Below are positions 1 to 64,000 of a stretch of DNA of 64,000 nt, in pieces. Where the stretch lies: assembly GCF_020149915.1 (NCBI RefSeq), contig NZ_CP083760.1:1984001-2048000 (forward strand). The letters are read 5' to 3'. The translations under genes and the position numbers were made by a program. Origin of the DNA: Candidatus Sulfidibacterium hydrothermale (GTDB taxonomy: Bacteria; Bacteroidota; Bacteroidia; Bacteroidales; F082). The notes under the pieces are model-generated. The model made no database searches. It was not told where the DNA came from and saw nothing but the letters and a program-made list of their open reading frames with translations. Numbering within the stretch: the stretch's first letter is position 1; every line of letters starts with the position of its first letter.

Positions 1-34
1 AATGCGCCACGCAGCATAGCCCAGCACGTTAGCA
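1..34 (+). other. attC site 1 (right part only)
   Basis: Right half of an attC cut by the window edge. It ends in the core GTTAGCA (28-34), which is also the first base set of the next cassette. The L' box resembles family A (CGCAGCATAGCCC). Confidence 0.8.
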
Positions 35-420
35 GTCATGCCCACCGGCGGGCAATCATTCGTTCTTTGAGGCTGTCTTGCGCAGCTTGCTTTTGAAAAA
101 TTAGTTTTCATAAGACACATCTGTAAACAAGATGTTTACGTTGCAGCAAGCTGCTCTGGCCGCAGGACAATTTGGGGAAATGGCTTGCGTGACGGAAGGT
201 CGAGTTCTTCCGGATTCTTCGTTTCGGGATTTCGCACGCAAGGACAGGAGTAAGGCGGCGTAATCATTTTTGCAGGTTGAAATCAATTTATGCGTTGTTT
301 GAAAAATTTTCATTCAAAATAGGGAAGATGCTCATTCATAAACGAAAACCTGGGAAACGATGTTGCAAAAATACTTCCGCCGCCTTCTGCAGGTTTCCGT
401 ACTGCCGTTGGGACACGTTC
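29..420 (+). repeat. Repeated non-coding cassette, copy 1
   Basis: About 391 bp, found eight times in the window between attC sites and much GC-richer than the genes around it. No ORF is preserved in all copies. The top strand is rich in inverted repeats: GCAGCTTGC (82-90) with GCAAGCTGC (146-154), enclosing ACATCT (117-122) with AGATGT (130-135); then CTTGCGTG (184-191) with CACGCAAG (235-242), enclosing GGAAG/CTTCC. I infer a structured RNA or DNA element, not a protein gene. It starts GTTAGC and ends GCTAAC. Confidence 0.8.
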
Positions 421-554
421 AGCTAACAGCGGCTCATAGTGCATGCCGCAAATTGTGCTGAATTTGAAAATTAATTGTAAATTTGAGAATATTTGTAAAC
501 AGAGAAAATTTTGAAAACCAATTGCGGCACGCACCATAGCCGCACCCGTTAGGC
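421..554 (+). other. attC site 2 (family B)
   Basis: Closes non-coding cassette copy 1. Cores AGCTAAC and GTTAGGC. Family B left arm CGGCTCATAGTGCATGCCGC, right arm GCGGCACGCACCATAGCCG, AT-rich spacer between. Confidence 0.9.
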
Positions 555-580
555 ACAAGGCTGGTGAAACAAAATTGCAA

Positions 581-2313
581 ATGTTTAGACGAAAAGAAAT
601 AATAGATTTTGATAAAGTTTTCAAAGGAGAAAATTATACTGATTACATAGAGAAATTAAAAACCCTACCAAAAAAATTACTGTTAAAAGCATCCACATTT
701 CTACTTGGTTTTCATCATTCTGACTCTTTTGTTCATAGCCATTACGAATTGCTATCAATGTGGTTTGGGAAAGAAAACAATAAAATTGCAAATGAAATAA
801 ATGATATAATCAATAAATATATAAAAACAAGTGGTCACGAAATTGTTATTATTAACCCACGTTCAAGTCTTGTATTATTTGAGAATATTCTTTCTGTTAA
901 AGATACCCCAAATACAGTTACGGAATCAGATTTTGAATTACTTCTTTTTAAAGTTTATCTTGCATTAAATCAAAACTTAATGAGAATGACAACCTAGTCT
1001 CAGAATCAGCAAAAAGTAACAAAGACTATCCTGAATTAATTAATTTGGCAATTGGAAGTTCATTACCCATATTTGACATAACCAATTATAATATTGGGCA
1101 GATCTTTATTTCTCAGATATTAAGAGCAATATACTTATTTGAATTTTTAGAAGAACGAAAAGAATTAAAACCATTTTTACAAGAGTTTTATAACCGGTTT
1201 AATGTAGATGGGTATAAAGAATATCTTGGGAAAATATTGCCAATTTCAGGTAGTATTATTTCAATTAAAAAACAAGGTAATATAAATTTGGTTGTAAATA
1301 AAGATGAAAAATTTGATGCTAATATAGATTTTCTAAACAAACTTTCGGTAGAACACATTTCGGACGAAGAGGAATTTCAAGATGATTTCTTATACTTGCG
1401 TGCAAATCCACTTTTAAGAATTGATGGAAGCACTTTCCAGATTATTTTTCCTCTTTTTGCTATTGAGAAAAACTTTAATGGACTTTACTTCTTGTTGAAA
1501 GAAATTAATGATAATCTACCCGAAGAGAAACAAATAAAATTAAGACAATTAATTACTTATGATTTCTCTGAAAAATACGTATTATATAAGCTACTCGAAA
1601 ACATTTACAGAAAGAAATACTTTAAACTTAAAGGAGTTGATATTAATATTTCCGGTGCACCTGATTACTATATGCGAAATGAGAATACAGTTTTTATTTT
1701 TGAATCTAAGGACATTCTTATAAACGCAAAAATAAAGACAAGTTATGATTTCAATAAATATGAAAAAGCGTTAAAAGAAAAATTATACATCTATAATGAT
1801 GGCAAAAAAGAGCATCCAAAAGCAGTAAAACAATTATCAAATTTTATAGAAAAACTACTAACAAATTCATTTATAGAAGACAAAAGAAGCGAACCAAACT
1901 CAATAAAAATATACCCCATAATAGTATTACACAATAGGCAACTTGATATAATTGGATTGAATAATTTAATAAATATTTGGTTTGCTAAAGAATTAGAGAA
2001 ACTTAAAGGAAAATCACTTTCAATTAAGAACGTTAGAAATATAACAATCATAAATATTGATACTCTAATAATTTTTCAAGAACAACTTAAATTTGGAGAA
2101 ATAAAACTTGAAAAGATTTTGGATGAATATCAGAAATGGATTAACAAGTCTGAATTAGAAGATCAGAAATTTAAGAATCAAGAAGAGTATTTCTCTGCTA
2201 TTGGAAATTCTTTGGTATCATTCAATATGTTTATTTTTAATAAATATTCATGGAAGACCCCAAAAGAATTTGTAGATAAAGCATACTCATTAATAAAAAA
2301 GCCCAGTGCCTAA
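581..2313 (+). pseudogene. Possible PD-(D/E)XK nuclease-like protein, frameshifted
   Basis: Two reading frames, 581-996 and the frame ending at 2313, join into one protein of about 577 residues if one A is restored in the short A run near 973-975. The second frame reads sensibly well upstream of its first start codon (NENDNLVSES), so I see one broken gene and not two. The C-terminal half contains PDYY, about 12 residues, then FESKD, a pattern like the PD-(D/E)XK nuclease core; this is a weak match. It is the only gene of its cassette and its stop codon (2311-2313) lies inside the attC core. The frameshift may be a sequencing error. Family not recognised. Confidence 0.55.
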
Positions 2314-2438
2314 CAAAGCATATAAGTCATTGGGCGATAGGTAGTTAAATTGTAATACGAATACAAATTAAACGGCATGGTAAATTGAAAGATTTGAGCA
2401 TTAAAACGCCCAACGCCTCATATGCCTAACCGTTAGCA
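2308..2438 (+). other. attC site 3 (family C)
   Basis: Closes the cassette of the frameshifted gene. Cores GCCTAAC and GTTAGCA. Family C arms: AAGCATATAAGTCATTGGGC and GCCCAACGCCTCATATGCC. Confidence 0.9.
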
Positions 2439-2823
2439 GTCATGCCCACCGGCGGGCAATCATTCGTTCTTTGAGGCTGTCTTGCGCAGCTTGCTATTAG
2501 AAAAATAGTTTTCATAAGACACATCTGTAAACAAGATGTTTACGTTGCAGCAAGCTGCTCTGGCCGCAGGACAATTCAGCAAATGGCTTGCGTGACGGAA
2601 GGTCGAGTTCTTCCGGATTCTTCGTTTCGGGATTTCGCACGCAAGGGCAGGAGTAAGGCGGCGTAATCATTTTTGCAGGTTGAAATCAATTTATGCGTTG
2701 TTTGAAAAATTTTCATTCAAAATAGGGAAGAGGCTCATTCATAAACGAAAACCTGGGAAATGATGTTGCAAAAATACTTCCGCCACCTTCTGCTGGTTTC
2801 CGTACTGCCGTTGGGACACGTTC
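2433..2823 (+). repeat. Repeated non-coding cassette, copy 2
   Basis: Near-identical to the copy at 29-420 by eye. Starts GTTAGC, ends GCTAAC. Preceded by a family C site and followed by a family B site. Confidence 0.8.
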
Positions 2824-2957
2824 AGCTAACAGCGGCTCATAGTGCATGCCGCAAATTGTGCTGAATTTGAAAATTAATTGTAAATTTGAGAATATTTGTA
2901 AACAGAGAAGATTATGAAAACCAATCGCGGCACGCACCATAGCCGCACCCGTTGCCG
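2824..2957 (+). other. attC site 4 (family B)
   Basis: Closes non-coding cassette copy 2. Cores AGCTAAC and GTTGCCG. Confidence 0.9.
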
Positions 2958-2977
2958 TTAATTTGAAAAAGACAAGG

Positions 2978-3640
2978 ATGAAACAGTTTGAACTAACAAT
3001 ATTTGGACAAAGTAGAATTCTTTTGATTGTATTCATGTTCCCAATAAGTTTATTGACTGCTTTTTTTATCGGACTTGAAATTAACATTTCAATTCTCAAC
3101 ATAATTATTCCAATTTTATTTTTAGGACTTGTTGGTTTTGTACTATATTATTTCACAGTTGGACATTTAAAAGTGATTCAAAAAGAAAATAGACTTGAAT
3201 TTGAATGGAATAAAAAATCACTTTTTAATTACAAGAAAATCGAACCTATTGAGATTAACCAAATTGAAACACTCGTAATAGACCAGAATCAATTGCTAAA
3301 GAAAATAATTACCCGAGAAAGAGTTGTAAAAATAAACAACGGAAAGATTTACAAAAAAGACTCAGCGAAATTCATAGACTTTTTGACTGAAAATTCTAAT
3401 GCAAGAGTGATTGATAGTTGGGATGTTTGGGATGAAAAAGGTTGGTTAAAACCAGCATATCGAATTAACACAATTATATTGATTTCATTTATCGGAATTG
3501 TTGTTATTTACACAATTCTAAAAGGATTTAATAGCAGACTTCTGCTGTTTACCCCATTATTGATTAGTCAATTATTCTTATACCAATTACAAATGAAAAG
3601 AAAGAAAAAACTAACGGCAACATCGGCTCATACTGCATAG
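2978..3640 (+). CDS. Membrane protein of unknown function
   Basis: About 220 residues. Two hydrophobic segments near residues 10-50, a soluble middle part of about 100 residues (GHLKVIQKENRLEFEW onward) and one or two hydrophobic segments near the C-terminus. This resembles small bacterial membrane proteins with a PH-like middle domain, but I cannot name a family. I prefer the ATG at 2978; a TTG lies five codons upstream. The last residues (SAHTA) and the stop codon are read from attC sequence. Sole gene of its cassette. A similar layout is seen in the gene at 7763. Confidence 0.7.
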   Translation: MKQFELTIFGQSRILLIVFMFPISLLTAFFIGLEINISILNIIIPILFLGLVGFVLYYFTVGHLKVIQKENRLEFEWNKKSLFNYKKIEPIEINQIETLVIDQNQLLKKIITRERVVKINNGKIYKKDSAKFIDFLTENSNARVIDSWDVWDEKGWLKPAYRINTIILISFIGIVVIYTILKGFNSRLLLFTPLLISQLFLYQLQMKRKKKLTATSAHTA

Positions 3641-3746
3641 CGCAAATAATTGCAAATTAACATATTAAGCTTTGATTAAAGATATTGGCAAACAGGAAAA
3701 TAAAACAATAAAAATGCGCCACGCAGCATAGCCCTGCACGTTGTGC
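3615..3746 (+). other. attC site 5 (family A variant)
   Basis: Cores CGGCAAC and GTTGTGC. Right arm GCGCCACGCAGCATAGCCC. Closes the membrane-protein cassette. Confidence 0.88.
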
Positions 3747-3898
3747 ACAATTACCCTTCGATAAAAAGATGGTAAATTTGAAAGAAATATAAATAATGAC
3801 AATTCAATAACATAACTGATTTTGACGTTAGTTGGAGTTTTAAAGATATACCAAATAAATCAAATATTGAAAAATTATATAACACCAGATTTGCAATT

Positions 3899-4639
3899 AT
3901 GAAATTATTAAGATTTATATCAATTGGTTTTGTTCTATTTTTATTTTCTTTCCAGAGTGCTAAACCTTTTAACCTTTCATATCATAATAATAACAATGAT
4001 TCCATAAAAATCTTGCTCCGTGAACATTACATGGTTGATACAATAAAAGTTGAAAGGACAGTATTTTTAGATTATAAAAGACATTCTAAATACAAAGAGA
4101 AATATTATAAAGCTGATTCTTTATACCTAAAATTGTTTTGGGTTAGTAATATTTTTAAATCTAAAAACGAGCATTTTACCGTTAATCTTAACAAAACCTT
4201 ATTAGGAACTTATATTTCAATAAGTAAATTAAAGGGCGCATACATATTCTTCTCTCAAGGAATGGATGACATTATGTATTCTCTAGCCTATGTCAAAGAC
4301 TCAACAATAACATTTTTACATATGGAAGGTTGGTTTGTTTATTATTACAATAAAATAGAGCAATTAAATCATAAAATAATTATTGAGACAAAATACAATT
4401 CAGAAGTTGGGAATAGCCTTAGAATAGGGATTAAAATAATAGACAAAGTTCATAATATTCAAATATGGAAAATAACCAGTATCAAAAGTAATGGTAACAC
4501 TTCAACCCATTATGAATTAAAAGCACCATTAAATTTTGCACTCAGCCTTCCAATCTTAGTAATTAATAATGATATAGGTTTAGATACTATGTACAAAGGA
4601 ATAGATAAACTTGATTTAAAGGAGATATATAATGAATAA
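3899..4639 (+). CDS. Exported protein of unknown function
   Basis: 246 residues. The N-terminus has a hydrophobic stretch (FISIGFVLFLFSF) after KLLR, typical of a signal peptide, with no clear lipobox cysteine. The mature part is rich in charged and aromatic residues with no motif I recognise. The gene begins about 155 bp into its cassette; the gap holds no other ORF. Start ATG 3899 has no strong Shine-Dalgarno sequence. Confidence 0.7.
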   Translation: MKLLRFISIGFVLFLFSFQSAKPFNLSYHNNNNDSIKILLREHYMVDTIKVERTVFLDYKRHSKYKEKYYKADSLYLKLFWVSNIFKSKNEHFTVNLNKTLLGTYISISKLKGAYIFFSQGMDDIMYSLAYVKDSTITFLHMEGWFVYYYNKIEQLNHKIIIETKYNSEVGNSLRIGIKIIDKVHNIQIWKITSIKSNGNTSTHYELKAPLNFALSLPILVINNDIGLDTMYKGIDKLDLKEIYNE

Positions 4640-4649
4640 ATGAAACTGT

Positions 4650-4779
4650 GCACAACATCACCTATGCTTCATGCCGCAATTAGTTGTAAATAAAGTGATT
4701 AAACTTTGATTAAACATATTGATAAACAGGAAAATAAAACAATAAACTGCGGCACGTCGCATAGCCCTGCACGTTGGCA
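4650..4779 (+). other. attC site 6 (family A)
   Basis: Cores GCACAAC and GTTGGCA. Arms CTATGCTTCATGCCGC and GCGGCACGTCGCATAGCCC. The matching GTTGTGC lies at 3740. Confidence 0.9.
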
Positions 4780-4797
4780 GCAAGGTTAAAAAAAGAA

Positions 4798-5037
4798 TAT
4801 GATAGAATAAATAGAATTGACAAATTAAATAATGTTGGACAACAAGCATTTAATGGAACAGATTATTCGTTTGGATTTAATACATGGCTAAGTGGAACCT
4901 TGGCTTTATTAAGGAGGATAATCCCAAACGGAAATGAAATAATAGAACAAATTCAGAATATTAAAGTTTCATGTTTATTAAATTACAAGAAACCGGAATT
5001 ATTAACGAATGAAATTAAATTGATTATAATTTTATGA
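4798..5037 (+). CDS. Short ORF, unknown function, possibly a fragment
   Basis: An open frame of about 80 codons runs to 5037. Its only upstream start is a TTG inside the attC core (4774); ATG 4798 is out of frame, so the true start is unclear and the quoted left edge is approximate. The product has a short hydrophobic stretch (FGFNTWLSGTLALLRRII). It may be the C-terminal remnant of a larger protein trimmed when the cassette formed. Its stop overlaps the next ATG (ATGA), so the two may be translationally coupled. Confidence 0.35.
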   Translation, partial: YDRINRIDKLNNVGQQAFNGTDYSFGFNTWLSGTLALLRRIIPNGNEIIEQIQNIKVSCLLNYKKPELLTNEIKLIIIL

Positions 5038-5564
5038 ATATGAATCACGATTATACAAATAATTTGATTTCAATTTTTACAGTTTTTATCTCTGGCTTAT
5101 TTGGAGTTATAGTTGCTATTGTTACATGGGAACTTGCTAATCAAAGAGAGAAAAGAAAGTTTAAGCAAGAATTACAAATACGGGAATTGAACGACAAAAA
5201 AGAATTATATGTTGCTTTATTAGCATCTCTTGATATGATAATTCGAATGACAAAAAATAACAACAATTATTCAGATATATTTGAAGACCTTTCAATAAAT
5301 TCTGCTAAAATTAGAATTATGGCGACTGACTCTATTAACGACAAATTAACAGTAATCAGTCAAATAATACACAATTGGTCTTCCGCCTATAGACAAAGTT
5401 TGCCAACAAAAATTGCAGACTCGAATTTAGGTGTTGTTACAAATCTAGATTATAAGCATAGAGAACAAGCTGACAAAATATATCCCATTCTAATGAAAGA
5501 AATTAATGAATTAGTTGATTGTATAAAAACTGAACTTGAAGAAATCAAAAAAAGTATTGAATGA
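5034..5564 (+). CDS. Membrane-anchored coiled-coil protein, unknown function
   Basis: 176 residues. One transmembrane helix near residues 10-31 (LISIFTVFISGLFGVIVAIVTW) is followed by a charged, helical region likely to be cytoplasmic. No catalytic motif seen. The start overlaps the previous ORF by 4 bp (ATGA); a second in-frame ATG lies two codons later. Second gene of its cassette. Confidence 0.65.
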   Translation: MNMNHDYTNNLISIFTVFISGLFGVIVAIVTWELANQREKRKFKQELQIRELNDKKELYVALLASLDMIIRMTKNNNNYSDIFEDLSINSAKIRIMATDSINDKLTVISQIIHNWSSAYRQSLPTKIADSNLGVVTNLDYKHREQADKIYPILMKEINELVDCIKTELEEIKKSIE

Positions 5565-5576
5565 TAAAAACCCAGC

Positions 5577-5711
5577 TGCCAACATCAGCTATACTGCACA
5601 CCGCAAGAAACTGGCAACAAGATGATTAAATATAAATAAAGAATGCCAGCAAGTAGAAGAAAGGAAACATTAAAACAGAAGCGGTGCGCAGCATAGCCCT
5701 GCACGTTGTAG
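5577..5711 (+). other. attC site 7 (family A variant)
   Basis: Cores TGCCAAC and GTTGTAG. Right arm GCGGTGCGCAGCATAGCCC; the spacer differs from other family A sites. Confidence 0.88.
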
Positions 5712-5728
5712 TGCATTAAAGAAAAGCG

Positions 5729-6484
5729 ATGAGAATAATTAAATACATCTTTTCTATTTTATTAGTGATTTGGGGACTACTAATTGGGTGGACTAAATTA
5801 TTTTTTGTTGGACTTCATTTCCCTTTTCTAACTGTATTAACTTTAATTGCCATTATTTCTGGAATTAGTAAATATAAAAAAGCGAACTTGATTTTTATTA
5901 TTTCGGCTTGTCTTTGGATTGTATTAAGTGCTGAAACTATCGGATTTGTAATATTCTTCGATGAAGGAAATTACGGAAGAATGTTATTCGTTGCTATCCC
6001 CTTTTTATTAAGTACAGGACTTCTTTTTTCAACGCAAACTGAAATTAAATTAATAAATACCATTACTAAGAAATTTCTTTTAGTCCTTCTATTTTTGTTA
6101 ATAGGAATTGGCTCGTATGTATATAAGCCGACTACTGAAGAAATTAATTGTTGGTATTATTTTGACAATAATCAAACATACAAAGTCTTGTTTGCAGAAT
6201 CTCCTGAAAGAACTTTTGAAGTTGAATTATCATCAGACGAACTAAAAAAAGAAGTAAAAAAAGAAGCTCTACAATATGAAGGACGAAATGGTTACTACTG
6301 TCCAGAAACAAAAGTTCGTGTTGTGACCAGTTTTGGAAAAATAATTTCCGCTAAAATAATTTCATTCAGAAATAGTGAAATAGATAAGAAAGTGTATTTT
6401 AGTAGTCCAACAAAAATTCCGTTAGAAAAGGTTAATGGAAAATTGGAAATACTGAAACCATTCATACCCAGATTATGGGATTAA
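5729..6484 (+). CDS. Multi-spanning membrane protein, unknown function
   Basis: 251 residues with four to five hydrophobic segments in the first 135 residues, then a soluble C-terminal domain of about 115 residues containing two cysteines (CWYYFDN, YYCPETK). No named family recognised. Sole gene of its cassette, starting 24 bp after the attC core. Confidence 0.7.
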   Translation: MRIIKYIFSILLVIWGLLIGWTKLFFVGLHFPFLTVLTLIAIISGISKYKKANLIFIISACLWIVLSAETIGFVIFFDEGNYGRMLFVAIPFLLSTGLLFSTQTEIKLINTITKKFLLVLLFLLIGIGSYVYKPTTEEINCWYYFDNNQTYKVLFAESPERTFEVELSSDELKKEVKKEALQYEGRNGYYCPETKVRVVTSFGKIISAKIISFRNSEIDKKVYFSSPTKIPLEKVNGKLEILKPFIPRLWD

Positions 6485-6494
6485 AAATAACGCA

Positions 6495-6628
6495 CTACAA
6501 CAGCGGCTCATAGTGCATGCCGCAAATTGTGCTGAATTTGAAAATTAATTGTAAATTTGAGAATATTTGTAAACAGAGAAGATTATGAAAACCAATTGCG
6601 GCACGCACCATAGCCGCACCCGTTGTAG
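6495..6628 (+). other. attC site 8 (family B)
   Basis: Cores CTACAAC and GTTGTAG. The matching GTTGTAG of the same cassette is at 5705. Confidence 0.9.
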
Positions 6629-6663
6629 GGCATTTAAGGAAAACAGAAATGCACAAAGAATAA

Positions 6664-7602
6664 ATGGCGAAAATTGATAGAAATAGTATAAAAGATGCTC
6701 AAAGAATTTTTGAGAAATTAATACCTGAAAGTTCTTCAAGATTAAAAGTAGTTGAATTTTTAAGTAATGCTATTAACTATGCTGATATTTTAAATAGCCA
6801 AAAATGGAATTTAAATCTTGATATAAATGGACAATTTATTCGGTTTAATGTTGGACATGAATATTGTATTGAAATTAAAAAGAATGAAATTCTGATAATT
6901 TGCGATAGAACAACATTGAAACCAATTATGCGAGATTTAAAAATTCCTTTGATATTTCGTGGACATATTAAGAAACAAAAAATTCATTCAAAAAATATTG
7001 ATGAAGTCCCAGATTGTTTAGCCAAAACAAAAAATAGTATAGGTTGTTTACTGCCAACAAAAGGAATTGAAAAGTACATTGATTATTTTATAACAAGCAA
7101 TAAGGACTTTATAAAAGAAGCAATTAATACTTGTCAGCTTCCCCAAATGAGAGAAGCACACTCAAAAGGTGTAATTGAATATTTAACAAAAAATTATTCA
7201 GGTGAAGTAAGTAGTCCTATCTATGAATTAACAAACTTGCCAACAATTGATGAATTTATTGAAGATGAAAAATTGAAGATTAAAAGGGCAAGGAAGTTAA
7301 GTAAATCAAAGAGACTTGAAAAACTAAAAAAATCTATTACTAAACCCAAAAGGAAAATTGTAAGCCAATTTGTTTTTCAACGAAATCCATATGTTGTTGC
7401 AGAAGTTCTTGAACGAGCAAATGGAATTTGTGAAAAGTGTGGAAAACGAGCACCATTTCTAAAAGATATTGATGGAAGTCCATTTTTGGAAGTCCACCAC
7501 ATAATACCATTAGCAGAAGGTGGAAATGATACAATTGAAAATGCAATTGCACTTTGCCCAAATTGTCATAGACACGCACATTATGGAAAGAAAACATATT
7601 GA
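6664..7602 (+). CDS. HNH endonuclease
   Basis: 312 residues. The C-terminal 65 residues form a typical zinc-stabilised HNH domain: C256-x2-C259, the His pair H278-H279 in LEVHHIIPLAEGG, then CPNCH at 298-302. This is the McrA-like HNH class that cuts DNA. The first 200 residues are an unrecognised domain, probably for target recognition, joined by a Lys-rich linker (about 215-240). Sole gene of its cassette. A role in phage restriction is inferred from the domain and the neighbourhood. Confidence 0.8.
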   Translation: MAKIDRNSIKDAQRIFEKLIPESSSRLKVVEFLSNAINYADILNSQKWNLNLDINGQFIRFNVGHEYCIEIKKNEILIICDRTTLKPIMRDLKIPLIFRGHIKKQKIHSKNIDEVPDCLAKTKNSIGCLLPTKGIEKYIDYFITSNKDFIKEAINTCQLPQMREAHSKGVIEYLTKNYSGEVSSPIYELTNLPTIDEFIEDEKLKIKRARKLSKSKRLEKLKKSITKPKRKIVSQFVFQRNPYVVAEVLERANGICEKCGKRAPFLKDIDGSPFLEVHHIIPLAEGGNDTIENAIALCPNCHRHAHYGKKTY

Positions 7603-7617
7603 AATGAATAAAACGCC

Positions 7618-7747
7618 CTACAACATCAGCTATACTGCATGGTGCAAATAAGTGTAAATAAATGGATTAGCTTTGATTAAACATATTGGTAAACAGGAAA
7701 ATAAAACAATAAAAATGCACCACGCAGCATAGCCCTGCACGTTATAG
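7618..7747 (+). other. attC site 9 (family A variant)
   Basis: Cores CTACAAC and GTTATAG. Right arm GCACCACGCAGCATAGCCC, left arm CTATACTGCATGGTGC. Confidence 0.88.
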
Positions 7748-7762
7748 CCAATTTTATGAATC

Positions 7763-8296
7763 ATGACGATAATTAAACCCAAATATTCAAAATATTCTCA
7801 TCGCGTTTTATCAGGATTATTAAGAGTAGTAATTATTTCATTCATTTGGATGCTATTATTATTAATACCTGATTTTGGAAATGGCATAGAAGATATAAGT
7901 ATTGCAATTTTTGGTATTTTTTCAATAATTCTATCTATTTCTGTTTTCAGAAATAGTAAGGATTATTTAACAGAAATTAGAGTTAATGGGAATAATTATG
8001 AATTTGAAATAGTTACATTTGACAAACCAAAAGAAAAAATAAAATCAAAGATTTCCGAGACAAGAATTAAGGTGTTAGAAATATTTTTTCCTTTTACCAA
8101 ATTTGGTAGAAATTATAAACTTGTTATTGAAACAAAACAGGGAAAGAGATACAAGCAAATTTTTCAGCAATATGAAATCGGTAATTGGAATATAGAAATG
8201 TTTAAAGACACTATTAAATTTTACAATGAGACAAAAGGTGTTACTGTTTCAACTGCATCCATTACTAGAAGTAATTTTTCAACAAACAAAAATTAA
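7763..8296 (+). CDS. Small membrane protein, unknown function
   Basis: 177 residues. Two hydrophobic helices (about 18-36 and 43-60) are followed by a soluble domain of beta character. First gene of a two-gene cassette, 26 bp ahead of the next gene. Layout resembles the protein at 2978. Confidence 0.65.
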   Translation: MTIIKPKYSKYSHRVLSGLLRVVIISFIWMLLLLIPDFGNGIEDISIAIFGIFSIILSISVFRNSKDYLTEIRVNGNNYEFEIVTFDKPKEKIKSKISETRIKVLEIFFPFTKFGRNYKLVIETKQGKRYKQIFQQYEIGNWNIEMFKDTIKFYNETKGVTVSTASITRSNFSTNKN

Positions 8297-8322
8297 CTGG
8301 CGATAACAAAAATTATAACAAA

Positions 8323-9147
8323 ATGGAATCTAACACTATATTGAGCTCAATATTAACTGCTTCTTCAATTTTGGTTGCTGTTGGTTTTCCATTCATAATC
8401 TTTATTGTAACTGACTATAAAAATAAAAAAGAAAAATTAATTGAAGAAATTAAAACCTATTATCCCAATTTAAATTCCTTTAGAAAATTAATCTACCATG
8501 TTTACAATACTGGAGTTATTAAAGATTTTGATAGAGAATTGCTTCGCGCAAAAACTAATGTAGAAAAAGAAAATGTTGAGAAAAATGATGCCTTCCCATT
8601 TTTTAGAGCACTTAAATATATAAGTAAAAAATATGAAGAAGATTTAGCAAACGACAATAATATCAATAGATATTTTGGATTTAAAGAAGTTAAAAAATAT
8701 CAACTATACTCAAATCGAATTTGGCATGACATTGACTGCCGGACAGACATAAAAAAAGAATTGAATAATAATCAATTTGAAAATCTGGAGCCAAACGAGA
8801 GAGAAAAAATTAATGAAGCAATTGCTGAAATTGACACAAAATATTTAGAAAACAAACTAACAATCAGTGTTATTGCGTCAATTGCGGGAGACTTTGAAGT
8901 TAATACGGCAAATGACCTAGCGAAAAAAACCTGGATTTATGAGAAACCAATTCCTAAAACGGTTAAACAATTGTTTATTGTTTTGACGGTTTCTGTGTTT
9001 TTTGGTGTAATATTTCCATTGACATTGTTGATATTCCCAACATTACAACATAGTTTCCTTTTAATTGGAATTGTTGCTTTGACAATCTTATGTTTTATTT
9101 CTGTTGTATTAATAACATGGAAATATATTTGGACTAAATTTGATTAA
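8323..9147 (+). CDS. Membrane protein with large soluble loop, unknown function
   Basis: 274 residues. One N-terminal transmembrane helix (about 8-30), a charged soluble part of about 180 residues, and two closely spaced C-terminal helices (about 215-265). Second gene of its cassette, so the two proteins probably act together. TM-bearing two-gene cassettes can be effector pairs, but nothing here proves that. Confidence 0.65.
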   Translation: MESNTILSSILTASSILVAVGFPFIIFIVTDYKNKKEKLIEEIKTYYPNLNSFRKLIYHVYNTGVIKDFDRELLRAKTNVEKENVEKNDAFPFFRALKYISKKYEEDLANDNNINRYFGFKEVKKYQLYSNRIWHDIDCRTDIKKELNNNQFENLEPNEREKINEAIAEIDTKYLENKLTISVIASIAGDFEVNTANDLAKKTWIYEKPIPKTVKQLFIVLTVSVFFGVIFPLTLLIFPTLQHSFLLIGIVALTILCFISVVLITWKYIWTKFD

Positions 9148-9162
9148 AATTGAAAAAACTGG

Positions 9163-9293
9163 CTATAACATCGGCTATACTTCATGGCGCAAGTAATTGT
9201 AAATAAATGGTTTATACATTAATAAAACATATCGGTAAATTGAAAAATCAAACAATAAAATTGCGCCACGCAGCATAGCCCTGCACGTTGTAG
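9163..9293 (+). other. attC site 10 (family A)
   Basis: Cores CTATAAC and GTTGTAG. Right arm GCGCCACGCAGCATAGCCC. Confidence 0.9.
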
Positions 9294-9357
9294 CCAATTT
9301 GGTATGAGTATTTTAATAAACATTTGAGAAAGAGTAGAATATTGTAAGAAATATAAA

Positions 9358-9951
9358 TTGAAAACACTGTTTACTAAAACATATAGGAAAAAAGTTCAGA
9401 ACAAGAGAAAGGAAGATATTATTGATTTGTTTTTGACGAATATTAGTGGAACTCATTACCGTAAGGTTGAAAGAGAAAGTGACAAACTCATTATCAAAGG
9501 ATCATTTCCCGAACTTTTTCAAAATAGTATTATGACTTTATGGGCTGGATTTTGTAGGAAAGCAGAATTGTATTTTTCAATAAACAATGATATTGTTTAT
9601 TCTGTAGATTATACTTACGGAGTCATTTCACTGTTTACAGCTCTTATGGCCAGTATATTACCTATGCTATTTTTTTCATTAAATATTGCGACGTATGGAT
9701 TTGTACCATTATCTGTCTTAGTCTTAGGAATATTTCATATCATTATTCGGCTATATCTTCACCGACAAGTTTTTGTTAAAACTTTAAACTTTAAGAATCT
9801 GTACAAAGGAAAATATGATTGGAATAAAATTTTAAAAAGCAAAACGGATAATGAATTAAAAAATATAGTCAATGGAAATACGACATTAACGATTGAAGTT
9901 CAAAAAATGGCAGAAGAAGAATTAATTAGAAGAAAAGAAAAAGAAAAATAA
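9358..9951 (+). CDS. Membrane protein of unknown function, duplicate A
   Basis: 197 residues with two hydrophobic helices (about 90-135) between a soluble N-terminal part and a Lys-rich tail. The only in-frame start is TTG at 9358; an upstream ATG at 9304 closes after a few codons. The whole cassette recurs almost unchanged at 16637-17312. This copy has one extra 6-bp unit near the 3' end (tail RRKEKEK instead of RRKEK). Confidence 0.65.
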   Translation: MKTLFTKTYRKKVQNKRKEDIIDLFLTNISGTHYRKVERESDKLIIKGSFPELFQNSIMTLWAGFCRKAELYFSINNDIVYSVDYTYGVISLFTALMASILPMLFFSLNIATYGFVPLSVLVLGIFHIIIRLYLHRQVFVKTLNFKNLYKGKYDWNKILKSKTDNELKNIVNGNTTLTIEVQKMAEEELIRRKEKEK

Positions 9952-9962
9952 AGAAAAACTGG

Positions 9963-10094
9963 CTACAACATCGGCTATGCTTCATGCCGCAAATTGTACT
10001 TAAATTGAAAATAAATCGTAAATTTGAGAATATTTACAAACAGAAAAATTATGAAAACCAATTGCGGCACATCGCATAGCCCTGCACGTTGGCT
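9963..10094 (+). other. attC site 11 (family A)
   Basis: Cores CTACAAC and GTTGGCT. Both arms are family A, unlike the site behind the duplicate cassette (17306), whose right half is family B. Confidence 0.9.
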
Positions 10095-10134
10095 GCAAGC
10101 ATTAAGAAAAACCACAAATAAAAACAAATAAGTA

Positions 10135-10905
10135 ATGACAAAGAAAATTGATGGAAGGGAATTAATTGATTTGAAAAATCAAATTTTAGAACATTTTACA
10201 CATTCCGAATGGTTAGAACTCGGTTTTTCAATAGACTGCCAAGACATTGTTAATAATCACAATAGACTTTTAAGAAGTTTAAATTTTAGAGATCCAGATT
10301 ATGAAGGAAATGTTCTTGAAGTTCTTAAAGAAATGACGGATAAAGACCCTGCAAATTTGGAACGGATTAAAGAATATATATCCCACAAATTTTCTGAAGT
10401 TACTGTGTCAGAATATATCTCAACTGCACATAATGAAATACCCAAAAGACTTATTCAGTTTTCACCCCAAGTATTTGAAATTCCAACTAAGGAATTAAAT
10501 GAAAAATTGGTGGCTGTGATGATGCCATTTAGCAAAGAATTTACCAAAACATTTGAACAAATTAAAAGTTCTTGTACTAATGTTGGTTTAGACTGTTTAA
10601 AAGCGAATGACATATGGGTGAATTCAACTTTTATTCAAGATATTTTTGAATTAATCTTTACTTCAAAAATTGTAGTTGCGGACTTCACGGGTAAAAATCC
10701 CAATGTCTTTTATGAAGTTGGAATTGCACATACTTTAGGGAAAACTGTAATACCAATAACACAATCAATAAGCGATGTTCCTGCTGATTTAAGACATCAT
10801 AGAGTACTGAAATACTTACCAAATGGAGAAGGATTTGATGAATTTAAAATAGAATTGACAAAAAGATTAAAATCATTAATTCCAAAAAACGAGTTTGATT
10901 TTTAA
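10135..10905 (+). CDS. Deoxyribosyltransferase-like (TIR-like) domain protein
   Basis: 256 residues. The C-terminal half (about 120-240) looks like the nucleoside 2-deoxyribosyltransferase / TIR-like Rossmann fold: VAVMMPF (126-132), VADF with D183, and NVFYEVGIAHTLGK with E194, the likely catalytic glutamate. The N-terminal 100 residues are helical and may be an adaptor domain of the effector-associated kind; that part is inference. Such domains in defence proteins cleave NAD or nucleotides. Sole gene of its cassette. Confidence 0.65.
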   Translation: MTKKIDGRELIDLKNQILEHFTHSEWLELGFSIDCQDIVNNHNRLLRSLNFRDPDYEGNVLEVLKEMTDKDPANLERIKEYISHKFSEVTVSEYISTAHNEIPKRLIQFSPQVFEIPTKELNEKLVAVMMPFSKEFTKTFEQIKSSCTNVGLDCLKANDIWVNSTFIQDIFELIFTSKIVVADFTGKNPNVFYEVGIAHTLGKTVIPITQSISDVPADLRHHRVLKYLPNGEGFDEFKIELTKRLKSLIPKNEFDF

Positions 10906-10915
10906 AAATGCCAGC

Positions 10916-11046
10916 AGCCAACATCAGCTATACTGCATGGTGCAAATAACTGTAAATAAATGTATTAACTTTGATTAAAACATGTTTGTAAATTGAAAAA
11001 TTAAACAATAAAAATGCACCACGCAGCATAGCCCTGCACGTTGGCA
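10916..11046 (+). other. attC site 12 (family A variant)
   Basis: Cores AGCCAAC and GTTGGCA. Arms CTATACTGCATGGTGC and GCACCACGCAGCATAGCCC. Confidence 0.88.
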
Positions 11047-11431
11047 GTCATGCCCACCGGCGGGCAATCATTCGTTCTTTGAGGTTGTCTTGCGCAGCTT
11101 GCTTTTGAAAAATTAATTTTCATAAGACACATCTGTAAACAAGATGTTTACGTTGCAGCAAGCTGCTCAGGCCACAGAACAATTTGGGGAAATGGCTTGC
11201 GTGACGGAAGGTCGAGTTCTTCAGAATATTTTGTTTCGGGATTTCGCACGCAAGGGCAGGAGTAAGGCGGCGTAATCATTTTTGCAGGTTGAAATCAATT
11301 ATGCGTTGTTTGAAAGATTTTTATTCAAAATAGAGAAGATATTCATTCATAAACGAAAACCTGGGAAATGATGTTGCAAAAATACTTCCGCCGCCTTCTG
11401 CAGGTTTCCGTACTGCCGTTGGGACACGTTC
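11041..11431 (+). repeat. Repeated non-coding cassette, copy 3
   Basis: Same element as 29-420. Starts GTTGGC and ends GCCAAC, so the core bases differ from copy 1 at both ends together. In the inner hairpin the CTTCCGG of copy 1 reads CTTCAGA. Confidence 0.8.
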
Positions 11432-11565
11432 AGCCAACAGCGGCTCATAGTGCATGCCGCAAATTGTGCTGAATTTGAAAATTAATTGTAAATTTGAGAA
11501 TATTTGTAAACAGAGAAAATTTTGAAAACCAATTGCGGCACGCACCATAGCCGCACCCGTTAGGC
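11432..11565 (+). other. attC site 13 (family B)
   Basis: Closes non-coding cassette copy 3. Cores AGCCAAC and GTTAGGC. Confidence 0.9.
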
Positions 11566-11609
11566 GTCATTTTATAAATAAATAAAATAATAACTAAAAA
11601 ATGTTTTAA

Positions 11610-12542
11610 ATGGTATGTCCAATAACCAATCTTGAAGCAGATAGAATTGATTCTACCTCATATAGGATAATTGTAAATGACGAAAGCTATGTTATTAAAC
11701 ATGGTATAAGATTTGACATACTTGTAGAAGATGAAAAATTTAAAAAAAATAAACATTTAATTGCCGGTGCTATTTTAAACAAACAGCTTTCTGCTGCAAA
11801 TTATGATGAAGAATACTGTTTTACTTTGATTTTAGATGACTTAGAAGAAAAACTAAAGAAAATAATTTATCCTAAAACCCCTAAAGAAAAAATAGACAAC
11901 CTATTAAAAACATTATATCAATTACAGAATTTTGATGGAGAAATCGTTGACATCAGCAAGGTTGTTAAAAAGCCAGAGTTTTATTACAAGCATTTTTTTA
12001 AATCTGCAGACGAATGCATATATTACCTCAAAGAATTGGATTATCAAGGCTTAATTGAATGTCATTTTTTAAACGATACAGAATATCCTATAGATTTTCA
12101 AATTACATTTAAAGGTCTTAACTATTATTTGAATCTAATGGAACAAGGGAACTTATCAAATAAATGTTTTGTAGCTATGTCCTTTGACCCTCAAATGAAA
12201 GAAACTCGAGATGCTATAAAAGATGCTATTTTGAAAAATGATTTTGAACCAGTAATAATTGATGAGCAGCTAATAGAAAGTTCACAAACAATTAATGATG
12301 CTATAATTTTTGCCATTAAAAGTTGTAAATTTTGTATAGCAGATTTTAGTCAACAAAAAGATGGTGTGTATTTTGAAAGTGGATTTGCTGTTGGATTAGG
12401 GAAACCTGTTATTTATACTTGTCATAAAGATTGGTTTTCTAAATCACATTTTGACACTAATCATTTCCCTCATATAATTTACGAAACTAATAAAGAATTA
12501 ACAGAAAAATTAGACATAAAAATTAAAGCATGGATCAAATAA
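11610..12542 (+). CDS. Deoxyribosyltransferase-like (TIR-like) domain protein
   Basis: 310 residues. The last 130 residues carry the nucleoside 2-deoxyribosyltransferase / TIR-like pattern: CFVAMSFD near 186-193, CIADFS with D245, and GVYFESGFAVGLGKPVI with E256. The N-terminal 180 residues are a separate, unrecognised domain, perhaps a sensor. It shares only the C-terminal fold with the protein at 10135. Nucleotide or NAD cleavage as an abortive-infection effector is a reasonable inference. Confidence 0.65.
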   Translation: MVCPITNLEADRIDSTSYRIIVNDESYVIKHGIRFDILVEDEKFKKNKHLIAGAILNKQLSAANYDEEYCFTLILDDLEEKLKKIIYPKTPKEKIDNLLKTLYQLQNFDGEIVDISKVVKKPEFYYKHFFKSADECIYYLKELDYQGLIECHFLNDTEYPIDFQITFKGLNYYLNLMEQGNLSNKCFVAMSFDPQMKETRDAIKDAILKNDFEPVIIDEQLIESSQTINDAIIFAIKSCKFCIADFSQQKDGVYFESGFAVGLGKPVIYTCHKDWFSKSHFDTNHFPHIIYETNKELTEKLDIKIKAWIK

Positions 12543-12550
12543 AAACGAAC

Positions 12551-12683
12551 GCCTAACAGCGGCTCATAGTGCATGCCGCAAATTGTGCTAAAATTGAAAA
12601 TAAATCGTAAATTTGAGAATATTTGTAAACAGAAAGATTATGAAAACCAATTGCGGCACGCACCATAGCCGCACCCGTTGTGC
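12551..12683 (+). other. attC site 14 (family B)
   Basis: Cores GCCTAAC and GTTGTGC. The left half of the spacer matches family A sites. Confidence 0.88.
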
Positions 12684-12711
12684 TTCATGCTAAGAAAAAT
12701 ACTGGAATAAT

Positions 12712-14244
12712 ATGAGCTTGATTGAAAAACATTTTCGTAAAACAGAAAAGCTTATAAAGCTAATTAATGAAGATTTGATTGCTAATTGGCTTTTAAATGA
12801 AGGATATTATCCAGAGCAGTATGTTGTTCCACCATCTTTCAGAGTAAAAGATTTTGAATTACAAGAAAATGTTTACATTAACAATTTAGCAAACCCGCCA
12901 AGACGTAAATTAATTAATATTTCTTATCCAAAATCTCTTTTAACTTCTCGTATTTTTGGAATCCAACACCCACATAATTACCATGATATTGTTTATTGGC
13001 TAATGGATGATTGGGATAATATTATTAATCATATTTTTCATGAAGATTTAAAGATTTTCTCTTATAGTTTTCCAATTCCAGTAAATGATGGAGCGAGAGG
13101 AGAATTAAGTCCATTACGTTCAGGAAGAATGATCTATGAGTGGATTACAATGGCAGAAAAAGATTTGGTTGCTGAAGCACATAAATATAATTTAATTGTA
13201 CGCTCAGATATAACAAATTTTTATAACTCAATTTACACTCATAGTATTGGTTGGGCATTACATGGGCAGGAAACGGCTTTTAAAGATAAAACTTGTACAC
13301 TTACTGGGAACAAAATAGATAAGCTTGTTCAATACGCTAATAATGGGAGAACAAATGGTATTCCAGTTGGTTCAGCGGTAAGTGATTTAATAGCCGAAAT
13401 AATTTTAAGTAGTATTGACTTAAAGATTTCTCAGAAATTAAAAGATAAAGACTTTATTGCAACTAGATTTAAAGATGATTATCGAATTTTGTGTAATACA
13501 GAATCAGATGCAAAAGAAATATTAAAAGTTTTAGCAGAAGAACTAACACAATTTAATTTACTTATAAATGAAAGCAAAACCAAGATACTTGAGCTTCCGA
13601 ATGGACTTTACCGACAACATGATAGAGCGTACCAGCAATACAGCATAAAAGATAAAGAAAGGATTTCTTTTAAAACTTTTGAACTTACATTATTGACTGT
13701 CCTTGATATTCATAAGGAATATCCTGGGACTAGCATTCTTGAAAAGTTTTTTAGTGAATTATTTAACAATGACTATGATTTAAAAATTCAGTTTTCCACG
13801 AAGGAATCTTTAAGAAGAAAAGAGATATTAAAAACTTTGAGTCTTCTTGTTCTTGTAAAGAGAGAATCTGAAAAGATACTCTGTCATATTTTATCTGTGA
13901 TTGAATTTATATATCTAAAATATCGAACTGAATTCAAATTAAAAGAGATAATTAAAGAATTGGTTAAATCTGAAATTATTAAAGCAAATGATAAGCAATC
14001 CATATTCGAATTATCTTGGTATTTATTTTTTGCGAGGTATATAGGTTTAGGAATTTCCGAAAAATGGATTAATTCACGGGTGAACAAAGATTTAAGGAAG
14101 AATCCTTTCCTAAAATCTGCATGTACAAGTAAACAACAAATTTATAATGACTCTCATATTAACTTATTTAGTAAACCGAAAGACTGCAGGGGAACTACAT
14201 TAGCAAAAAAAATTGCGGTATTTGAAAGAAATAAAGATGAATAA
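12712..14244 (+). CDS. Reverse transcriptase, probably a defence type
   Basis: 510 residues. Reverse-transcriptase motifs are visible in order: motif A SDITNFYNSIYTHS (D166), GIPVGSAVSDLIAEIIL (motif B region), and RFKDDY with the catalytic pair D255-D256, written FKDD where most RTs have Y/F-A-D-D, followed by LLINESKTKIL. About 200 residues follow without a maturase or HNH domain, which argues against a group II intron. Stand-alone RTs of this form belong to the unknown-group/Abi-like RTs with anti-phage activity. No accessory protein-coding gene shares the cassette. Confidence 0.8.
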   Translation: MSLIEKHFRKTEKLIKLINEDLIANWLLNEGYYPEQYVVPPSFRVKDFELQENVYINNLANPPRRKLINISYPKSLLTSRIFGIQHPHNYHDIVYWLMDDWDNIINHIFHEDLKIFSYSFPIPVNDGARGELSPLRSGRMIYEWITMAEKDLVAEAHKYNLIVRSDITNFYNSIYTHSIGWALHGQETAFKDKTCTLTGNKIDKLVQYANNGRTNGIPVGSAVSDLIAEIILSSIDLKISQKLKDKDFIATRFKDDYRILCNTESDAKEILKVLAEELTQFNLLINESKTKILELPNGLYRQHDRAYQQYSIKDKERISFKTFELTLLTVLDIHKEYPGTSILEKFFSELFNNDYDLKIQFSTKESLRRKEILKTLSLLVLVKRESEKILCHILSVIEFIYLKYRTEFKLKEIIKELVKSEIIKANDKQSIFELSWYLFFARYIGLGISEKWINSRVNKDLRKNPFLKSACTSKQQIYNDSHINLFSKPKDCRGTTLAKKIAVFERNKDE

Positions 14245-14258
14245 GTTAAAGCACGAAA

Positions 14259-14388
14259 GCACAACAAAGCATATAAGTCATTGGGCGGCAATTAGTTAAA
14301 TAAACAATATAAGTATTAATAAACAGCATGGTAAACTGAAAGATTTAGCATTAAAACGCCCAACGCCTCATATACATAACCGTTGTGC
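14259..14388 (+). other. attC site 15 (family C)
   Basis: Cores GCACAAC and GTTGTGC. Arms as in site 3 with one change (CATATACATAACC). Confidence 0.9.
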
Positions 14389-14406
14389 CCAATAAAAATA
14401 AGAAAA

Positions 14407-15651
14407 ATGATGAAATGTATAATTTGCAGAGAAAACAAAACAGAATTTAATGATGAACATGTTATTCCTGATTCAATTCAAGGATATTATCACATTAATA
14501 CAGTATGCACAGACTGTAATAGCAGATTAGGAACATTAATAGACAACAAATTAACTAATCATAAATTCATTGAGTTCCAAAGACATTTATTAGGTATAAA
14601 AGGTAAATCTGGTAAAATCCCCAATCCATTCTCAGGAACACTTTTTTTAAAAGATAATCCAGAACAGAAAATTAGATTAGAACTTGATAGCGAAGGAAAT
14701 TTTGAACCTCGATTATTACCAAATATTCCTAAGACTTTTGCTGAAACTTTTACTATTACTTTAGATATTAAAGACGAACATAAAAAAGATGAAATCATTA
14801 ATAAATTTCTTAAAAGAAATGGAATTCCAAAAGAACAAGTTAGGATTGAACAAGTAAAAGAAAAAGAAAATCGACCATGGATTCATGCTTCTTTGAAAAT
14901 AGATATTAAAGATTTTAAGTTAGCAATATTAAAAATTGCATATGAATTTACTATTGACCAGATTCCAGAATATTTTAACGATTCAACTGCGATTAAAATT
15001 TCAAAATTACTTAAAGAAGCAGATTTTGAAAACCTATATAAAGATATCACATTTTTTGGTGATGGTTTAAATAATCAGATTTTAGAGCCATTTTCTCATT
15101 TAATAGAATTTGAAAACAATAACCATTATTTAATATTATTCGAATCTCCCAATTTGGGACTAATTTGTTTTGTCAATCTTTTTAATATATTTTCTCTTGG
15201 TATTAAAATGAGTGATTCTTCTTCATTCTTACCTGAAAACCTACTTGTAGGAAAAAATGATATTACTAAAAAATCTTTCGAAGTTTACAATATCAGAGAA
15301 TTAATGAGTCAGACTTATACTCCAATAGAATATCGTTTTCAATACTTTCTACCCAAAGATCAAGATATTTTTAATGAATTTATTAAAAATGATCAAGATC
15401 CAAATTTTGATTTTTATAGAGAAAATGGGAAAATACCTTTTTTTGACAAACATGGTAATATTGTTTATGATGATATTGATATTAAACTTAAACAAAATAA
15501 TTTAACAAAAATACCTAAAGGAGACACAAAAAATGAAATTATTACACAGATTTTATTAGATGAAGAATTATACATTAAACTTCTTCCAATTAATAAATTA
15601 TATAGAGTTATTTCTGTGCAAATAGAACAATATAGAAAGAAAAAAATATAA
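14407..15651 (+). CDS. HNH endonuclease-domain protein
   Basis: About 414 residues. The N-terminus holds a compact zinc/HNH site: CIICRENKTEFNDEHVIP then CTDCNSRLG, so Cys pairs flank a DEHVIP histidine, as in the HNH_5 type. The remaining 350 residues are unrecognised and may sense or bind the target. I start at ATG 14407; a TTG in the attC core is in frame upstream. Sole gene of its cassette. Confidence 0.7.
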   Translation: MMKCIICRENKTEFNDEHVIPDSIQGYYHINTVCTDCNSRLGTLIDNKLTNHKFIEFQRHLLGIKGKSGKIPNPFSGTLFLKDNPEQKIRLELDSEGNFEPRLLPNIPKTFAETFTITLDIKDEHKKDEIINKFLKRNGIPKEQVRIEQVKEKENRPWIHASLKIDIKDFKLAILKIAYEFTIDQIPEYFNDSTAIKISKLLKEADFENLYKDITFFGDGLNNQILEPFSHLIEFENNNHYLILFESPNLGLICFVNLFNIFSLGIKMSDSSSFLPENLLVGKNDITKKSFEVYNIRELMSQTYTPIEYRFQYFLPKDQDIFNEFIKNDQDPNFDFYRENGKIPFFDKHGNIVYDDIDIKLKQNNLTKIPKGDTKNEIITQILLDEELYIKLLPINKLYRVISVQIEQYRKKKI

Positions 15652-15659
15652 AATACTGG

Positions 15660-15790
15660 GCACAACAAAAAATATAGTGCATGCCGCGATTAGTTGTAAA
15701 TAGGAAAGTTAGTACACAAAATAAAGATTGTTGTAATTTGAAAAATAATCGTTTCAAACTGCGGCACGCACCATATTCAAACCGTTGGCA
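15660..15790 (+). other. attC site 16 (divergent)
   Basis: Cores GCACAAC and GTTGGCA. Arms ATATAGTGCATGCCGCG and CGGCACGCACCATATTC resemble family B, but the inner spacer and last stretch are different. Confidence 0.85.
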
Positions 15791-15851
15791 TTCATTAAGA
15801 AAAAGATACTTAAATAGGTAATAAAAATAGTTAACCAAAATACAGTTAAAG

Positions 15852-16178
15852 ATGAAATATGGCGAAATTGAAATCAATCAAGATAAAATAGAGTTTCATA
15901 ACTCTCTTCTTGGTATTGAGAAAATTATTTATAATGGAAAAGAAGTTTCAAAGAAAATTTCGTGTTTAGGCACTACACATAAGTTTAAAATAGGACATGA
16001 TAATTTTAAAGTTATCTCTAGATGTCAATTATTTTGTTGGAATAAAATTAAATTAACCATTGTAAGAAATAATGAAAAAATTTACGAAGGAAATATTCCT
16101 ATAAGTACGACGCATAAAATGATTTGGTTTGCAATTGGTCTTTTTATTGGAATGCTTTTATTACGGATTAATTTCTAA
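15852..16178 (+). CDS. Small protein with C-terminal membrane helix
   Basis: 108 residues, mostly beta-type sequence with four cysteines overall, ending in one transmembrane helix (about 88-105, MIWFAIGLFIGMLLL). No family recognised. Confidence 0.6.
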   Translation: MKYGEIEINQDKIEFHNSLLGIEKIIYNGKEVSKKISCLGTTHKFKIGHDNFKVISRCQLFCWNKIKLTIVRNNEKIYEGNIPISTTHKMIWFAIGLFIGMLLLRINF

Positions 16179-16509
16179 TAACTCTTAAAAATAGGCAATT
16201 AGAGTGAATAAATATGACATTGAAATTTTAGACCAAGCTTTAACTCTATATTTTTATAAATTCCTTAGAGGAAAGCATATATGTCCCTAAGAAAAAATAT
16301 AAAGAGGCCCAAGGGAATATATTTAGTAAATTAAAAAATGTGCTATTGAGTTATTTTGCAATATTGTGAAAATAAAATATCAGGTAAAAAAATTAGAAAA
16401 AGAATTTAACCTTGAATAATACCAAGCAGAAGATAAGATATTCTTGAATTACATTTATAAAGATTTAAAATATCTAGAGCAACAATAGCTTGTAGAATAA
16501 TTAACGAAA
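16179..16509 (+). other. Gene-free stretch, possible decayed ORF
   Basis: About 330 bp, AT-rich, inside the cassette of the 108-residue protein. One frame gives peptides such as KKKYKEAQGNIFSKLKNVLLSYF, interrupted by many stops. It may be the remains of a second gene. I see nothing else in it. Confidence 0.3.
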
Positions 16510-16643
16510 TGCCAACATCGGCTATGCTTCATGCCGCAAATTGTACTTAAACTGAAAATAAATCGTAAATTTGAGAATATTTACAAACAGAAAAATTATG
16601 AAAACCAAATTGCGGCACATCGCATAGCCCTGCACGTTGTAGC
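16510..16643 (+). other. attC site 17 (family A)
   Basis: Cores TGCCAAC and GTTGTAG. The matching GTTGGCA is at 15784. Confidence 0.9.
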
Positions 16644-16706
16644 CAATTTGGTATGAGTATTTTAATAAACATTTGAGAAAGAGTAGAATATTGTAAGAAA
16701 TATAAA

Positions 16707-17294
16707 TTGAAAACACTGTTTACTAAAACATATAGGAAAAAAGTTCAGAACAAGAGAAAGGAAGATATTATTGATTTGTTTTTGACGAATATTAGTGGAA
16801 CTCATTACCGTAAGGTTGAAAGAGAAAGTGACAAACTCATTATCAAAGGATCATTTCCTGAACTTTTTCAAAATAGTATTATGACTTTATGGGCTGGATT
16901 TTGTAGGAAAGCAGAATTGTATTTTTCAATAAACAATGATATTGTTTATTCTGTAGATTATACTTACGGAGTCATTTCACTGTTTACAGCTCTTATGGCC
17001 AGTATATTACCTATGCTATTTTTTTCATTAAATATTGCGACGTATGGATTTGTACCATTATCTGTCTTAGTCTTAGGAATATTTCATATCATTATTCGGC
17101 TATATCTTCACCGACAAGTTTTTGTTAAAACTTTAAACTTTAAGAATCTGTACAAAGGAAAATATGATTGGAATAAAATTTTAAAAAGCAAAACGGATAA
17201 TGAATTAAAAAATATAGTCAATGGAAATACGACATTAACGATTGAAGTTCAAAAAATGGCAGAAGAAGAATTAATTAGAAGAAAAGAAAAATAA
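16707..17294 (+). CDS. Membrane protein of unknown function, duplicate B
   Basis: 195 residues, identical to the product at 9358 except that one KE unit is missing near the C-terminus. One silent change was noticed (CCC to CCT at a Pro codon). Same TTG start. The upstream 70 bp of the cassette is also the same, so the whole cassette was duplicated. Confidence 0.65.
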   Translation: MKTLFTKTYRKKVQNKRKEDIIDLFLTNISGTHYRKVERESDKLIIKGSFPELFQNSIMTLWAGFCRKAELYFSINNDIVYSVDYTYGVISLFTALMASILPMLFFSLNIATYGFVPLSVLVLGIFHIIIRLYLHRQVFVKTLNFKNLYKGKYDWNKILKSKTDNELKNIVNGNTTLTIEVQKMAEEELIRRKEK

Positions 17295-17305
17295 AGAAAA
17301 ACTGG

Positions 17306-17438
17306 CTACAACATCAGGCTATGCTTCATGCCGCAAATTGTACTGAATAGAAAATTAATTGTAAATTTGAGAATATTTGTAAACAGAGAAAATTTTGAAA
17401 ACCAATTGCGGCACGCACCATAGCCGCACCCGTTGGGG
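17306..17438 (+). other. attC site 18 (family A/B chimera)
   Basis: Left arm is family A (GGCTATGCTTCATGCCGC) but the right arm is family B (GCGGCACGCACCATAGCCG). Cores CTACAAC and GTTGGGG. The join lies in the AT-rich spacer. Confidence 0.85.
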
Positions 17439-17534
17439 GTAATGCGAGAGAAGTCACCCAAAGAGTTATTCGTCACATATAGAAAATTGATTATTGTTCA
17501 AAAGAAATCAGAAGAAGATCTGAAATCAAGCAGG

Positions 17535-17574
17535 TTTGTTTTATTATTCACGCTGTGAATTTATTGTATTTTTG
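17535..17574 (+). promoter_or_regulatory. Candidate promoter element and operator
   Basis: TATTTTTG at 17567-17574 fits the Bacteroidota -7 box TAnnTTTG, 23 bp before the next start codon. Just upstream is the perfect palindrome ATTCACGCTGTGAAT (17546-17560), two 6-bp arms around GCT, where a repressor could block the polymerase. No good -33 TTG is seen at the usual distance, so this is tentative. Confidence 0.4.
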
Positions 17575-17597
17575 ATAGAAATTAAAAAGTAGATTTT

Positions 17598-18695
17598 ATG
17601 CCATCAAAAAAACCAGAATTACGACAGTATGATAATTTATTTTCTGTTATTTCTCAACTATTATCTAATGCTAAAAATAACATCGTAAAAACGATCAACA
17701 ATACGATGGTTGTTACCTATTGGCATATTGGTCAGTTTATTGTCGAATACGAACAAGGTGGGAAAGATAGAGCTGTGTATGGCACTCAATTATTAAAACG
17801 TTTATCTGTAGATTTGACAAGTAGGTTTGGCAAAGGATATTCTTGGCGAAACCTGTACTATATGAAACAGTTTTATATTGAGTTTCCAATTTTGCAGACA
17901 GTGTTTGCAAAATCTGACAATCAAAAATTGCAGACACCTTCTGCAAAATCAGAAAAGGAAGATGTAAATTTGTTTAATGAAAAATTGATTACTTCCATCC
18001 ATCATCTTACATGGTCCCATTTTGTCAGACTTTTAAGCATAAAGAATGAAGACGAAAGGAATTTCTACATTATAGAAACAGCAGAAAACAAGTGGTCAGA
18101 GAGGGAATTAGACAGGCAAATAAACTCATCTCTTTTTGAAAGACTGGTTTTAAGCACGAATAGAAAAGCAGTAAAAGAATTGTCTGAAAAAGGGCAAATT
18201 ATAAGTACCGAACAAGACCTGTTAAAAGACCCATTGGTTCTTGAATTCTTAAACATAAAACAAGACAGTTCATATTCGGAAAATGAATTGGAAACAGCCA
18301 TAATCAACAATCTCGGAGAATTTTTATTAGAATTAGGCAAAGGGTTTACATTTGTAGCACGCCAACAGCGTATATCTTCAGGAACAGAGCACTTTTATAT
18401 AGACTTGGTTTTTTATAATCGCCTGCTTCGTTGTTTTGTGCTCATAGACTTAAAAATAGGGAAGTTAAAACATCAAGACATAGGACAAATGCAGATGTAT
18501 GTGAACTATTACGATAGAGAAATTAAAACTGAAAGCGAAAATCCGACAATAGGAATAATTCTATGCAAAGAAAAAGATGATTTTGTTATTGAATACACTT
18601 TGCCAAAAGACAATAAACAAATCTTTCCAAATGAATACAAATTATATTTACCCGATAAGACAGAACTTCAAAAACTTTTGAAACAATATTTATAA
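17598..18695 (+). CDS. YhcG/DUF1016-type PD-(D/E)XK nuclease
   Basis: 365 residues. The N-terminal part (residues 10-190, VVTYWHIGQFIVEYEQGG, SWRNLYYMKQFY, HLTWSHFVRLLSI) and C-terminal nuclease part (FYIDLVFYNRLLRCFVLIDLKIG, near 275-297) match the DUF1016/YhcG family well, with the expected D and D-x-K residues. Length is normal for the family. These nucleases are often found beside restriction-modification systems or alone in defence regions; the exact substrate is not established. Confidence 0.85.
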   Translation: MPSKKPELRQYDNLFSVISQLLSNAKNNIVKTINNTMVVTYWHIGQFIVEYEQGGKDRAVYGTQLLKRLSVDLTSRFGKGYSWRNLYYMKQFYIEFPILQTVFAKSDNQKLQTPSAKSEKEDVNLFNEKLITSIHHLTWSHFVRLLSIKNEDERNFYIIETAENKWSERELDRQINSSLFERLVLSTNRKAVKELSEKGQIISTEQDLLKDPLVLEFLNIKQDSSYSENELETAIINNLGEFLLELGKGFTFVARQQRISSGTEHFYIDLVFYNRLLRCFVLIDLKIGKLKHQDIGQMQMYVNYYDREIKTESENPTIGIILCKEKDDFVIEYTLPKDNKQIFPNEYKLYLPDKTELQKLLKQYL

Positions 18696-18756
18696 TAAAC
18701 ATAAAAAAGATTAAGATCGGCTATTCAAAAAAACATAATGAATTTAAAGCACATAC

Positions 18757-18887
18757 CCCCAACAAAGCATATAAGTCATTGGGCGGTAATTAGTTAAACA
18801 AATATTATAAATACAAATAAACGGTATGGTAAACTGAAAGATTTGAGCATTAAAACGCCCACCGCCTCATATGCCTAACCGTTAGCA
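18757..18887 (+). other. attC site 19 (family C)
   Basis: Cores CCCCAAC and GTTAGCA. The matching GTTGGGG is at 17432. Confidence 0.9.
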
Positions 18888-19273
18888 GTCATGCCCACCG
18901 GCGGGCAATCATTCGTTCTTTGAGGCTGTCTTGCGCAGCTTGCTTTTGAAAAATTAGTTTTCATAAGACACATCTGTAAACAAGATGTTTACGTTGCAGC
19001 AAGCTGCTCAGGCCGCAGGACAATTTGGGGAAATGGCTTGCGTGACAGAAGGTCGAGTTCTTCCGGATTCTTCGTTTCGGGATTTCGCACGCAAGGGCAG
19101 GAGTAAGGCGGCGTAATCATTTTTGCAGGTTGAAATCAATTATGCGTTGTTTGAAAAATTTTCATTCAAAATAGGGAAGATGTTCATTCATAAACGAAAA
19201 TCTGGGAAATGATGTTGCAAAAATACTTCCGCCGCCTTCTGCCAGGTTTCCGTACTGCCGCTGGGACACGTTC
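18882..19273 (+). repeat. Repeated non-coding cassette, copy 4
   Basis: Same element as 29-420. Starts GTTAGC, ends GCTAAC. Single-base differences include GACAGAAGG for GACGGAAGG. Confidence 0.8.
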
Positions 19274-19407
19274 AGCTAACAGCGGCTCATAGTGCATGCC
19301 GCAAATTGTGCTGAATTTGAAAATTAATTGTAAATTTGAGAATATTTGTAAACAGAGAAGATTATGAAAACCAATCGCGGCACGCACCATAGCCGCACCC
19401 GTTGTAA
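19274..19407 (+). other. attC site 20 (family B)
   Basis: Closes non-coding cassette copy 4. Cores AGCTAAC and GTTGTAA. Confidence 0.9.
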
Positions 19408-19440
19408 GCAATACGGGTACGATATACAAAAAAACTCTTA

Positions 19441-20595
19441 ATGATACTTTTTGAAAAGAAAAATAGGACTCATCTGGAACCAGCATTACATAATGAAAAT
19501 TTATATGATTATTATGACCGTTCTGCGAGGAAAGATGTATCAAAGGTTCGTGATGTTTTAAATGAATGGTTTGAATGCTATCCAGAAACCGAAAAACATG
19601 AATTGAAAAGTAGGTTTAAAAAAACTTTCTCAAGCGCGTTTTATGAGTTATTTATTTTCTCATTATTTAAAAATCAAGGATTTGCAATAATTATTCATCC
19701 CAAAGTACCAAGTTCAAACAAAAGACCAGATTTTCTATTAAAAAAAGATGATATTGAATTTTACCTTGAAGCAAAAGAAGCAAGAGATAAAACAATTAAA
19801 CAAGAGGCACACCAAAGACGAATAAATCAAATATATGATTCTTTGAATAAAATCAAATCGCCAAACTTCTTTTTAAGAATTGAAAAATTAATTTTAAAAA
19901 ATGAAAGACAGCCTTCAACAAAAAAAATTATATCAAGTATTGAAAGTGAATTAAAAAAAATTGACCCAGATAAAGTTACAGAACTCATACAAAATTTTGG
20001 CTTTGATGGTAGTCCTCGAATACAAATTGAAGATATTAACTTAAAATTGGTTGTTTCTTTAATACCTAAAGACCCGGAATACAGAGATAAAGGTGGCATG
20101 CCAATTGGAGCTTATCCTTTTGAAGTCTATTGGGGAGGAGCGGAAGATTCAATTAAAAACTCATTTTCAAAAAAAGCCAAGAGATATGGGAAATTAGATA
20201 AGCCATATATAATTTGTATAAACGCAATCGGTTCTAGGTTTAGTGGTGAATATGACGTTGGGAATGCTGTCTGGGGTTCTATCGCATTATCATGGTCGAA
20301 TGACCCAAATAATAAAGATGAAAAACTCGTGAGACAGAAAGATGGTCTATTTTTTAGCGATAACGGGCCAATCTTTCAGAATGTTAGTGGAATATTGATA
20401 ACTTATGCAATGGAGTTCAATATACCAGTTTCTAAGTATTGGTTTATTAAACATCCTTTCTCAAATCATGACTTAGATTTTAGTCATTTCGAAATGACAT
20501 ATCAATATGCTAAGAATGATAAGATTAATATAAATCAAGGTAAATCAATAGGCGAAATTTTGAATATAGAGACTAATTGGTTAGAAGATGAATAG
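19441..20595 (+). CDS. Possible PD-(D/E)XK nuclease, unknown family
   Basis: 384 residues. KRPDFLLKKDDIEFYLEAKEA (near 98-118) shows the PD, then E-x-K order of the PD-(D/E)XK nuclease core. The rest is not recognised. Sole gene of its cassette, ATG 34 bp after the attC core. A restriction-like role is inferred from the motif and setting. Confidence 0.6.
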   Translation: MILFEKKNRTHLEPALHNENLYDYYDRSARKDVSKVRDVLNEWFECYPETEKHELKSRFKKTFSSAFYELFIFSLFKNQGFAIIIHPKVPSSNKRPDFLLKKDDIEFYLEAKEARDKTIKQEAHQRRINQIYDSLNKIKSPNFFLRIEKLILKNERQPSTKKIISSIESELKKIDPDKVTELIQNFGFDGSPRIQIEDINLKLVVSLIPKDPEYRDKGGMPIGAYPFEVYWGGAEDSIKNSFSKKAKRYGKLDKPYIICINAIGSRFSGEYDVGNAVWGSIALSWSNDPNNKDEKLVRQKDGLFFSDNGPIFQNVSGILITYAMEFNIPVSKYWFIKHPFSNHDLDFSHFEMTYQYAKNDKININQGKSIGEILNIETNWLEDE

Positions 20596-20605
20596 AAAGT
20601 ACTGC

Positions 20606-20735
20606 TTACAACAACACCTATGCGTTATGCCGCAATCTGTTGTAAATAAATCGATTAAGCATTAAATGAAGAAAATTGTAAATACGAAAATTAAACAATA
20701 AAAAAGCGGCACATCGCATAGCCACACCGTTGGCA
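20606..20735 (+). other. attC site 21 (family D)
   Basis: Cores TTACAAC and GTTGGCA. Arms CACCTATGCGTTATGCCGC and GCGGCACATCGCATAGCC, then ACACCGTT. Confidence 0.88.
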
Positions 20736-20770
20736 ATAATGTAAAGAAAAGGATAAAAAAAACAATAATT

Positions 20771-21589
20771 ATGAAACGGTATTTTATTTTTCTCACTTTA
20801 ATTTTTACACTTTTTTCATGCAGTAGTAATAATAACTACGAAATATTAAAAGAGCAAACGAATAATAATGTTTGTCGATTGCAAATAAAATTAGATAAAA
20901 AAATCACGAAAAATGAATTAACTAAACTGGCAAAAGAATTACGAAAAAGCAGAAAAAATTATGATAAATTATGGATTTCATTTTATCTTCCTGAATTATT
21001 ACCGGATAAAGGTGGAAATGGAGCATGGGCAATCGCAAATTTTACACCACATTTAAATGTAGAAATATTAGGCGAAGATAAACCTGCAGAAGGCTATACA
21101 AAAAAAGAATTAAAGTTTCCAAAATATAAAACTGTCATGGACATGTTAAGAGATGCCCAAGACTTTAAGGGGGAATGTTTAAAGAAGATATCTAAAAAAG
21201 GCGAACCTTTACATATAAGAGTATCAACAGAATTCTTGACACAAGAAAGTATTGCAAACATGAAAGAACAGGTTAAAAGAGATATTGTATATGTTGTTTT
21301 TCAGTCATTTGCAGAAACAAGTATTAATAAGATAACAGTAACATCAATTCCAATTGTAAGGAAATCATTTAATCCTAATGTTGCTTATGATGGGAAATTA
21401 AAAGAAAATTTAAAACAAACGGTTACTGTAACTCGGGGAAAAGCAATAGAAATATTAAAAAAATATTTACAAACGAGCTCTTTTCAAGATTTATATCAAC
21501 TAAAAGGAACTCTTTACTTACCAAATGCCAAATTTAATAGATTGCAGTTTAGTGAACTTAACAATGTTTTTAGAGACTTAAAATATTAG
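20771..21589 (+). CDS. Lipoprotein of unknown function
   Basis: 272 residues. MKRYFIFLTLIFTLFSC is a lipoprotein signal peptide, lipid-modified at C17. The mature part is soluble and Lys-rich with no recognised domain. SSNNN follows the cysteine as a flexible tether. It is the clearest envelope protein among the cassette genes. Confidence 0.7.
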   Translation: MKRYFIFLTLIFTLFSCSSNNNYEILKEQTNNNVCRLQIKLDKKITKNELTKLAKELRKSRKNYDKLWISFYLPELLPDKGGNGAWAIANFTPHLNVEILGEDKPAEGYTKKELKFPKYKTVMDMLRDAQDFKGECLKKISKKGEPLHIRVSTEFLTQESIANMKEQVKRDIVYVVFQSFAETSINKITVTSIPIVRKSFNPNVAYDGKLKENLKQTVTVTRGKAIEILKKYLQTSSFQDLYQLKGTLYLPNAKFNRLQFSELNNVFRDLKY

Positions 21590-21599
21590 GAAACACTAT

Positions 21600-21731
21600 T
21601 GCCAACAACACCTATGCGTTATGCCGCAGTGTATTTTAAATAAGATGATTAATCAGTAAACGAATATAATTGTAAAACAGAAAGATAAATCAACAAAATT
21701 GCGGCACATCGCATAGCTACACACGTTGGCA
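21600..21731 (+). other. attC site 22 (family D)
   Basis: Cores TGCCAAC and GTTGGCA; spacer differs from site 21. Confidence 0.88.
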
Positions 21732-22116
21732 GTCATGCCCACCGGCGGGTAATCATTCGTTCTTTGGGGCTGTCTTGCGCAGCTTGCTTTTGAAAAATTA
21801 GTTTTCATAAGACACATCTGTAAACAAGATGTTTACGTTGCAGCAAGCTGCTCAGGCCACAGGACAATTTTGGGAAATGGCTTGCGTGACGGAAGGTCGA
21901 GTTCTTCCGGATTCTTCGTTTCGGGATTTCGCACGCAAGGGCAGGAGTAAGGCGGCGTAATCATTTTTGCAGGTTGAAATCAATTATGCGTTGTTTGGAA
22001 AATTTTCATTCAAAATAGGGAAGATGTTCATTCATAAACGAAAATCTGGGAAATGATGTTGCAAAAATACTTCCGCCGCCTTCTGCTGGTTTCCGTACTG
22101 CCGTTGGGACACGTTC
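21726..22116 (+). repeat. Repeated non-coding cassette, copy 5
   Basis: First of three copies in tandem. Starts GTTGGC, ends GCCAAC. Confidence 0.8.
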
Positions 22117-22249
22117 AGCCAACAGCGGCTCATAGTGCATGCCGCAAATTGTACTAAAATTGAAAATAAATCGTAAATTTGAAATATTTGTAAACAGAGA
22201 AGATTATGAAAACCAATTGCGGCACGCACCATAGCCGCACCCGTTAGCA
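22117..22249 (+). other. attC site 23 (family B)
   Basis: Closes non-coding cassette copy 5. Cores AGCCAAC and GTTAGCA. Confidence 0.9.
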
Positions 22250-22635
22250 GTCATGCCCACCGGCGGGCAATCATTCGTTCTTTGGGGCTGTCTTGCGCAG
22301 CTTGCTATTAGAAAAATTAGTTTTCATAAGACACATCTGTAAACAAGATGTTTACGTTGTAGCAAGCTGCTCTGGCCGCAGAACAATTTGGGGAAATGGC
22401 TTGCGTGACGGAAGGTCGAGTTCTTCAGAATATTTTGTTTCGGGATTTCGCACGCAAGGGCAGGAGTAAGGCGGCGTAATCATTTTTGCAGGTTGAAATC
22501 AATTATGCGTTGTTTGAAAAATTTTCATTCAAAATAGGGAAGATGTTCATTCATAAACGAAAACCTGGGAAATGATGTTGCAAAAATACTTCCGCCGCCT
22601 TCTGCTGGTTTCCGTACTGCCGTTGGGACACGTTC
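22244..22635 (+). repeat. Repeated non-coding cassette, copy 6
   Basis: Second tandem copy. Starts GTTAGC, ends GCTAAC. It shares the CTTCAGA hairpin variant with copy 3. Confidence 0.8.
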
Positions 22636-22768
22636 AGCTAACAGCGGCTCATAGTGCATGCCGCAAATTGTGCTGAATTTGAAAATTAATTGTAAATTTG
22701 AGAATATTTGTAAACAGAAAGATTATGAAAACCAAATGCGGCACGCACCATAGCCGCACCCGTTAGCA
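22636..22768 (+). other. attC site 24 (family B)
   Basis: Closes non-coding cassette copy 6. Cores AGCTAAC and GTTAGCA. Confidence 0.9.
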
Positions 22769-23153
22769 GTCATGCCCACCGGCGGGCAATCATTCGTTCT
22801 TTGGGGCTGTCTTGCGCAGCTTGCTTTTGAAAAATTAATTTTCATAAGACACATCTGTAAACAAGATGTTTACGTTGCAGCAAGCTGCTCAGGCCACAGA
22901 ACAATTTGGGGAAATGGCTTGCGTGACGGAAGGTCGAGTTCTTCCGGATTCTTCGTTTCGGGATTTCGCACGCAAGGGCAGGAGTAAGGCGGCGTAATCA
23001 TTTTTGCAGGTTGAAATCAATTATGCGTTGTTTGAAAAATTTTCATTCAAAATAGGGAAGATGCTCATTCATAAACGAAAACCTGGGAAATGATGTTGCA
23101 AAAATACTTCCGCCGCCTTCTGTAGGTTTCCGTACTGCCGTTGGGACACGTTC
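22763..23153 (+). repeat. Repeated non-coding cassette, copy 7
   Basis: Third tandem copy. Starts GTTAGC, ends GCTAAC. It lacks the early TGA of some copies, which opens a 71-codon frame that is not kept elsewhere. Confidence 0.8.
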
Positions 23154-23287
23154 AGCTAACAGCGGCTCATAGTGCATGCCGCAAATTGTGCTGAATTTGA
23201 AAATTAATTGTAAATTTGAGAATATTTGTAAACAGAGAAGATTATGAAAACCAATTGCGGCACGCACCATAGCCGCACCCGTTAGGC
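23154..23287 (+). other. attC site 25 (family B)
   Basis: Closes non-coding cassette copy 7. Cores AGCTAAC and GTTAGGC. Confidence 0.9.
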
Positions 23288-23300
23288 ATTATTAAATGAA

Positions 23301-23921
23301 ATGATACAAACCGAATACATAGAACTTAATAAAGAGAATCGGAACATATTAATAAATCGGCTTAATGAGACAAAGAAGATTCTTGATATTAAGTATAAAA
23401 AATATACAGTTTTTTTATTGACAATTATTGAACTGGGAATCTTGTTTCTAATTTATTTATACGAAGACTACAGTTTTTCCATCATTCTTAAACTTTTGAC
23501 AGTATTGCCTCTTTGGTTAATTATATCCATAACATATTTACACTTTCAAAAAAGACTTCCTGCATGGCGACTCAATAGATTCTATACTAGAATTTTGAAA
23601 GCGAATAAATATCCTGTTACAAGAATTATTTCAAAGCACTGTAAAGCAATAACTGACAGTGGTATTGATTATAATATTTTTGATATTGGACAAAATAAAA
23701 TTGCAGTAATAAGACTACAAGACTTTGCTATTGATTTTAAAGATTTTCCCAATAATGATTTTTTAGTTCCGCAAAAAAACTTGTTTGAAATTGTAGGAAA
23801 AAGAATAATAACAAAAGGTAATAAAATCAATTGCCATAAGACTTATGATAAAACATTTCAAAAATATATTAATGCAATGTACATGACGGATGTTGGAAAA
23901 ATATTGATATTGAAAGAGTAA
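23301..23921 (+). CDS. Two-helix membrane protein, unknown function
   Basis: 206 residues. A hydrophobic pair lies at about 34-82 (FLLTIIELGILFLIYLY and ILKLLTVLPLWLIISITYL), followed by a soluble domain of about 120 residues. No family recognised. Start ATG 23301 chosen; another ATG five bases upstream is out of frame. Confidence 0.65.
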   Translation: MIQTEYIELNKENRNILINRLNETKKILDIKYKKYTVFLLTIIELGILFLIYLYEDYSFSIILKLLTVLPLWLIISITYLHFQKRLPAWRLNRFYTRILKANKYPVTRIISKHCKAITDSGIDYNIFDIGQNKIAVIRLQDFAIDFKDFPNNDFLVPQKNLFEIVGKRIITKGNKINCHKTYDKTFQKYINAMYMTDVGKILILKE

Positions 23922-23925
23922 CAAT

Positions 23926-24058
23926 GCCTAACATCGGCTATGCTTCATGCCGCAAATTGTACTTAAACTGAAAATAAATCGTAAATTTGAGAATGTTTAC
24001 AAACAGAAAAATTATGAAAACCAAATCGCGGCACATCGCATAGCCCTGCACGTTGGCG
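23926..24058 (+). other. attC site 26 (family A)
   Basis: Cores GCCTAAC and GTTGGCG. Right arm GCGGCACATCGCATAGCCC. Confidence 0.9.
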
Positions 24059-24080
24059 TTAATTAGAAAAAAACTGAAAT

Positions 24081-24478
24081 AATGGAAAATATAAATTCGA
24101 TCGACATAAACTTTGGGACAAGCACTGTAAGTTTAAAACATTGTGTTGAACTTTTTATTGATGAACAAAAAGAGAGATTTTCATATTTTTAAGATTGGCT
24201 AAACGTTGAAAACATGTATCATTATGATGATAATTTGTTCTATGTTGATAGTGAATCAATGATAAATGGAAACTTGAAAAGGTAATAAATGATAATGGAA
24301 AAAGAAAAGCAAGTAAAAAATTTGACCTCAGGAATGGAAAAAATGAAATCGTTTGTGTTTGTAAATGTAAGACCTTTAATCCAATAACGCATACATTTGA
24401 TAAAATTGAATATTTACCTTTTAAGTTTTTGCATAAACTATTAAAAAACAAAATGTTAATTCCCGCTAAAAAATAAGA
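24081..24478 (+). pseudogene. Decayed gene of unknown function
   Basis: A frame from ATG 24081 (MENINSIDINFG) meets a TAA at 24190, continues sensibly (DWLNVENMYHYDDN), then needs a frame change near 24283 to continue as VINDNGKRKASKKFDL to the stop at 24476-24478. At least two inactivating changes. First of three reading frames in this cassette. Confidence 0.5.
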
Positions 24479-24480
24479 AA

Positions 24481-24942
24481 ATGAAAGACTTAGAATTCCT
24501 TGCAGAGAAAGCGAAAGAATTATTAGATCGACAAATTGAATCATATCGGTCAAATCATACCAAAGCAGGAAGCATTATAGGTATTTCAGCGATTTTTTTA
24601 CCTGTATTTATTTTTATAATTGAAAAATCTTCTTCAATTATTCAAATTCTTTCAGTAATACCACTAATCCTTTTTGGAATCTCTCTTTTTATAATGATTC
24701 GAGTTTTACGTTCAAGACCACTTGACCAAGGATTTAGGCCTGAGAAATTTGATGACCTTGTCAATAAAAATTATGAAGATATTCTATTATATGAAATTGG
24801 AGCAAAAAGAGACTCATTTAGAGATAATGAGATTATTTCAGAAAAACAAAATATTAGATTTAATAGCGGATTAATTATTACAATTATAGCAATAGCATTT
24901 TCAATATTACTATTGTTTGGCAATATTTTCATTAATAATTAA
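24481..24942 (+). CDS. Small membrane protein, unknown function
   Basis: 153 residues with helices at about 25-45, 50-72 and 130-150 around a charged middle part (DQGFRPEKFDDLVNKNYEDIL). It starts two bases after the decayed gene, so they were probably co-translated. Confidence 0.6.
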   Translation: MKDLEFLAEKAKELLDRQIESYRSNHTKAGSIIGISAIFLPVFIFIIEKSSSIIQILSVIPLILFGISLFIMIRVLRSRPLDQGFRPEKFDDLVNKNYEDILLYEIGAKRDSFRDNEIISEKQNIRFNSGLIITIIAIAFSILLLFGNIFINN

Positions 24943-24954
24943 AATAATTTTACA

Positions 24955-25092
24955 ATGGGAGAAAAAGACAAAAAAGAAACAACAACTTCTTCTGACGTGA
25001 AAAAGAAAAGAGTAATTCCGTCAGTTCCGAAAGAAGACAGAATACAACTGAATGAAGGTGTTGAACCAAAAACAAAAGGTGGAAAGAAATAA
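24955..25092 (+). CDS. 45-residue basic peptide, unknown function
   Basis: Short ORF starting MGEKDKKETTTSSDVKKKR and ending KGGKK, 12 bp after the preceding stop and just before the attC. Lys-rich and probably unstructured. Position and compact spacing suggest a real third gene of the cassette, but with this composition it could be chance. Confidence 0.4.
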   Translation: MGEKDKKETTTSSDVKKKRVIPSVPKEDRIQLNEGVEPKTKGGKK

Positions 25093-25096
25093 CTAA

Positions 25097-25226
25097 CGCC
25101 AACAACACCTATGCGTTATGCCGCAATCTATTGTAAATAAATCGATTAAGCATTAAATGAAGAAAATTGTAAATACGAAAATTAAACAATAAAAAAGCGG
25201 CACATCGCATAGCCACACCGTTAGGT
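25097..25226 (+). other. attC site 27 (family D)
   Basis: Cores CGCCAAC and GTTAGGT; almost the same body as site 21. Confidence 0.88.
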
Positions 25227-25242
25227 AGCATATTAAGGAAAA

Positions 25243-26238
25243 ATGATTGACACAAAATCACTTAAGGAATTAGATAATCGAAGTGCATCTGCATTTATAC
25301 AATTGCTTAAGGAAATATCAAAGAAGAAAACCACACTTTATCTTGGTGCAGGAGTATCTGCATCATCTGGAATACCAACTTGGAATCAATTAATCGAGCA
25401 GATTTGTTCAACCTTTTTTTATCATTGGGAATTTTCGGAAGACAACGGAAATGATAAGATTCCAAAAAACCTATCTATTGCTTTTTGGGAAAACTTTTTT
25501 TGGAGTAATGAATCAAAGAACTTATCAAAAATATTAGCAAAAGAGAATCCTATTAATATTGCAGAACAAATAAAAAGCAGGATTCGTCCAATAGACTGGA
25601 TTTACTTAGTTAGAAAATTGTTGTACTATCAACATGACTTAAAACCGTCAACTCTCATTTCTGAGATTACCGAATTATTCTCTTCAGAATATATAAATAC
25701 AGTGCTTACAAGTAATTATGACGATTTACTGGAAAAACAATTAAAAGCCAAAGGAATCAAGTGTAAGTCTATCGTATTTAAACCATTCAAAAAAGATGAT
25801 GGTAAGGTTGTAATTCATCCACATGGAATTTTACCGATTGAGGGAGGTGAAAAAACAAAAATAATTTTCACAGAGAGTGAATACATTGAAGAATTTTCTA
25901 AACCTTATTCTTGGACAAATCTCATACAATTAAATGAATTCAATCAAAGTACATGCTTATTTATTGGAACATCATTTACAGATATAAATCTGGTGAAACT
26001 ATTAAGGATTAGTAGGGGGCAAACAAAGAATATGCATTACGCATTTATATTTAATGACCCCAATAAGGATGATAAAATTAAAGAGTTGTTTTATAATTAT
26101 CTGTACGATTTAGGAATTAAGGTAATTCTAATACCAATGGAAAACAGTTCAGATTTTAGCAAATTACCAAAATATATAAAACTAATAAATGAATTTTTAA
26201 GAGATAAGAATCATGAATTAAGAAAATACGCTACCTAA
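25243..26238 (+). CDS. SIR2-family protein
   Basis: 331 residues. SIR2 motifs: LGAGVSASSGIP (GAG at 35-37), TSNYDDLLE (N158, D160), and HPHGILP (H192/H194), the likely catalytic histidine region. Sirtuin-like domains of this type hydrolyse NAD in anti-phage systems and block growth of infected cells. The stop codon lies inside the attC core, so the gene fills its cassette. No partner gene in the cassette. Confidence 0.8.
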   Translation: MIDTKSLKELDNRSASAFIQLLKEISKKKTTLYLGAGVSASSGIPTWNQLIEQICSTFFYHWEFSEDNGNDKIPKNLSIAFWENFFWSNESKNLSKILAKENPINIAEQIKSRIRPIDWIYLVRKLLYYQHDLKPSTLISEITELFSSEYINTVLTSNYDDLLEKQLKAKGIKCKSIVFKPFKKDDGKVVIHPHGILPIEGGEKTKIIFTESEYIEEFSKPYSWTNLIQLNEFNQSTCLFIGTSFTDINLVKLLRISRGQTKNMHYAFIFNDPNKDDKIKELFYNYLYDLGIKVILIPMENSSDFSKLPKYIKLINEFLRDKNHELRKYAT

Positions 26239-26366
26239 CAGCGGCTCATAGTGCATGCCGCAAATTGTACTTAAATTGAAAATAAATCGTAAATTTGAGA
26301 ATATTTGTAAACAGAGAAAATTTTGAAAACCAATTGCGGCACGCACCATAGCCGCACCCGTTATGG
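26233..26366 (+). other. attC site 28 (family B)
   Basis: Cores ACCTAAC and GTTATGG. The last intact site before the insertion-sequence region. Confidence 0.9.
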
Positions 26367-26389
26367 GCAAGCTTAAAGACAAAAAAATA

Positions 26390-26929
26390 ATGACAAAAAT
26401 TAGATTTGCAACATTCCCAAGAACAATAAAACCAAAAGACTTTTCACTGGAAGTGGTAAAGGTTTTTGAAAAGCACTACAAAAATATTTCAACAGTAGAA
26501 TTACCCAAAGGGCTTGATAGCGATACAGTTTTATCCATAGTAAGAAATGACCTTGAGCAAATTGGTTTTGAAATTGAGAAAGGTAAAAAGAAAGATGAGA
26601 AAATTTATAGACCTGTATTTTTTGGTGAAAATGCTCAGGCAACTGTAAAATATGAAATTGACGGATTTCACAATGATTGGAAATGCGGTCTTGAAGTAGA
26701 AGCTGGAAGAGCCTGGATGGGGAATGCCGTTTATAGAGATATTGTTCAAAGCCTAGTAATGGTAGAGTTAGAACATTTAATACTAGCTGTACCACAAACC
26801 TATAAATACAAATCAAAAGGAAAAGACCTTATTAGTCGAGATTATGAAAACGCAAGAAATTTAATAGACACGATTTACAATCATTCAAGATTTCAACTTC
26901 CATACGACTTAACTTTAATCGGATATTAA
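26390..26929 (+). CDS. BglII-like restriction endonuclease-type protein
   Basis: About 179 residues. KYEIDGFHNDWKCGLEVEAGRAWMGNAVYRDI resembles the D...E-x-E core region of BglII-type PD-(D/E)XK restriction enzymes; no methylase is next to it. I start at ATG 26390; an ATG at 26363 inside the attC core would add nine residues. First of two genes of a cassette whose right end has been lost. Confidence 0.55.
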   Translation: MTKIRFATFPRTIKPKDFSLEVVKVFEKHYKNISTVELPKGLDSDTVLSIVRNDLEQIGFEIEKGKKKDEKIYRPVFFGENAQATVKYEIDGFHNDWKCGLEVEAGRAWMGNAVYRDIVQSLVMVELEHLILAVPQTYKYKSKGKDLISRDYENARNLIDTIYNHSRFQLPYDLTLIGY

Positions 26930-26973
26930 AAAAATAGGATAGCAAAACCAATTTGCAAACAAAAACAAGATTA

Positions 26974-27539
26974 ATGGAAAATACAATATTCTTTGGAAAT
27001 GGAATAAATAGACTTTCAGCAAGTAATATTTCTTGGGATGATATTCTTAAAAAAATAAAAGGTTTAAGAATGTTTGATGATGACACATTGCCAAATACAA
27101 TGACCTATGAGAGAATTATACTTGAGAAACCAAGCATCCATAAAGACATACTTTATGATGAATTTGAAGTAAAGAAAAATATTGCTGATTTAATGAAAAG
27201 TATCGGAACACATAGATTCTATAATGAAATGTATGATTTAGATGTTCAGCACTATTTAACAACGAACTATGATTATGCATTCATAAATACAATATTGGAA
27301 AGAAATGATATAAATACGCCAATTTTTGAATACAGTAGTGAAGATGTTTATAGCGTAAGGCGATTAAAAAGAATTTCAAATAAAAAACAGCACAAGAAAC
27401 ACTTTTGGCAAATTCACGGAGAAATAAGGAAACCTGCAACAATAATGTTGGGATTAGACCACTACTGTGGCTCAATTGGTAAAATTGACAGTTACATAAA
27501 AGGTGGGTATTCGTATACTGTTGACAAAAAACAAATTAG
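26974..27539 (+). pseudogene. SIR2-family protein, truncated by an IS
   Basis: The first 189 residues remain: IFFGNGINRLS (nucleotide loop), HYLTTNYDYAF and FWQIHGEI, all SIR2-type motifs. The IS3-family element at 27540 ends the frame. The matching 3' part and the expected closing core GCCCATAAC do not appear in the window. It follows the BglII-like gene by 44 bp, so the two formed a nuclease-SIR2 pair. Confidence 0.65.
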
Positions 27540-27622
27540 TTAACTACTCCCCATCTTTAGACAACTCTTTTACAAAAATAAATTAGATTTTCTTTCTTCG
27601 TTTAATCATATTAAAAGAAAAC

Positions 27623-28435
27623 CTAAGCAGCCTGTTTGAACACTTTTACAGGCATTTTATACGCTAATGACTGATGGGGTCTTTGCGTGTTGTAGAACTC
27701 TATGTAATCTTTAATTTTCTCATATAATTCCAGTCCGTCTTCCGATGGTTCCAAATATAACTTTTCGTATTTTATGTTTCTCCAAAACCTCTCTATAAAA
27801 ATATTATCTATGGCTCGACCTTTACCATCCATACTGAAAGTAATCCCCTTACCGGTTACAAACTCCGTAAATTCTGTTGCTGTAAACTGGCTTCCCTGAT
27901 CGGTATTAATCATTTTAGGTTTGCCATGATCCTTTATGGCTTGCTCCAAAGTCTGTTTGCACCATTGGGTTGTCATGGTATTCGACAATGACCACCCTAC
28001 GATATACCTGCTGTAAAGGTCTATGATGGCAAAAAGGTACATATAACCGTTGCCAACGGGAACATAGGTAATATCCATCGCCCAGACCTGGTTGGAATGG
28101 GTTATTTCTAAATTCCGCAACAAATAGGGAAATACCGTATGGCCTTCCCCCTTATGGGGCTTGCTCGTATTTGGACGTGGGCCGATGGCTTGCAAATCCA
28201 TAAGCCGGTACAATCGTCGTACGCGTTTGGCATTGACCGGATACCCTATGTTTCGCAGATAGGTGGTCATGCGCATGACTCCATAAAAAGGTGTTTTCAT
28301 GTATTGCTTGTCTATCAGCTTCATCAGTTCCTGATTGTAAGAACCCTCTTGTCGGGGAACATAGTAGAAGCTGCTGCGGTTTACTTCTAAAAGTTCGCAT
28401 TGCCGTTTGACGCTTATTTCTTCTTTCCTGTTCAC
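27623..28435 (-). CDS. IS3-family transposase OrfB, copy 1
   Basis: 270 residues with an rve-type integrase core: MDITYVPVGNGYMYLFAIIDLYSR (first D), NTDQGSQFTA (second D), and FIERFWRNIKYE (E). Probably made as an OrfAB fusion, since its frame is open upstream to the A7 run. Confidence 0.9.
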   Translation of the reverse strand: MNRKEEISVKRQCELLEVNRSSFYYVPRQEGSYNQELMKLIDKQYMKTPFYGVMRMTTYLRNIGYPVNAKRVRRLYRLMDLQAIGPRPNTSKPHKGEGHTVFPYLLRNLEITHSNQVWAMDITYVPVGNGYMYLFAIIDLYSRYIVGWSLSNTMTTQWCKQTLEQAIKDHGKPKMINTDQGSQFTATEFTEFVTGKGITFSMDGKGRAIDNIFIERFWRNIKYEKLYLEPSEDGLELYEKIKDYIEFYNTQRPHQSLAYKMPVKVFKQAA

Positions 28436-28458
28436 TTTTTGAAGTTTCGCTTTTCCGG

Positions 28459-28734
28459 CTATTTCCCCAACACTTTTTTTAAGAAGTCAACTTCCATTTG
28501 CAGTTGGCCTACTTTCTTAAACAGGGCTTCTTTCTCTTTTTCAACATCTTCTTTCTTAGTACCCTTTTCAAATACCGATGATGCTGATGATAAAAACTGG
28601 CTCTTCCAGGTAGAAATCTGATTCGGGTGTAATCCGTATTTCCTCCCCAGTTCCTGAATCGTTTCTCTTTCCTGCAGGGCTTCCAATACTACTTTCGTTT
28701 TGAACCTTGATGTGTACTTTTTTCTCTTTTTCAT
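28459..28734 (-). CDS. IS3-family OrfA, copy 1
   Basis: 91 residues from the ATG at 28734: an HTH_8-type DNA-binding domain (YGLHPNQISTWK) and a leucine-zipper-like tail (VEKEKEALFKKVGQLQMEVDFLKKVLGK). Confidence 0.9.
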   Translation of the reverse strand: MKKRKKYTSRFKTKVVLEALQERETIQELGRKYGLHPNQISTWKSQFLSSASSVFEKGTKKEDVEKEKEALFKKVGQLQMEVDFLKKVLGK

Positions 28735-28796
28735 AACAACAAGTTTAATCAATTTTTCTAACTTAACTCGTTGTCCAGTTTTTGGGGTGTATTATA

Positions 28797-29225
28797 CCTT
28801 TGAGTTGTTTTTTCTGGTTTTAATTTAATTCTATAATGTGTTGCCCAATAACCAGAGAATCTTTTTTCATATTTTGGTGAATGAGTTGTGTTCGGAAATT
28901 TTTTCTTCTGTACTACTCTAAATAATTCTTTTATTATTTCATCAAGTATATCTCTTTCCGACGGGAAATATAATGATACTCTTATTCCTGCTAAGTCAAT
29001 AATATCCTTATAAATGTCATTAACAGTTTTATATTTTTTATCTTCAATTCGTTTGTTTAATTTTTCTTTTAGTCTATCTGGCTTTTTAGCTCTATGTGTT
29101 ACAATTGCTTTAATGCCACGTTTTGCCAATTCATCTTCAATCTTTGTAGCTATAATAAAGGATAGCTTTTGATAAAAATCAAATTCCTTATTGTAACGTT
29201 TTATAAAATTATCTATTACTGACAT
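28797..29225 (-). pseudogene. RelA/SpoT-domain protein, 3' end lost
   Basis: 143 residues remain. THRAKKPDRLKEKL, DIIDLAGIRVSLYFPSE and YWATHYRIKL match the nucleotidyl-transferase domain of RelA/SpoT-like enzymes, which make (p)ppGpp or related products; small stand-alone ones act as toxins in defence (ToxSAS/CapRel). The C-terminus was removed at the IS3 boundary. It lies in the inverted block and starts 26 bp after the attC core. Confidence 0.65.
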
Positions 29226-29268
29226 GTCAAATTGCTTTTATAAATATTGTTGCCAACGTGCAGGGCTA

Positions 29269-30629
29269 GGTAGTATCCCTTTTTGTGTGTAATGAGCTCT
29301 TAAACTAAAAGCAAAGTTATTCATTTTTTAATTTTTTTTTAATGAATGGAAGTGAAGCGGAGGCGTAGCCGGAGCGAACTTCCATTCATTCTTCCCATTG
29401 TAATTTTTCCGTTTCATAATTTATTTTCGGTAACTTTCTTTGGTATGCACTTCTTGTCATAGCAACATATCCCAGCAACAATATAGTTGCCTCCGGATTA
29501 GGCAAAGCTCCCCGCATACGCGTTGTTCTTTTATAATCTCTGTTGAGACGTTCTATCCAATTGGTTGAGTAAATCATACTGTGAATTCTGTAATCATAAT
29601 CAAGATAGGTAAAGTAGAGTTTGTAGCGTTGATTATAAACCATTCGCTTTATCGAAGGGTAATAGCGGCCCCATTTATTGCAAAAGTTTACCCAACGTTC
29701 CCATCCTTTGGATTTATTATCATAACGATCCCCTGTACGAAATACATCCTTAAAATCATCTGCCACCTGTGCTTTATCTTTTGGCTTAATGCGTTTTTGT
29801 ACGTTGCGTTGCAGATGAATGGTACATAATTGAACTTCTGTACCCGGGAAATGTTTCCATATAGATGTTTCTATTGATGAAAGACTATCGCATACGATTA
29901 AACCGGCTTGTTTCATCCCTCGACTTTTTAAATCGATAAACACATCTTCCCACGCCTGAGCACTCTCGGTAGGAAAGTTGACAACAGCCAGAACCTCTCG
30001 TGTACGGTCTTTGCGTACCCCCAGAATAGTGTAATAAGCTTCTTTACTTACATGGTCTATTCTGCGTGTGTAGATAAAGGTGGCATCAATGTATAATATC
30101 GGATAGTAAGGTTCTAATGGCCTTTGCAACCACCTTTGTACATCGGAACGGGCAAACTCAAACATCCTGCTAATCTGACTTGTGCTGTACTGCCTGCCGT
30201 ATATCTCCCCAAAGATATTCCCTACTTGTTCCGTGGTCAATCCCGCACCATACAAACTGAAAGCCATCCGCCTGCATTCTTCTTCCTGGTCTCGTAACAG
30301 ACTTAACAAAATCGGATAAAAATGCCCTTTGCGACTTCGTGGAACCTGTAGTTCTAATATCTTTCCCTGTCCAAATGTCCTGCGTATGCGGTAGCCGTTG
30401 CTCATGTCGCCTTCCGATTTATTGTGCTCTTCCCGTTCGGCGCGCATCATCGCTTCAAGACTAATTTTTAAAACTTCCTGATATCCTCCTTCTTTTTCTG
30501 CAATTTCTCCTAAAATCTTTGTAATTTGCTCCTGTGTAAAGTGTATTCTTTTCATAAACTAAATGTTTTAAAGTTTTTCAACCTCAAATTTAGTTAAGAT
30601 GCACTTTACACACTTTTTGGGATAATATC
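29269..30629 (-). mobile_element. IS256-family element, copy 1
   Basis: 1361 bp. Imperfect ends GGTAGTATCCC and GGGATAATATC, flanked by the 8-bp duplication CAGGGCTA. Same length as copy 2. Confidence 0.92.
29386..30555 (-). CDS. IS256-family (mutator) transposase, copy 1
   Basis: 389 residues. DDE residues lie in LYIDATFIYTR, GLIVCDSLSSIE and the C-terminal WIERLNRDYKRTTRMRG region; CTIHLQRNVQKRI is the family C-x2-H signature. Full length. Confidence 0.92.
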   Translation of the reverse strand: MKRIHFTQEQITKILGEIAEKEGGYQEVLKISLEAMMRAEREEHNKSEGDMSNGYRIRRTFGQGKILELQVPRSRKGHFYPILLSLLRDQEEECRRMAFSLYGAGLTTEQVGNIFGEIYGRQYSTSQISRMFEFARSDVQRWLQRPLEPYYPILYIDATFIYTRRIDHVSKEAYYTILGVRKDRTREVLAVVNFPTESAQAWEDVFIDLKSRGMKQAGLIVCDSLSSIETSIWKHFPGTEVQLCTIHLQRNVQKRIKPKDKAQVADDFKDVFRTGDRYDNKSKGWERWVNFCNKWGRYYPSIKRMVYNQRYKLYFTYLDYDYRIHSMIYSTNWIERLNRDYKRTTRMRGALPNPEATILLLGYVAMTRSAYQRKLPKINYETEKLQWEE

Positions 30630-30760
30630 CAGGGCTATGCTGCGTGGCGCAATTTTATTGTTTGATTTTTCAATTTACCGATATGTTTTATTAATGTATA
30701 AACCATTTATTTACAATTACTTGCGGCATGAAGCATAGGTGATGTTGGGTGTAGTGCTTT

Positions 30761-31249
30761 TTAGTTAAAAGTGTTGTTTGCCCATGTGAAAAATTCAGCT
30801 AATGAAAATACCATAACGTTGGTGTCATTGTTTTCAGCAGTAGTGTACAATTTTTCTTTTACAGCATTTCTCAACCATTCTTTGGCTCCTGTTTTAAACC
30901 CATCTCCATCAATTAAAATCATAATGTCCTTTTCTGGCATTGCTTCAATGGTATTCAGATACAAATAAGGCAGTTTTTCATCGACAGAACCAGCACTTTG
31001 TTGCCATTTACATTCAATTCTTATTCTTAAATTGTATTTTTCTGAAAGCAATAGAAATTCTGTATTTCCTTTATGGCCATAAATAGTTGTAAACGGTACA
31101 TTCTTTAATAGTAATTCTTTGCCATAATTTTCAGGGTTCTTTTCCCATTTACGATACATTTCAATTTCAAAACCTTTATCCAACAAAACTGTCTGGACTG
31201 CTTTTTCAAGTTGGTTTCCGGTAATATTCGCACTTTTTCCCTTTGCCAT
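30761..31249 (-). CDS. PD-(D/E)XK restriction endonuclease
   Basis: 162 residues. NTEFLLLSEKYNLRIRIECKWQQSAGSVDEKLPYLYLN shows the E-x-K core (ECK) and a motif typical of this restriction nuclease family; it begins MAKGKSANITGNQLE. It follows the methylase with one base between stop and start. The pair is a type II restriction-modification system in one cassette. Confidence 0.75.
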   Translation of the reverse strand: MAKGKSANITGNQLEKAVQTVLLDKGFEIEMYRKWEKNPENYGKELLLKNVPFTTIYGHKGNTEFLLLSEKYNLRIRIECKWQQSAGSVDEKLPYLYLNTIEAMPEKDIMILIDGDGFKTGAKEWLRNAVKEKLYTTAENNDTNVMVFSLAEFFTWANNTFN

Positions 31250-31250
31250 A

Positions 31251-32222
31251 TTAATAATTTGTTACAACGATTTCTTTTATCGAATTTCGTTTACTACCAT
31301 TTGAATTTATTGACCTTTTTGCATTAACCCTTGTAATGTTATAGGCTGAATATATAGTTTCAAAAAAGTCATCTTCCGGATTTATGTTTTTTGGATCAGA
31401 ATTGCTCAACATCAGTTTATGGCCTTGTTGGTCTAATTCGTAAAACAAACTTGCAAGTTGTAACTGTTCGTCGTCTTGGAAATTATATTTACTGTATGAG
31501 GTAAAGCTTGCTGTTTTGCTAATAGGCCTGTATGGTGGGTCGAAATATATAAACGAATTATTTTTAACATCGTTCTTTACTTCTCTGAAATCCGCCTTTT
31601 TAATTGTTGCTATTTCAAGTAATTTTGATACGTTTAACAAGTTTTGTTCGTCTAAAATTTTTGGATTTTTATACCTGCCCATTGGTGAATTAAAACCACC
31701 TTTTGAATTAAACCTAAACAGCCCATTAAAGCAGGTTTTATTTAGGAATATGGTTTGGGCAACTCTCGGTATCCAATTTTCCGAATACTTATTGTAATCA
31801 ATATTAAACCGTTGCAAATTGTAATTTTCCCTCAACTCGTAATAATATTCTTTGCGCTTTTCATCGTTCAGCTTTTTATACTGTTTGTCATATCTGTATA
31901 AAAATTCAATAAGTTTATTAACATCCTTTTGGATAACTTTATATGATATGATTAACTCATCGTTAATGTCATACAAGAAAGCATTTTCTATTTCATAATT
32001 TTGAGCTACATCAAAAAAAACTGCACCACCCCCAACGAAAGGTTCGTAGTAATTCTTTATCTTTTTCAGTTTTAATTCAATAGGGTATAATTCCTCAAAT
32101 TGTTCTAATAATTGTCTTTTACCACCAACCCATTTTAAAAATGGCTTAGCACCAAGTTTATATTCATAAAATAAGTCATTCATACTAGAACTTTTCCTAT
32201 TGGATATTTCGTAAACCTTCAT
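31251..32222 (-). CDS. DNA adenine methylase (Dam type)
   Basis: 323 residues. FLKWVGGKRQLL is the SAM-binding motif of the D12/Dam class and YFDPPYRP is motif IV (DPPY), so it methylates adenine N6. NKTCFNGLFRFN and the long target domain fit Dam. An alternative ATG lies 13 codons downstream at 32183. Protects DNA from the nuclease encoded next to it. Confidence 0.88.
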   Translation of the reverse strand: MKVYEISNRKSSSMNDLFYEYKLGAKPFLKWVGGKRQLLEQFEELYPIELKLKKIKNYYEPFVGGGAVFFDVAQNYEIENAFLYDINDELIISYKVIQKDVNKLIEFLYRYDKQYKKLNDEKRKEYYYELRENYNLQRFNIDYNKYSENWIPRVAQTIFLNKTCFNGLFRFNSKGGFNSPMGRYKNPKILDEQNLLNVSKLLEIATIKKADFREVKNDVKNNSFIYFDPPYRPISKTASFTSYSKYNFQDDEQLQLASLFYELDQQGHKLMLSNSDPKNINPEDDFFETIYSAYNITRVNAKRSINSNGSKRNSIKEIVVTNY

Positions 32223-32280
32223 CTATTTTTTTTCGCTAATTTAGTTATTTTCTTTCAAACGGGTATTTCTTTAGCATTAC

Positions 32281-32414
32281 ACCCAACGGGTGCGGCTATG
32301 GTGCGTGCCGCAATTGGTTTTCAAAATTTTCTTTGTTTACAAAGATTCTCAAATTTACGATTTATTTTCAATTTTAGTACAATTTGCGGCATGCACTATG
32401 AGCCGCTGTTAGGC
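32281..32414 (-). other. attC site 30 (family B, reversed)
   Basis: Read leftward: cores GCCTAAC (32414) and GTTGGGT (32287). Closes the Mrr-like cassette and precedes the restriction-modification cassette. Confidence 0.9.
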
Positions 32415-32423
32415 ATAGTTTTA

Positions 32424-33479
32424 TTATTTTTCAAATTCTTTTAAGTATTCAATAATATCCTTAACCACATTCTCAGAATTAGTCATTTTGATATAAGTAT
32501 CTGGTTGTCTCAAACTCAAAAACTCAATCATAAACCAATAAGAATTTAAATGAATTGGTTTCAGTTCATTCATTAAGCTACAAGGACAAGAATGGGTAGT
32601 TTTAAACACTTTTGCATAAACTTGATTATAATATTCAAGATTTATAGAATGTTTATTCTCCATTTCCGATACAGTAATTTCTGTTTTAATTTTTTCATCA
32701 ATGAATATTGCAATTTGTTTATTCATAGAATAAGCAATCATAATTTCTGTAATTGTCCCAAATTGTTCTTCATCTTCCAAATATGCAACAAGAATATTAG
32801 ATTGTGAAATCATCCTAAAATCAGATTGAACAGTTTCCGAAAGAACTATTCCGCTATGGTCACAACCAACATACTCAGGATGATAAAATCCAATTTTATT
32901 TTTAAGATTTGAACAACTATTTTCTAAATCAGATCTCCATTTTGTTATTTGACCTCTTAGAGCAGTAGAAGGCATTTTACCAGCGGTGTATATCTGTATA
33001 TCATTTGAGTTTTCGATGGAATATATTTGTTCATTCCTTTCGCCATTCTCAAAGTAGAATTTATAAAGACTTGGCTCTCGTTTTAATTGGTTTTCTAACC
33101 AATCAATATCATTAATAATAATTTTGAATGAATAATCTTTTTTAATTCCATCAATCCAGTCTACTACATTTGGTTTCAGTGTGTTGGACAAGATTACTAA
33201 ATAATAATCTAGATTGTTGTGCATTCTAACTTTATTCAACTCTGAACTCAAATCATCAATTGAAAGATTTGTTTTAACTAATCTTTTGCATTGAATTATC
33301 CAATTCTGCGTTTCTTTGGAACCAGAAAAAAGTTGTATTTGTTTTTGTGCAATTATATCTCTTCCTCTATCACCAGAACCACCCATTCTACGAATATTAT
33401 AAAACCCTTCGCTTCTGATTATATCAACGCACAATTGTTCAAATCTGTCAGGTGAAATTCTATTCCAGTCTATTGTCAT
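32424..33479 (-). CDS. Mrr-like nuclease fused to deoxyribosyltransferase-like domain
   Basis: 351 residues, two domains. Residues 1-130 are an Mrr-type restriction domain: WNRISPDRFEQLCVDII, GGSGDRGRDI (D), WIIQCKR (Q-x-K). Residues 160-290 show IYTAGKM, WRSDLE, MISQSNILVAYLEDEEQFGTITEIMIAYSMNKQIAIFI, the pattern of nucleoside 2-deoxyribosyltransferase / TIR-like domains, with E in GTITEI. The remaining 55 residues are unassigned. The combination suggests DNA sensing or cutting joined to nucleotide cleavage; this is inference. Confidence 0.7.
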   Translation of the reverse strand: MTIDWNRISPDRFEQLCVDIIRSEGFYNIRRMGGSGDRGRDIIAQKQIQLFSGSKETQNWIIQCKRLVKTNLSIDDLSSELNKVRMHNNLDYYLVILSNTLKPNVVDWIDGIKKDYSFKIIINDIDWLENQLKREPSLYKFYFENGERNEQIYSIENSNDIQIYTAGKMPSTALRGQITKWRSDLENSCSNLKNKIGFYHPEYVGCDHSGIVLSETVQSDFRMISQSNILVAYLEDEEQFGTITEIMIAYSMNKQIAIFIDEKIKTEITVSEMENKHSINLEYYNQVYAKVFKTTHSCPCSLMNELKPIHLNSYWFMIEFLSLRQPDTYIKMTNSENVVKDIIEYLKEFEK

Positions 33480-33501
33480 TTTTGTTCTTATTTTTAATTA
33501 T

Positions 33502-33630
33502 GCCTAACGGTTATGTATATGAGGCGTTGGGCGTTTTAATGCCAAATCTTTCAGTTTACCATACCGTTTATTAACGTTTAATTGTTTATTTAACTACTTA
33601 CCGCCCAATGACTTATATGCTGTGTTGGCA
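33502..33630 (-). other. attC site 31 (family C, reversed)
   Basis: Read leftward: cores TGCCAAC (33630) and GTTAGGC (33508). Its own cassette is cut off by the IS at 33671; only about 40 bp remain. Confidence 0.88.
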
Positions 33631-33753
33631 TTTCGTTGTTTCTATTCAAATGTTATTTTATAAGTTAAAGTTAACTACTCCCCATCTTTAGACAACTCTT
33701 TTACAAAAATAAATTAGATTTTCTTTCTTCGTTTAATCATATTAAAAGAAAAC

Positions 33754-34566
33754 CTAAGCAGCCTGTTTGAACACTTTTACAGGCATTTTATACGCTAATG
33801 ACTGATGGGGTCTTTGCGTGTTGTAGAACTCTATGTAATCTTTAATTTTCTCATATAATTCCAGTCCGTCTTCCGATGGTTCCAAATATAACTTTTCGTA
33901 TTTTATGTTTCTCCAAAACCTCTCTATAAAAATATTATCTATGGCTCGACCTTTACCATCCATACTGAAAGTAATCCCCTTACCGGTTACAAACTCCGTA
34001 AATTCTGTTGCTGTAAACTGGCTTCCCTGATCGGTATTAATCATTTTAGGTTTGCCATGATCCTTTATGGCTTGCTCCAAAGTCTGTTTGCACCATTGGG
34101 TTGTCATGGTATTCGACAATGACCACCCTACGATATACCTGCTGTAAAGGTCTATGATGGCAAAAAGGTACATATAACCGTTGCCAACGGGAACATAGGT
34201 AATATCCATCGCCCAGACCTGGTTGGAATGGGTTATTTCTAAATTCCGCAACAAATAGGGAAATACCGTATGGCCTTCCCCCTTATGGGGCTTGCTCGTA
34301 TTTGGACGTGGGCCGATGGCTTGCAAATCCATAAGCCGGTACAATCGTCGTACGCGTTTGGCATTGACCGGATACCCTATGTTTCGCAGATAGGTGGTCA
34401 TGCGCATGACTCCATAAAAAGGTGTTTTCATGTATTGCTTGTCTATCAGCTTCATCAGTTCCTGATTGTAAGAACCCTCTTGTCGGGGAACATAGTAGAA
34501 GCTGCTGCGGTTTACTTCTAAAAGTTCGCATTGCCGTTTGACGCTTATTTCTTCTTTCCTGTTCAC
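33754..34566 (-). CDS. IS3-family transposase OrfB, copy 2
   Basis: Same 270 residues as the copy at 27623. Confidence 0.9.
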   Translation of the reverse strand: MNRKEEISVKRQCELLEVNRSSFYYVPRQEGSYNQELMKLIDKQYMKTPFYGVMRMTTYLRNIGYPVNAKRVRRLYRLMDLQAIGPRPNTSKPHKGEGHTVFPYLLRNLEITHSNQVWAMDITYVPVGNGYMYLFAIIDLYSRYIVGWSLSNTMTTQWCKQTLEQAIKDHGKPKMINTDQGSQFTATEFTEFVTGKGITFSMDGKGRAIDNIFIERFWRNIKYEKLYLEPSEDGLELYEKIKDYIEFYNTQRPHQSLAYKMPVKVFKQAA

Positions 34567-34589
34567 TTTTTGAAGTTTCGCTTTTCCGG

Positions 34590-34865
34590 CTATTTCCCCA
34601 ACACTTTTTTTAAGAAGTCAACTTCCATTTGCAGTTGGCCTACTTTCTTAAACAGGGCTTCTTTCTCTTTTTCAACATCTTCTTTCTTAGTACCCTTTTC
34701 AAATACCGATGATGCTGATGATAAAAACTGGCTCTTCCAGGTAGAAATCTGATTCGGGTGTAATCCGTATTTCCTCCCCAGTTCCTGAATCGTTTCTCTT
34801 TCCTGCAGGGCTTCCAATACTACTTTCGTTTTGAACCTTGATGTGTACTTTTTTCTCTTTTTCAT
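34590..34865 (-). CDS. IS3-family OrfA, copy 2
   Basis: Same 91 residues as the copy at 28459. Confidence 0.9.
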   Translation of the reverse strand: MKKRKKYTSRFKTKVVLEALQERETIQELGRKYGLHPNQISTWKSQFLSSASSVFEKGTKKEDVEKEKEALFKKVGQLQMEVDFLKKVLGK

Positions 34866-34927
34866 AACAACAAGTTTAATCAATTTTTCTAACTTAACTC
34901 GTTGTCCAGTTTTTGGGGTGTATTATA

Positions 34928-35574
34928 ATAAACACCCGAGGAAAGTCAACTGCTATTTTTAATGAATCTTTAACTTATGGAACAGTTAAAGATATAGACG
35001 GCAATATATATAAAACCATTAAAATTGGAAATCAAATTTGGATGGCTGAAAATCTGAGAGTTACTCATTACAACAACGGAGATTTACTAACTCGCGGATT
35101 AATCAGGATGAATCCAACTTCATTGATTGATGAGGGAGCTTATGGTAGTTACAATGATACAAACGATAAAGATAGTATTGCAACATTTGGACTTTTATAT
35201 AATTGGGCTGCAATTTCTGATAGTCGAGGTATTGCTCCAAAAGGTTGGCATATTCCTTCACAAGATGAGTGGAAAACATTACTATCAACATTAGGCGGAG
35301 GCATTAACGCAGAATTAAAATTGATTGAATCAGGAAGTACACATTGGTATTATTTAAACCTTGGAAATAATAGTAGTGGTTTACTGCATTACCCGCTGGT
35401 CAATGGAATTCAGGCGAATTTTATGGGATTGGTTACTGGACAGCTTGGTGGACAGCAACAGAAATAGATGGACAAACTGCTTTTGCAAAAGAATATAGTT
35501 CAAACTATCCTGCTCAAATTAGATCATTCCCTAAGTATATGGGATTATCAATTAGATGTATTAAAGATAAATAA
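34928..35574 (+). pseudogene. FISUMP-domain protein, 5' end lost and frameshifted
   Basis: The remnant reads TVKDIDGNIYKTIKIGNQIWMAENLRVTHYNNG and WHIPSQDEWKTLLSTLGG, typical of the Fibrobacter succinogenes major paralogous domain of Bacteroidota surface proteins. The signal peptide was removed at the IS boundary. One missing T in the run near 35377-35380 breaks the frame; restoring it gives TALPAGQWNSGEFYGIGYW and a C-terminus SIRCIKDK with stop at 35574. Confidence 0.7.
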
Positions 35575-35578
35575 CGTT

Positions 35579-35710
35579 TGCTAACATCACCTATGCTTCA
35601 TGCCGCAAATTGTGCTTAAACTGAAAATAAATCGTAAATTTGAAAATATTTGTAAACAGAAAAATTATGAAAACCAATTGCGGCACATCGCATAGCCCTG
35701 CACGTTGTGC
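35579..35710 (+). other. attC site 32 (family A)
   Basis: Cores TGCTAAC and GTTGTGC. Closes the truncated FISUMP cassette. Confidence 0.9.
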
Positions 35711-35762
35711 CGCATTAGGAGAAAAATTTCAGAACAATAAAAAAGGATTGTACTTTTGATAA

Positions 35763-36755
35763 ATGGAAAAGTCTGAAATAAAAATATACAAAACACCTGA
35801 TGGAAAAACTTCAATTGAAGTCAAACTTGAAAAAGAAACAGTTTGGTTATCTCAAAAACAAATGGCTGAACTTTTCGATAAAGATAGTGACACCATTGGT
35901 TTGCATTTAAGAAATATCTATAAATCAGGAGAATTAGAAGAATTTTCAACTACCGAGAAATACTCGGTAGTTCGGCAAGAAGGGAATAGAAGAGTCAAAC
36001 GGAGGATTAAATTTTATAATCTCGATGCAATAATATCAGTCGGATATAGAGTTAATTCCAAGCGAGGTGTTTTATTTAGAAAATGGGCAACTCAGTTATT
36101 AAAAGATTATTTGATAAAAGGCTACGCAATTAATCAACAACGATTACAAAAACAAGTAAATCAACTGAATGAATTAAAAGAAACCATAAAAATACTTGGG
36201 AATACACTTGAATACAAAGAATTAACAAATAATGAAAGTAAAGGGCTTCTGAAAATAATTTCTGATTATTCGTATGCACTTGAACTACTGGACCAATACG
36301 ATTATCAAACCTTAAAAATTGAAAATACTTCCGGAAAAGAAGTTTATCAATTGACATATGAAGAGGCAATAAAACAAATAGAATTAGTTAAGAAAACTTA
36401 TGGAAACAGTGAATTATTCGGAAACGAAAAAGATGATTCTTTTAAAAGTTCGATAGCTACAATTTATCAAACATTTGGTGGTGTTGATTTATATCCAAGT
36501 ATAGAAGAGAAAGCCGCAAATCTATTGTACTTCATTGTAAAGAATCATTCCTTCTCTGACGGGAACAAAAGAATAGCCGCATTTTTGTTTTTGTACTTTC
36601 TTGAAAAAAACGGATTATTATTTTCAGAAACAGGGGAAAAGAGAATTGCTGATAATGCATTGGTTGCATTGACATTAATGATAGCAGTAAGTAAACCTGA
36701 CGAAAAGGAAACCATGATAAAAGTGATAGTAAATTTAATAAATAAAAATAACTAA
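35763..36755 (+). CDS. RhuM/Fic-domain protein
   Basis: 330 residues. The N-terminal 130 residues match the RhuM-type DNA-binding part (VWLSQKQMAELFDKD, RRVKRRIKFYNLDAIISVGYRVNSKRG). The C-terminal part has the Fic motif HSFSDGNKR near 261-269, used to transfer AMP to a protein. RhuM-Fic fusions are common and often behave like toxins with built-in DNA-binding control. Sole gene of its cassette. Confidence 0.82.
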   Translation: MEKSEIKIYKTPDGKTSIEVKLEKETVWLSQKQMAELFDKDSDTIGLHLRNIYKSGELEEFSTTEKYSVVRQEGNRRVKRRIKFYNLDAIISVGYRVNSKRGVLFRKWATQLLKDYLIKGYAINQQRLQKQVNQLNELKETIKILGNTLEYKELTNNESKGLLKIISDYSYALELLDQYDYQTLKIENTSGKEVYQLTYEEAIKQIELVKKTYGNSELFGNEKDDSFKSSIATIYQTFGGVDLYPSIEEKAANLLYFIVKNHSFSDGNKRIAAFLFLYFLEKNGLLFSETGEKRIADNALVALTLMIAVSKPDEKETMIKVIVNLINKNN

Positions 36756-36760
36756 CGACG

Positions 36761-36891
36761 GCACAACATCGGCTATACTACATGCCGCAATTAATTGTAA
36801 ATAAATAGATTATGCATTAATATAAAGTACTGGAAAACAGAAATATTAAACAATAAAATTGCGCCACGCACCATAGCCGCACCCGTTGTGT
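36761..36891 (+). other. attC site 33 (family A/B chimera)
   Basis: Left arm CGGCTATACTACATGCCGC is family A-like, right arm GCGCCACGCACCATAGCCG is family B-like. Cores GCACAAC and GTTGTGT. Confidence 0.85.
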
Positions 36892-37114
36892 GGCATACAA
36901 AGAGCGTGCTAAAGATGGAAAACGTGGATGAATTACAGAAAAATATAGACCAAATAATGAATGAACAAAATAATCGGGGGGTTCCTGATTTTGAAGGTTA
37001 TTCCCCGAATGAAATGCAATACATTCTTTACGAAATATTTGAAAAAAACAGCCCAATACAATTATTAAAATTGCCGGAACTGGATTACAATAAAATTCCG
37101 ATTTTAAATCAAAT

Positions 37115-38257
37115 CTAAGTACATGACAAAAATTGGAAGATATTGAACTCAGGAGTATAACTATCATTAAGAAAGCATTTTGTAATAAAGTCGAGACCTG
37201 TTTTAAAGATTGTTTTTGCTTTTCTACCGTGTTTTTTAATTTTAATCGGTTTGATATTTTGATGGATATGAATACCCACTTTGTAAACCCAGACAAAAGC
37301 AACCATAATCAACAAGACGAGTTTTTCAATTCTTTTGATATCTGAAAGGTGTGTTTTTTCAATATCGAAACCGCTTGATTTCATGGCTTTAAAGGTCATT
37401 TCTATTTGCCATCGTTGTTTATAGTAATCATCAGCCTTTTCCGGTTTGGTAAATGATACCAGAATTAGATATTCTCCGTTATGTAATTTGCTTCCGGACA
37501 AATAGCACAACTGTCCGTTTACTTCTACAATGTTGGGGTAATATACAAACTCATTTATCCTGAATGCATTGAATAACCAAAATGCCTTAATGGTTTTATT
37601 CTTTCTGGGAACAAAAACTTTAAAATTATTTCTGATACGAATATAATAGTGCAGGTTATTATTGTTAAGATACTTAAGCCATTTTTCACCAACAAATTCC
37701 CGGTCTGCAACAATACATTCTATCGTACCTTTTCCAAAAAGGTTGATGTATCGTTCAATCAGGTTTATCCTTTCCTGCGAATTGGAATTACCCCGTTTTT
37801 TTAACATACTGAACAATAATGGAAAGGCTACTCCCTGATACACTATGCCAAGCATAAAGATGTTTATGTCTGTTTTGCCAAACTTCCAATTGGTTCTGTC
37901 AATAGAAAGTGTTAATCGTTCTTTGTGGGGCAATAAACTGAAAATTAATTTTGCGATTAAATCAGAATCAAGAGAATAGGATGAGATAAATCGTTGGATA
38001 CGGCGCAAGGAAGAACTTTCTTCTGCCTGAGTATCAAATCCCCTTGCCAGGCTCTCAAAATGAACAGTCCTTACTTTTGTTAAAGCAATAATGAATAATG
38101 ATATGAATTTTATCCGGGCTAAATTCAGCCTGCCTTCAAAATGTTCCTTTAAAACTGAAACTAAATGACTATCTTTACTGCTGACATTGGTATTCTTCAT
38201 CTGACAAATACTTGGTAAATATTCGTCTAAGATACTGAATACCAATGTTTTATCCAA
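37115..38257 (-). CDS. IS4-family transposase
   Basis: 380 residues. LSIDRTNWKFG (D), CIVADREFVGEKWL (D) and the Y-2-R-3-E-6-K signature in YYKQRWQIEMTFKAMK are the DDE set of the IS4 family. The stop codon is formed by the element's end. Confidence 0.9.
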   Translation of the reverse strand: MDKTLVFSILDEYLPSICQMKNTNVSSKDSHLVSVLKEHFEGRLNLARIKFISLFIIALTKVRTVHFESLARGFDTQAEESSSLRRIQRFISSYSLDSDLIAKLIFSLLPHKERLTLSIDRTNWKFGKTDINIFMLGIVYQGVAFPLLFSMLKKRGNSNSQERINLIERYINLFGKGTIECIVADREFVGEKWLKYLNNNNLHYYIRIRNNFKVFVPRKNKTIKAFWLFNAFRINEFVYYPNIVEVNGQLCYLSGSKLHNGEYLILVSFTKPEKADDYYKQRWQIEMTFKAMKSSGFDIEKTHLSDIKRIEKLVLLIMVAFVWVYKVGIHIHQNIKPIKIKKHGRKAKTIFKTGLDFITKCFLNDSYTPEFNIFQFLSCT

Positions 38258-38314
38258 ACTTTTTAAGGGTTATTTTGCTGATTATCAGTGATTTATTTTT
38301 TGTCATGTACTAAG
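37115..38314 (-). mobile_element. IS4-family element
   Basis: 1200 bp with near-perfect ends CTAAGTACATGACAAAAA and the inverse of CTTAGTACATGACAAAAA. The 9-bp target AAATCAAAT is duplicated at 37106-37114 and 38315-38323; the empty site is seen at about 48402-48410. Confidence 0.93.
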
Positions 38315-38971
38315 AAATCAAATAAAATATCTTTTACAACTTATTGAAAAAAAAGGAGAATTAAAATTAACAAATAAAGGATTTCTACCGACAAAAGTTG
38401 TTTCAGAAATTTATAATCAAAAATTTATCAAAGATGAAATGATTGAAGCTGGAATATCAAAACTATATAAAGAAACAGACTCAATGTCAATAAATTTAAC
38501 AAGAATATTATCGGAATTATCAAGGGTAGTAAAAAAACGTAACAATACATTGACTTTGACCCAAAAAGGGAAAGTGGAATTAAATGACAACCATAAACTT
38601 TTAGAAAGTATTTTTACAACATTTGGAAAAAAATTTAATTGGGCTTATTATGATGGTTATGGAGATAACCTTATAGGACAACTCGGACTTGGATTTTCGT
38701 TGATACTATTAAGTAAATACGGTGATGAAAAACGACTTGATAGTTTTTATTCAAATAAATATTTTAAAGCATACCCAAGGTTGCTTGACAATATTCAACC
38801 AACAAAATATGACACAAAAATAAACCAGGCTACAAGATGTTATTCATTACGGACTTTTGATAGGTTTTTAGAATATTTTGGTTTAATAAAAATTGACACT
38901 GAGAAAAAATGGAATTCAAACAAATACATTATAAAAACGGAATTATTTGATAAGTTAATAAAAGTACGACC

Positions 38972-39103
38972 ACACAACAGCGGCTCATAGTGCATGCCGC
39001 AAATTGTACTAAAATTGAAAATAAATCGTAAATTTGAAATATTTGTAAACAGAAAAATTATGAAAACCAATTGCGGCACGCACCATAGCCGCACCCGTTG
39101 GGT
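38972..39103 (+). other. attC site 34 (family B)
   Basis: Cores ACACAAC and GTTGGGT. Closes the IS4-interrupted cassette; the upstream gene's stop is inside the site. Confidence 0.9.
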
Positions 39104-39120
39104 ACCATAAAAATGAACAT

Positions 39121-39867
39121 ATGAACAAGATAATAGGAATAATATTAACTTTTTTAAGTTTAACAGCACATAGTCAATTGGTAGTTGACAATGGACATTT
39201 TTTTACCAAAAATGAAATTGCAAGATTAGAGAATAAAATGCAAAACATAGAGAATAAATATTCAATAGAGACTATGATTTATACCACAATAGACTTAAAT
39301 GGGAAGACTCCAATCGAATATGGAAAAGAGATTGGAAATAGTTATGAGGTTGGGAAAAAAGGTATAAATAATGGAATCTTAATTTTATTATCAAAAAATG
39401 ACAGAAGAATTCAAATACTAAATGGTTTCGGAATAGAATGGATTATTTCTGACACAAAAACTCAAAAGATTGTTGACCAAATGATACCATTTTTCAAGCA
39501 ACAGAACTTTTTCGGCGGTGTAAATAACGCTTTAACTATGATTGAAAAATATGTTTCAAAAACTGATTGGAAAATAAGTGAAATAGGACTAAATAATATT
39601 TCAGAAAATGATTTGGGTAAAATAATCAAGTTTAAGTATTCTAATAAATCTGGACAGACTAAATACAAATACGCTATTGACACAGATACACAATTCTCTA
39701 ATAATTTTCAAATAAAACTGGAATCAAATAAAACAGAATTTAACTTGTTTTATTCCAAAAATATGAATGACCTTATAAGCATAATCTTAACAAGAAAGAA
39801 CATTATTGTTTATGCAAGATTAACAGATTGGCAAAATAAAAGACTTGAATTATTAGGAATAGAATAA
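39121..39867 (+). CDS. TPM-domain exported protein
   Basis: 248 residues. A signal peptide (IIGIILTFLSLTAHS) is followed by a TPM domain: VVDNGHFFTKNEIARLENKMQNIE, NSYEVGKKGINNGILILLSKNDRRIQI, and GIEWIISD. TPM proteins (YgcG-like) are exported or membrane-bound; their biochemical role is not settled. The C-terminal 90 residues are not recognised. Sole gene of its cassette. Confidence 0.78.
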   Translation: MNKIIGIILTFLSLTAHSQLVVDNGHFFTKNEIARLENKMQNIENKYSIETMIYTTIDLNGKTPIEYGKEIGNSYEVGKKGINNGILILLSKNDRRIQILNGFGIEWIISDTKTQKIVDQMIPFFKQQNFFGGVNNALTMIEKYVSKTDWKISEIGLNNISENDLGKIIKFKYSNKSGQTKYKYAIDTDTQFSNNFQIKLESNKTEFNLFYSKNMNDLISIILTRKNIIVYARLTDWQNKRLELLGIE

Positions 39868-39875
39868 ATTACGGT

Positions 39876-40007
39876 ACCCAACATCACCTATGCTTCATGC
39901 CGCAAATTGCACTTAAACTGAAAATAAATCGTAAATTTGAGAATATTTACAAACAGAAAAATTATGAAAACCAATTGCGGCACATCGCATAGCCCTGCAC
40001 GTTGGCA
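39876..40007 (+). other. attC site 35 (family A)
   Basis: Cores ACCCAAC and GTTGGCA. Closes the TPM cassette. Confidence 0.9.
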
Positions 40008-40392
40008 GTCATGCCCACCGGCGGGCAATCATTCGTTCTTTGAGGCTGTCTTGCGCAGCTTGCTATTAGAAAAATTAGTTTTCATAAGACACATCTGTAA
40101 ACAAGATGTTTACGTTGCAGCAAGCTGCTCTGGCCACAGAACAATTCAGCAAATGGCTTGCGTGACAGAAGGTCGAGTTCTTCCGGATTCTTCGTTTCGG
40201 GATTTCGCACGCAAGGGCAGGAGTAAGGCGGCGTAATCATTTTTGCAGGTTGAAATCAATTATGCGTTGTTTGAAAAATTTTCATTCAAAATAGGGAAGA
40301 TGTTCATTCATAAACGAAAACCTGGGAAATGATGTTGCAAAAATACTTCCGCCGCCTTCTGCAGGTTTCCGTACTGCCGTTGGGACACGTTC
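40002..40392 (+). repeat. Repeated non-coding cassette, copy 8
   Basis: Same element as 29-420, about 17 kb from the nearest other copy. Starts GTTGGC, ends GCCAAC. Confidence 0.8.
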
Positions 40393-40525
40393 AGCCAACA
40401 GCGGCTCATAGTGCATGCCGCAAATTGTGCTGAATTTGAAAATTAATTGTAAATTTGAGAATATTTACAAACAGAAAGATTATGAAAACCAATTGCGGCA
40501 CATCGCATAGCCCTGCACGTTGGGC
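40393..40525 (+). other. attC site 36 (family B/A chimera)
   Basis: Left arm is family B as behind every other non-coding copy, right arm is family A (GCGGCACATCGCATAGCCC). Cores AGCCAAC and GTTGGGC. Confidence 0.85.
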
Positions 40526-40577
40526 ACAAGCTTAGAGAACATAATGCAAATAGTGTAATGACTAATAATCATAACTA

Positions 40578-40607
40578 TTGGTCATTAAGATAATTTGATT
40601 ACCTTTG
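40578..40607 (+). promoter_or_regulatory. Promoter inside a cassette
   Basis: TTG (40578-40580), 19 bp, TACCTTTG (40600-40607): an exact match to the Bacteroidota pattern TTG-N19-TAnnTTTG, 14 bp ahead of the ATG at 40622. Confidence 0.7.
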
Positions 40608-40621
40608 CATGAAAAAAGAAA

Positions 40622-41740
40622 ATGTATCAAAGAACGCTCGAAAATATTGTAAAAGAAAAGATCGGAAGTAAAAAAGCAATCATCATTGTCGGGGCAAGAC
40701 AAGTTGGCAAAACAACGCTGATTAAAAAGATATTAGCTGGAAAAGAATACCTGTTTTTTGATGCAGATGATCCTGCCAATAGAAGATTATTATCCAATCC
40801 GACTACAGAGCAAATAAGAACATTTCTTGGAGATCATCAAATTGTTTTTATTGATGAAGCGCAAAGAATTGATGGTATTGGGTTAACGTTGAAAATAATT
40901 ACTGATCAATTTTCTGATGTTCAATTACTCGTTTCTGGTTCTTCCTCATTTGATTTGGGCAATAAATTAAATGAACCGCTAACAGGAAGAAAATGGGAAT
41001 ATGAATTATTTCCTGTTTCCTGGGAAGAATTTGAAAAAAAAGAAGGATATATTAAAACTGAACAACAAATTGAGAATCGATTACTCTATGGAATGTACCC
41101 CGAGGTTTTGAACAATAAAGGAAAAGAGCGGGAAGTTTTGAAAAATCTTGTAAGTAGTTATCTTTATAGGGATATTTTGGCTTTTTCAGAAATCAGGAAA
41201 CCGGAAATACTTGACGATCTATTATTAGCACTGGCTTTACAAGTAGGAAGTGAAGTAAATTACAATGAACTTGCACAAACAATAGGTGTAAACAAAATCA
41301 CTATTCAAAAATATATTGACATTCTGGAAAAGGGATATATCCTATTTCGTCTGAATAGTTTTAGCAGGAATTTAAGAAACGAGATTAAGAGAAACAGGAA
41401 AATATACTTTTATGACAACGGTATCAGGAACATGATTACAGGAAACTTTAATCCGCTTGATTTACGAACAGATGTTGGGGCATTGTGGGAAAATTTCTTG
41501 ATATCAGAAAGGAAAAAACAGAATGTTTATAAAGACACATTTGCAAGAATGTATTTTTGGAGAACAAAACAACAGCAGGAAATTGATTTTGTGGAAGAAA
41601 AAGACGGAAAAATAGTTGGATATGAATTTAAATGGAAAGCGAAGAAAGTAAAACTACCCGAAACATTCACAAGAACATACAAGGCAGAAACAAAAATAAT
41701 TGATAGGAATAATTTTAGAGATTTTGTAATTATAAAATAG
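40622..41740 (+). CDS. AAA ATPase with DUF4143-type C-terminus
   Basis: 372 residues. Walker A GARQVGKTT (24-32), Walker B IVFIDEAQ, a winged-helix part (NYNELAQTIGVNKITIQKYIDILEKG) and a C-terminal nuclease-like strand pair QQEIDFVEEKDGKIVGYEFKW (D, E-x-K). This is the common AAA_14/DUF4143 architecture; its function is unclear, with some links to toxin-antitoxin or defence loci. The cassette carries its own promoter. Confidence 0.8.
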   Translation: MYQRTLENIVKEKIGSKKAIIIVGARQVGKTTLIKKILAGKEYLFFDADDPANRRLLSNPTTEQIRTFLGDHQIVFIDEAQRIDGIGLTLKIITDQFSDVQLLVSGSSSFDLGNKLNEPLTGRKWEYELFPVSWEEFEKKEGYIKTEQQIENRLLYGMYPEVLNNKGKEREVLKNLVSSYLYRDILAFSEIRKPEILDDLLLALALQVGSEVNYNELAQTIGVNKITIQKYIDILEKGYILFRLNSFSRNLRNEIKRNRKIYFYDNGIRNMITGNFNPLDLRTDVGALWENFLISERKKQNVYKDTFARMYFWRTKQQQEIDFVEEKDGKIVGYEFKWKAKKVKLPETFTRTYKAETKIIDRNNFRDFVIIK

Positions 41741-41745
41741 CCAGT

Positions 41746-41875
41746 GCCCAACATCACCTATGCGTTATGCCGCAATATGTTGGTAATAAAGTGATTAAAC
41801 ATTAATTGAAAATATTTGTAAATACGAAAATTAAACAATAAAAAGCGGCACATCGCATAGCCCTATACGTTACCA
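41746..41875 (+). other. attC site 37 (family D-like)
   Basis: Cores GCCCAAC and GTTACCA. Arms CACCTATGCGTTATGCCGC and GCGGCACATCGCATAGCCC. Confidence 0.88.
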
Positions 41876-41897
41876 CACATATCAAAGAAAAGAAAAT

Positions 41898-42704
41898 ATG
41901 AGTACACATTTATTATCGTGGAATCCTGATAGATGGGAATGGAAAGACATCGAACAATCAATCATGGAATTGAACAAGACAGGTGTTTTCCGTGATAGTT
42001 GGAGTTGCGGGGTTAATAAATCAATTAAACCGGGGGACAGATTATTTCTCATAAGATTGGGTAGAGAACCAAAAGGAATTTGCGCGTCAGGATATGCTAT
42101 TTCAAATGTCTATCAAGGAGAACATTGGAACGGTACGCCCAATAAATTAGCAAACTATGTAACTTTTGAATATGATGTATTACTCAATCCAGAAAAAGAA
42201 GATATTTTGAAATTGAGCATTTTAAAAAATGGTGTACTTGGAGAACAACATTGGTCTACTCAAAACTCGGGAATTATAATAAAACCAAATGTTGCTATTG
42301 AACTTGAAAAACTCTGGTATAATTTCACAATTAGTAAAAGCCATAAAATAGAAAATGAAAAAGGAACTATTAGTAATCGCACATTTACAGAAGGTACGGT
42401 AAGACAAATTACATCAAGTAAATATGAAAGAAATCCTTACGCAAGAAAAATCTGTATAGAAAAATACGGTGCCAAATGTAGCGTTTGTGGTTTTGACTTT
42501 GAAGAAATATATGGAGAATTAGGGAAAGGTTTTATTCATGTTCATCATTTAAACCAGATTGCAAACATTAAAGCAAGCTATGAATTAGACCCCATAAAAG
42601 ATTTACGTCCAGTATGTCCAAATTGTCATGCGATGCTTCATCGGACAAAAACAGGACTAACAATTGAAGAATTGAAAAAGAAAATCAAAAAATACGTGTG
42701 GTAA
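41898..42704 (+). CDS. HNH endonuclease with N-terminal PUA/EVE-like domain
   Basis: 268 residues. N-terminal 130 residues (LLSWNPDRWEWKDIEQSI, GDRLFLIRLGREPKGICASGYA) look like the EVE/PUA-like fold that reads modified bases. The HNH part has C194-x2-C197, H214/H216/H217 (FIHVHHLNQI) and CPNCH (240-244). The combination suggests cutting DNA with modified bases, as phages carry. Stop codon lies in the attC core. Confidence 0.75.
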   Translation: MSTHLLSWNPDRWEWKDIEQSIMELNKTGVFRDSWSCGVNKSIKPGDRLFLIRLGREPKGICASGYAISNVYQGEHWNGTPNKLANYVTFEYDVLLNPEKEDILKLSILKNGVLGEQHWSTQNSGIIIKPNVAIELEKLWYNFTISKSHKIENEKGTISNRTFTEGTVRQITSSKYERNPYARKICIEKYGAKCSVCGFDFEEIYGELGKGFIHVHHLNQIANIKASYELDPIKDLRPVCPNCHAMLHRTKTGLTIEELKKKIKKYVW

Positions 42705-42828
42705 CATCGGCTATACTTCATGCCGCAAATAATTGTTAATAAATGATTAAGCTTTGATTAAATATATTGATAAATACGAAAATAAAACAATAAAATTGCG
42801 GCACGCAGCATAGCCCTGCACGTTGTAG
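42699..42828 (+). other. attC site 38 (family A)
   Basis: Cores TGGTAAC and GTTGTAG. Right arm GCGGCACGCAGCATAGCCC. Confidence 0.9.
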
Positions 42829-42851
42829 CCAATTTGAGAAAAAGAATAAGA

Positions 42852-42883
42852 TTGCAATTTGCGGAGAATAACATGTATATTTG
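42852..42883 (+). promoter_or_regulatory. Promoter inside the Fic cassette
   Basis: TTG (42852-42854), 21 bp, TATATTTG (42876-42883), then GGAG shortly before ATG 42908. Confidence 0.6.
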
Positions 42884-42907
42884 TCGCAAATAATGCGGAG
42901 AATAAAA

Positions 42908-43968
42908 ATGAATAGAAAAATATACATATATCAGCAGGAAAATTGGCCAAATTTTACTTGGGACATTAACAAATTATCGGATTTGTTAGCCGAAGTAAGA
43001 AACAAGCAAGGCCGGCTAATAGGTAAAATGGAAACGTTGGGGTTTCATTTGCAAAATGAGGCTTTCCTTGAAACATTAACGGTAGATATATTAAAATCAA
43101 ATGAGATTGAAGGTGTAATCTTGAATAAAGAAGAAGTTCGTTCGTCTATTGCCCGAAGATTAGGAATTGATTTAGGTGGTTTGCCACCTATCAACAGAAA
43201 TATTGAGGGGATTGTTGATATGATGTTTGATGCAACAAAGAATTTCGAGAAGCCGCTAATCAAAAAAAGACTCTTTGACTGGCATTACGCTATGTTTCCG
43301 ATGGGGAGAAGCGGAATGTATGAAATCATTGTTGGGAAATGGCGAGATGATTCTACCGGGCCAATGCAAGTTGTTTCAGGTGCTATGGGAAAAGAAAAGG
43401 TTCATTATGAAGCCCCCCTGCAAAGGTAATTGATAATGAAGTGAATAGATTTTTAGACTGGTTTAATAACAAAACAGATATTGATTTGGTTTTAAAAGCC
43501 AGTATTGCACATTTATGGTTTGTAACGTTACACCCATTCGAAGATGGAAACGGAAGAATAACCAGAGCAATTACCGATATGTTACTTGCCCGTTCAGATG
43601 GGCTTCCACAAAGATTTTACAGTATGTCTTCTCAAATACAAAAAGAGAGAAAATCATATTACGACATACTTGAAAAAACACAAAAGGGAAACCTCGATAT
43701 CACGGAATGGATAAATTGGTTTTTGAATACACTGCAAAAAGCAATAGCAAATTCGGAAGATACCCTTTCGTTGGTAATTAAAAAGCATAGATTTTGGAAT
43801 ACTTACGGAACGGAAATAAAAAATGAAAGACAAAAAAAGATATTGAATAAATTATTAGATGGATTTACAGGCTATCTAACAACTTCTAAATGGGCTAAAA
43901 TTGCAAAATGTTCACAAGACACAGCATTACGAGATATACAAGATTTGATTGATAATGTAGATGCCTGA
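42908..43968 (+). pseudogene. Fic-family protein, frameshifted
   Basis: Two frames (to 43429, then to 43968) join if the C6 run near 43411-43416 had seven Cs, giving KVHYEAPPAKVIDNEVNRFLDWFN, a normal Fic sequence. HPFEDGNGR in the second part is the intact AMP-transfer motif; an N-terminal domain with SNEIEGV matches Fic proteins with an inhibitory helix. A C-terminal winged helix (WAKIAKCSQDTALRDIQDL) follows. Start ATG 42908. The frameshift may be real, phase-variable or a sequencing error. The cassette continues past the inserted elements to 48055. Confidence 0.75.
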
Positions 43969-44908
43969 ATATGGTTGACCGTTTTTACTTACTTATTTTC
44001 ATTATTTACGTTGTTCATTCATGAGTGATCTTAGAGACTGAAGGATTGTTGTCCATTACAAAGATAACTTTTTTCAAATTCATTGGGGCTTTTTCGTTGT
44101 AACTCTATATGAGGCTTTTCCTGGTTGTAAAGTAACACGGTTCGGTCAACCTCTTTTTGAAGTTCTTCAAAACTGTTTATCTGACGATGGTTCAGGTAAT
44201 TGTTTTTTATAACCCCGTTTAGTCTTTCTACTTTCCCGTTCTCCCACGGGTATTCGCACATGCTGTTTTTAAAGCCTTCTTTTTGAGTCAGCTTTAAAAA
44301 AGCCTTGTCGTAATATTGACCCCCTCCGTCTGAGTGAAATACAATACCGGTTGTCATTGTGTTTTCCTTCATCCGAAGTTTAATAGCCTTCTGTAAAGCC
44401 GGTAATGTAGTCTGTTCTGTAGTCAGCCTTTTTGAAACAGAATGACCTAAAATCCGTCTGGAATAGGAATCTTCAATAAAAGTGATGTAATAGAATCTGC
44501 TGTTTATTTCATAGTAGGTAATATCACTTTGCCATGCCTGATTAATTCCGGTTAAAGTCATGCTTTTTAATAAATTATCAAACCGGACAACGCCTGTGCT
44601 ATCGGTGGTTCTTCGCCAGTTTTTTACCTTTGCTACCGTTAACCCTTCTGATTTGCAAAAGGCTTCAAACCGGTCTCTGCCCATGGTCTGGGGACGTAAC
44701 TTATAATACATATCCCGTATTCCCATTGTAGGATGATCCTCTCGTATTTGATAAATCATAACCAGTAATTGCTTTTGCTCTGAACGTATTCTCAGCTTTT
44801 TATCCAGCATCTTATGAAAAGCCTGTTAACTACTCCCCATCTTTAGACAACTCTTTTACAAAAATAAATTAGATTTTCTTTCTTCGTTTAATCATATTAA
44901 AAGAAAAC

Positions 44909-45721
44909 CTAAGCAGCCTGTTTGAACACTTTTACAGGCATTTTATACGCTAATGACTGATGGGGTCTTTGCGTGTTGTAGAACTCTATGTAATCTTTAA
45001 TTTTCTCATATAATTCCAGTCCGTCTTCCGATGGTTCCAAATATAACTTTTCGTATTTTATGTTTCTCCAAAACCTCTCTATAAAAATATTATCTATGGC
45101 TCGACCTTTACCATCCATACTGAAAGTAATCCCCTTACCGGTTACAAACTCCGTAAATTCTGTTGCTGTAAACTGGCTTCCCTGATCGGTATTAATCATT
45201 TTAGGTTTGCCATGATCCTTTATGGCTTGCTCCAAAGTCTGTTTGCACCATTGGGTTGTCATGGTATTCGACAATGACCACCCTACGATATACCTGCTGT
45301 AAAGGTCTATGATGGCAAAAAGGTACATATAACCGTTGCCAACGGGAACATAGGTAATATCCATCGCCCAGACCTGGTTGGAATGGGTTATTTCTAAATT
45401 CCGCAACAAATAGGGAAATACCGTATGGCCTTCCCCCTTATGGGGCTTGCTCGTATTTGGACGTGGGCCGATGGCTTGCAAATCCATAAGCCGGTACAAT
45501 CGTCGTACGCGTTTGGCATTGACCGGATACCCTATGTTTCGCAGATAGGTGGTCATGCGCATGACTCCATAAAAAGGTGTTTTCATGTATTGCTTGTCTA
45601 TCAGCTTCATCAGTTCCTGATTGTAAGAACCCTCTTGTCGGGGAACATAGTAGAAGCTGCTGCGGTTTACTTCTAAAAGTTCGCATTGCCGTTTGACGCT
45701 TATTTCTTCTTTCCTGTTCAC
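44909..45721 (-). CDS. IS3-family transposase OrfB, copy 3
   Basis: Same 270 residues as the copy at 27623. Confidence 0.9.
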   Translation of the reverse strand: MNRKEEISVKRQCELLEVNRSSFYYVPRQEGSYNQELMKLIDKQYMKTPFYGVMRMTTYLRNIGYPVNAKRVRRLYRLMDLQAIGPRPNTSKPHKGEGHTVFPYLLRNLEITHSNQVWAMDITYVPVGNGYMYLFAIIDLYSRYIVGWSLSNTMTTQWCKQTLEQAIKDHGKPKMINTDQGSQFTATEFTEFVTGKGITFSMDGKGRAIDNIFIERFWRNIKYEKLYLEPSEDGLELYEKIKDYIEFYNTQRPHQSLAYKMPVKVFKQAA

Positions 45722-45744
45722 TTTTTGAAGTTTCGCTTTTCCGG

Positions 45745-46020
45745 CTATTTCCCCAACACTTTTTTTAAGAAGTCAACTTCCATTTGCAGTTGGCCTACTT
45801 TCTTAAACAGGGCTTCTTTCTCTTTTTCAACATCTTCTTTCTTAGTACCCTTTTCAAATACCGATGATGCTGATGATAAAAACTGGCTCTTCCAGGTAGA
45901 AATCTGATTCGGGTGTAATCCGTATTTCCTCCCCAGTTCCTGAATCGTTTCTCTTTCCTGCAGGGCTTCCAATACTACTTTCGTTTTGAACCTTGATGTG
46001 TACTTTTTTCTCTTTTTCAT
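45745..46020 (-). CDS. IS3-family OrfA, copy 3
   Basis: Same 91 residues as the copy at 28459. Confidence 0.9.
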   Translation of the reverse strand: MKKRKKYTSRFKTKVVLEALQERETIQELGRKYGLHPNQISTWKSQFLSSASSVFEKGTKKEDVEKEKEALFKKVGQLQMEVDFLKKVLGK

Positions 46021-46117
46021 AACAACAAGTTTAATCAATTTTTCTAACTTAACTCGTTGTCCAGTTTTTGGGGTGTATTATACTGTTTACTAATCCCTAT
46101 GCTCTTATACAGACGGT

Positions 46118-46543
46118 TCATGCTGTATCGGTATTGTTCTCTGTGGTGCCAGAAATATTCGAGGGTCGGGTAGAAAACTTTTTTTTTATATCTACGCCAT
46201 AGGTCTCTTCTGCCAGTTCTATCATCTTATCTTTGAAATCAATCAGGATTTGCTTTTGGCCGATTATCCGTTCAAGTTCTGCTACTTTCTTTTTGAGTTC
46301 CAATAGCTGCCTTGTGTCACTATCTGTTTCAATAATAAGTTTCTCTTTCTTGTCTTTCATAGTTCCGAATTTGTTTAACCACCGATAAACGTTAGTAGTG
46401 GTTACTTCATATTGTTTGCTAATTTCGGAAACTTTTGTTTTGCCTGTTTCTATTTCCCTGACTTTTTGAATCTTGAAACTGTCGCTGAAATGACGACGCC
46501 TTCGCTCGGCGGTGGTCATTTTAAATTGTCTTCTTGTTGCCAT
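46118..46543 (-). CDS. IS3-family OrfA of second element
   Basis: 141 residues from the ATG at 46543: HTH domain (SEISKQYEVTTTNVYRWLNKFG) and a coiled coil (LELKKKVAELERIIGQKQILIDFKDKMIELAEE). Unrelated in detail to the other OrfA. Confidence 0.85.
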   Translation of the reverse strand: MATRRQFKMTTAERRRRHFSDSFKIQKVREIETGKTKVSEISKQYEVTTTNVYRWLNKFGTMKDKKEKLIIETDSDTRQLLELKKKVAELERIIGQKQILIDFKDKMIELAEETYGVDIKKKFSTRPSNISGTTENNTDTA

Positions 46544-46600
46544 TTTTAACTGTTTTTTAAAGTGAATTCTTATGTTAAAAGTGGTCAACCTATTTCAGGC

Positions 46601-47961
46601 GGTAGTATCCCTTTTTGTGTGTAATGAGCTCTTAAACTAAAAGCAAAGTTATTCATTTTTTAATTTTTTTTTAATGAATGGAAGTGAAGCGGAGGCGTAG
46701 CCGGAGCGAACTTCCATTCATTCTTCCCATTGTAATTTTTCCGTTTCATAATTTATTTTCGGTAACTTTCTTTGGTATGCACTTCTTGTCATAGCAACAT
46801 ATCCCAGCAACAATATAGTTGCCTCCGGATTAGGCAAAGCTCCCCGCATACGCGTTGTTCTTTTATAATCTCTGTTGAGACGTTCTATCCAATTGGTTGA
46901 GTAAATCATACTGTGAATTCTGTAATCATAATCAAGATAGGTAAAGTAGAGTTTGTAGCGTTGATTATAAACCATTCGCTTTATCGAAGGGTAATAGCGG
47001 CCCCATTTATTGCAAAAGTTTACCCAACGTTCCCATCCTTTGGATTTATTATCATAACGATCCCCTGTACGAAATACATCCTTAAAATCATCTGCCACCT
47101 GTGCTTTATCTTTTGGCTTAATGCGTTTTTGTACGTTGCGTTGCAGATGAATGGTACATAATTGAACTTCTGTACCCGGGAAATGTTTCCATATAGATGT
47201 TTCTATTGATGAAAGACTATCGCATACGATTAAACCGGCTTGTTTCATCCCTCGACTTTTTAAATCGATAAACACATCTTCCCACGCCTGAGCACTCTCG
47301 GTAGGAAAGTTGACAACAGCCAGAACCTCTCGTGTACGGTCTTTGCGTACCCCCAGAATAGTGTAATAAGCTTCTTTACTTACATGGTCTATTCTGCGTG
47401 TGTAGATAAAGGTGGCATCAATGTATAATATCGGATAGTAAGGTTCTAATGGCCTTTGCAACCACCTTTGTACATCGGAACGGGCAAACTCAAACATCCT
47501 GCTAATCTGACTTGTGCTGTACTGCCTGCCGTATATCTCCCCAAAGATATTCCCTACTTGTTCCGTGGTCAATCCCGCACCATACAAACTGAAAGCCATC
47601 CGCCTGCATTCTTCTTCCTGGTCTCGTAACAGACTTAACAAAATCGGATAAAAATGCCCTTTGCGACTTCGTGGAACCTGTAGTTCTAATATCTTTCCCT
47701 GTCCAAATGTCCTGCGTATGCGGTAGCCGTTGCTCATGTCGCCTTCCGATTTATTGTGCTCTTCCCGTTCGGCGCGCATCATCGCTTCAAGACTAATTTT
47801 TAAAACTTCCTGATATCCTCCTTCTTTTTCTGCAATTTCTCCTAAAATCTTTGTAATTTGCTCCTGTGTAAAGTGTATTCTTTTCATAAACTAAATGTTT
47901 TAAAGTTTTTCAACCTCAAATTTAGTTAAGATGCACTTTACACACTTTTTGGGATAATATC
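46601..47961 (-). mobile_element. IS256-family element, copy 2
   Basis: 1361 bp, TTTCAGGC duplicated at 46593-46600 and 47962-47969. That target is the right arm of the hairpin behind the Fic gene. Confidence 0.93.
46718..47887 (-). CDS. IS256-family transposase, copy 2
   Basis: Same 389 residues as the copy at 29386. Confidence 0.92.
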   Translation of the reverse strand: MKRIHFTQEQITKILGEIAEKEGGYQEVLKISLEAMMRAEREEHNKSEGDMSNGYRIRRTFGQGKILELQVPRSRKGHFYPILLSLLRDQEEECRRMAFSLYGAGLTTEQVGNIFGEIYGRQYSTSQISRMFEFARSDVQRWLQRPLEPYYPILYIDATFIYTRRIDHVSKEAYYTILGVRKDRTREVLAVVNFPTESAQAWEDVFIDLKSRGMKQAGLIVCDSLSSIETSIWKHFPGTEVQLCTIHLQRNVQKRIKPKDKAQVADDFKDVFRTGDRYDNKSKGWERWVNFCNKWGRYYPSIKRMVYNQRYKLYFTYLDYDYRIHSMIYSTNWIERLNRDYKRTTRMRGALPNPEATILLLGYVAMTRSAYQRKLPKINYETEKLQWEE

Positions 47962-48048
47962 TTTCAGGCATTGACATAAAGGAATATTAATAAAATCAAA
48001 TTCAGGGGGAAGAAGCACAAAATATGAATTGAAAAAAGAATAAACTGG

Positions 48049-48187
48049 CTACAACACAGCATAAGCTTCATGCGGGGAAAAGTACTAAATTTGAAGAGAG
48101 CAGAATACAAGAGACGAAAACAGTAAATATAAATCGTAACCGGCAATAAAAATGGCCCCGCACGTCGCTTATACCGGGCCGTTGTGT
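48049..48187 (+). other. attC site 39 (divergent)
   Basis: Cores CTACAAC and GTTGTGT. It closes the Fic cassette opened at 42822. Arms CATAAGCTTCATGCGGGG and CCCCGCACGTCGCTTATACC belong to none of the main families. Confidence 0.85.
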
Positions 48188-48210
48188 GGCATACAAAGAG
48201 CGTGCTAAAG

Positions 48211-48897
48211 ATGGAAAACGTGGATGAATTACAGAAAAATATAGACCAAATAATGAATGAACAAAATAATCGGGGGGTTCCTGATTTTGAAGGTTATTCC
48301 CCGAATGAAATGCAATACATTCTTTACGAAATATTTGAAAAAAACAGCCCAATACAATTATTAAAATTGCCGGAACTGGATTACAATAAAATTCCGATTT
48401 TAAATCAAATAAAATATCTTTTACAACTTATTGAAAAAAAAGGAGAATTAAAATTAACAAATAAAGGATTTCTACCGACAAAAGTTGTTTCAGAAATTTA
48501 TAATCAAAAATTTATCAAAGATGAAATGATTGAAGCTGGAATATCAAAACTATATAAAGAAACAGACTCAATGTCAATAAATTTAACAAGAATATTATCG
48601 GAATTATCAAGGGTAGTAAAAAAACGTAACAATACATTGACTTTGACCCAAAAAGGGAAAGTGGAATTAAATGACAACCATAAACTTTTAGAAAGTATTT
48701 TTACAACATTTGGAAAAAAATTTAATTGGGCTTATTATGATGGTTATGGAGATAACCTTATAGGACAACTCGGACTTGGATTTTCGTTGATACTATTAAG
48801 TAAATACGGTGATGAAAAACGACTTGATAGTTTTTATTCAAATAAATATTTTAAAGCATACCCAAGGTTGCTTGACAATATTCAACCAACAAAATAT
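48211..48897 (+). pseudogene. Unknown protein, truncated by IS3-family copy 4 (copy 2)
   Basis: Same gene as 36915-38990 but without the IS4-family element: 229 residues run uninterrupted across AAATCAAATAAAA at 48402. IS3-family copy 4 removes the last 60 residues. The first bases of the cassette (GTTGTGTGGCATAC) also match. Confidence 0.75.
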
Positions 48898-48959
48898 TAT
48901 AATACACCCCAAAAACTGGACAACGAGTTAAGTTAGAAAAATTGATTAAACTTGTTGTT

Positions 48960-49235
48960 ATGAAAAAGAGAAAAAAGTACACATCAAGGTTCAAAACGAA
49001 AGTAGTATTGGAAGCCCTGCAGGAAAGAGAAACGATTCAGGAACTGGGGAGGAAATACGGATTACACCCGAATCAGATTTCTACCTGGAAGAGCCAGTTT
49101 TTATCATCAGCATCATCGGTATTTGAAAAGGGTACTAAGAAAGAAGATGTTGAAAAAGAGAAAGAAGCCCTGTTTAAGAAAGTAGGCCAACTGCAAATGG
49201 AAGTTGACTTCTTAAAAAAAGTGTTGGGGAAATAG
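48960..49235 (+). CDS. IS3-family OrfA, copy 4
   Basis: Same 91 residues as the copy at 28459. Confidence 0.9.
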   Translation: MKKRKKYTSRFKTKVVLEALQERETIQELGRKYGLHPNQISTWKSQFLSSASSVFEKGTKKEDVEKEKEALFKKVGQLQMEVDFLKKVLGK

Positions 49236-49258
49236 CCGGAAAAGCGAAACTTCAAAAA

Positions 49259-50071
49259 GTGAACAGGAAAGAAGAAATAAGCGTCAAACGGCAATGCGAA
49301 CTTTTAGAAGTAAACCGCAGCAGCTTCTACTATGTTCCCCGACAAGAGGGTTCTTACAATCAGGAACTGATGAAGCTGATAGACAAGCAATACATGAAAA
49401 CACCTTTTTATGGAGTCATGCGCATGACCACCTATCTGCGAAACATAGGGTATCCGGTCAATGCCAAACGCGTACGACGATTGTACCGGCTTATGGATTT
49501 GCAAGCCATCGGCCCACGTCCAAATACGAGCAAGCCCCATAAGGGGGAAGGCCATACGGTATTTCCCTATTTGTTGCGGAATTTAGAAATAACCCATTCC
49601 AACCAGGTCTGGGCGATGGATATTACCTATGTTCCCGTTGGCAACGGTTATATGTACCTTTTTGCCATCATAGACCTTTACAGCAGGTATATCGTAGGGT
49701 GGTCATTGTCGAATACCATGACAACCCAATGGTGCAAACAGACTTTGGAGCAAGCCATAAAGGATCATGGCAAACCTAAAATGATTAATACCGATCAGGG
49801 AAGCCAGTTTACAGCAACAGAATTTACGGAGTTTGTAACCGGTAAGGGGATTACTTTCAGTATGGATGGTAAAGGTCGAGCCATAGATAATATTTTTATA
49901 GAGAGGTTTTGGAGAAACATAAAATACGAAAAGTTATATTTGGAACCATCGGAAGACGGACTGGAATTATATGAGAAAATTAAAGATTACATAGAGTTCT
50001 ACAACACGCAAAGACCCCATCAGTCATTAGCGTATAAAATGCCTGTAAAAGTGTTCAAACAGGCTGCTTAG
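49259..50071 (+). CDS. IS3-family transposase OrfB, copy 4
   Basis: Same 270 residues as the copy at 27623. The frame is open upstream to the A7 run near 49210-49218, in the -1 frame relative to OrfA. Confidence 0.9.
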   Translation: MNRKEEISVKRQCELLEVNRSSFYYVPRQEGSYNQELMKLIDKQYMKTPFYGVMRMTTYLRNIGYPVNAKRVRRLYRLMDLQAIGPRPNTSKPHKGEGHTVFPYLLRNLEITHSNQVWAMDITYVPVGNGYMYLFAIIDLYSRYIVGWSLSNTMTTQWCKQTLEQAIKDHGKPKMINTDQGSQFTATEFTEFVTGKGITFSMDGKGRAIDNIFIERFWRNIKYEKLYLEPSEDGLELYEKIKDYIEFYNTQRPHQSLAYKMPVKVFKQAA

Positions 50072-50154
50072 GTTTTCTTTTAATATGATTAAACGAAGAA
50101 AGAAAATCTAATTTATTTTTGTAAAAGAGTTGTCTAAAGATGGGGAGTAGTTAA

Positions 50155-50340
50155 ATATTTGAGCTGCAAAAACAGCCACAAATCATATACTCAACCATAA
50201 ATGGAAGCACACCACCCCACTACACGCCACAAAAAACTAAAAACAAAACAATTACACGCTAAATAAAATCCCAGAAGCAGAAAAAGAAAATATTAAAACA
50301 ACGGCACGTCGTATTGCCCTAAACATAGCAACAAGTTCAA
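50155..50340 (+). other. Possible decayed attC at the array end
   Basis: CGGCACGTCGTATTGCCCTAA at about 50301-50321 resembles the family A right arm CGGCACGTCGCATAGCCCTG, but the left arm and cores are poorly kept. I see no gene in this stretch. Confidence 0.4.
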
Positions 50341-50377
50341 AATAAAAAAAGAATAACCCCAAAAAACATCAGGCAAA

Positions 50378-51859
50378 ATGGCATTTGGATTTTCACCAAA
50401 ACATGTTAAAGAATATGATATTGAAAATTTAGATCATAATTATTTTTTAGTGTTAGCAATCGAAGCGGCATTAAAACTAAAATGGAATGTTGGCTTTGTA
50501 TCTGAAACAGGATTTATTGCATATACGATGTTTTCATGGGCGTCATGGGGCGAAGAAATATCTATAAAAATTAAGGACAATAAAGTATACGTAAAAAGTG
50601 AGATTACGGGCTTACAATTAATCGATTGGGGTAAAAACAAGAAGAATATTGAAAAATTATTTTTAACAATAGAAGATTTAAAAAAAGTTCTAACAAAAGA
50701 GGATATAGAATCTAAACGCATTGAATTAAAGCAAAAATATTTCTCCAAAGAAAAAAATAGTCTTAATAAACCTGTTTCGACAACAAAAAGTAAAATAACT
50801 GACTTCCCATCAATTTTTAAACCAACAGATGGATATTTTGCCACGCCTATTTTAATTAGTCTAAACACGCTGATATTTCTTGTTATGGTAACATCAGGCG
50901 TTAATATTTTGTTACCCGAAAAACAAAGTATAATAAACTGGGGGGCAAATTTCAGGCCACTAACGCTTGACGGCCAATGGTGGAGGCTTTTCACCGCTTG
51001 TTTTATACATATTGGTATTTTTCACTTGCTAATGAATATGTATGCCCTGCTTTTTATAGGCTTATTACTTGAACCTTATCTGGGAAAAACAAGATTTTTC
51101 ACCGCATATTTAATCGCAGGTATTGCTGCAAGCGTAACCAGCTTATGGTGGAATAACTTTACAATGATAAGTGCCGGTGCATCTGGAGCAATCTTCGGAA
51201 TGTATGGAGTTTTTCTTGCTTTATTGACTACAAACCTACTCGACAAATCGATAAAAAAACCATTACTGATAAGTATCGCTGTTTTCGTAGGATACAACAT
51301 CCTTAATGGATTTAAACCAAATAGCGGAATAGACAATGCCGGCCATATTGGAGGCCTAATAACAGGACTTATAATTGGTTATGCTTTTATACCAAGTTTA
51401 AAACACGATGAAAATACTGGCATCAAATTTTCCACAATAGGTATTTTAACTACAGTATTACTGGTTTCTTCGGTATTAATATATAAGTCATTACCAAATG
51501 ACTTTGCAATTTATGAAACAAAGCTGAAAAAGTTTGCTGAAATAGAGTCGATGGCTTTAGAGGTTTACCATTTACCCAAAGGGACACCAAATAAAGTGAT
51601 TTTATCAGAATTAAAAGACCGAGGAATTTATTACTGGAACGAAGACCTGAAACTTGTTAACAGCTTTGAAAAGCTAAATCTGCCACGAGGAATAAGAGAA
51701 AAAAATCGTTTGCTGAAAAAATATTGTGAACTACGGCTTAAAAATTACAAACTCATTTACAAAGCGATTAAGGAAAATACAGATAGATATACTAACCAAA
51801 TCAATAAATACAACCAAAAAATAGAAGCAATTATCAAAGAATTAACAGCACGACCTTAA
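50378..51859 (+). CDS. Rhomboid-family intramembrane serine protease
   Basis: 493 residues. The membrane core (about 160-345) has HIGIFHLLMNMYAL, the catalytic serine S269 in SAGASGAIFG and the catalytic histidine H323 in NAGHIGG. Residues 1-150 are a soluble domain; the C-terminal 130 residues are a charged, probably coiled-coil tail. No attC follows it, so it belongs to the stable chromosome. Cleaves membrane-embedded substrates, identity unknown. Confidence 0.85.
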   Translation: MAFGFSPKHVKEYDIENLDHNYFLVLAIEAALKLKWNVGFVSETGFIAYTMFSWASWGEEISIKIKDNKVYVKSEITGLQLIDWGKNKKNIEKLFLTIEDLKKVLTKEDIESKRIELKQKYFSKEKNSLNKPVSTTKSKITDFPSIFKPTDGYFATPILISLNTLIFLVMVTSGVNILLPEKQSIINWGANFRPLTLDGQWWRLFTACFIHIGIFHLLMNMYALLFIGLLLEPYLGKTRFFTAYLIAGIAASVTSLWWNNFTMISAGASGAIFGMYGVFLALLTTNLLDKSIKKPLLISIAVFVGYNILNGFKPNSGIDNAGHIGGLITGLIIGYAFIPSLKHDENTGIKFSTIGILTTVLLVSSVLIYKSLPNDFAIYETKLKKFAEIESMALEVYHLPKGTPNKVILSELKDRGIYYWNEDLKLVNSFEKLNLPRGIREKNRLLKKYCELRLKNYKLIYKAIKENTDRYTNQINKYNQKIEAIIKELTARP

Positions 51860-51928
51860 CAGGTACAATGCACTGACAACAAAATATATTGATAAATAAA
51901 ACCCCAGGTCCGGTACAAAAACAGGCTA

Positions 51929-52495
51929 TTAATGCAACTGATGACTGACCCACTCATTCAATAAACCGAAAAGCTGGACAGGAAGAAGTTTTCGCCACGA
52001 AAATTCATTAAAAATTCCACCGAAAATCAGGTATTGATCAATATTAGCCTGTTGAAACTCATCACGCACATGCTGGCGAAAATTCAAACCAATAATCCAT
52101 CCATCATCCAGATTATCAAACCATTCAGCAAAATAATCATCCGTATCGGCATGAAAATCCAACACATTTTCTCCTATCAGAATAAAATATTTAATTCCCT
52201 GGTCCAGCAGCTCTTCAATCACATTTCGATAGAAGTACATGATATCGTTGTACAAAATATCGTTCCACTCGCCAAACAATTCAATAACAGCATATTGACG
52301 TTCGTAATCAACAAAAAGTATTTTAAGGTAAAGCGTTTGTGAACCAAAGAAATCCCATTGCGGATGAATATAATGGTCGTAAATGGCATGTTCGTACCAC
52401 ACTTCGCTGTTTTTGTGGCCGTAAAAAGGGGAACGTTCGTCCTGCGATGCAATATAAAGTTCACGCCAGTTGTAAAAAGGTTCTATTTCGTGCAT
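51929..52495 (-). CDS. Conserved-looking protein of unknown function
   Basis: 188 residues, acidic and rich in aromatic residues (FYNWRELYIASQDERSPFYG, IYDHYIHPQWDFFGSQTLYLKILF). No signal or membrane helix. Last gene of a leftward group, 12 bp after crcB. Function not recognised. Confidence 0.7.
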   Translation of the reverse strand: MHEIEPFYNWRELYIASQDERSPFYGHKNSEVWYEHAIYDHYIHPQWDFFGSQTLYLKILFVDYERQYAVIELFGEWNDILYNDIMYFYRNVIEELLDQGIKYFILIGENVLDFHADTDDYFAEWFDNLDDGWIIGLNFRQHVRDEFQQANIDQYLIFGGIFNEFSWRKLLPVQLFGLLNEWVSHQLH

Positions 52496-52507
52496 GAGAA
52501 GCCGAGA

Positions 52508-52882
52508 TTAAAAAGCTTTTGAGAGTAAATAACCACCTACAGCAAGACCTATTCCGAAAATGTTAGTGGCAAGAAAATAGACCGTGAGATAAATATAGTC
52601 GCCACTTCGTATTAAGCTAAAATTATCGAATGCAAAAGTGGAAAACGTGGTAAAACTCCCCAGTATTCCCACAAAAATCATCAACCGCATCCCGGGAGAA
52701 ACATAAGAACGGGCAAAATATCCCCACAAAAAACCAATCACCAGGGCACCCACCAAATTAACCGTGAGTGTAGCCCAGGGAAAATCACTATGAAATTTAT
52801 TGTCAATAATTTCATAAACCAAAAATCGTAATACTGCGCCAATGCTCCCGCCAAAAGCCACAGCCAAAAGTTTAATAATCAT
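52508..52882 (-). CDS. crcB: CrcB/Fluc fluoride channel
   Basis: 124 residues, four hydrophobic helices. GGSIGAVLRF at the N-terminus, FPWATLTVNLVGALVIGF and GSFTTFSTFAFD are the CrcB/Fluc signatures. Exports fluoride through a dual-topology dimer in the inner membrane. Its ATG overlaps the stop of the DUF493 gene (TAATG). Confidence 0.92.
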   Translation of the reverse strand: MIIKLLAVAFGGSIGAVLRFLVYEIIDNKFHSDFPWATLTVNLVGALVIGFLWGYFARSYVSPGMRLMIFVGILGSFTTFSTFAFDNFSLIRSGDYIYLTVYFLATNIFGIGLAVGGYLLSKAF

Positions 52883-53184
52883 TATAAAGCAAATTTCAGA
52901 TTTTCAATTTCTTTTAACAAAACATATAGCTGGTCCATTGTTTCTTTGCTGTTTAAGGTGATTTCATAGGTAAAACTTACGTATGATCCCTTCCGGCTTC
53001 GATTCGTTCCGTGATAGAGATATCCTATTTTCAGCGTTTCAAAAACACGGCTGAGCTGTTTCCGGTTCTCCGCATCACTCTGCCCGGTTGTCATGACCGC
53101 CTTTAAACGGTAAGTTACCGGAAACTGTAAAGTTTCTCCCTGCATTTGAAGCGGCAATTGCTCCTTATTTTCCGAATTGGTCAT
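52882..53184 (-). CDS. DUF493 (YbeD-like) protein
   Basis: 100 residues. FPVTYRLKAVMTTG and the C-terminal SYVSFTYEITLNSKETMDQLYVLLKEIENLKFAL fit the DUF493/YbeD ferredoxin-like fold, thought to be a small regulatory domain. Translationally coupled to crcB. Confidence 0.75.
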   Translation of the reverse strand: MTNSENKEQLPLQMQGETLQFPVTYRLKAVMTTGQSDAENRKQLSRVFETLKIGYLYHGTNRSRKGSYVSFTYEITLNSKETMDQLYVLLKEIENLKFAL

Positions 53185-53247
53185 CGTTTTATCTCCTGTA
53201 AAAATCCCGGCAAAAATAGTATCTATTTAAAAAACAGCATCCTGTTT

Positions 53248-55662
53248 TTAGAAAATATCCGGAAAACGCTGTGGATCATACTGATGCATCATATCATAAG
53301 TCACTTCAAAAACATCCTCGGCATTCGGATTCGAGAAATAATCGCCATCTGTACCATAAGCAGCCCGGTGTGCTCTTGCTGTAATGGTCCGGGGTTTCAT
53401 ATCAAGATGATAAAATCCGCGTTGCTCTTCCAAAACTTTCTGCATCATGTAAGCCGTAGCTCCCCCCGGAACATCTTCATCAAAAAAGATAATCTTATTG
53501 GTCTTTTTCAGCGAATTTAGGATAACACCCTGAATATCGAATGGTATCAGCGTCTGCACATCAATAAGTTCCACATCCACACCAAAACTTTCCAACTGAC
53601 GAACCGCATCCTGGGCAATACGGACATCCGAGCCGTAGGTAACCAAAGTCACATCATTACCCGTCCGTAAAATTTCAGGTACACCGGGGGCAATACGGTA
53701 TTCTCCAATATTTACAGGCCGTTTCTCGCGCAAGCGGTATCCGTTTAACGGTTCTATAATCAGAACCGGCTGGTCCGACGCCAGATAAGTATTGTAAAAT
53801 CCGGCAGCCTGGGTCATGTTTCGCGGAACCGCCACATGGATACCACGAATAGAATTAATAACCATGCTCAGGGGCGATCCGGCGTGCCAGATTCCTTCCA
53901 AACGGTGTCCGCGGGTGCTGATGATCAATGGCACTTTGTGCCCGCCACGGCTCCGGTAATGCATCGTAGCAATATCATCACTCATCACCTGCAAGGCATA
54001 CAAAATATAATCGAAATACTGTATTTCTGCAATGGGACGCAATCCACGCAAAGCCATTCCGAGACCTTCACCCACGATGCTGGCCTCACGAATTCCGGAA
54101 TCAAAAATACGATGACTGCCATACTTATCTTGCAAACCTTCAAAGGTTTGATTCACTCCGCCAATTTTCCCCACATCTTCGCCAAAGGCTACTACAAGAG
54201 GATTATGGGCAAAGATATAATCGAAATTATCACGCAAAATTTCACGGCCGGGAACCCTTTTTTCACCGTCAAAAACCGGTGCCACCGGCACGACTTTCTC
54301 GGCGGCCTGTTCCGACTCACTATAAAGATGAGAACTGTAACGTTTACGACTGTCTTTCAACTCATTAACAAGCCATTCGCGAATGGTTTCTTTCAGTGGC
54401 CGTCCGTTTACCTCGCACGAATCACACAAATACCGGAGCGTTTGGCGGGCTGCAGAATAGATGTCCTTACGGATGGGATCACCTGTCCGCTGCAAGGTTT
54501 TCTTAATGGTCAAAAGCTCATTCTTTTTACCACAGTCACAATTATGGTCAAGAAGTTTCAATAAAACCGCTCTCTTTTCTTTGAGCGGTTTCATATAGTG
54601 GTTCCAGGCATTTTTCCGCGCTTCTTTGGCTCTTGCTTTGGCTTCCTGTTCTATGGCATAAAGTTCATCTTCAGTAGCCAGGCTGTTTTTCAGCATCCAT
54701 TTCCGCATTTGAACAATTCCATCGCGTTCTTTTTCATTTTGTAACTGTTGTGCGGTTTTATATCGTTCATGTGAGCCGGAAGTAGAGTGTCCTTGTGGCT
54801 GAGTACAGCCGGTAATATGAAATAAGACCGGAACCTGTTTTTCCCGGCACAAAGCAATTCCTTTCCGGTAGGTTTCGACCAACAAAGGATAATCAAAGCA
54901 CGGTGCGGAAAAAAGGACAATACCGTTTGTATCTTTTTCTTTCTGAAAACCCGACAGAATCTTGGAAATATTGCCTTTGGTAGTTTGTAATTTGTTCGGA
55001 ACAGAAATACCCCACTGGTCATCCCAAACCGAAACGGCCATAGGAACCTGCAGCACACCTGCCGCATTGATCACTTCAAAAAAATGACCTTCGGAAGTAG
55101 AAGCATCGCCAATGGTTCCGAAAGCCACTTCACGGCCTTTCCGGCTAAAAAGCGATTGTTTTTGGAAAGATTTTTCCTGTTTAAATAATTTAGATGCAAG
55201 AGCAAGTCCCAGCAACCGGGGCATCTGGCTGGCCGTAGGAGAGGAGTCAGGAGCACTGTTTTTCTGCCGGGTTAAATCTTTCCAGTTTCCTTTTTCGTCA
55301 AGGCTCCGGCTGGCAAAATGATTGTTCATCAGACGGCCGCCATGTGCCGGATTGGCATCCAGATCCGTATCACCATACAATTGGGCAAAAAACTCTTCCA
55401 GCGTCATCATTCCGGCAGCCAGCATAAAGGTCTGATCACGATAATATCCTGAGCGCCAGTCACCTTCTTCAAAAACCTTGGCCATAGCGAGTTGCGGAAT
55501 TTCTTTTCCATCTCCAAAAATGCCGAATTTGGCTTTTCCGGTCAGTACTTCCCGACGCCCCAACAAAGAAACTTCGCGGCTTTCGCAAGCGATCCGGTAA
55601 TCCCTTAAAATTTCTTCACGGGAAAGATGCCGTGCAGCAATCCCTTTTTCTGACTCTTCCAT
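53248..55662 (-). CDS. 2-oxo acid dehydrogenase E1, alpha and beta fused
   Basis: About 804 residues. The N-terminal half is E1 alpha: GTIGDASTSEGHFFEVINAAG is the thiamine diphosphate site. The C-terminal half is E1 beta: GEDVGKIGGVNQTFEGLQDKYG, TLVTYGSDVRIAQDA, FFDEDVPGGATAYM. Such fusions are typical of Bacteroidota branched-chain (2-oxoisovalerate) type dehydrogenases, feeding acyl-CoA to an E2 encoded elsewhere. ATG at 55662 chosen over a TTG seven codons upstream that lies in the probable promoter (TATCTTTGC on the minus strand). Confidence 0.9.
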   Translation of the reverse strand: MEESEKGIAARHLSREEILRDYRIACESREVSLLGRREVLTGKAKFGIFGDGKEIPQLAMAKVFEEGDWRSGYYRDQTFMLAAGMMTLEEFFAQLYGDTDLDANPAHGGRLMNNHFASRSLDEKGNWKDLTRQKNSAPDSSPTASQMPRLLGLALASKLFKQEKSFQKQSLFSRKGREVAFGTIGDASTSEGHFFEVINAAGVLQVPMAVSVWDDQWGISVPNKLQTTKGNISKILSGFQKEKDTNGIVLFSAPCFDYPLLVETYRKGIALCREKQVPVLFHITGCTQPQGHSTSGSHERYKTAQQLQNEKERDGIVQMRKWMLKNSLATEDELYAIEQEAKARAKEARKNAWNHYMKPLKEKRAVLLKLLDHNCDCGKKNELLTIKKTLQRTGDPIRKDIYSAARQTLRYLCDSCEVNGRPLKETIREWLVNELKDSRKRYSSHLYSESEQAAEKVVPVAPVFDGEKRVPGREILRDNFDYIFAHNPLVVAFGEDVGKIGGVNQTFEGLQDKYGSHRIFDSGIREASIVGEGLGMALRGLRPIAEIQYFDYILYALQVMSDDIATMHYRSRGGHKVPLIISTRGHRLEGIWHAGSPLSMVINSIRGIHVAVPRNMTQAAGFYNTYLASDQPVLIIEPLNGYRLREKRPVNIGEYRIAPGVPEILRTGNDVTLVTYGSDVRIAQDAVRQLESFGVDVELIDVQTLIPFDIQGVILNSLKKTNKIIFFDEDVPGGATAYMMQKVLEEQRGFYHLDMKPRTITARAHRAAYGTDGDYFSNPNAEDVFEVTYDMMHQYDPQRFPDIF

Positions 55663-55791
55663 AGCTAAATTTTTACCGCGCAAAGATAGTAAATTAAAAT
55701 GATTCTAAATTATAGTTGAACTCCTGCATTCACCATGCACCACACAAAAATCTTTGTACTTTCATCCTACAAAAACAAATCCCCCTCTGTT

Positions 55792-56613
55792 ATGAAAGCA
55801 AAATCACACTATTTCAACAAACATGGTAAATTAAGAACCAAGATTTATGAAGCGAAACTGAAAGAGTTGCAGATCGAACTGGTTAAATTACAGGAATGGG
55901 TAAAAGCCAAAGGGAAAAAGGTGGTGGTCATTTTTGAAGGTCGCGATGCCGCCGGAAAGGGGGGAGTGATTAAAAGAATTACCGAACGGTTGAATCCGCG
56001 TGTGGTAAGAGTCGTTGCGCTGGGTATTCCTACGGAGAAAGAAAAAACCCAATGGTATTTCCAGCGGTATGTTCCTCATTTGCCAGCTGCCGGCGAAATG
56101 GTTCTTTTTGACCGGTCATGGTACAACCGGGCCGGTGTGGAACGGGTGATGGGATTTTGTACCGATGACGAATACTGGGATTTTCTGAGGGCTTGTCCCA
56201 ATTTCGAGAAGATGCTCATCCGTTCCGGAATAACCATTATCAAGTACTGGTTTTCGGTAAGTGAAGAAGAACAGGAAAAACGGTTTCAGGCCCGGCTGAA
56301 AGACCCTACCAAACGCTGGAAACTTAGTCCTATAGACATTAAATCAAGAAGTTTATGGGTAGAATATTCCAAAGCCAAAGACGATATGTTTTCGTACACC
56401 GATACCAAAATTTGCCCCTGGTATGTAGTAAATGCTGATGACAAAAAACGGGCAAGAATCAATACGATTCACCATTTGCTCAGCTTGATTCCTTATGAAG
56501 ATTTGACCCCTGAGCCCATGGAATTGCCCCCTCGGAAAAAAGAAAAAGGTTACGTCCGCCCGCCTATGCAGGAACAGACTTTTGTTCCGGATATCTTCGA
56601 AAAAGAGGAATAA
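55792..56613 (+). CDS. ppk2: Polyphosphate kinase 2 (PPK2)
   Basis: 273 residues. FEGRDAAGKGG is Walker A, LFDRSWYNRAGVE is Walker B, QWYFQRYVPHLPAAGE and SPIDIKSRSLWVEYSKAKDDMF are family motifs. Phosphorylates nucleotides from polyphosphate. I prefer ATG 55792 (MKAKSHYFNKHGKLRTK), which matches the usual start; an ATG at 55735 would lie in the promoter region. Confidence 0.9.
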   Translation: MKAKSHYFNKHGKLRTKIYEAKLKELQIELVKLQEWVKAKGKKVVVIFEGRDAAGKGGVIKRITERLNPRVVRVVALGIPTEKEKTQWYFQRYVPHLPAAGEMVLFDRSWYNRAGVERVMGFCTDDEYWDFLRACPNFEKMLIRSGITIIKYWFSVSEEEQEKRFQARLKDPTKRWKLSPIDIKSRSLWVEYSKAKDDMFSYTDTKICPWYVVNADDKKRARINTIHHLLSLIPYEDLTPEPMELPPRKKEKGYVRPPMQEQTFVPDIFEKEE

Positions 56614-56781
56614 TCCGGAAGACTTCAACGACCATAATCCGGGAGAAAAGCAAAAACCCACACTTTTTTATGTTAAAAAACAAACATTTTAACATTAACT
56701 CAACTATTTGATTATCAGAATTAAACAACACGATAGTCAAGCCATCCGCTCAAGAATGTTAAAAATAATCAGGCAAAATCC
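56614..56781 (+). other. Gene-free stretch before the arginine promoter
   Basis: AT-rich, includes TTAAAAAACAAACATTTTAA, an imperfect inverted repeat that could help end ppk2 transcription. No ORF. Confidence 0.3.
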
Positions 56782-56810
56782 TTGTTTAATTCAAAAAACG
56801 AATATATTTG
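56782..56810 (+). promoter_or_regulatory. Promoter of the arginine operon
   Basis: TTG (56782-56784), 18 bp, TATATTTG (56803-56810). The RNA would start a few bases before the leader ATG at 56821, making the leader almost leaderless. Confidence 0.65.
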
Positions 56811-56820
56811 CCCCCAAGTT

Positions 56821-56925
56821 ATGAAGCAAGAAAATACATATCCATACATCGCAAAACAACGTCCTGTTGTTCATGTATTTTTTGTAGCTTCTCATAGGAT
56901 GCCGAGGCCCCCCTTCGGGGTGTAA
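56821..56925 (+). CDS. Leader peptide candidate of the arginine operon
   Basis: 34 codons, MKQENTYPYIAKQRPVVHVF then FVASHRMPRPPFGV. It has three Arg codons (CGT, AGG, AGG) and a Pro-rich C-terminus (PRPP), which can slow or stall ribosomes. The last codons form the stem CCCC-CTTC-GGGG. The spacing after the promoter leaves almost no 5' UTR. Position ahead of arginine genes suggests attenuation by arginine or a related metabolite; no such peptide is known to me for this operon. Confidence 0.5.
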   Translation: MKQENTYPYIAKQRPVVHVFFVASHRMPRPPFGV

Positions 56926-56953
56926 GTTGTTTTGCGGGGTTCCGTACCCTGCC
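56851..56953 (+). promoter_or_regulatory. Alternative hairpins of the arginine leader
   Basis: GCAAAACAAC (56851-56860) can pair perfectly with GTTGTTTTGC (56926-56935), but its AACAAC part can instead pair with GTTGTT (56866-56871). A further stem GCGGGGT/ACCCTGC (56934-56953) shares two bases with the long pairing. These are mutually exclusive folds, as in attenuators. Confidence 0.5.
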
Positions 56954-57003
56954 GTTTCCAGGTTATCATTTTCAATCATCCATTATTTTTAAAAAGTTAA
57001 ATC

Positions 57004-57672
57004 ATGCAAGTTGCTGTGATAGTGGCTAATCAAAGTCACGAAAAATATGCACAGGCCGTATGCGATATGATAGAAGAGGCGGCTAAACTCAGGGGAACAG
57101 GTATTGCCAAAAGAAAACCGGAATACATCCGGGAAAAAATCCATAAAGGCAATGCCGTTATTGCACTGGAAGGCGAAAAAATTGTTGGGTTCTGCTATAT
57201 CGAAAGCTGGCAAGGACATCAATTTGTAGCGAATTCCGGTCTGATCGTTCACCCCGATTACCGGAAAACCGGACTGGCTAAAAAAATAAAGACGGAAATC
57301 TTTCAGCTGTCACGGAAAAAATTCCCGAATTCAAAGATTTTCGGCATTACAACCAGCCTGGCAGTGATGAAAATCAATTCGGAATTAGGATACAAGCCGG
57401 TAACTTTCTCGGAACTCACCACCGATGAAACTTTCTGGAAAGGATGCGAAAGTTGTAAGAATTACGACATTCTTTGCCGGACAGGACGAAAGATGTGCCT
57501 GTGTACCGGTATGGTTTACGATCCGGCAAAAGAAAAAACAGCCGATTCGCTCCAAAAGAAACAGAAAAACAGTTCGTGGGAACAATTTAAAAAGTTTCTG
57601 AAAACACAACGCGAACGTTTTCCTGTAAAAAAATCACTTTACCCCAAAATCAGTAAAATATTACACAAATAA
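57004..57672 (+). CDS. GNAT acetyltransferase, probable N-acetylglutamate synthase
   Basis: 222 residues. GNAT fold with VHPDYRKTGLAKKIK as the acetyl-CoA loop. A Cys-rich stretch CESCKNYDILCRTGRKMCLC follows. As first gene of the arginine operon, it most likely makes N-acetyl (or N-acyl) glutamate. The C-terminal 60 basic residues are unusual for a GNAT protein. Confidence 0.75.
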   Translation: MQVAVIVANQSHEKYAQAVCDMIEEAAKLRGTGIAKRKPEYIREKIHKGNAVIALEGEKIVGFCYIESWQGHQFVANSGLIVHPDYRKTGLAKKIKTEIFQLSRKKFPNSKIFGITTSLAVMKINSELGYKPVTFSELTTDETFWKGCESCKNYDILCRTGRKMCLCTGMVYDPAKEKTADSLQKKQKNSSWEQFKKFLKTQRERFPVKKSLYPKISKILHK

Positions 57673-57737
57673 AATCACTGGGATATACTGCTATTATCCC
57701 CTGAAAAACAGACGTTAACAACAAAAAAGATAAACAA

Positions 57738-58928
57738 ATGAAGAAAAAAGTATTGCTTGCCTTTAGCGGAGGACTCGACACATCGTATTGCGTAAAATAT
57801 TTTATTCATGATAAAGATCTTGAAGTACATACCGCTATTGTGAACACCGGCGGATTTTCACCCGAAGAGCTCAAAAAAATTGAAGAACATGCGTTGAAAC
57901 TGGGAGCCAAAACCCACCAAACCATTGATGGTACAGCCGATTTTTACGACCACATCGTTAAATACCTGATATTTGGTAATATCCTGAAAAACAACACATA
58001 CCCATTATCCGTAAGTGCCGAGCGCATTTACCAGGCCAAAGCGCTGGCCGAATACGCCAAAAAAATAGGAGCCGATTATATTGCCCACGGCAGCACGGGT
58101 GCCGGAAACGACCAGATTCGTTTCGATTTGGTCTTCCAACTGGTGGCTCCTGAGCTGGAAATTCTTACCCCGGTTCGCAACCAGGTGTTAAGCCGCCAGG
58201 ATGAAATTGCTTATCTGAAAAAATACGGCGTGACCGTTCAATGGGAAAAATCAAAATACTCACTCAATAAAGGACTTTGGGGAACCAGCATCGGGGGAAA
58301 AGAAACCCTGACATCGCATGAAGCCTTACCCGAAGAGGCTTTTCTTTCGCATGTCGAAGAAACAGAACCCAAAACCATTGAAATCGGTTTTGAAAAAGGC
58401 GAAATCGTTACGCTCAACGGCAAAAACATCCACCCGGTGGAAGCCATCCAAAAAATTGACCAATGGGCATCAGCCTACGCTATCGGCCGGGATATGCACA
58501 CCGGCGATACCATTATTGGCATCAAAGGCCGTATCGGCTTTGAAGCCGCCGCCGCATCGGTTATTATAAAATCACATCATGTACTTGAAAAACATACGCT
58601 TACCAAATGGCAACTCTATTGGAAAGAACAACTGGCCAATTGGTACGGCATGTTCCTGCACGAAGCTCAATATTTTGAACCGGTGATGCGAAATATCGAA
58701 AACTTCCTGACCGATACCCAGAAAAATGTTACCGGTACCGTGAAAGTAAAATTTATTCCTTACCGTTTTGAAGTATTGGGAATTCAGTCTGAACATGATC
58801 TGATGAATTCGGGTTTTGGCGATTACGGTGAAATCAATAAAGCCTGGACCGGAGAAGACGTAAAAGGCTTCATCAAAATCATGAGCAACCCGATGAAAAT
58901 TTATCAAAAAGTAAACGGAACGTTATGA
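57738..58928 (+). CDS. argG: Argininosuccinate synthase
   Basis: 396 residues, usual length. AFSGGLDTSYCVKYF is the ATP pyrophosphatase loop; HGSTGAGNDQIRFD and the SIGGKETLTSHEALPEEAF region bind citrulline and aspartate. Joins citrulline and aspartate. Its stop overlaps the argC start (ATGA). Confidence 0.95.
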   Translation: MKKKVLLAFSGGLDTSYCVKYFIHDKDLEVHTAIVNTGGFSPEELKKIEEHALKLGAKTHQTIDGTADFYDHIVKYLIFGNILKNNTYPLSVSAERIYQAKALAEYAKKIGADYIAHGSTGAGNDQIRFDLVFQLVAPELEILTPVRNQVLSRQDEIAYLKKYGVTVQWEKSKYSLNKGLWGTSIGGKETLTSHEALPEEAFLSHVEETEPKTIEIGFEKGEIVTLNGKNIHPVEAIQKIDQWASAYAIGRDMHTGDTIIGIKGRIGFEAAAASVIIKSHHVLEKHTLTKWQLYWKEQLANWYGMFLHEAQYFEPVMRNIENFLTDTQKNVTGTVKVKFIPYRFEVLGIQSEHDLMNSGFGDYGEINKAWTGEDVKGFIKIMSNPMKIYQKVNGTL

Positions 58929-59905
58929 TACAAGTAGGAATTGTTGGCGGCACCGGATACGTGGCCGGAGAATTATTGCGTATTTTAATGCTTCACACCG
59001 GGGTGGAAATCCGGTTTGTGTATAGCCATTCGCATGCCGGAGAAAAAATAACAACCGTACACGATGATCTTTTCCCTTTGGAAAATATGTACTTCACCGA
59101 CAAAGTATTTCCGGATGCCGATGTGGTTTTTCTATGTCTTGGTCATGGCCATTCCAGCCGGTTTTTGACAGAAAATCACTTTTCGGAAAAAACAAAAATC
59201 ATCGATCTGAGCAATGACTTCCGGTTAAAGGAAAATCGGCAATTTGGAAACCGCCATTTTGTTTACGGGCTGACCGAAATAAACCATCAGCAGGTACAAA
59301 CAGCTGATTCCACAGCCAATCCGGGATGCTTTGCCACTGCTATACAATTGGCCCTGTTACCTTTGGCACATGACAAATTATTGGAAAACGAAATCCATAT
59401 CCACGGAATCACCGGATCTACCGGCGCAGGAAAAGGACTTTCTGAAACCACCCATTTTAGCTGGCGAAACAATAACATTTCGGTTTATAAGGCCTTTACT
59501 CACCAGCACCTTGGCGAAATCAAAGAAACACTAACCAGCTACCAAAAAGAAGCCTCCCGGTATCCTTTTCATTTTATTCCCTTTCGGGGTGATTTTTCGC
59601 GGGGAATCTTTGTTACGGCCTACACCCGGAGTGCTCTCTCCGAAAAAGAGCTCCAGGAAAAATACCGCCAATTTTATGCTAAAAGTATTTTTACCCGGGT
59701 TACGGATCAAAACATTCACCTGAAACAGGTAGTGAATACCAATTATTGCTTAATCCATGTTGAAAAACATGAAAATATGGCTTTCATAACAGCTGCCATC
59801 GATAACTTATTAAAAGGAGCAGCAGGTCAGGCTGTTGAAAATATGAACCTGATGTGTGGTTTCCCGCAGGATACCGGATTGAAATTAAAAGCTGTTTATT
59901 ATTAA
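58925..59905 (+). CDS. argC: N-acetyl-gamma-glutamyl-phosphate reductase
   Basis: 326 residues. GIVGGTGYVAGELLRIL is the NADP-binding loop, NPGCFATAIQLALLPL holds the catalytic Cys, HQHLGEI the catalytic His. Third step of ornithine synthesis. Confidence 0.95.
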   Translation: MIQVGIVGGTGYVAGELLRILMLHTGVEIRFVYSHSHAGEKITTVHDDLFPLENMYFTDKVFPDADVVFLCLGHGHSSRFLTENHFSEKTKIIDLSNDFRLKENRQFGNRHFVYGLTEINHQQVQTADSTANPGCFATAIQLALLPLAHDKLLENEIHIHGITGSTGAGKGLSETTHFSWRNNNISVYKAFTHQHLGEIKETLTSYQKEASRYPFHFIPFRGDFSRGIFVTAYTRSALSEKELQEKYRQFYAKSIFTRVTDQNIHLKQVVNTNYCLIHVEKHENMAFITAAIDNLLKGAAGQAVENMNLMCGFPQDTGLKLKAVYY

Positions 59906-60028
59906 GAAGTTAGAAGTAGGAAGTCGGAAGTTGGAAGCGGGGAGTGAGGAACATTAATTTTTAAAAACAGGATTCAAATACAGAAAAAAGTTTAGCACAA
60001 AATGGTAGAAAATCTTAAAAATAAAAAC

Positions 60029-60835
60029 ATGAACAAGACAACCATTGCCATTATCGGAGCCGGAAATCTCGGTATGGCCATCATCAAAGGATTATTATCA
60101 TCGTCTTTAAAAAAAGACATTCAGATTATTGCCACAAAGAGAAAACTTCCGGAAAAACAATTATTTAACGCTGATAATCTATATTTTACAAAAGATAACG
60201 GAGAAGCCGTACAAAAAGCCGATGTGGTGATTTTCTCGGTGCAACCCGATCAATTCCAAACCATCGTTTCGGATGTTAAACCCTATTTAAAACATCAGGT
60301 GCTTATTTCTACCATTACCGGATTAACATTGGAAGCACTGCAAAACACACTGGGAAAAGAGAGCCGTATTGTCCGCTCCATGCCCAATACAGCCATTGCC
60401 GTAAGCCAAAGCATGACCTGTTTAAGTTATACGGGTGACGACGAAAGTATCCAAATGGCAGAAACCATTTTTAACACACTGGGCAAAACCCTTATTATTG
60501 AAGATGAACTCATGCAGGCGGCTACCGTTTTAGGCGCCAGCGGAATAGCTTTCTGGATGCGACTCATCCGGGCTACCACCCAAGGCGGAATCCAGCTGGG
60601 TTTTGATGCCGACGAAGCCAAAGCCATTGCGGTGCAAACCTGTCTTGGTGCAGCCAGCATTCTGGCAGAAAACAATCATGCGCACCCTGAAAATGAAATT
60701 GATAAAGTAACTACCCCAAAAGGTTGTACCATACGCGGACTGAACGAAATGGAATACAGAGGATTAAGCTCTGCGCTTATCCGCGGATTAACCGCTTCGT
60801 ATGAAATGATTTCTCAAATCAAAGAAAAAATGTAG
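60029..60835 (+). CDS. proC: Pyrroline-5-carboxylate reductase
   Basis: 268 residues from ATG 60029 (MNKTTIAIIGAGNLGMAI, dinucleotide loop); an earlier ATG at 60002 is less likely. VRSMPNTAIAVSQSMTCL and VTTPKGCTIRGLNEME are ProC signatures. Last step of proline synthesis, placed within the arginine operon, linking two glutamate-derived pathways. Confidence 0.93.
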   Translation: MNKTTIAIIGAGNLGMAIIKGLLSSSLKKDIQIIATKRKLPEKQLFNADNLYFTKDNGEAVQKADVVIFSVQPDQFQTIVSDVKPYLKHQVLISTITGLTLEALQNTLGKESRIVRSMPNTAIAVSQSMTCLSYTGDDESIQMAETIFNTLGKTLIIEDELMQAATVLGASGIAFWMRLIRATTQGGIQLGFDADEAKAIAVQTCLGAASILAENNHAHPENEIDKVTTPKGCTIRGLNEMEYRGLSSALIRGLTASYEMISQIKEKM

Positions 60836-60873
60836 GCCCAAAACAACCTACTGGATTCTAAAAACAAAATACA

Positions 60874-62010
60874 ATGAAACTATTCGATGTCTATCCCCGG
60901 TTTAATGTGGAAATAAAAAAGGCTTCCGGTGCCTTTTTGTACGATAACCAGAACCAAAAATATCTCGACCTGTATGGCGGACACGGGGTTATATCTATCG
61001 GGCATACCCATTTGGTTTACACGGCCATGATCAAACAACAGCTGGAAAAGCTGGGATTTTATTCCAACTCGGTTCAGCTTCCCATACAAGAAAAACTGGC
61101 CACCCAGCTCACCACTTTCTCCGGTTATCCTGAATACACGTTATTTTTGTGCAACTCAGGAGCCGAAGCCAATGAAAATGCCCTAAAGCTGGCTTCTTTT
61201 CATACCGGGAAAAAACGGGTCATCGCCTTTAAGAACAGTTTTCACGGAAGAACAGCTGCCGCGCTCTCGGTAACGGACAATCCGAACCTGTTGGCTCCAC
61301 TTCACACCGAAACCTTTCCGGTGGACTTTCTCCCGTTGAACGATCGGCAGGAATGGAACAAGGCACTGGAAAAAGACGATATCTGTGCTGTGATTGTAGA
61401 AGGAATACAAGGCGTGGGCGGTTTGGATATGCCGGAACCTTCTTTTCTTCAGAAAATGCGTGAGGATACCCGGAAAAAAGGAATTGTACTCATCCTGGAT
61501 GAAATACAAAGTGGTTATGGAAGATCCGGCAAATTCTTTGCCCATCAGTTTGCCGGTATAAAACCAGACCTAATTACAATGGCCAAAGGAATGGGAAATG
61601 GATTTCCTATCGCCGGAGTACTTATCAGTCCTGAATTTGAAGCCCGTGCCGGAATGTTGGGAACTACTTTTGGCGGCAACCCATTGGCCTGTGCAGCCGG
61701 CTTGGCCGTTTTACACGTCATGCAACAGGAAAACCTGATGGAAAATGTTCATGAAGTAAATGATTTTCTGATACAATCGTTATCAAAGATTCCTCAAATC
61801 AAAGAAATAAAAGGAAAAGGATTAATGCTGGGACTGGCTTTTGACTTTCCGGTACAGGAATTACGAAAAAAATTATTGTACGAACATCACATCCTTACCG
61901 GTTCGTCAGCCAATCCGAACTTACTTCGAATTTTGCCGCCGTTGAGCATTCAACGCGAACAAATTGCCGCCTTTCCGGGAGCATTAAAAAAAGCACTACA
62001 ATCAAAATAA
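60874..62010 (+). CDS. argD: Acetylornithine aminotransferase
   Basis: 378 residues. LILDEIQSGYGRSGKFFAHQ (PLP aspartate) and ITMAKGMGNGFPIAGVL (PLP lysine). Class III aminotransferase. 38 bp after proC. Confidence 0.92.
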   Translation: MKLFDVYPRFNVEIKKASGAFLYDNQNQKYLDLYGGHGVISIGHTHLVYTAMIKQQLEKLGFYSNSVQLPIQEKLATQLTTFSGYPEYTLFLCNSGAEANENALKLASFHTGKKRVIAFKNSFHGRTAAALSVTDNPNLLAPLHTETFPVDFLPLNDRQEWNKALEKDDICAVIVEGIQGVGGLDMPEPSFLQKMREDTRKKGIVLILDEIQSGYGRSGKFFAHQFAGIKPDLITMAKGMGNGFPIAGVLISPEFEARAGMLGTTFGGNPLACAAGLAVLHVMQQENLMENVHEVNDFLIQSLSKIPQIKEIKGKGLMLGLAFDFPVQELRKKLLYEHHILTGSSANPNLLRILPPLSIQREQIAAFPGALKKALQSK

Positions 62011-62039
62011 AAACGCACAAAACCACAATACAAGCAACA

Positions 62040-62831
62040 ATGATTTCTTCGGAAAAAGAAAAAATAAGCATCATTAAGATAGGGGGGAAGCTGCTGGATA
62101 ATCCGTTGCGTCTCAAATTTTTCCTGGATTTACTCGCCCAATGGAAAGGTAAAAAAATATTGGTGCATGGGGGAGGCTCGGAAGCCAGCCGGTTCAGCCA
62201 GCAATTGGGAATTGAACCGCAAATGATTAACGGACGCCGGATTACCTCTGAAAAGGATATCCAAATTGTTACCATGGTTTATGCCGGATGGCTTAATAAA
62301 AAACTGGTAACGGCCCTTCAAATGCGGAATTGTAATGCCCTGGGACTATCCGGAGCAGACGGAAACGTTATTCTGGCAGAAAAACGCCCGGTCAAAGACA
62401 TTGATTATGGCTTTGTCGGAGATGTTAAAAAGGTCCGTGCCGATTTTCTTCAACTTCTCTTAAAACAAGATATTACACCCGTTTTAAACGCGATAACCCA
62501 CGATAGCAAAGGAAATTTATTGAATACCAATGCCGACACCATTGCAGCTGAAACAGCCATTGCAATGAGCCGGTTTTTTGAAACAACACTTATCTACTGC
62601 TTTGAAAAACAAGGCGTTTTGACCGATGTAGAAGATGAAAATTCTGTGATTCCAGAAATGAACAAGACGCTTTACCAACAAATGAAGGAAACAGGACAGA
62701 TTCACCAGGGAATGCTCCCCAAACTGCATACCGGTTTTGATGCACTGCAACGCGGGGTGCATCGCGTTTTTATCGGAAACGAAACCATACTGCAGGGAAA
62801 AAATACACTTTTCACGCAACTAAAACAATAA
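62040..62831 (+). CDS. argB: N-acetylglutamate kinase
   Basis: 263 residues. IIKIGGKLLDN, ILVHGGGSEASR and NALGLSGADGNVILAEKRP are amino-acid kinase motifs. Second step of the pathway. 29 bp after argD, with no carbamoyltransferase between them. Confidence 0.93.
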   Translation: MISSEKEKISIIKIGGKLLDNPLRLKFFLDLLAQWKGKKILVHGGGSEASRFSQQLGIEPQMINGRRITSEKDIQIVTMVYAGWLNKKLVTALQMRNCNALGLSGADGNVILAEKRPVKDIDYGFVGDVKKVRADFLQLLLKQDITPVLNAITHDSKGNLLNTNADTIAAETAIAMSRFFETTLIYCFEKQGVLTDVEDENSVIPEMNKTLYQQMKETGQIHQGMLPKLHTGFDALQRGVHRVFIGNETILQGKNTLFTQLKQ

Positions 62832-62835
62832 CAAA

Positions 62836-63897
62836 ATGGAAATCAATGAATTAAAACATAAAGGACTGAATTTATTAAAGCATCTGATACAAACCCCGTC
62901 TTTTTCAGGAGAAGAAGAAAAAGTCAGTCTTCTCATCCGGCAGTACCTGGCCGATTTCGGGGTCGACTATTCCACCTTGAATAACAATGTGTATGCTTTA
63001 AACCGGTATTTCGATCCGCAAAAGCCGGTCATTCTGCTCAATTCACACATGGATACGGTAAAACCCAATAAAGGATATACCCGCGACCCGTTTACGCCCG
63101 AAGTGGAAAATGGCCGCTTGTACGGGCTGGGAAGTAATGATGCCGGAGGTCCACTGGTTTCGTTACTGAACACATTCATCTATTTTTACAACCATAAAAA
63201 CCTGAAATACAATCTGCTTATAGCCGCTACCGCCGAAGAAGAAAGTTCCGGGCCAAACGGGCTGAACAGTTTGCTGGAACATCTTCCGCCGCTGGCATTT
63301 GCCGTGGTGGGCGAACCTACACAAATGCAAATGGCCATTGCCGAAAAAGGGCTGCTGGTGATTGATGCTTATGCACCGGGAAAAGCCGGCCATGCCGCAC
63401 ACGACAATACGGACAATGCCATATACAACGCACTGGACGATATTCAAACCTTACGGAATATTTCATTCGAAAAAGTTTCTCCCTTACTGGGGAAAGTAAA
63501 AGTAACTGTTACCCAAATTGAAGCCGGAGAACAGCACAATGTGGTTCCGGCTTCCTGCCACTTTGTAATTGATGTCCGGGTAAATGAAAAATATTCCAAC
63601 CGGGAAGTCTTTGATATCCTTGATAAAAAAACCAAAAGTAAGCTGCAGGCCCGGTCGTTTCATCTGAATTCGTCCTCCATTAGTCCGGACCATCCTTTTG
63701 TGTTGGCAGGAATCAAACACGGACGTTCCATCTACGGATCACCAACGCTTTCCGACCAGTCGGTATTAAACTGCCCGTCGTTGAAAATGGGCCCCGGTGA
63801 TTCCAAAAGATCGCACAGCGCCGATGAATACATCACATTAGATGAATTTTTCGATGCCACTGACCTGTTTATTCATATTTTTGAAGAAATCTTGTAA
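62836..63897 (+). CDS. argE: M20-family deacylase, ArgE type
   Basis: 353 residues. LNSHMDTVKP and GSNDAGGP give zinc ligands, AATAEEESSG the catalytic Glu, HSADEYI the last His. Removes the N-acyl group from acylornithine or, in Bacteroidota, acylcitrulline. 4 bp after argB. Confidence 0.88.
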   Translation: MEINELKHKGLNLLKHLIQTPSFSGEEEKVSLLIRQYLADFGVDYSTLNNNVYALNRYFDPQKPVILLNSHMDTVKPNKGYTRDPFTPEVENGRLYGLGSNDAGGPLVSLLNTFIYFYNHKNLKYNLLIAATAEEESSGPNGLNSLLEHLPPLAFAVVGEPTQMQMAIAEKGLLVIDAYAPGKAGHAAHDNTDNAIYNALDDIQTLRNISFEKVSPLLGKVKVTVTQIEAGEQHNVVPASCHFVIDVRVNEKYSNREVFDILDKKTKSKLQARSFHLNSSSISPDHPFVLAGIKHGRSIYGSPTLSDQSVLNCPSLKMGPGDSKRSHSADEYITLDEFFDATDLFIHIFEEIL

Positions 63898-63908
63898 AAT
63901 ATTGAAAA

Positions 63909-64000
63909 ATGAAACTTTGGGATAAAGGATATACTACCGCCGAAAAAGTAGAAAAGTTTACCGTAGGAAATGATCGTATATTGGACCTGAAACTGGCAAA
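63909..64000 (+). CDS. argH: Argininosuccinate lyase, N-terminus only
   Basis: Starts MKLWDKGYTTAEKVEKFTVG and runs off the window. ArgH N-termini in Bacteroidota begin in this way, and it is the expected last gene. Confidence 0.8.
   Translation, partial: MKLWDKGYTTAEKVEKFTVGNDRILDLKLA

Follow-up and report, generated by a model that had tools for sequence, protein, structure and literature searches.

How is arginine biosynthesis, which is usually taken to be under the control of the ArgR repressor, regulated in bacteria that carry no such repressor? The window analyzed here, a stretch of 64,000 nucleotides from the genome of Candidatus Sulfidibacterium hydrothermale, contains the operon GNAT-argG-argC-proC-argD-argB-argE-type deacylase (Table 1), and the ArgR C-terminal domain (PF02863) was absent from this genome and from all 11 other genomes of the genus (0/12). 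An initial annotation of the region ahead of this operon had proposed an arginine-sensing leader peptide, in which a promoter is followed within about ten bases by a 34-codon open reading frame (ORF) that ends in HRMPRPPFGV and contains three Arg codons and one Pro-Pro pair, with a strong stem at the end of the ORF, no U-run after the last hairpin, and alternative pairings chosen by the position of the ribosome. We evaluated these proposals by comparing this leader with the corresponding regions of its genus, of the Flavobacteriaceae and of the wider Bacteroidia.

The description of the leader itself was accurate to the letter. Both putative promoter elements were found, with a spacing of 18 nt between TTG and TATATTTG, and the ATG of the ORF lies 10 nt past TATATTTG; these elements recur at equal distance in the genus relatives, although transcription starts and start codons were in all cases deduced from sequence. 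A sigma-70 promoter scan of the window returned nothing useful; Bacteroidota promoters are of a type other than the one that such a scan models. The strong stem is present over the last codons (P2), the last hairpin of the leader is followed by no U-run, and a terminator scan found no intrinsic terminator with a U-run ahead of GNAT in the window region. Rfam covariance models, applied to the window and six related loci, gave no matches above the gathering score.

Table 1. Positions of the leader elements and operon genes in the window, and of the his leader in the same genome
Feature	Position	Strand	Basis
Promoter, Bacteroidota-type -33/-7 elements (TTG; TATATTTG)	56782-56784; 56803-56810	+	Sequence
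Leader ORF, 34 codons, MKQENTYPYIAKQRPVVHVFFVASHRMPRPPFGV; stop TAA 56923-56925	56821-56925	+	Conserved in genus
Control codons AGG 56896-56898 and AGG 56905-56907	56896-56907	+	Paired AGG in 9/9 genus leaders
P1 hairpin within ORF, AACAAC-GTCCT-GTTGTT	56855-56871	+	RNAalifold, with compensatory changes
P2 hairpin over last codons, just before stop, CCCC-TTC-GGGG, slippery register; stem arms CCCC 56910-56913, GGGG 56917-56920	56908-56920	+	RNAalifold
U-rich linker, stop to P3	56926-56933	+	Sequence; 7-9 nt across genus
P3 hairpin 3' of stop, GCGGGGT-TCCGT-ACCCTGC	56934-56952	+	Present in 9/9 genus members
Long-range pairing proposed earlier, left arm GCAAAACAAC, right arm GTTGTTTTGC	56851-56860; 56926-56935	+	Exact 10-bp inverted repeat
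GNAT-family acetyltransferase P0001, first operon gene	57004-57672	+	Pfam Acetyltransf_1, _7 and _10
argG, argininosuccinate synthase, P0002	57738-58928	+	Pfam PF00764/PF20979 and TIGR00032 above cut-off
argC (58925), proC (60002), argD (60874), argB (62040), ArgE/DapE-family deacylase (62836)	58925-63897	+	NCBIfam and Pfam matches
his leader	L172 about 2228-2281; G000:C1 near 2,705,600	minus in L172	

Leader ORF and hairpins in the genus

GNAT and argG were both found in nine of the 12 genus genomes, and all nine carry a leader ORF of 34-37 codons in the same place. The remaining three (G005, G009 and G010) were without argG, GNAT or any strong leader match, a joint loss that suggests arginine auxotrophy or incomplete assemblies. 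Conservation of the ORF, whose lack the initial annotation had named among the findings that would refute its proposal, was seen in the eight other argG-bearing genomes, with in-frame gaps only: alignment gaps within the ORF were all multiples of three, as compared with gaps of 1-2 nt past the stop, and third codon positions were the most divergent (0.47 vs 0.35 and 0.41). Judged from this alignment, the leader ORF is real and conserved in frame. The peptides end in HRMPRPPFGV, FRMTRPPFGV, ARNNRPPFGV, PRNTRPPFGV, PRNNRPPSGV, FRNIRPPFGV, SRIRPPFGV, NRRLRRLRA and RHPRRLRA, and each of the nine leaders has two AGG codons at positions -9/-6 (or -8/-6, -8/-5). In the neighboring genes, no Arg codon is rarer than AGG (2.2% of 89 Arg codons). 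In the window these two are the only Arg codons near the end of the ORF, a low number that weighs against arginine sensing; the third Arg codon is a CGT at 56860-56862.

RNAalifold analysis of the nine genus leaders predicted exactly three local hairpins, one within the ORF (P1), one over its last codons (P2) and one past the stop (P3). The consensus energy was -19.1, compared with -2.9 +/- 2.0 in column shuffles that preserved the gap pattern and conservation (z -7.9, with 0/500 shuffles as good). P3 showed a clean exchange of G-C to A-U (5 vs 4 sequences) and P1 showed two AU-to-GC exchanges, so that the AACAAC/GTTGTT pairing drawn earlier within the ORF is conserved; P2 reads CCCC-UUC-GGGG in seven leaders and CGCC-UUAG-GGCG in two. 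P3 had not been singled out in the initial annotation, though the arm GTTGTTTTGC touches its first two bases. A P2-P3 covariance model (R2) gave one strong match in each of the nine argG-bearing genomes (the window's own with an E value of 3.7e-21), and no further copies above noise in the genomes searched. One R2 match in a related genome (L151) lies at a site that is not an arg operon.

Arginine leaders and ArgR beyond the genus

Outside the genus, most of the nearest database relatives of the GNAT protein belong to this same operon in flavobacteria. In 68 Flavobacteriaceae, an open frame ends 13-26 nt before a P3 core of the form GGAAAU-A-GGUGAGUCC-AUUUCC, with Arg at codon -2 in 68/68, at -3 in 64/68 and at -4 in 46/68, the usual ending being RRRP. 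These frames contain 3-6 Arg among their last 12 codons (mean 4.2); they were picked for having at least two Arg, so that the totals, though not the position pattern, are slightly selected. Most other open frames of these regions contained 0-2 Arg. A few of the leaders lack an ATG and may begin at TTG or elsewhere, making their starts uncertain. Codons -3 and -4 each mix CGT and CGC, as would be expected if arginine itself were kept. Overall, 95% of the leader Arg codons are CGC or CGT, compared with about 25% in the flanking genes, a share that is approximate in that some counted frames may be wrong. Leaders from the loci L036-L111 are nearly all CGC/CGT though AGA is the commonest flanking Arg codon, a bias that could reflect the needs of P2 pairing or a particular tRNA choice.

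The flavobacterial P2 reads CCC-GUAA-GGG or GCAC-GUAA-GUGC, with the stop codon within its loop in most leaders. In 34 non-redundant flavobacterial leaders, 93% of the P2/P3 cells were standard pairs, compared with 88% in shuffles, and covariation was 0.204 vs 0.124 (0/500 shuffles); every slid control was far worse. A P3 model, run against 12 flavobacterial genomes, gave a single strong match in each, and all four of the matches that were opened sit at the arg leader, which removed the idea that P3 is a general hairpin found at many operons. We also considered and dropped a pairing of a Shine-Dalgarno-like loop sequence, AGGUGA, with the 16S tail; this loop varies (AGGUGU) in several flavobacteria. 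Bacteroidota ribosomes mostly disregard Shine-Dalgarno sequences.

In an even sample of 295 Bacteroidia genomes, a GNAT match was found in 105 and ArgR in 12. Among 88 upstream regions from this class-wide survey, 30% contained an ORF of 11-70 codons that starts with ATG, lies within 280 nt and has three or more Arg among its last eight codons, a lower bound in that many leaders lie farther away or use other starts. Applied to the reverse complement and to shuffles, this criterion gave 3% and 2%, respectively, and no other amino acid exceeded 9% in these 88 regions, leaving Arg as the only one enriched. GNAT-based sampling reaches leaders only where this form of the operon exists, and throughout our comparisons related sequences are not independent. 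A class-wide search with the flavobacterial model (R3), run with strict filters that left few scored candidates, found only three genomes, a count that is a poor guide to absence. Two loci (L227 and L233) have another layout, with leaders that end in SPRRQPNTAG or LRRRPYAAG and, before GNAT, a GC-rich inverted repeat with a T-run (GGCTTGCC..GGCAGGCCTTTTTT) that resembles a genuine intrinsic terminator; these two loci may use classical attenuation.

The distribution of the repressor was then set beside that of the leader. PF02863 was present in 25/149 relatives, 18 of which also have GNAT, and 14 of these 18 encode ArgR immediately 5' of GNAT, at the leader's place. No ArgR was detected in the 29 other genomes behind the flavobacterial, Lewinellaceae and Balneolaceae GNAT-operon loci (0/29). 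As far as these gene inventories indicate, the distribution of leader and ArgR is complementary. The order argR-GNAT-argG was seen in many other Bacteroidales (G118, G117, G119, G091, G095 and others; loci among L011-L029).

Models for control of the operon

Leaders in many families place conserved Arg codons ahead of these genes, and ArgR is missing where such a leader occurs. The central proposal of an arginine-sensing leader peptide is therefore strongly supported, and we consider it very probable that this regulatory upstream ORF (uORF) reads arginine supply and controls the entire operon from GNAT to argE. The sensing half of this model comes from the anatomy, in which a leader ORF that precedes arginine genes closes with Arg codons. 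Under a shortage of Arg-tRNA, the ribosome would stall on these codons and cover the 5' arm of P2, so that transcription would proceed into the operon. With ample arginine, it would reach the stop and leave, P2 and P3 would form behind it, and expression would be cut before GNAT. Among the structures, only P2 necessarily forms or fails to form according to whether a ribosome sits on the Arg codons, which is why stalling is proposed to hold P2 open and the operon on. The off-step that we favor would be a premature termination of transcription other than the standard intrinsic kind (Rho-dependent or hairpin-assisted); a putative Rho-mediated or other non-intrinsic route, as already raised in the initial annotation, fits the absent U-run.

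The initial annotation had also held that the position of the ribosome chooses the fold, and this was not borne out. P3 was predicted at nearly all ribosome positions on the ORF in 8/9 genus members, so that the thermodynamics show no link between stalling and output, and mutually exclusive antiterminator and terminator hairpins were not found. With a ribosome on each Arg codon, the probability of P3 was 0.89-1.0 in most genus members, falling to about 0.5 in one (L034), and another (L009) stood at 0.7 without a ribosome. In flavobacteria, for which no antiterminator emerged, the mean P3 probability was 0.46 without a ribosome vs 0.61 with a ribosome at the stop. For a contact of the P3 loop with the region of the stop, there was a weak hint (p = 0.02).

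It is possible, and compatible with the arginine-sensing model, that P3 with its pentaloop does the actual switching, being recognized by a protein or by the transcription or translation machinery, and that the peptide only gates access to it; we hold this idea tentatively. The flavobacterial loop is invariant (GGUGWGUCC) above a covarying stem and occurs, as noted, in one strong copy per genome. In the class-wide leaders, a hairpin capped by CC-UAYGY-GG (CCUAYGYGG) lies 13-23 nt past the stop in 9/65, where shuffles give 0.04, and UNNGY pentaloops numbered 13 vs 1.8 in shuffles; the P3 loops of the window (UCCGU), of its relatives (UACGU and UAUGC) and of flavobacteria (UGAGU) all fit UNNGY. 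However, no candidate binder is known, and the loop sequence varies by lineage (UGAGU, UACGC, UCCGU). A broader proposal, which we regard as speculative, is that Bacteroidia own a class-wide control element for the arg operon in ArgR-less lineages: an Arg-codon ORF whose stop lies within or beside one hairpin, and farther on a second, non-terminator hairpin with a conserved UNNGY pentaloop that would be recognized by a factor (or through contact of the stop region with the loop), the position of the ribosome deciding its action without an antiterminator.

A classical attenuator of the trp/his type, in which the ribosome position would decide between an antiterminator and an intrinsic terminator (P3) through alternative pairings, shares the plan of a leader ORF with control codons near its stop and hairpins that follow, and the his operon of the same genome belongs to that type. 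Its leader, MRTTRRHHHHLHFHPLR, lies ahead of hisG and is followed by an intrinsic terminator (ACCCATC-loop-GATGGGTTTTTTC), and the leader end CACTCAG can pair with the terminator's CTGAGTG, as in a textbook attenuator; ribosome-mediated attenuation is therefore already at home in this genome. At the arg leader, a run of at least five T follows P3 in three of the nine genus members (T7 in L008, T5 in L004 and L006), but in only 2/68 flavobacterial leaders, where the sequence 3' of P3 is 18% C and 6% G. Nor did a search for the antiterminator succeed. In Flavobacteriaceae, a swap test of the upstream ORF against the 5' arm of P3 was null (observed -9.0, shuffled -8.8 and swapped -9.2 kcal/mol), and a pairing between the ORF repeat GUCCAUUU and this arm, which looked good in Muricauda, failed this test. 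When 12-nt downstream windows were compared with the upstream ORF, the best of 20 had a z of -2.1, as expected by chance, and the top three signals of an unbiased covariation analysis in Flavobacteriaceae included a P3 pair and a P2 pair, with no convincing partner elsewhere. The null swap tests, the lack of a covarying antiterminator and a P3 mostly without a U-run argue that the leader is not a classical alternative-hairpin switch, and we judge such an attenuator unlikely.

Arrest by the nascent peptide, of the SpeFL or Pro-Pro type, in which the peptide itself would stall the ribosome on ornithine, arginine or polyproline, appears more doubtful still. The leader has 34 codons, as does Salmonella orf34, and the RPPFGV ending recurs in 7/9 genus leaders (once as RPPSGV) and in a distant family (L216), where the leader end RRMRPPFGV resembles that of the window. 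However, this ending is largely dictated by the CCCCCCTTCGGGG hairpin, and endings vary (RPPFGV, RRLRA, RRRP, PRRT, MPRA) while Arg codons and hairpins stay. An alignment of leaders had been suggested earlier as a check for conserved C-terminal residues, and it bore out the Arg codons and not the Pro-Pro pair, which is replaced in two genus members (RRLRA) and in flavobacteria (RRRP), making a Pro-Pro or ornithine-type stall unlikely. A translated uORF that is non-regulatory, or that serves as a translational coupler for GNAT, would agree with the leader-to-GNAT spacing of 75-90 nt that is conserved in the genus, but is very improbable in that it leaves unexplained the Arg specificity, the conservation of P2 and P3, and the complementarity with ArgR. 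The remaining part of the alternative-pairing proposal, a switch in which the arm GCAAAACAAC pairs either with GTTGTT inside the ORF or with GTTGTTTTGC past the stop, can be dismissed almost entirely, as this complementarity, though exact in the window, is private to this genome, with the arm missing from eight genus relatives and the forced long-range fold lying 4 kcal/mol above the minimum with an ensemble probability of 0.003.

Relation to known leaders and implications

Like the ribosome-mediated transcription attenuators of the trp, his, thr, leu and ilv operons, the arg leader has a short ORF close to the start of the transcript that finishes with control codons for the amino acid made by the operon, and hairpins and a biosynthetic operon come after it. 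It differs from them in having no detectable antiterminator, a last hairpin that is mostly without a U-run, a P2 that often encloses the stop, and a P3 loop that is conserved in sequence. The Salmonella orf34/speF leader is likewise a 34-codon uORF with Arg codons and a hairpin downstream of its stop, in which ribosome pausing at low arginine keeps the mRNA and Rho is involved (PMC6386406). However, orf34 controls ornithine decarboxylase, has the core HIRRT..HIMM and an RNase G switch, and bears no sequence relation to the arg leader (PMC6386406). Neither this core nor a downstream speF was found with the genus or flavobacterial leaders, whose operon is one of arginine biosynthesis. In Staphylococcus aureus, the uORF rbfL senses arginine through a rare AGG codon (PMC13009471); unlike the arg leader, it covers the ribosome-binding site of a biofilm regulator and blocks its translation, with no such hairpins and no biosynthetic operon (PMC13009471).

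Within the same phylum, strong clues for leader-peptide attenuation before amino acid operons have been described in Flavobacterium psychrophilum, with pheA and hisG among the genes that carry structured elements, the main text of that study naming no arginine leader (PMC9723704). Motifs associated with uORFs, such as uORFC-8-2 ahead of cysS, resemble the arg leader in their conserved uORF, tandem codons for the relevant amino acid and covarying hairpins, but uORFC-8-2 uses Cys codons and belongs to Rhodobacterales, and a search of that report by terms found no Bacteroidota arginine motif (PMC8632094). In Pseudomonas aeruginosa, the arginine/pyrimidine gene carA is likewise preceded by a leader peptide, for which attenuation has been proposed; this leader differs in its host, in serving carbamoyl-phosphate synthase and in its pyrimidine control (cited in PMC4997734). 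In the open-access literature, to which our search was confined, no arginine leader in Bacteroidota was found. The principle of an arginine-sensing uORF is therefore known, while the arginine element of Bacteroidota, its stop-codon hairpin and the P3 pentaloop appear to be undescribed.

These leaders provide a large comparative set for leader-peptide control without a recognizable antiterminator or intrinsic terminator, and as many of the carriers are cultured flavobacteria, direct testing is possible. ArgR and the leader peptide, two unrelated regulators, appear to substitute for each other upstream of this operon.
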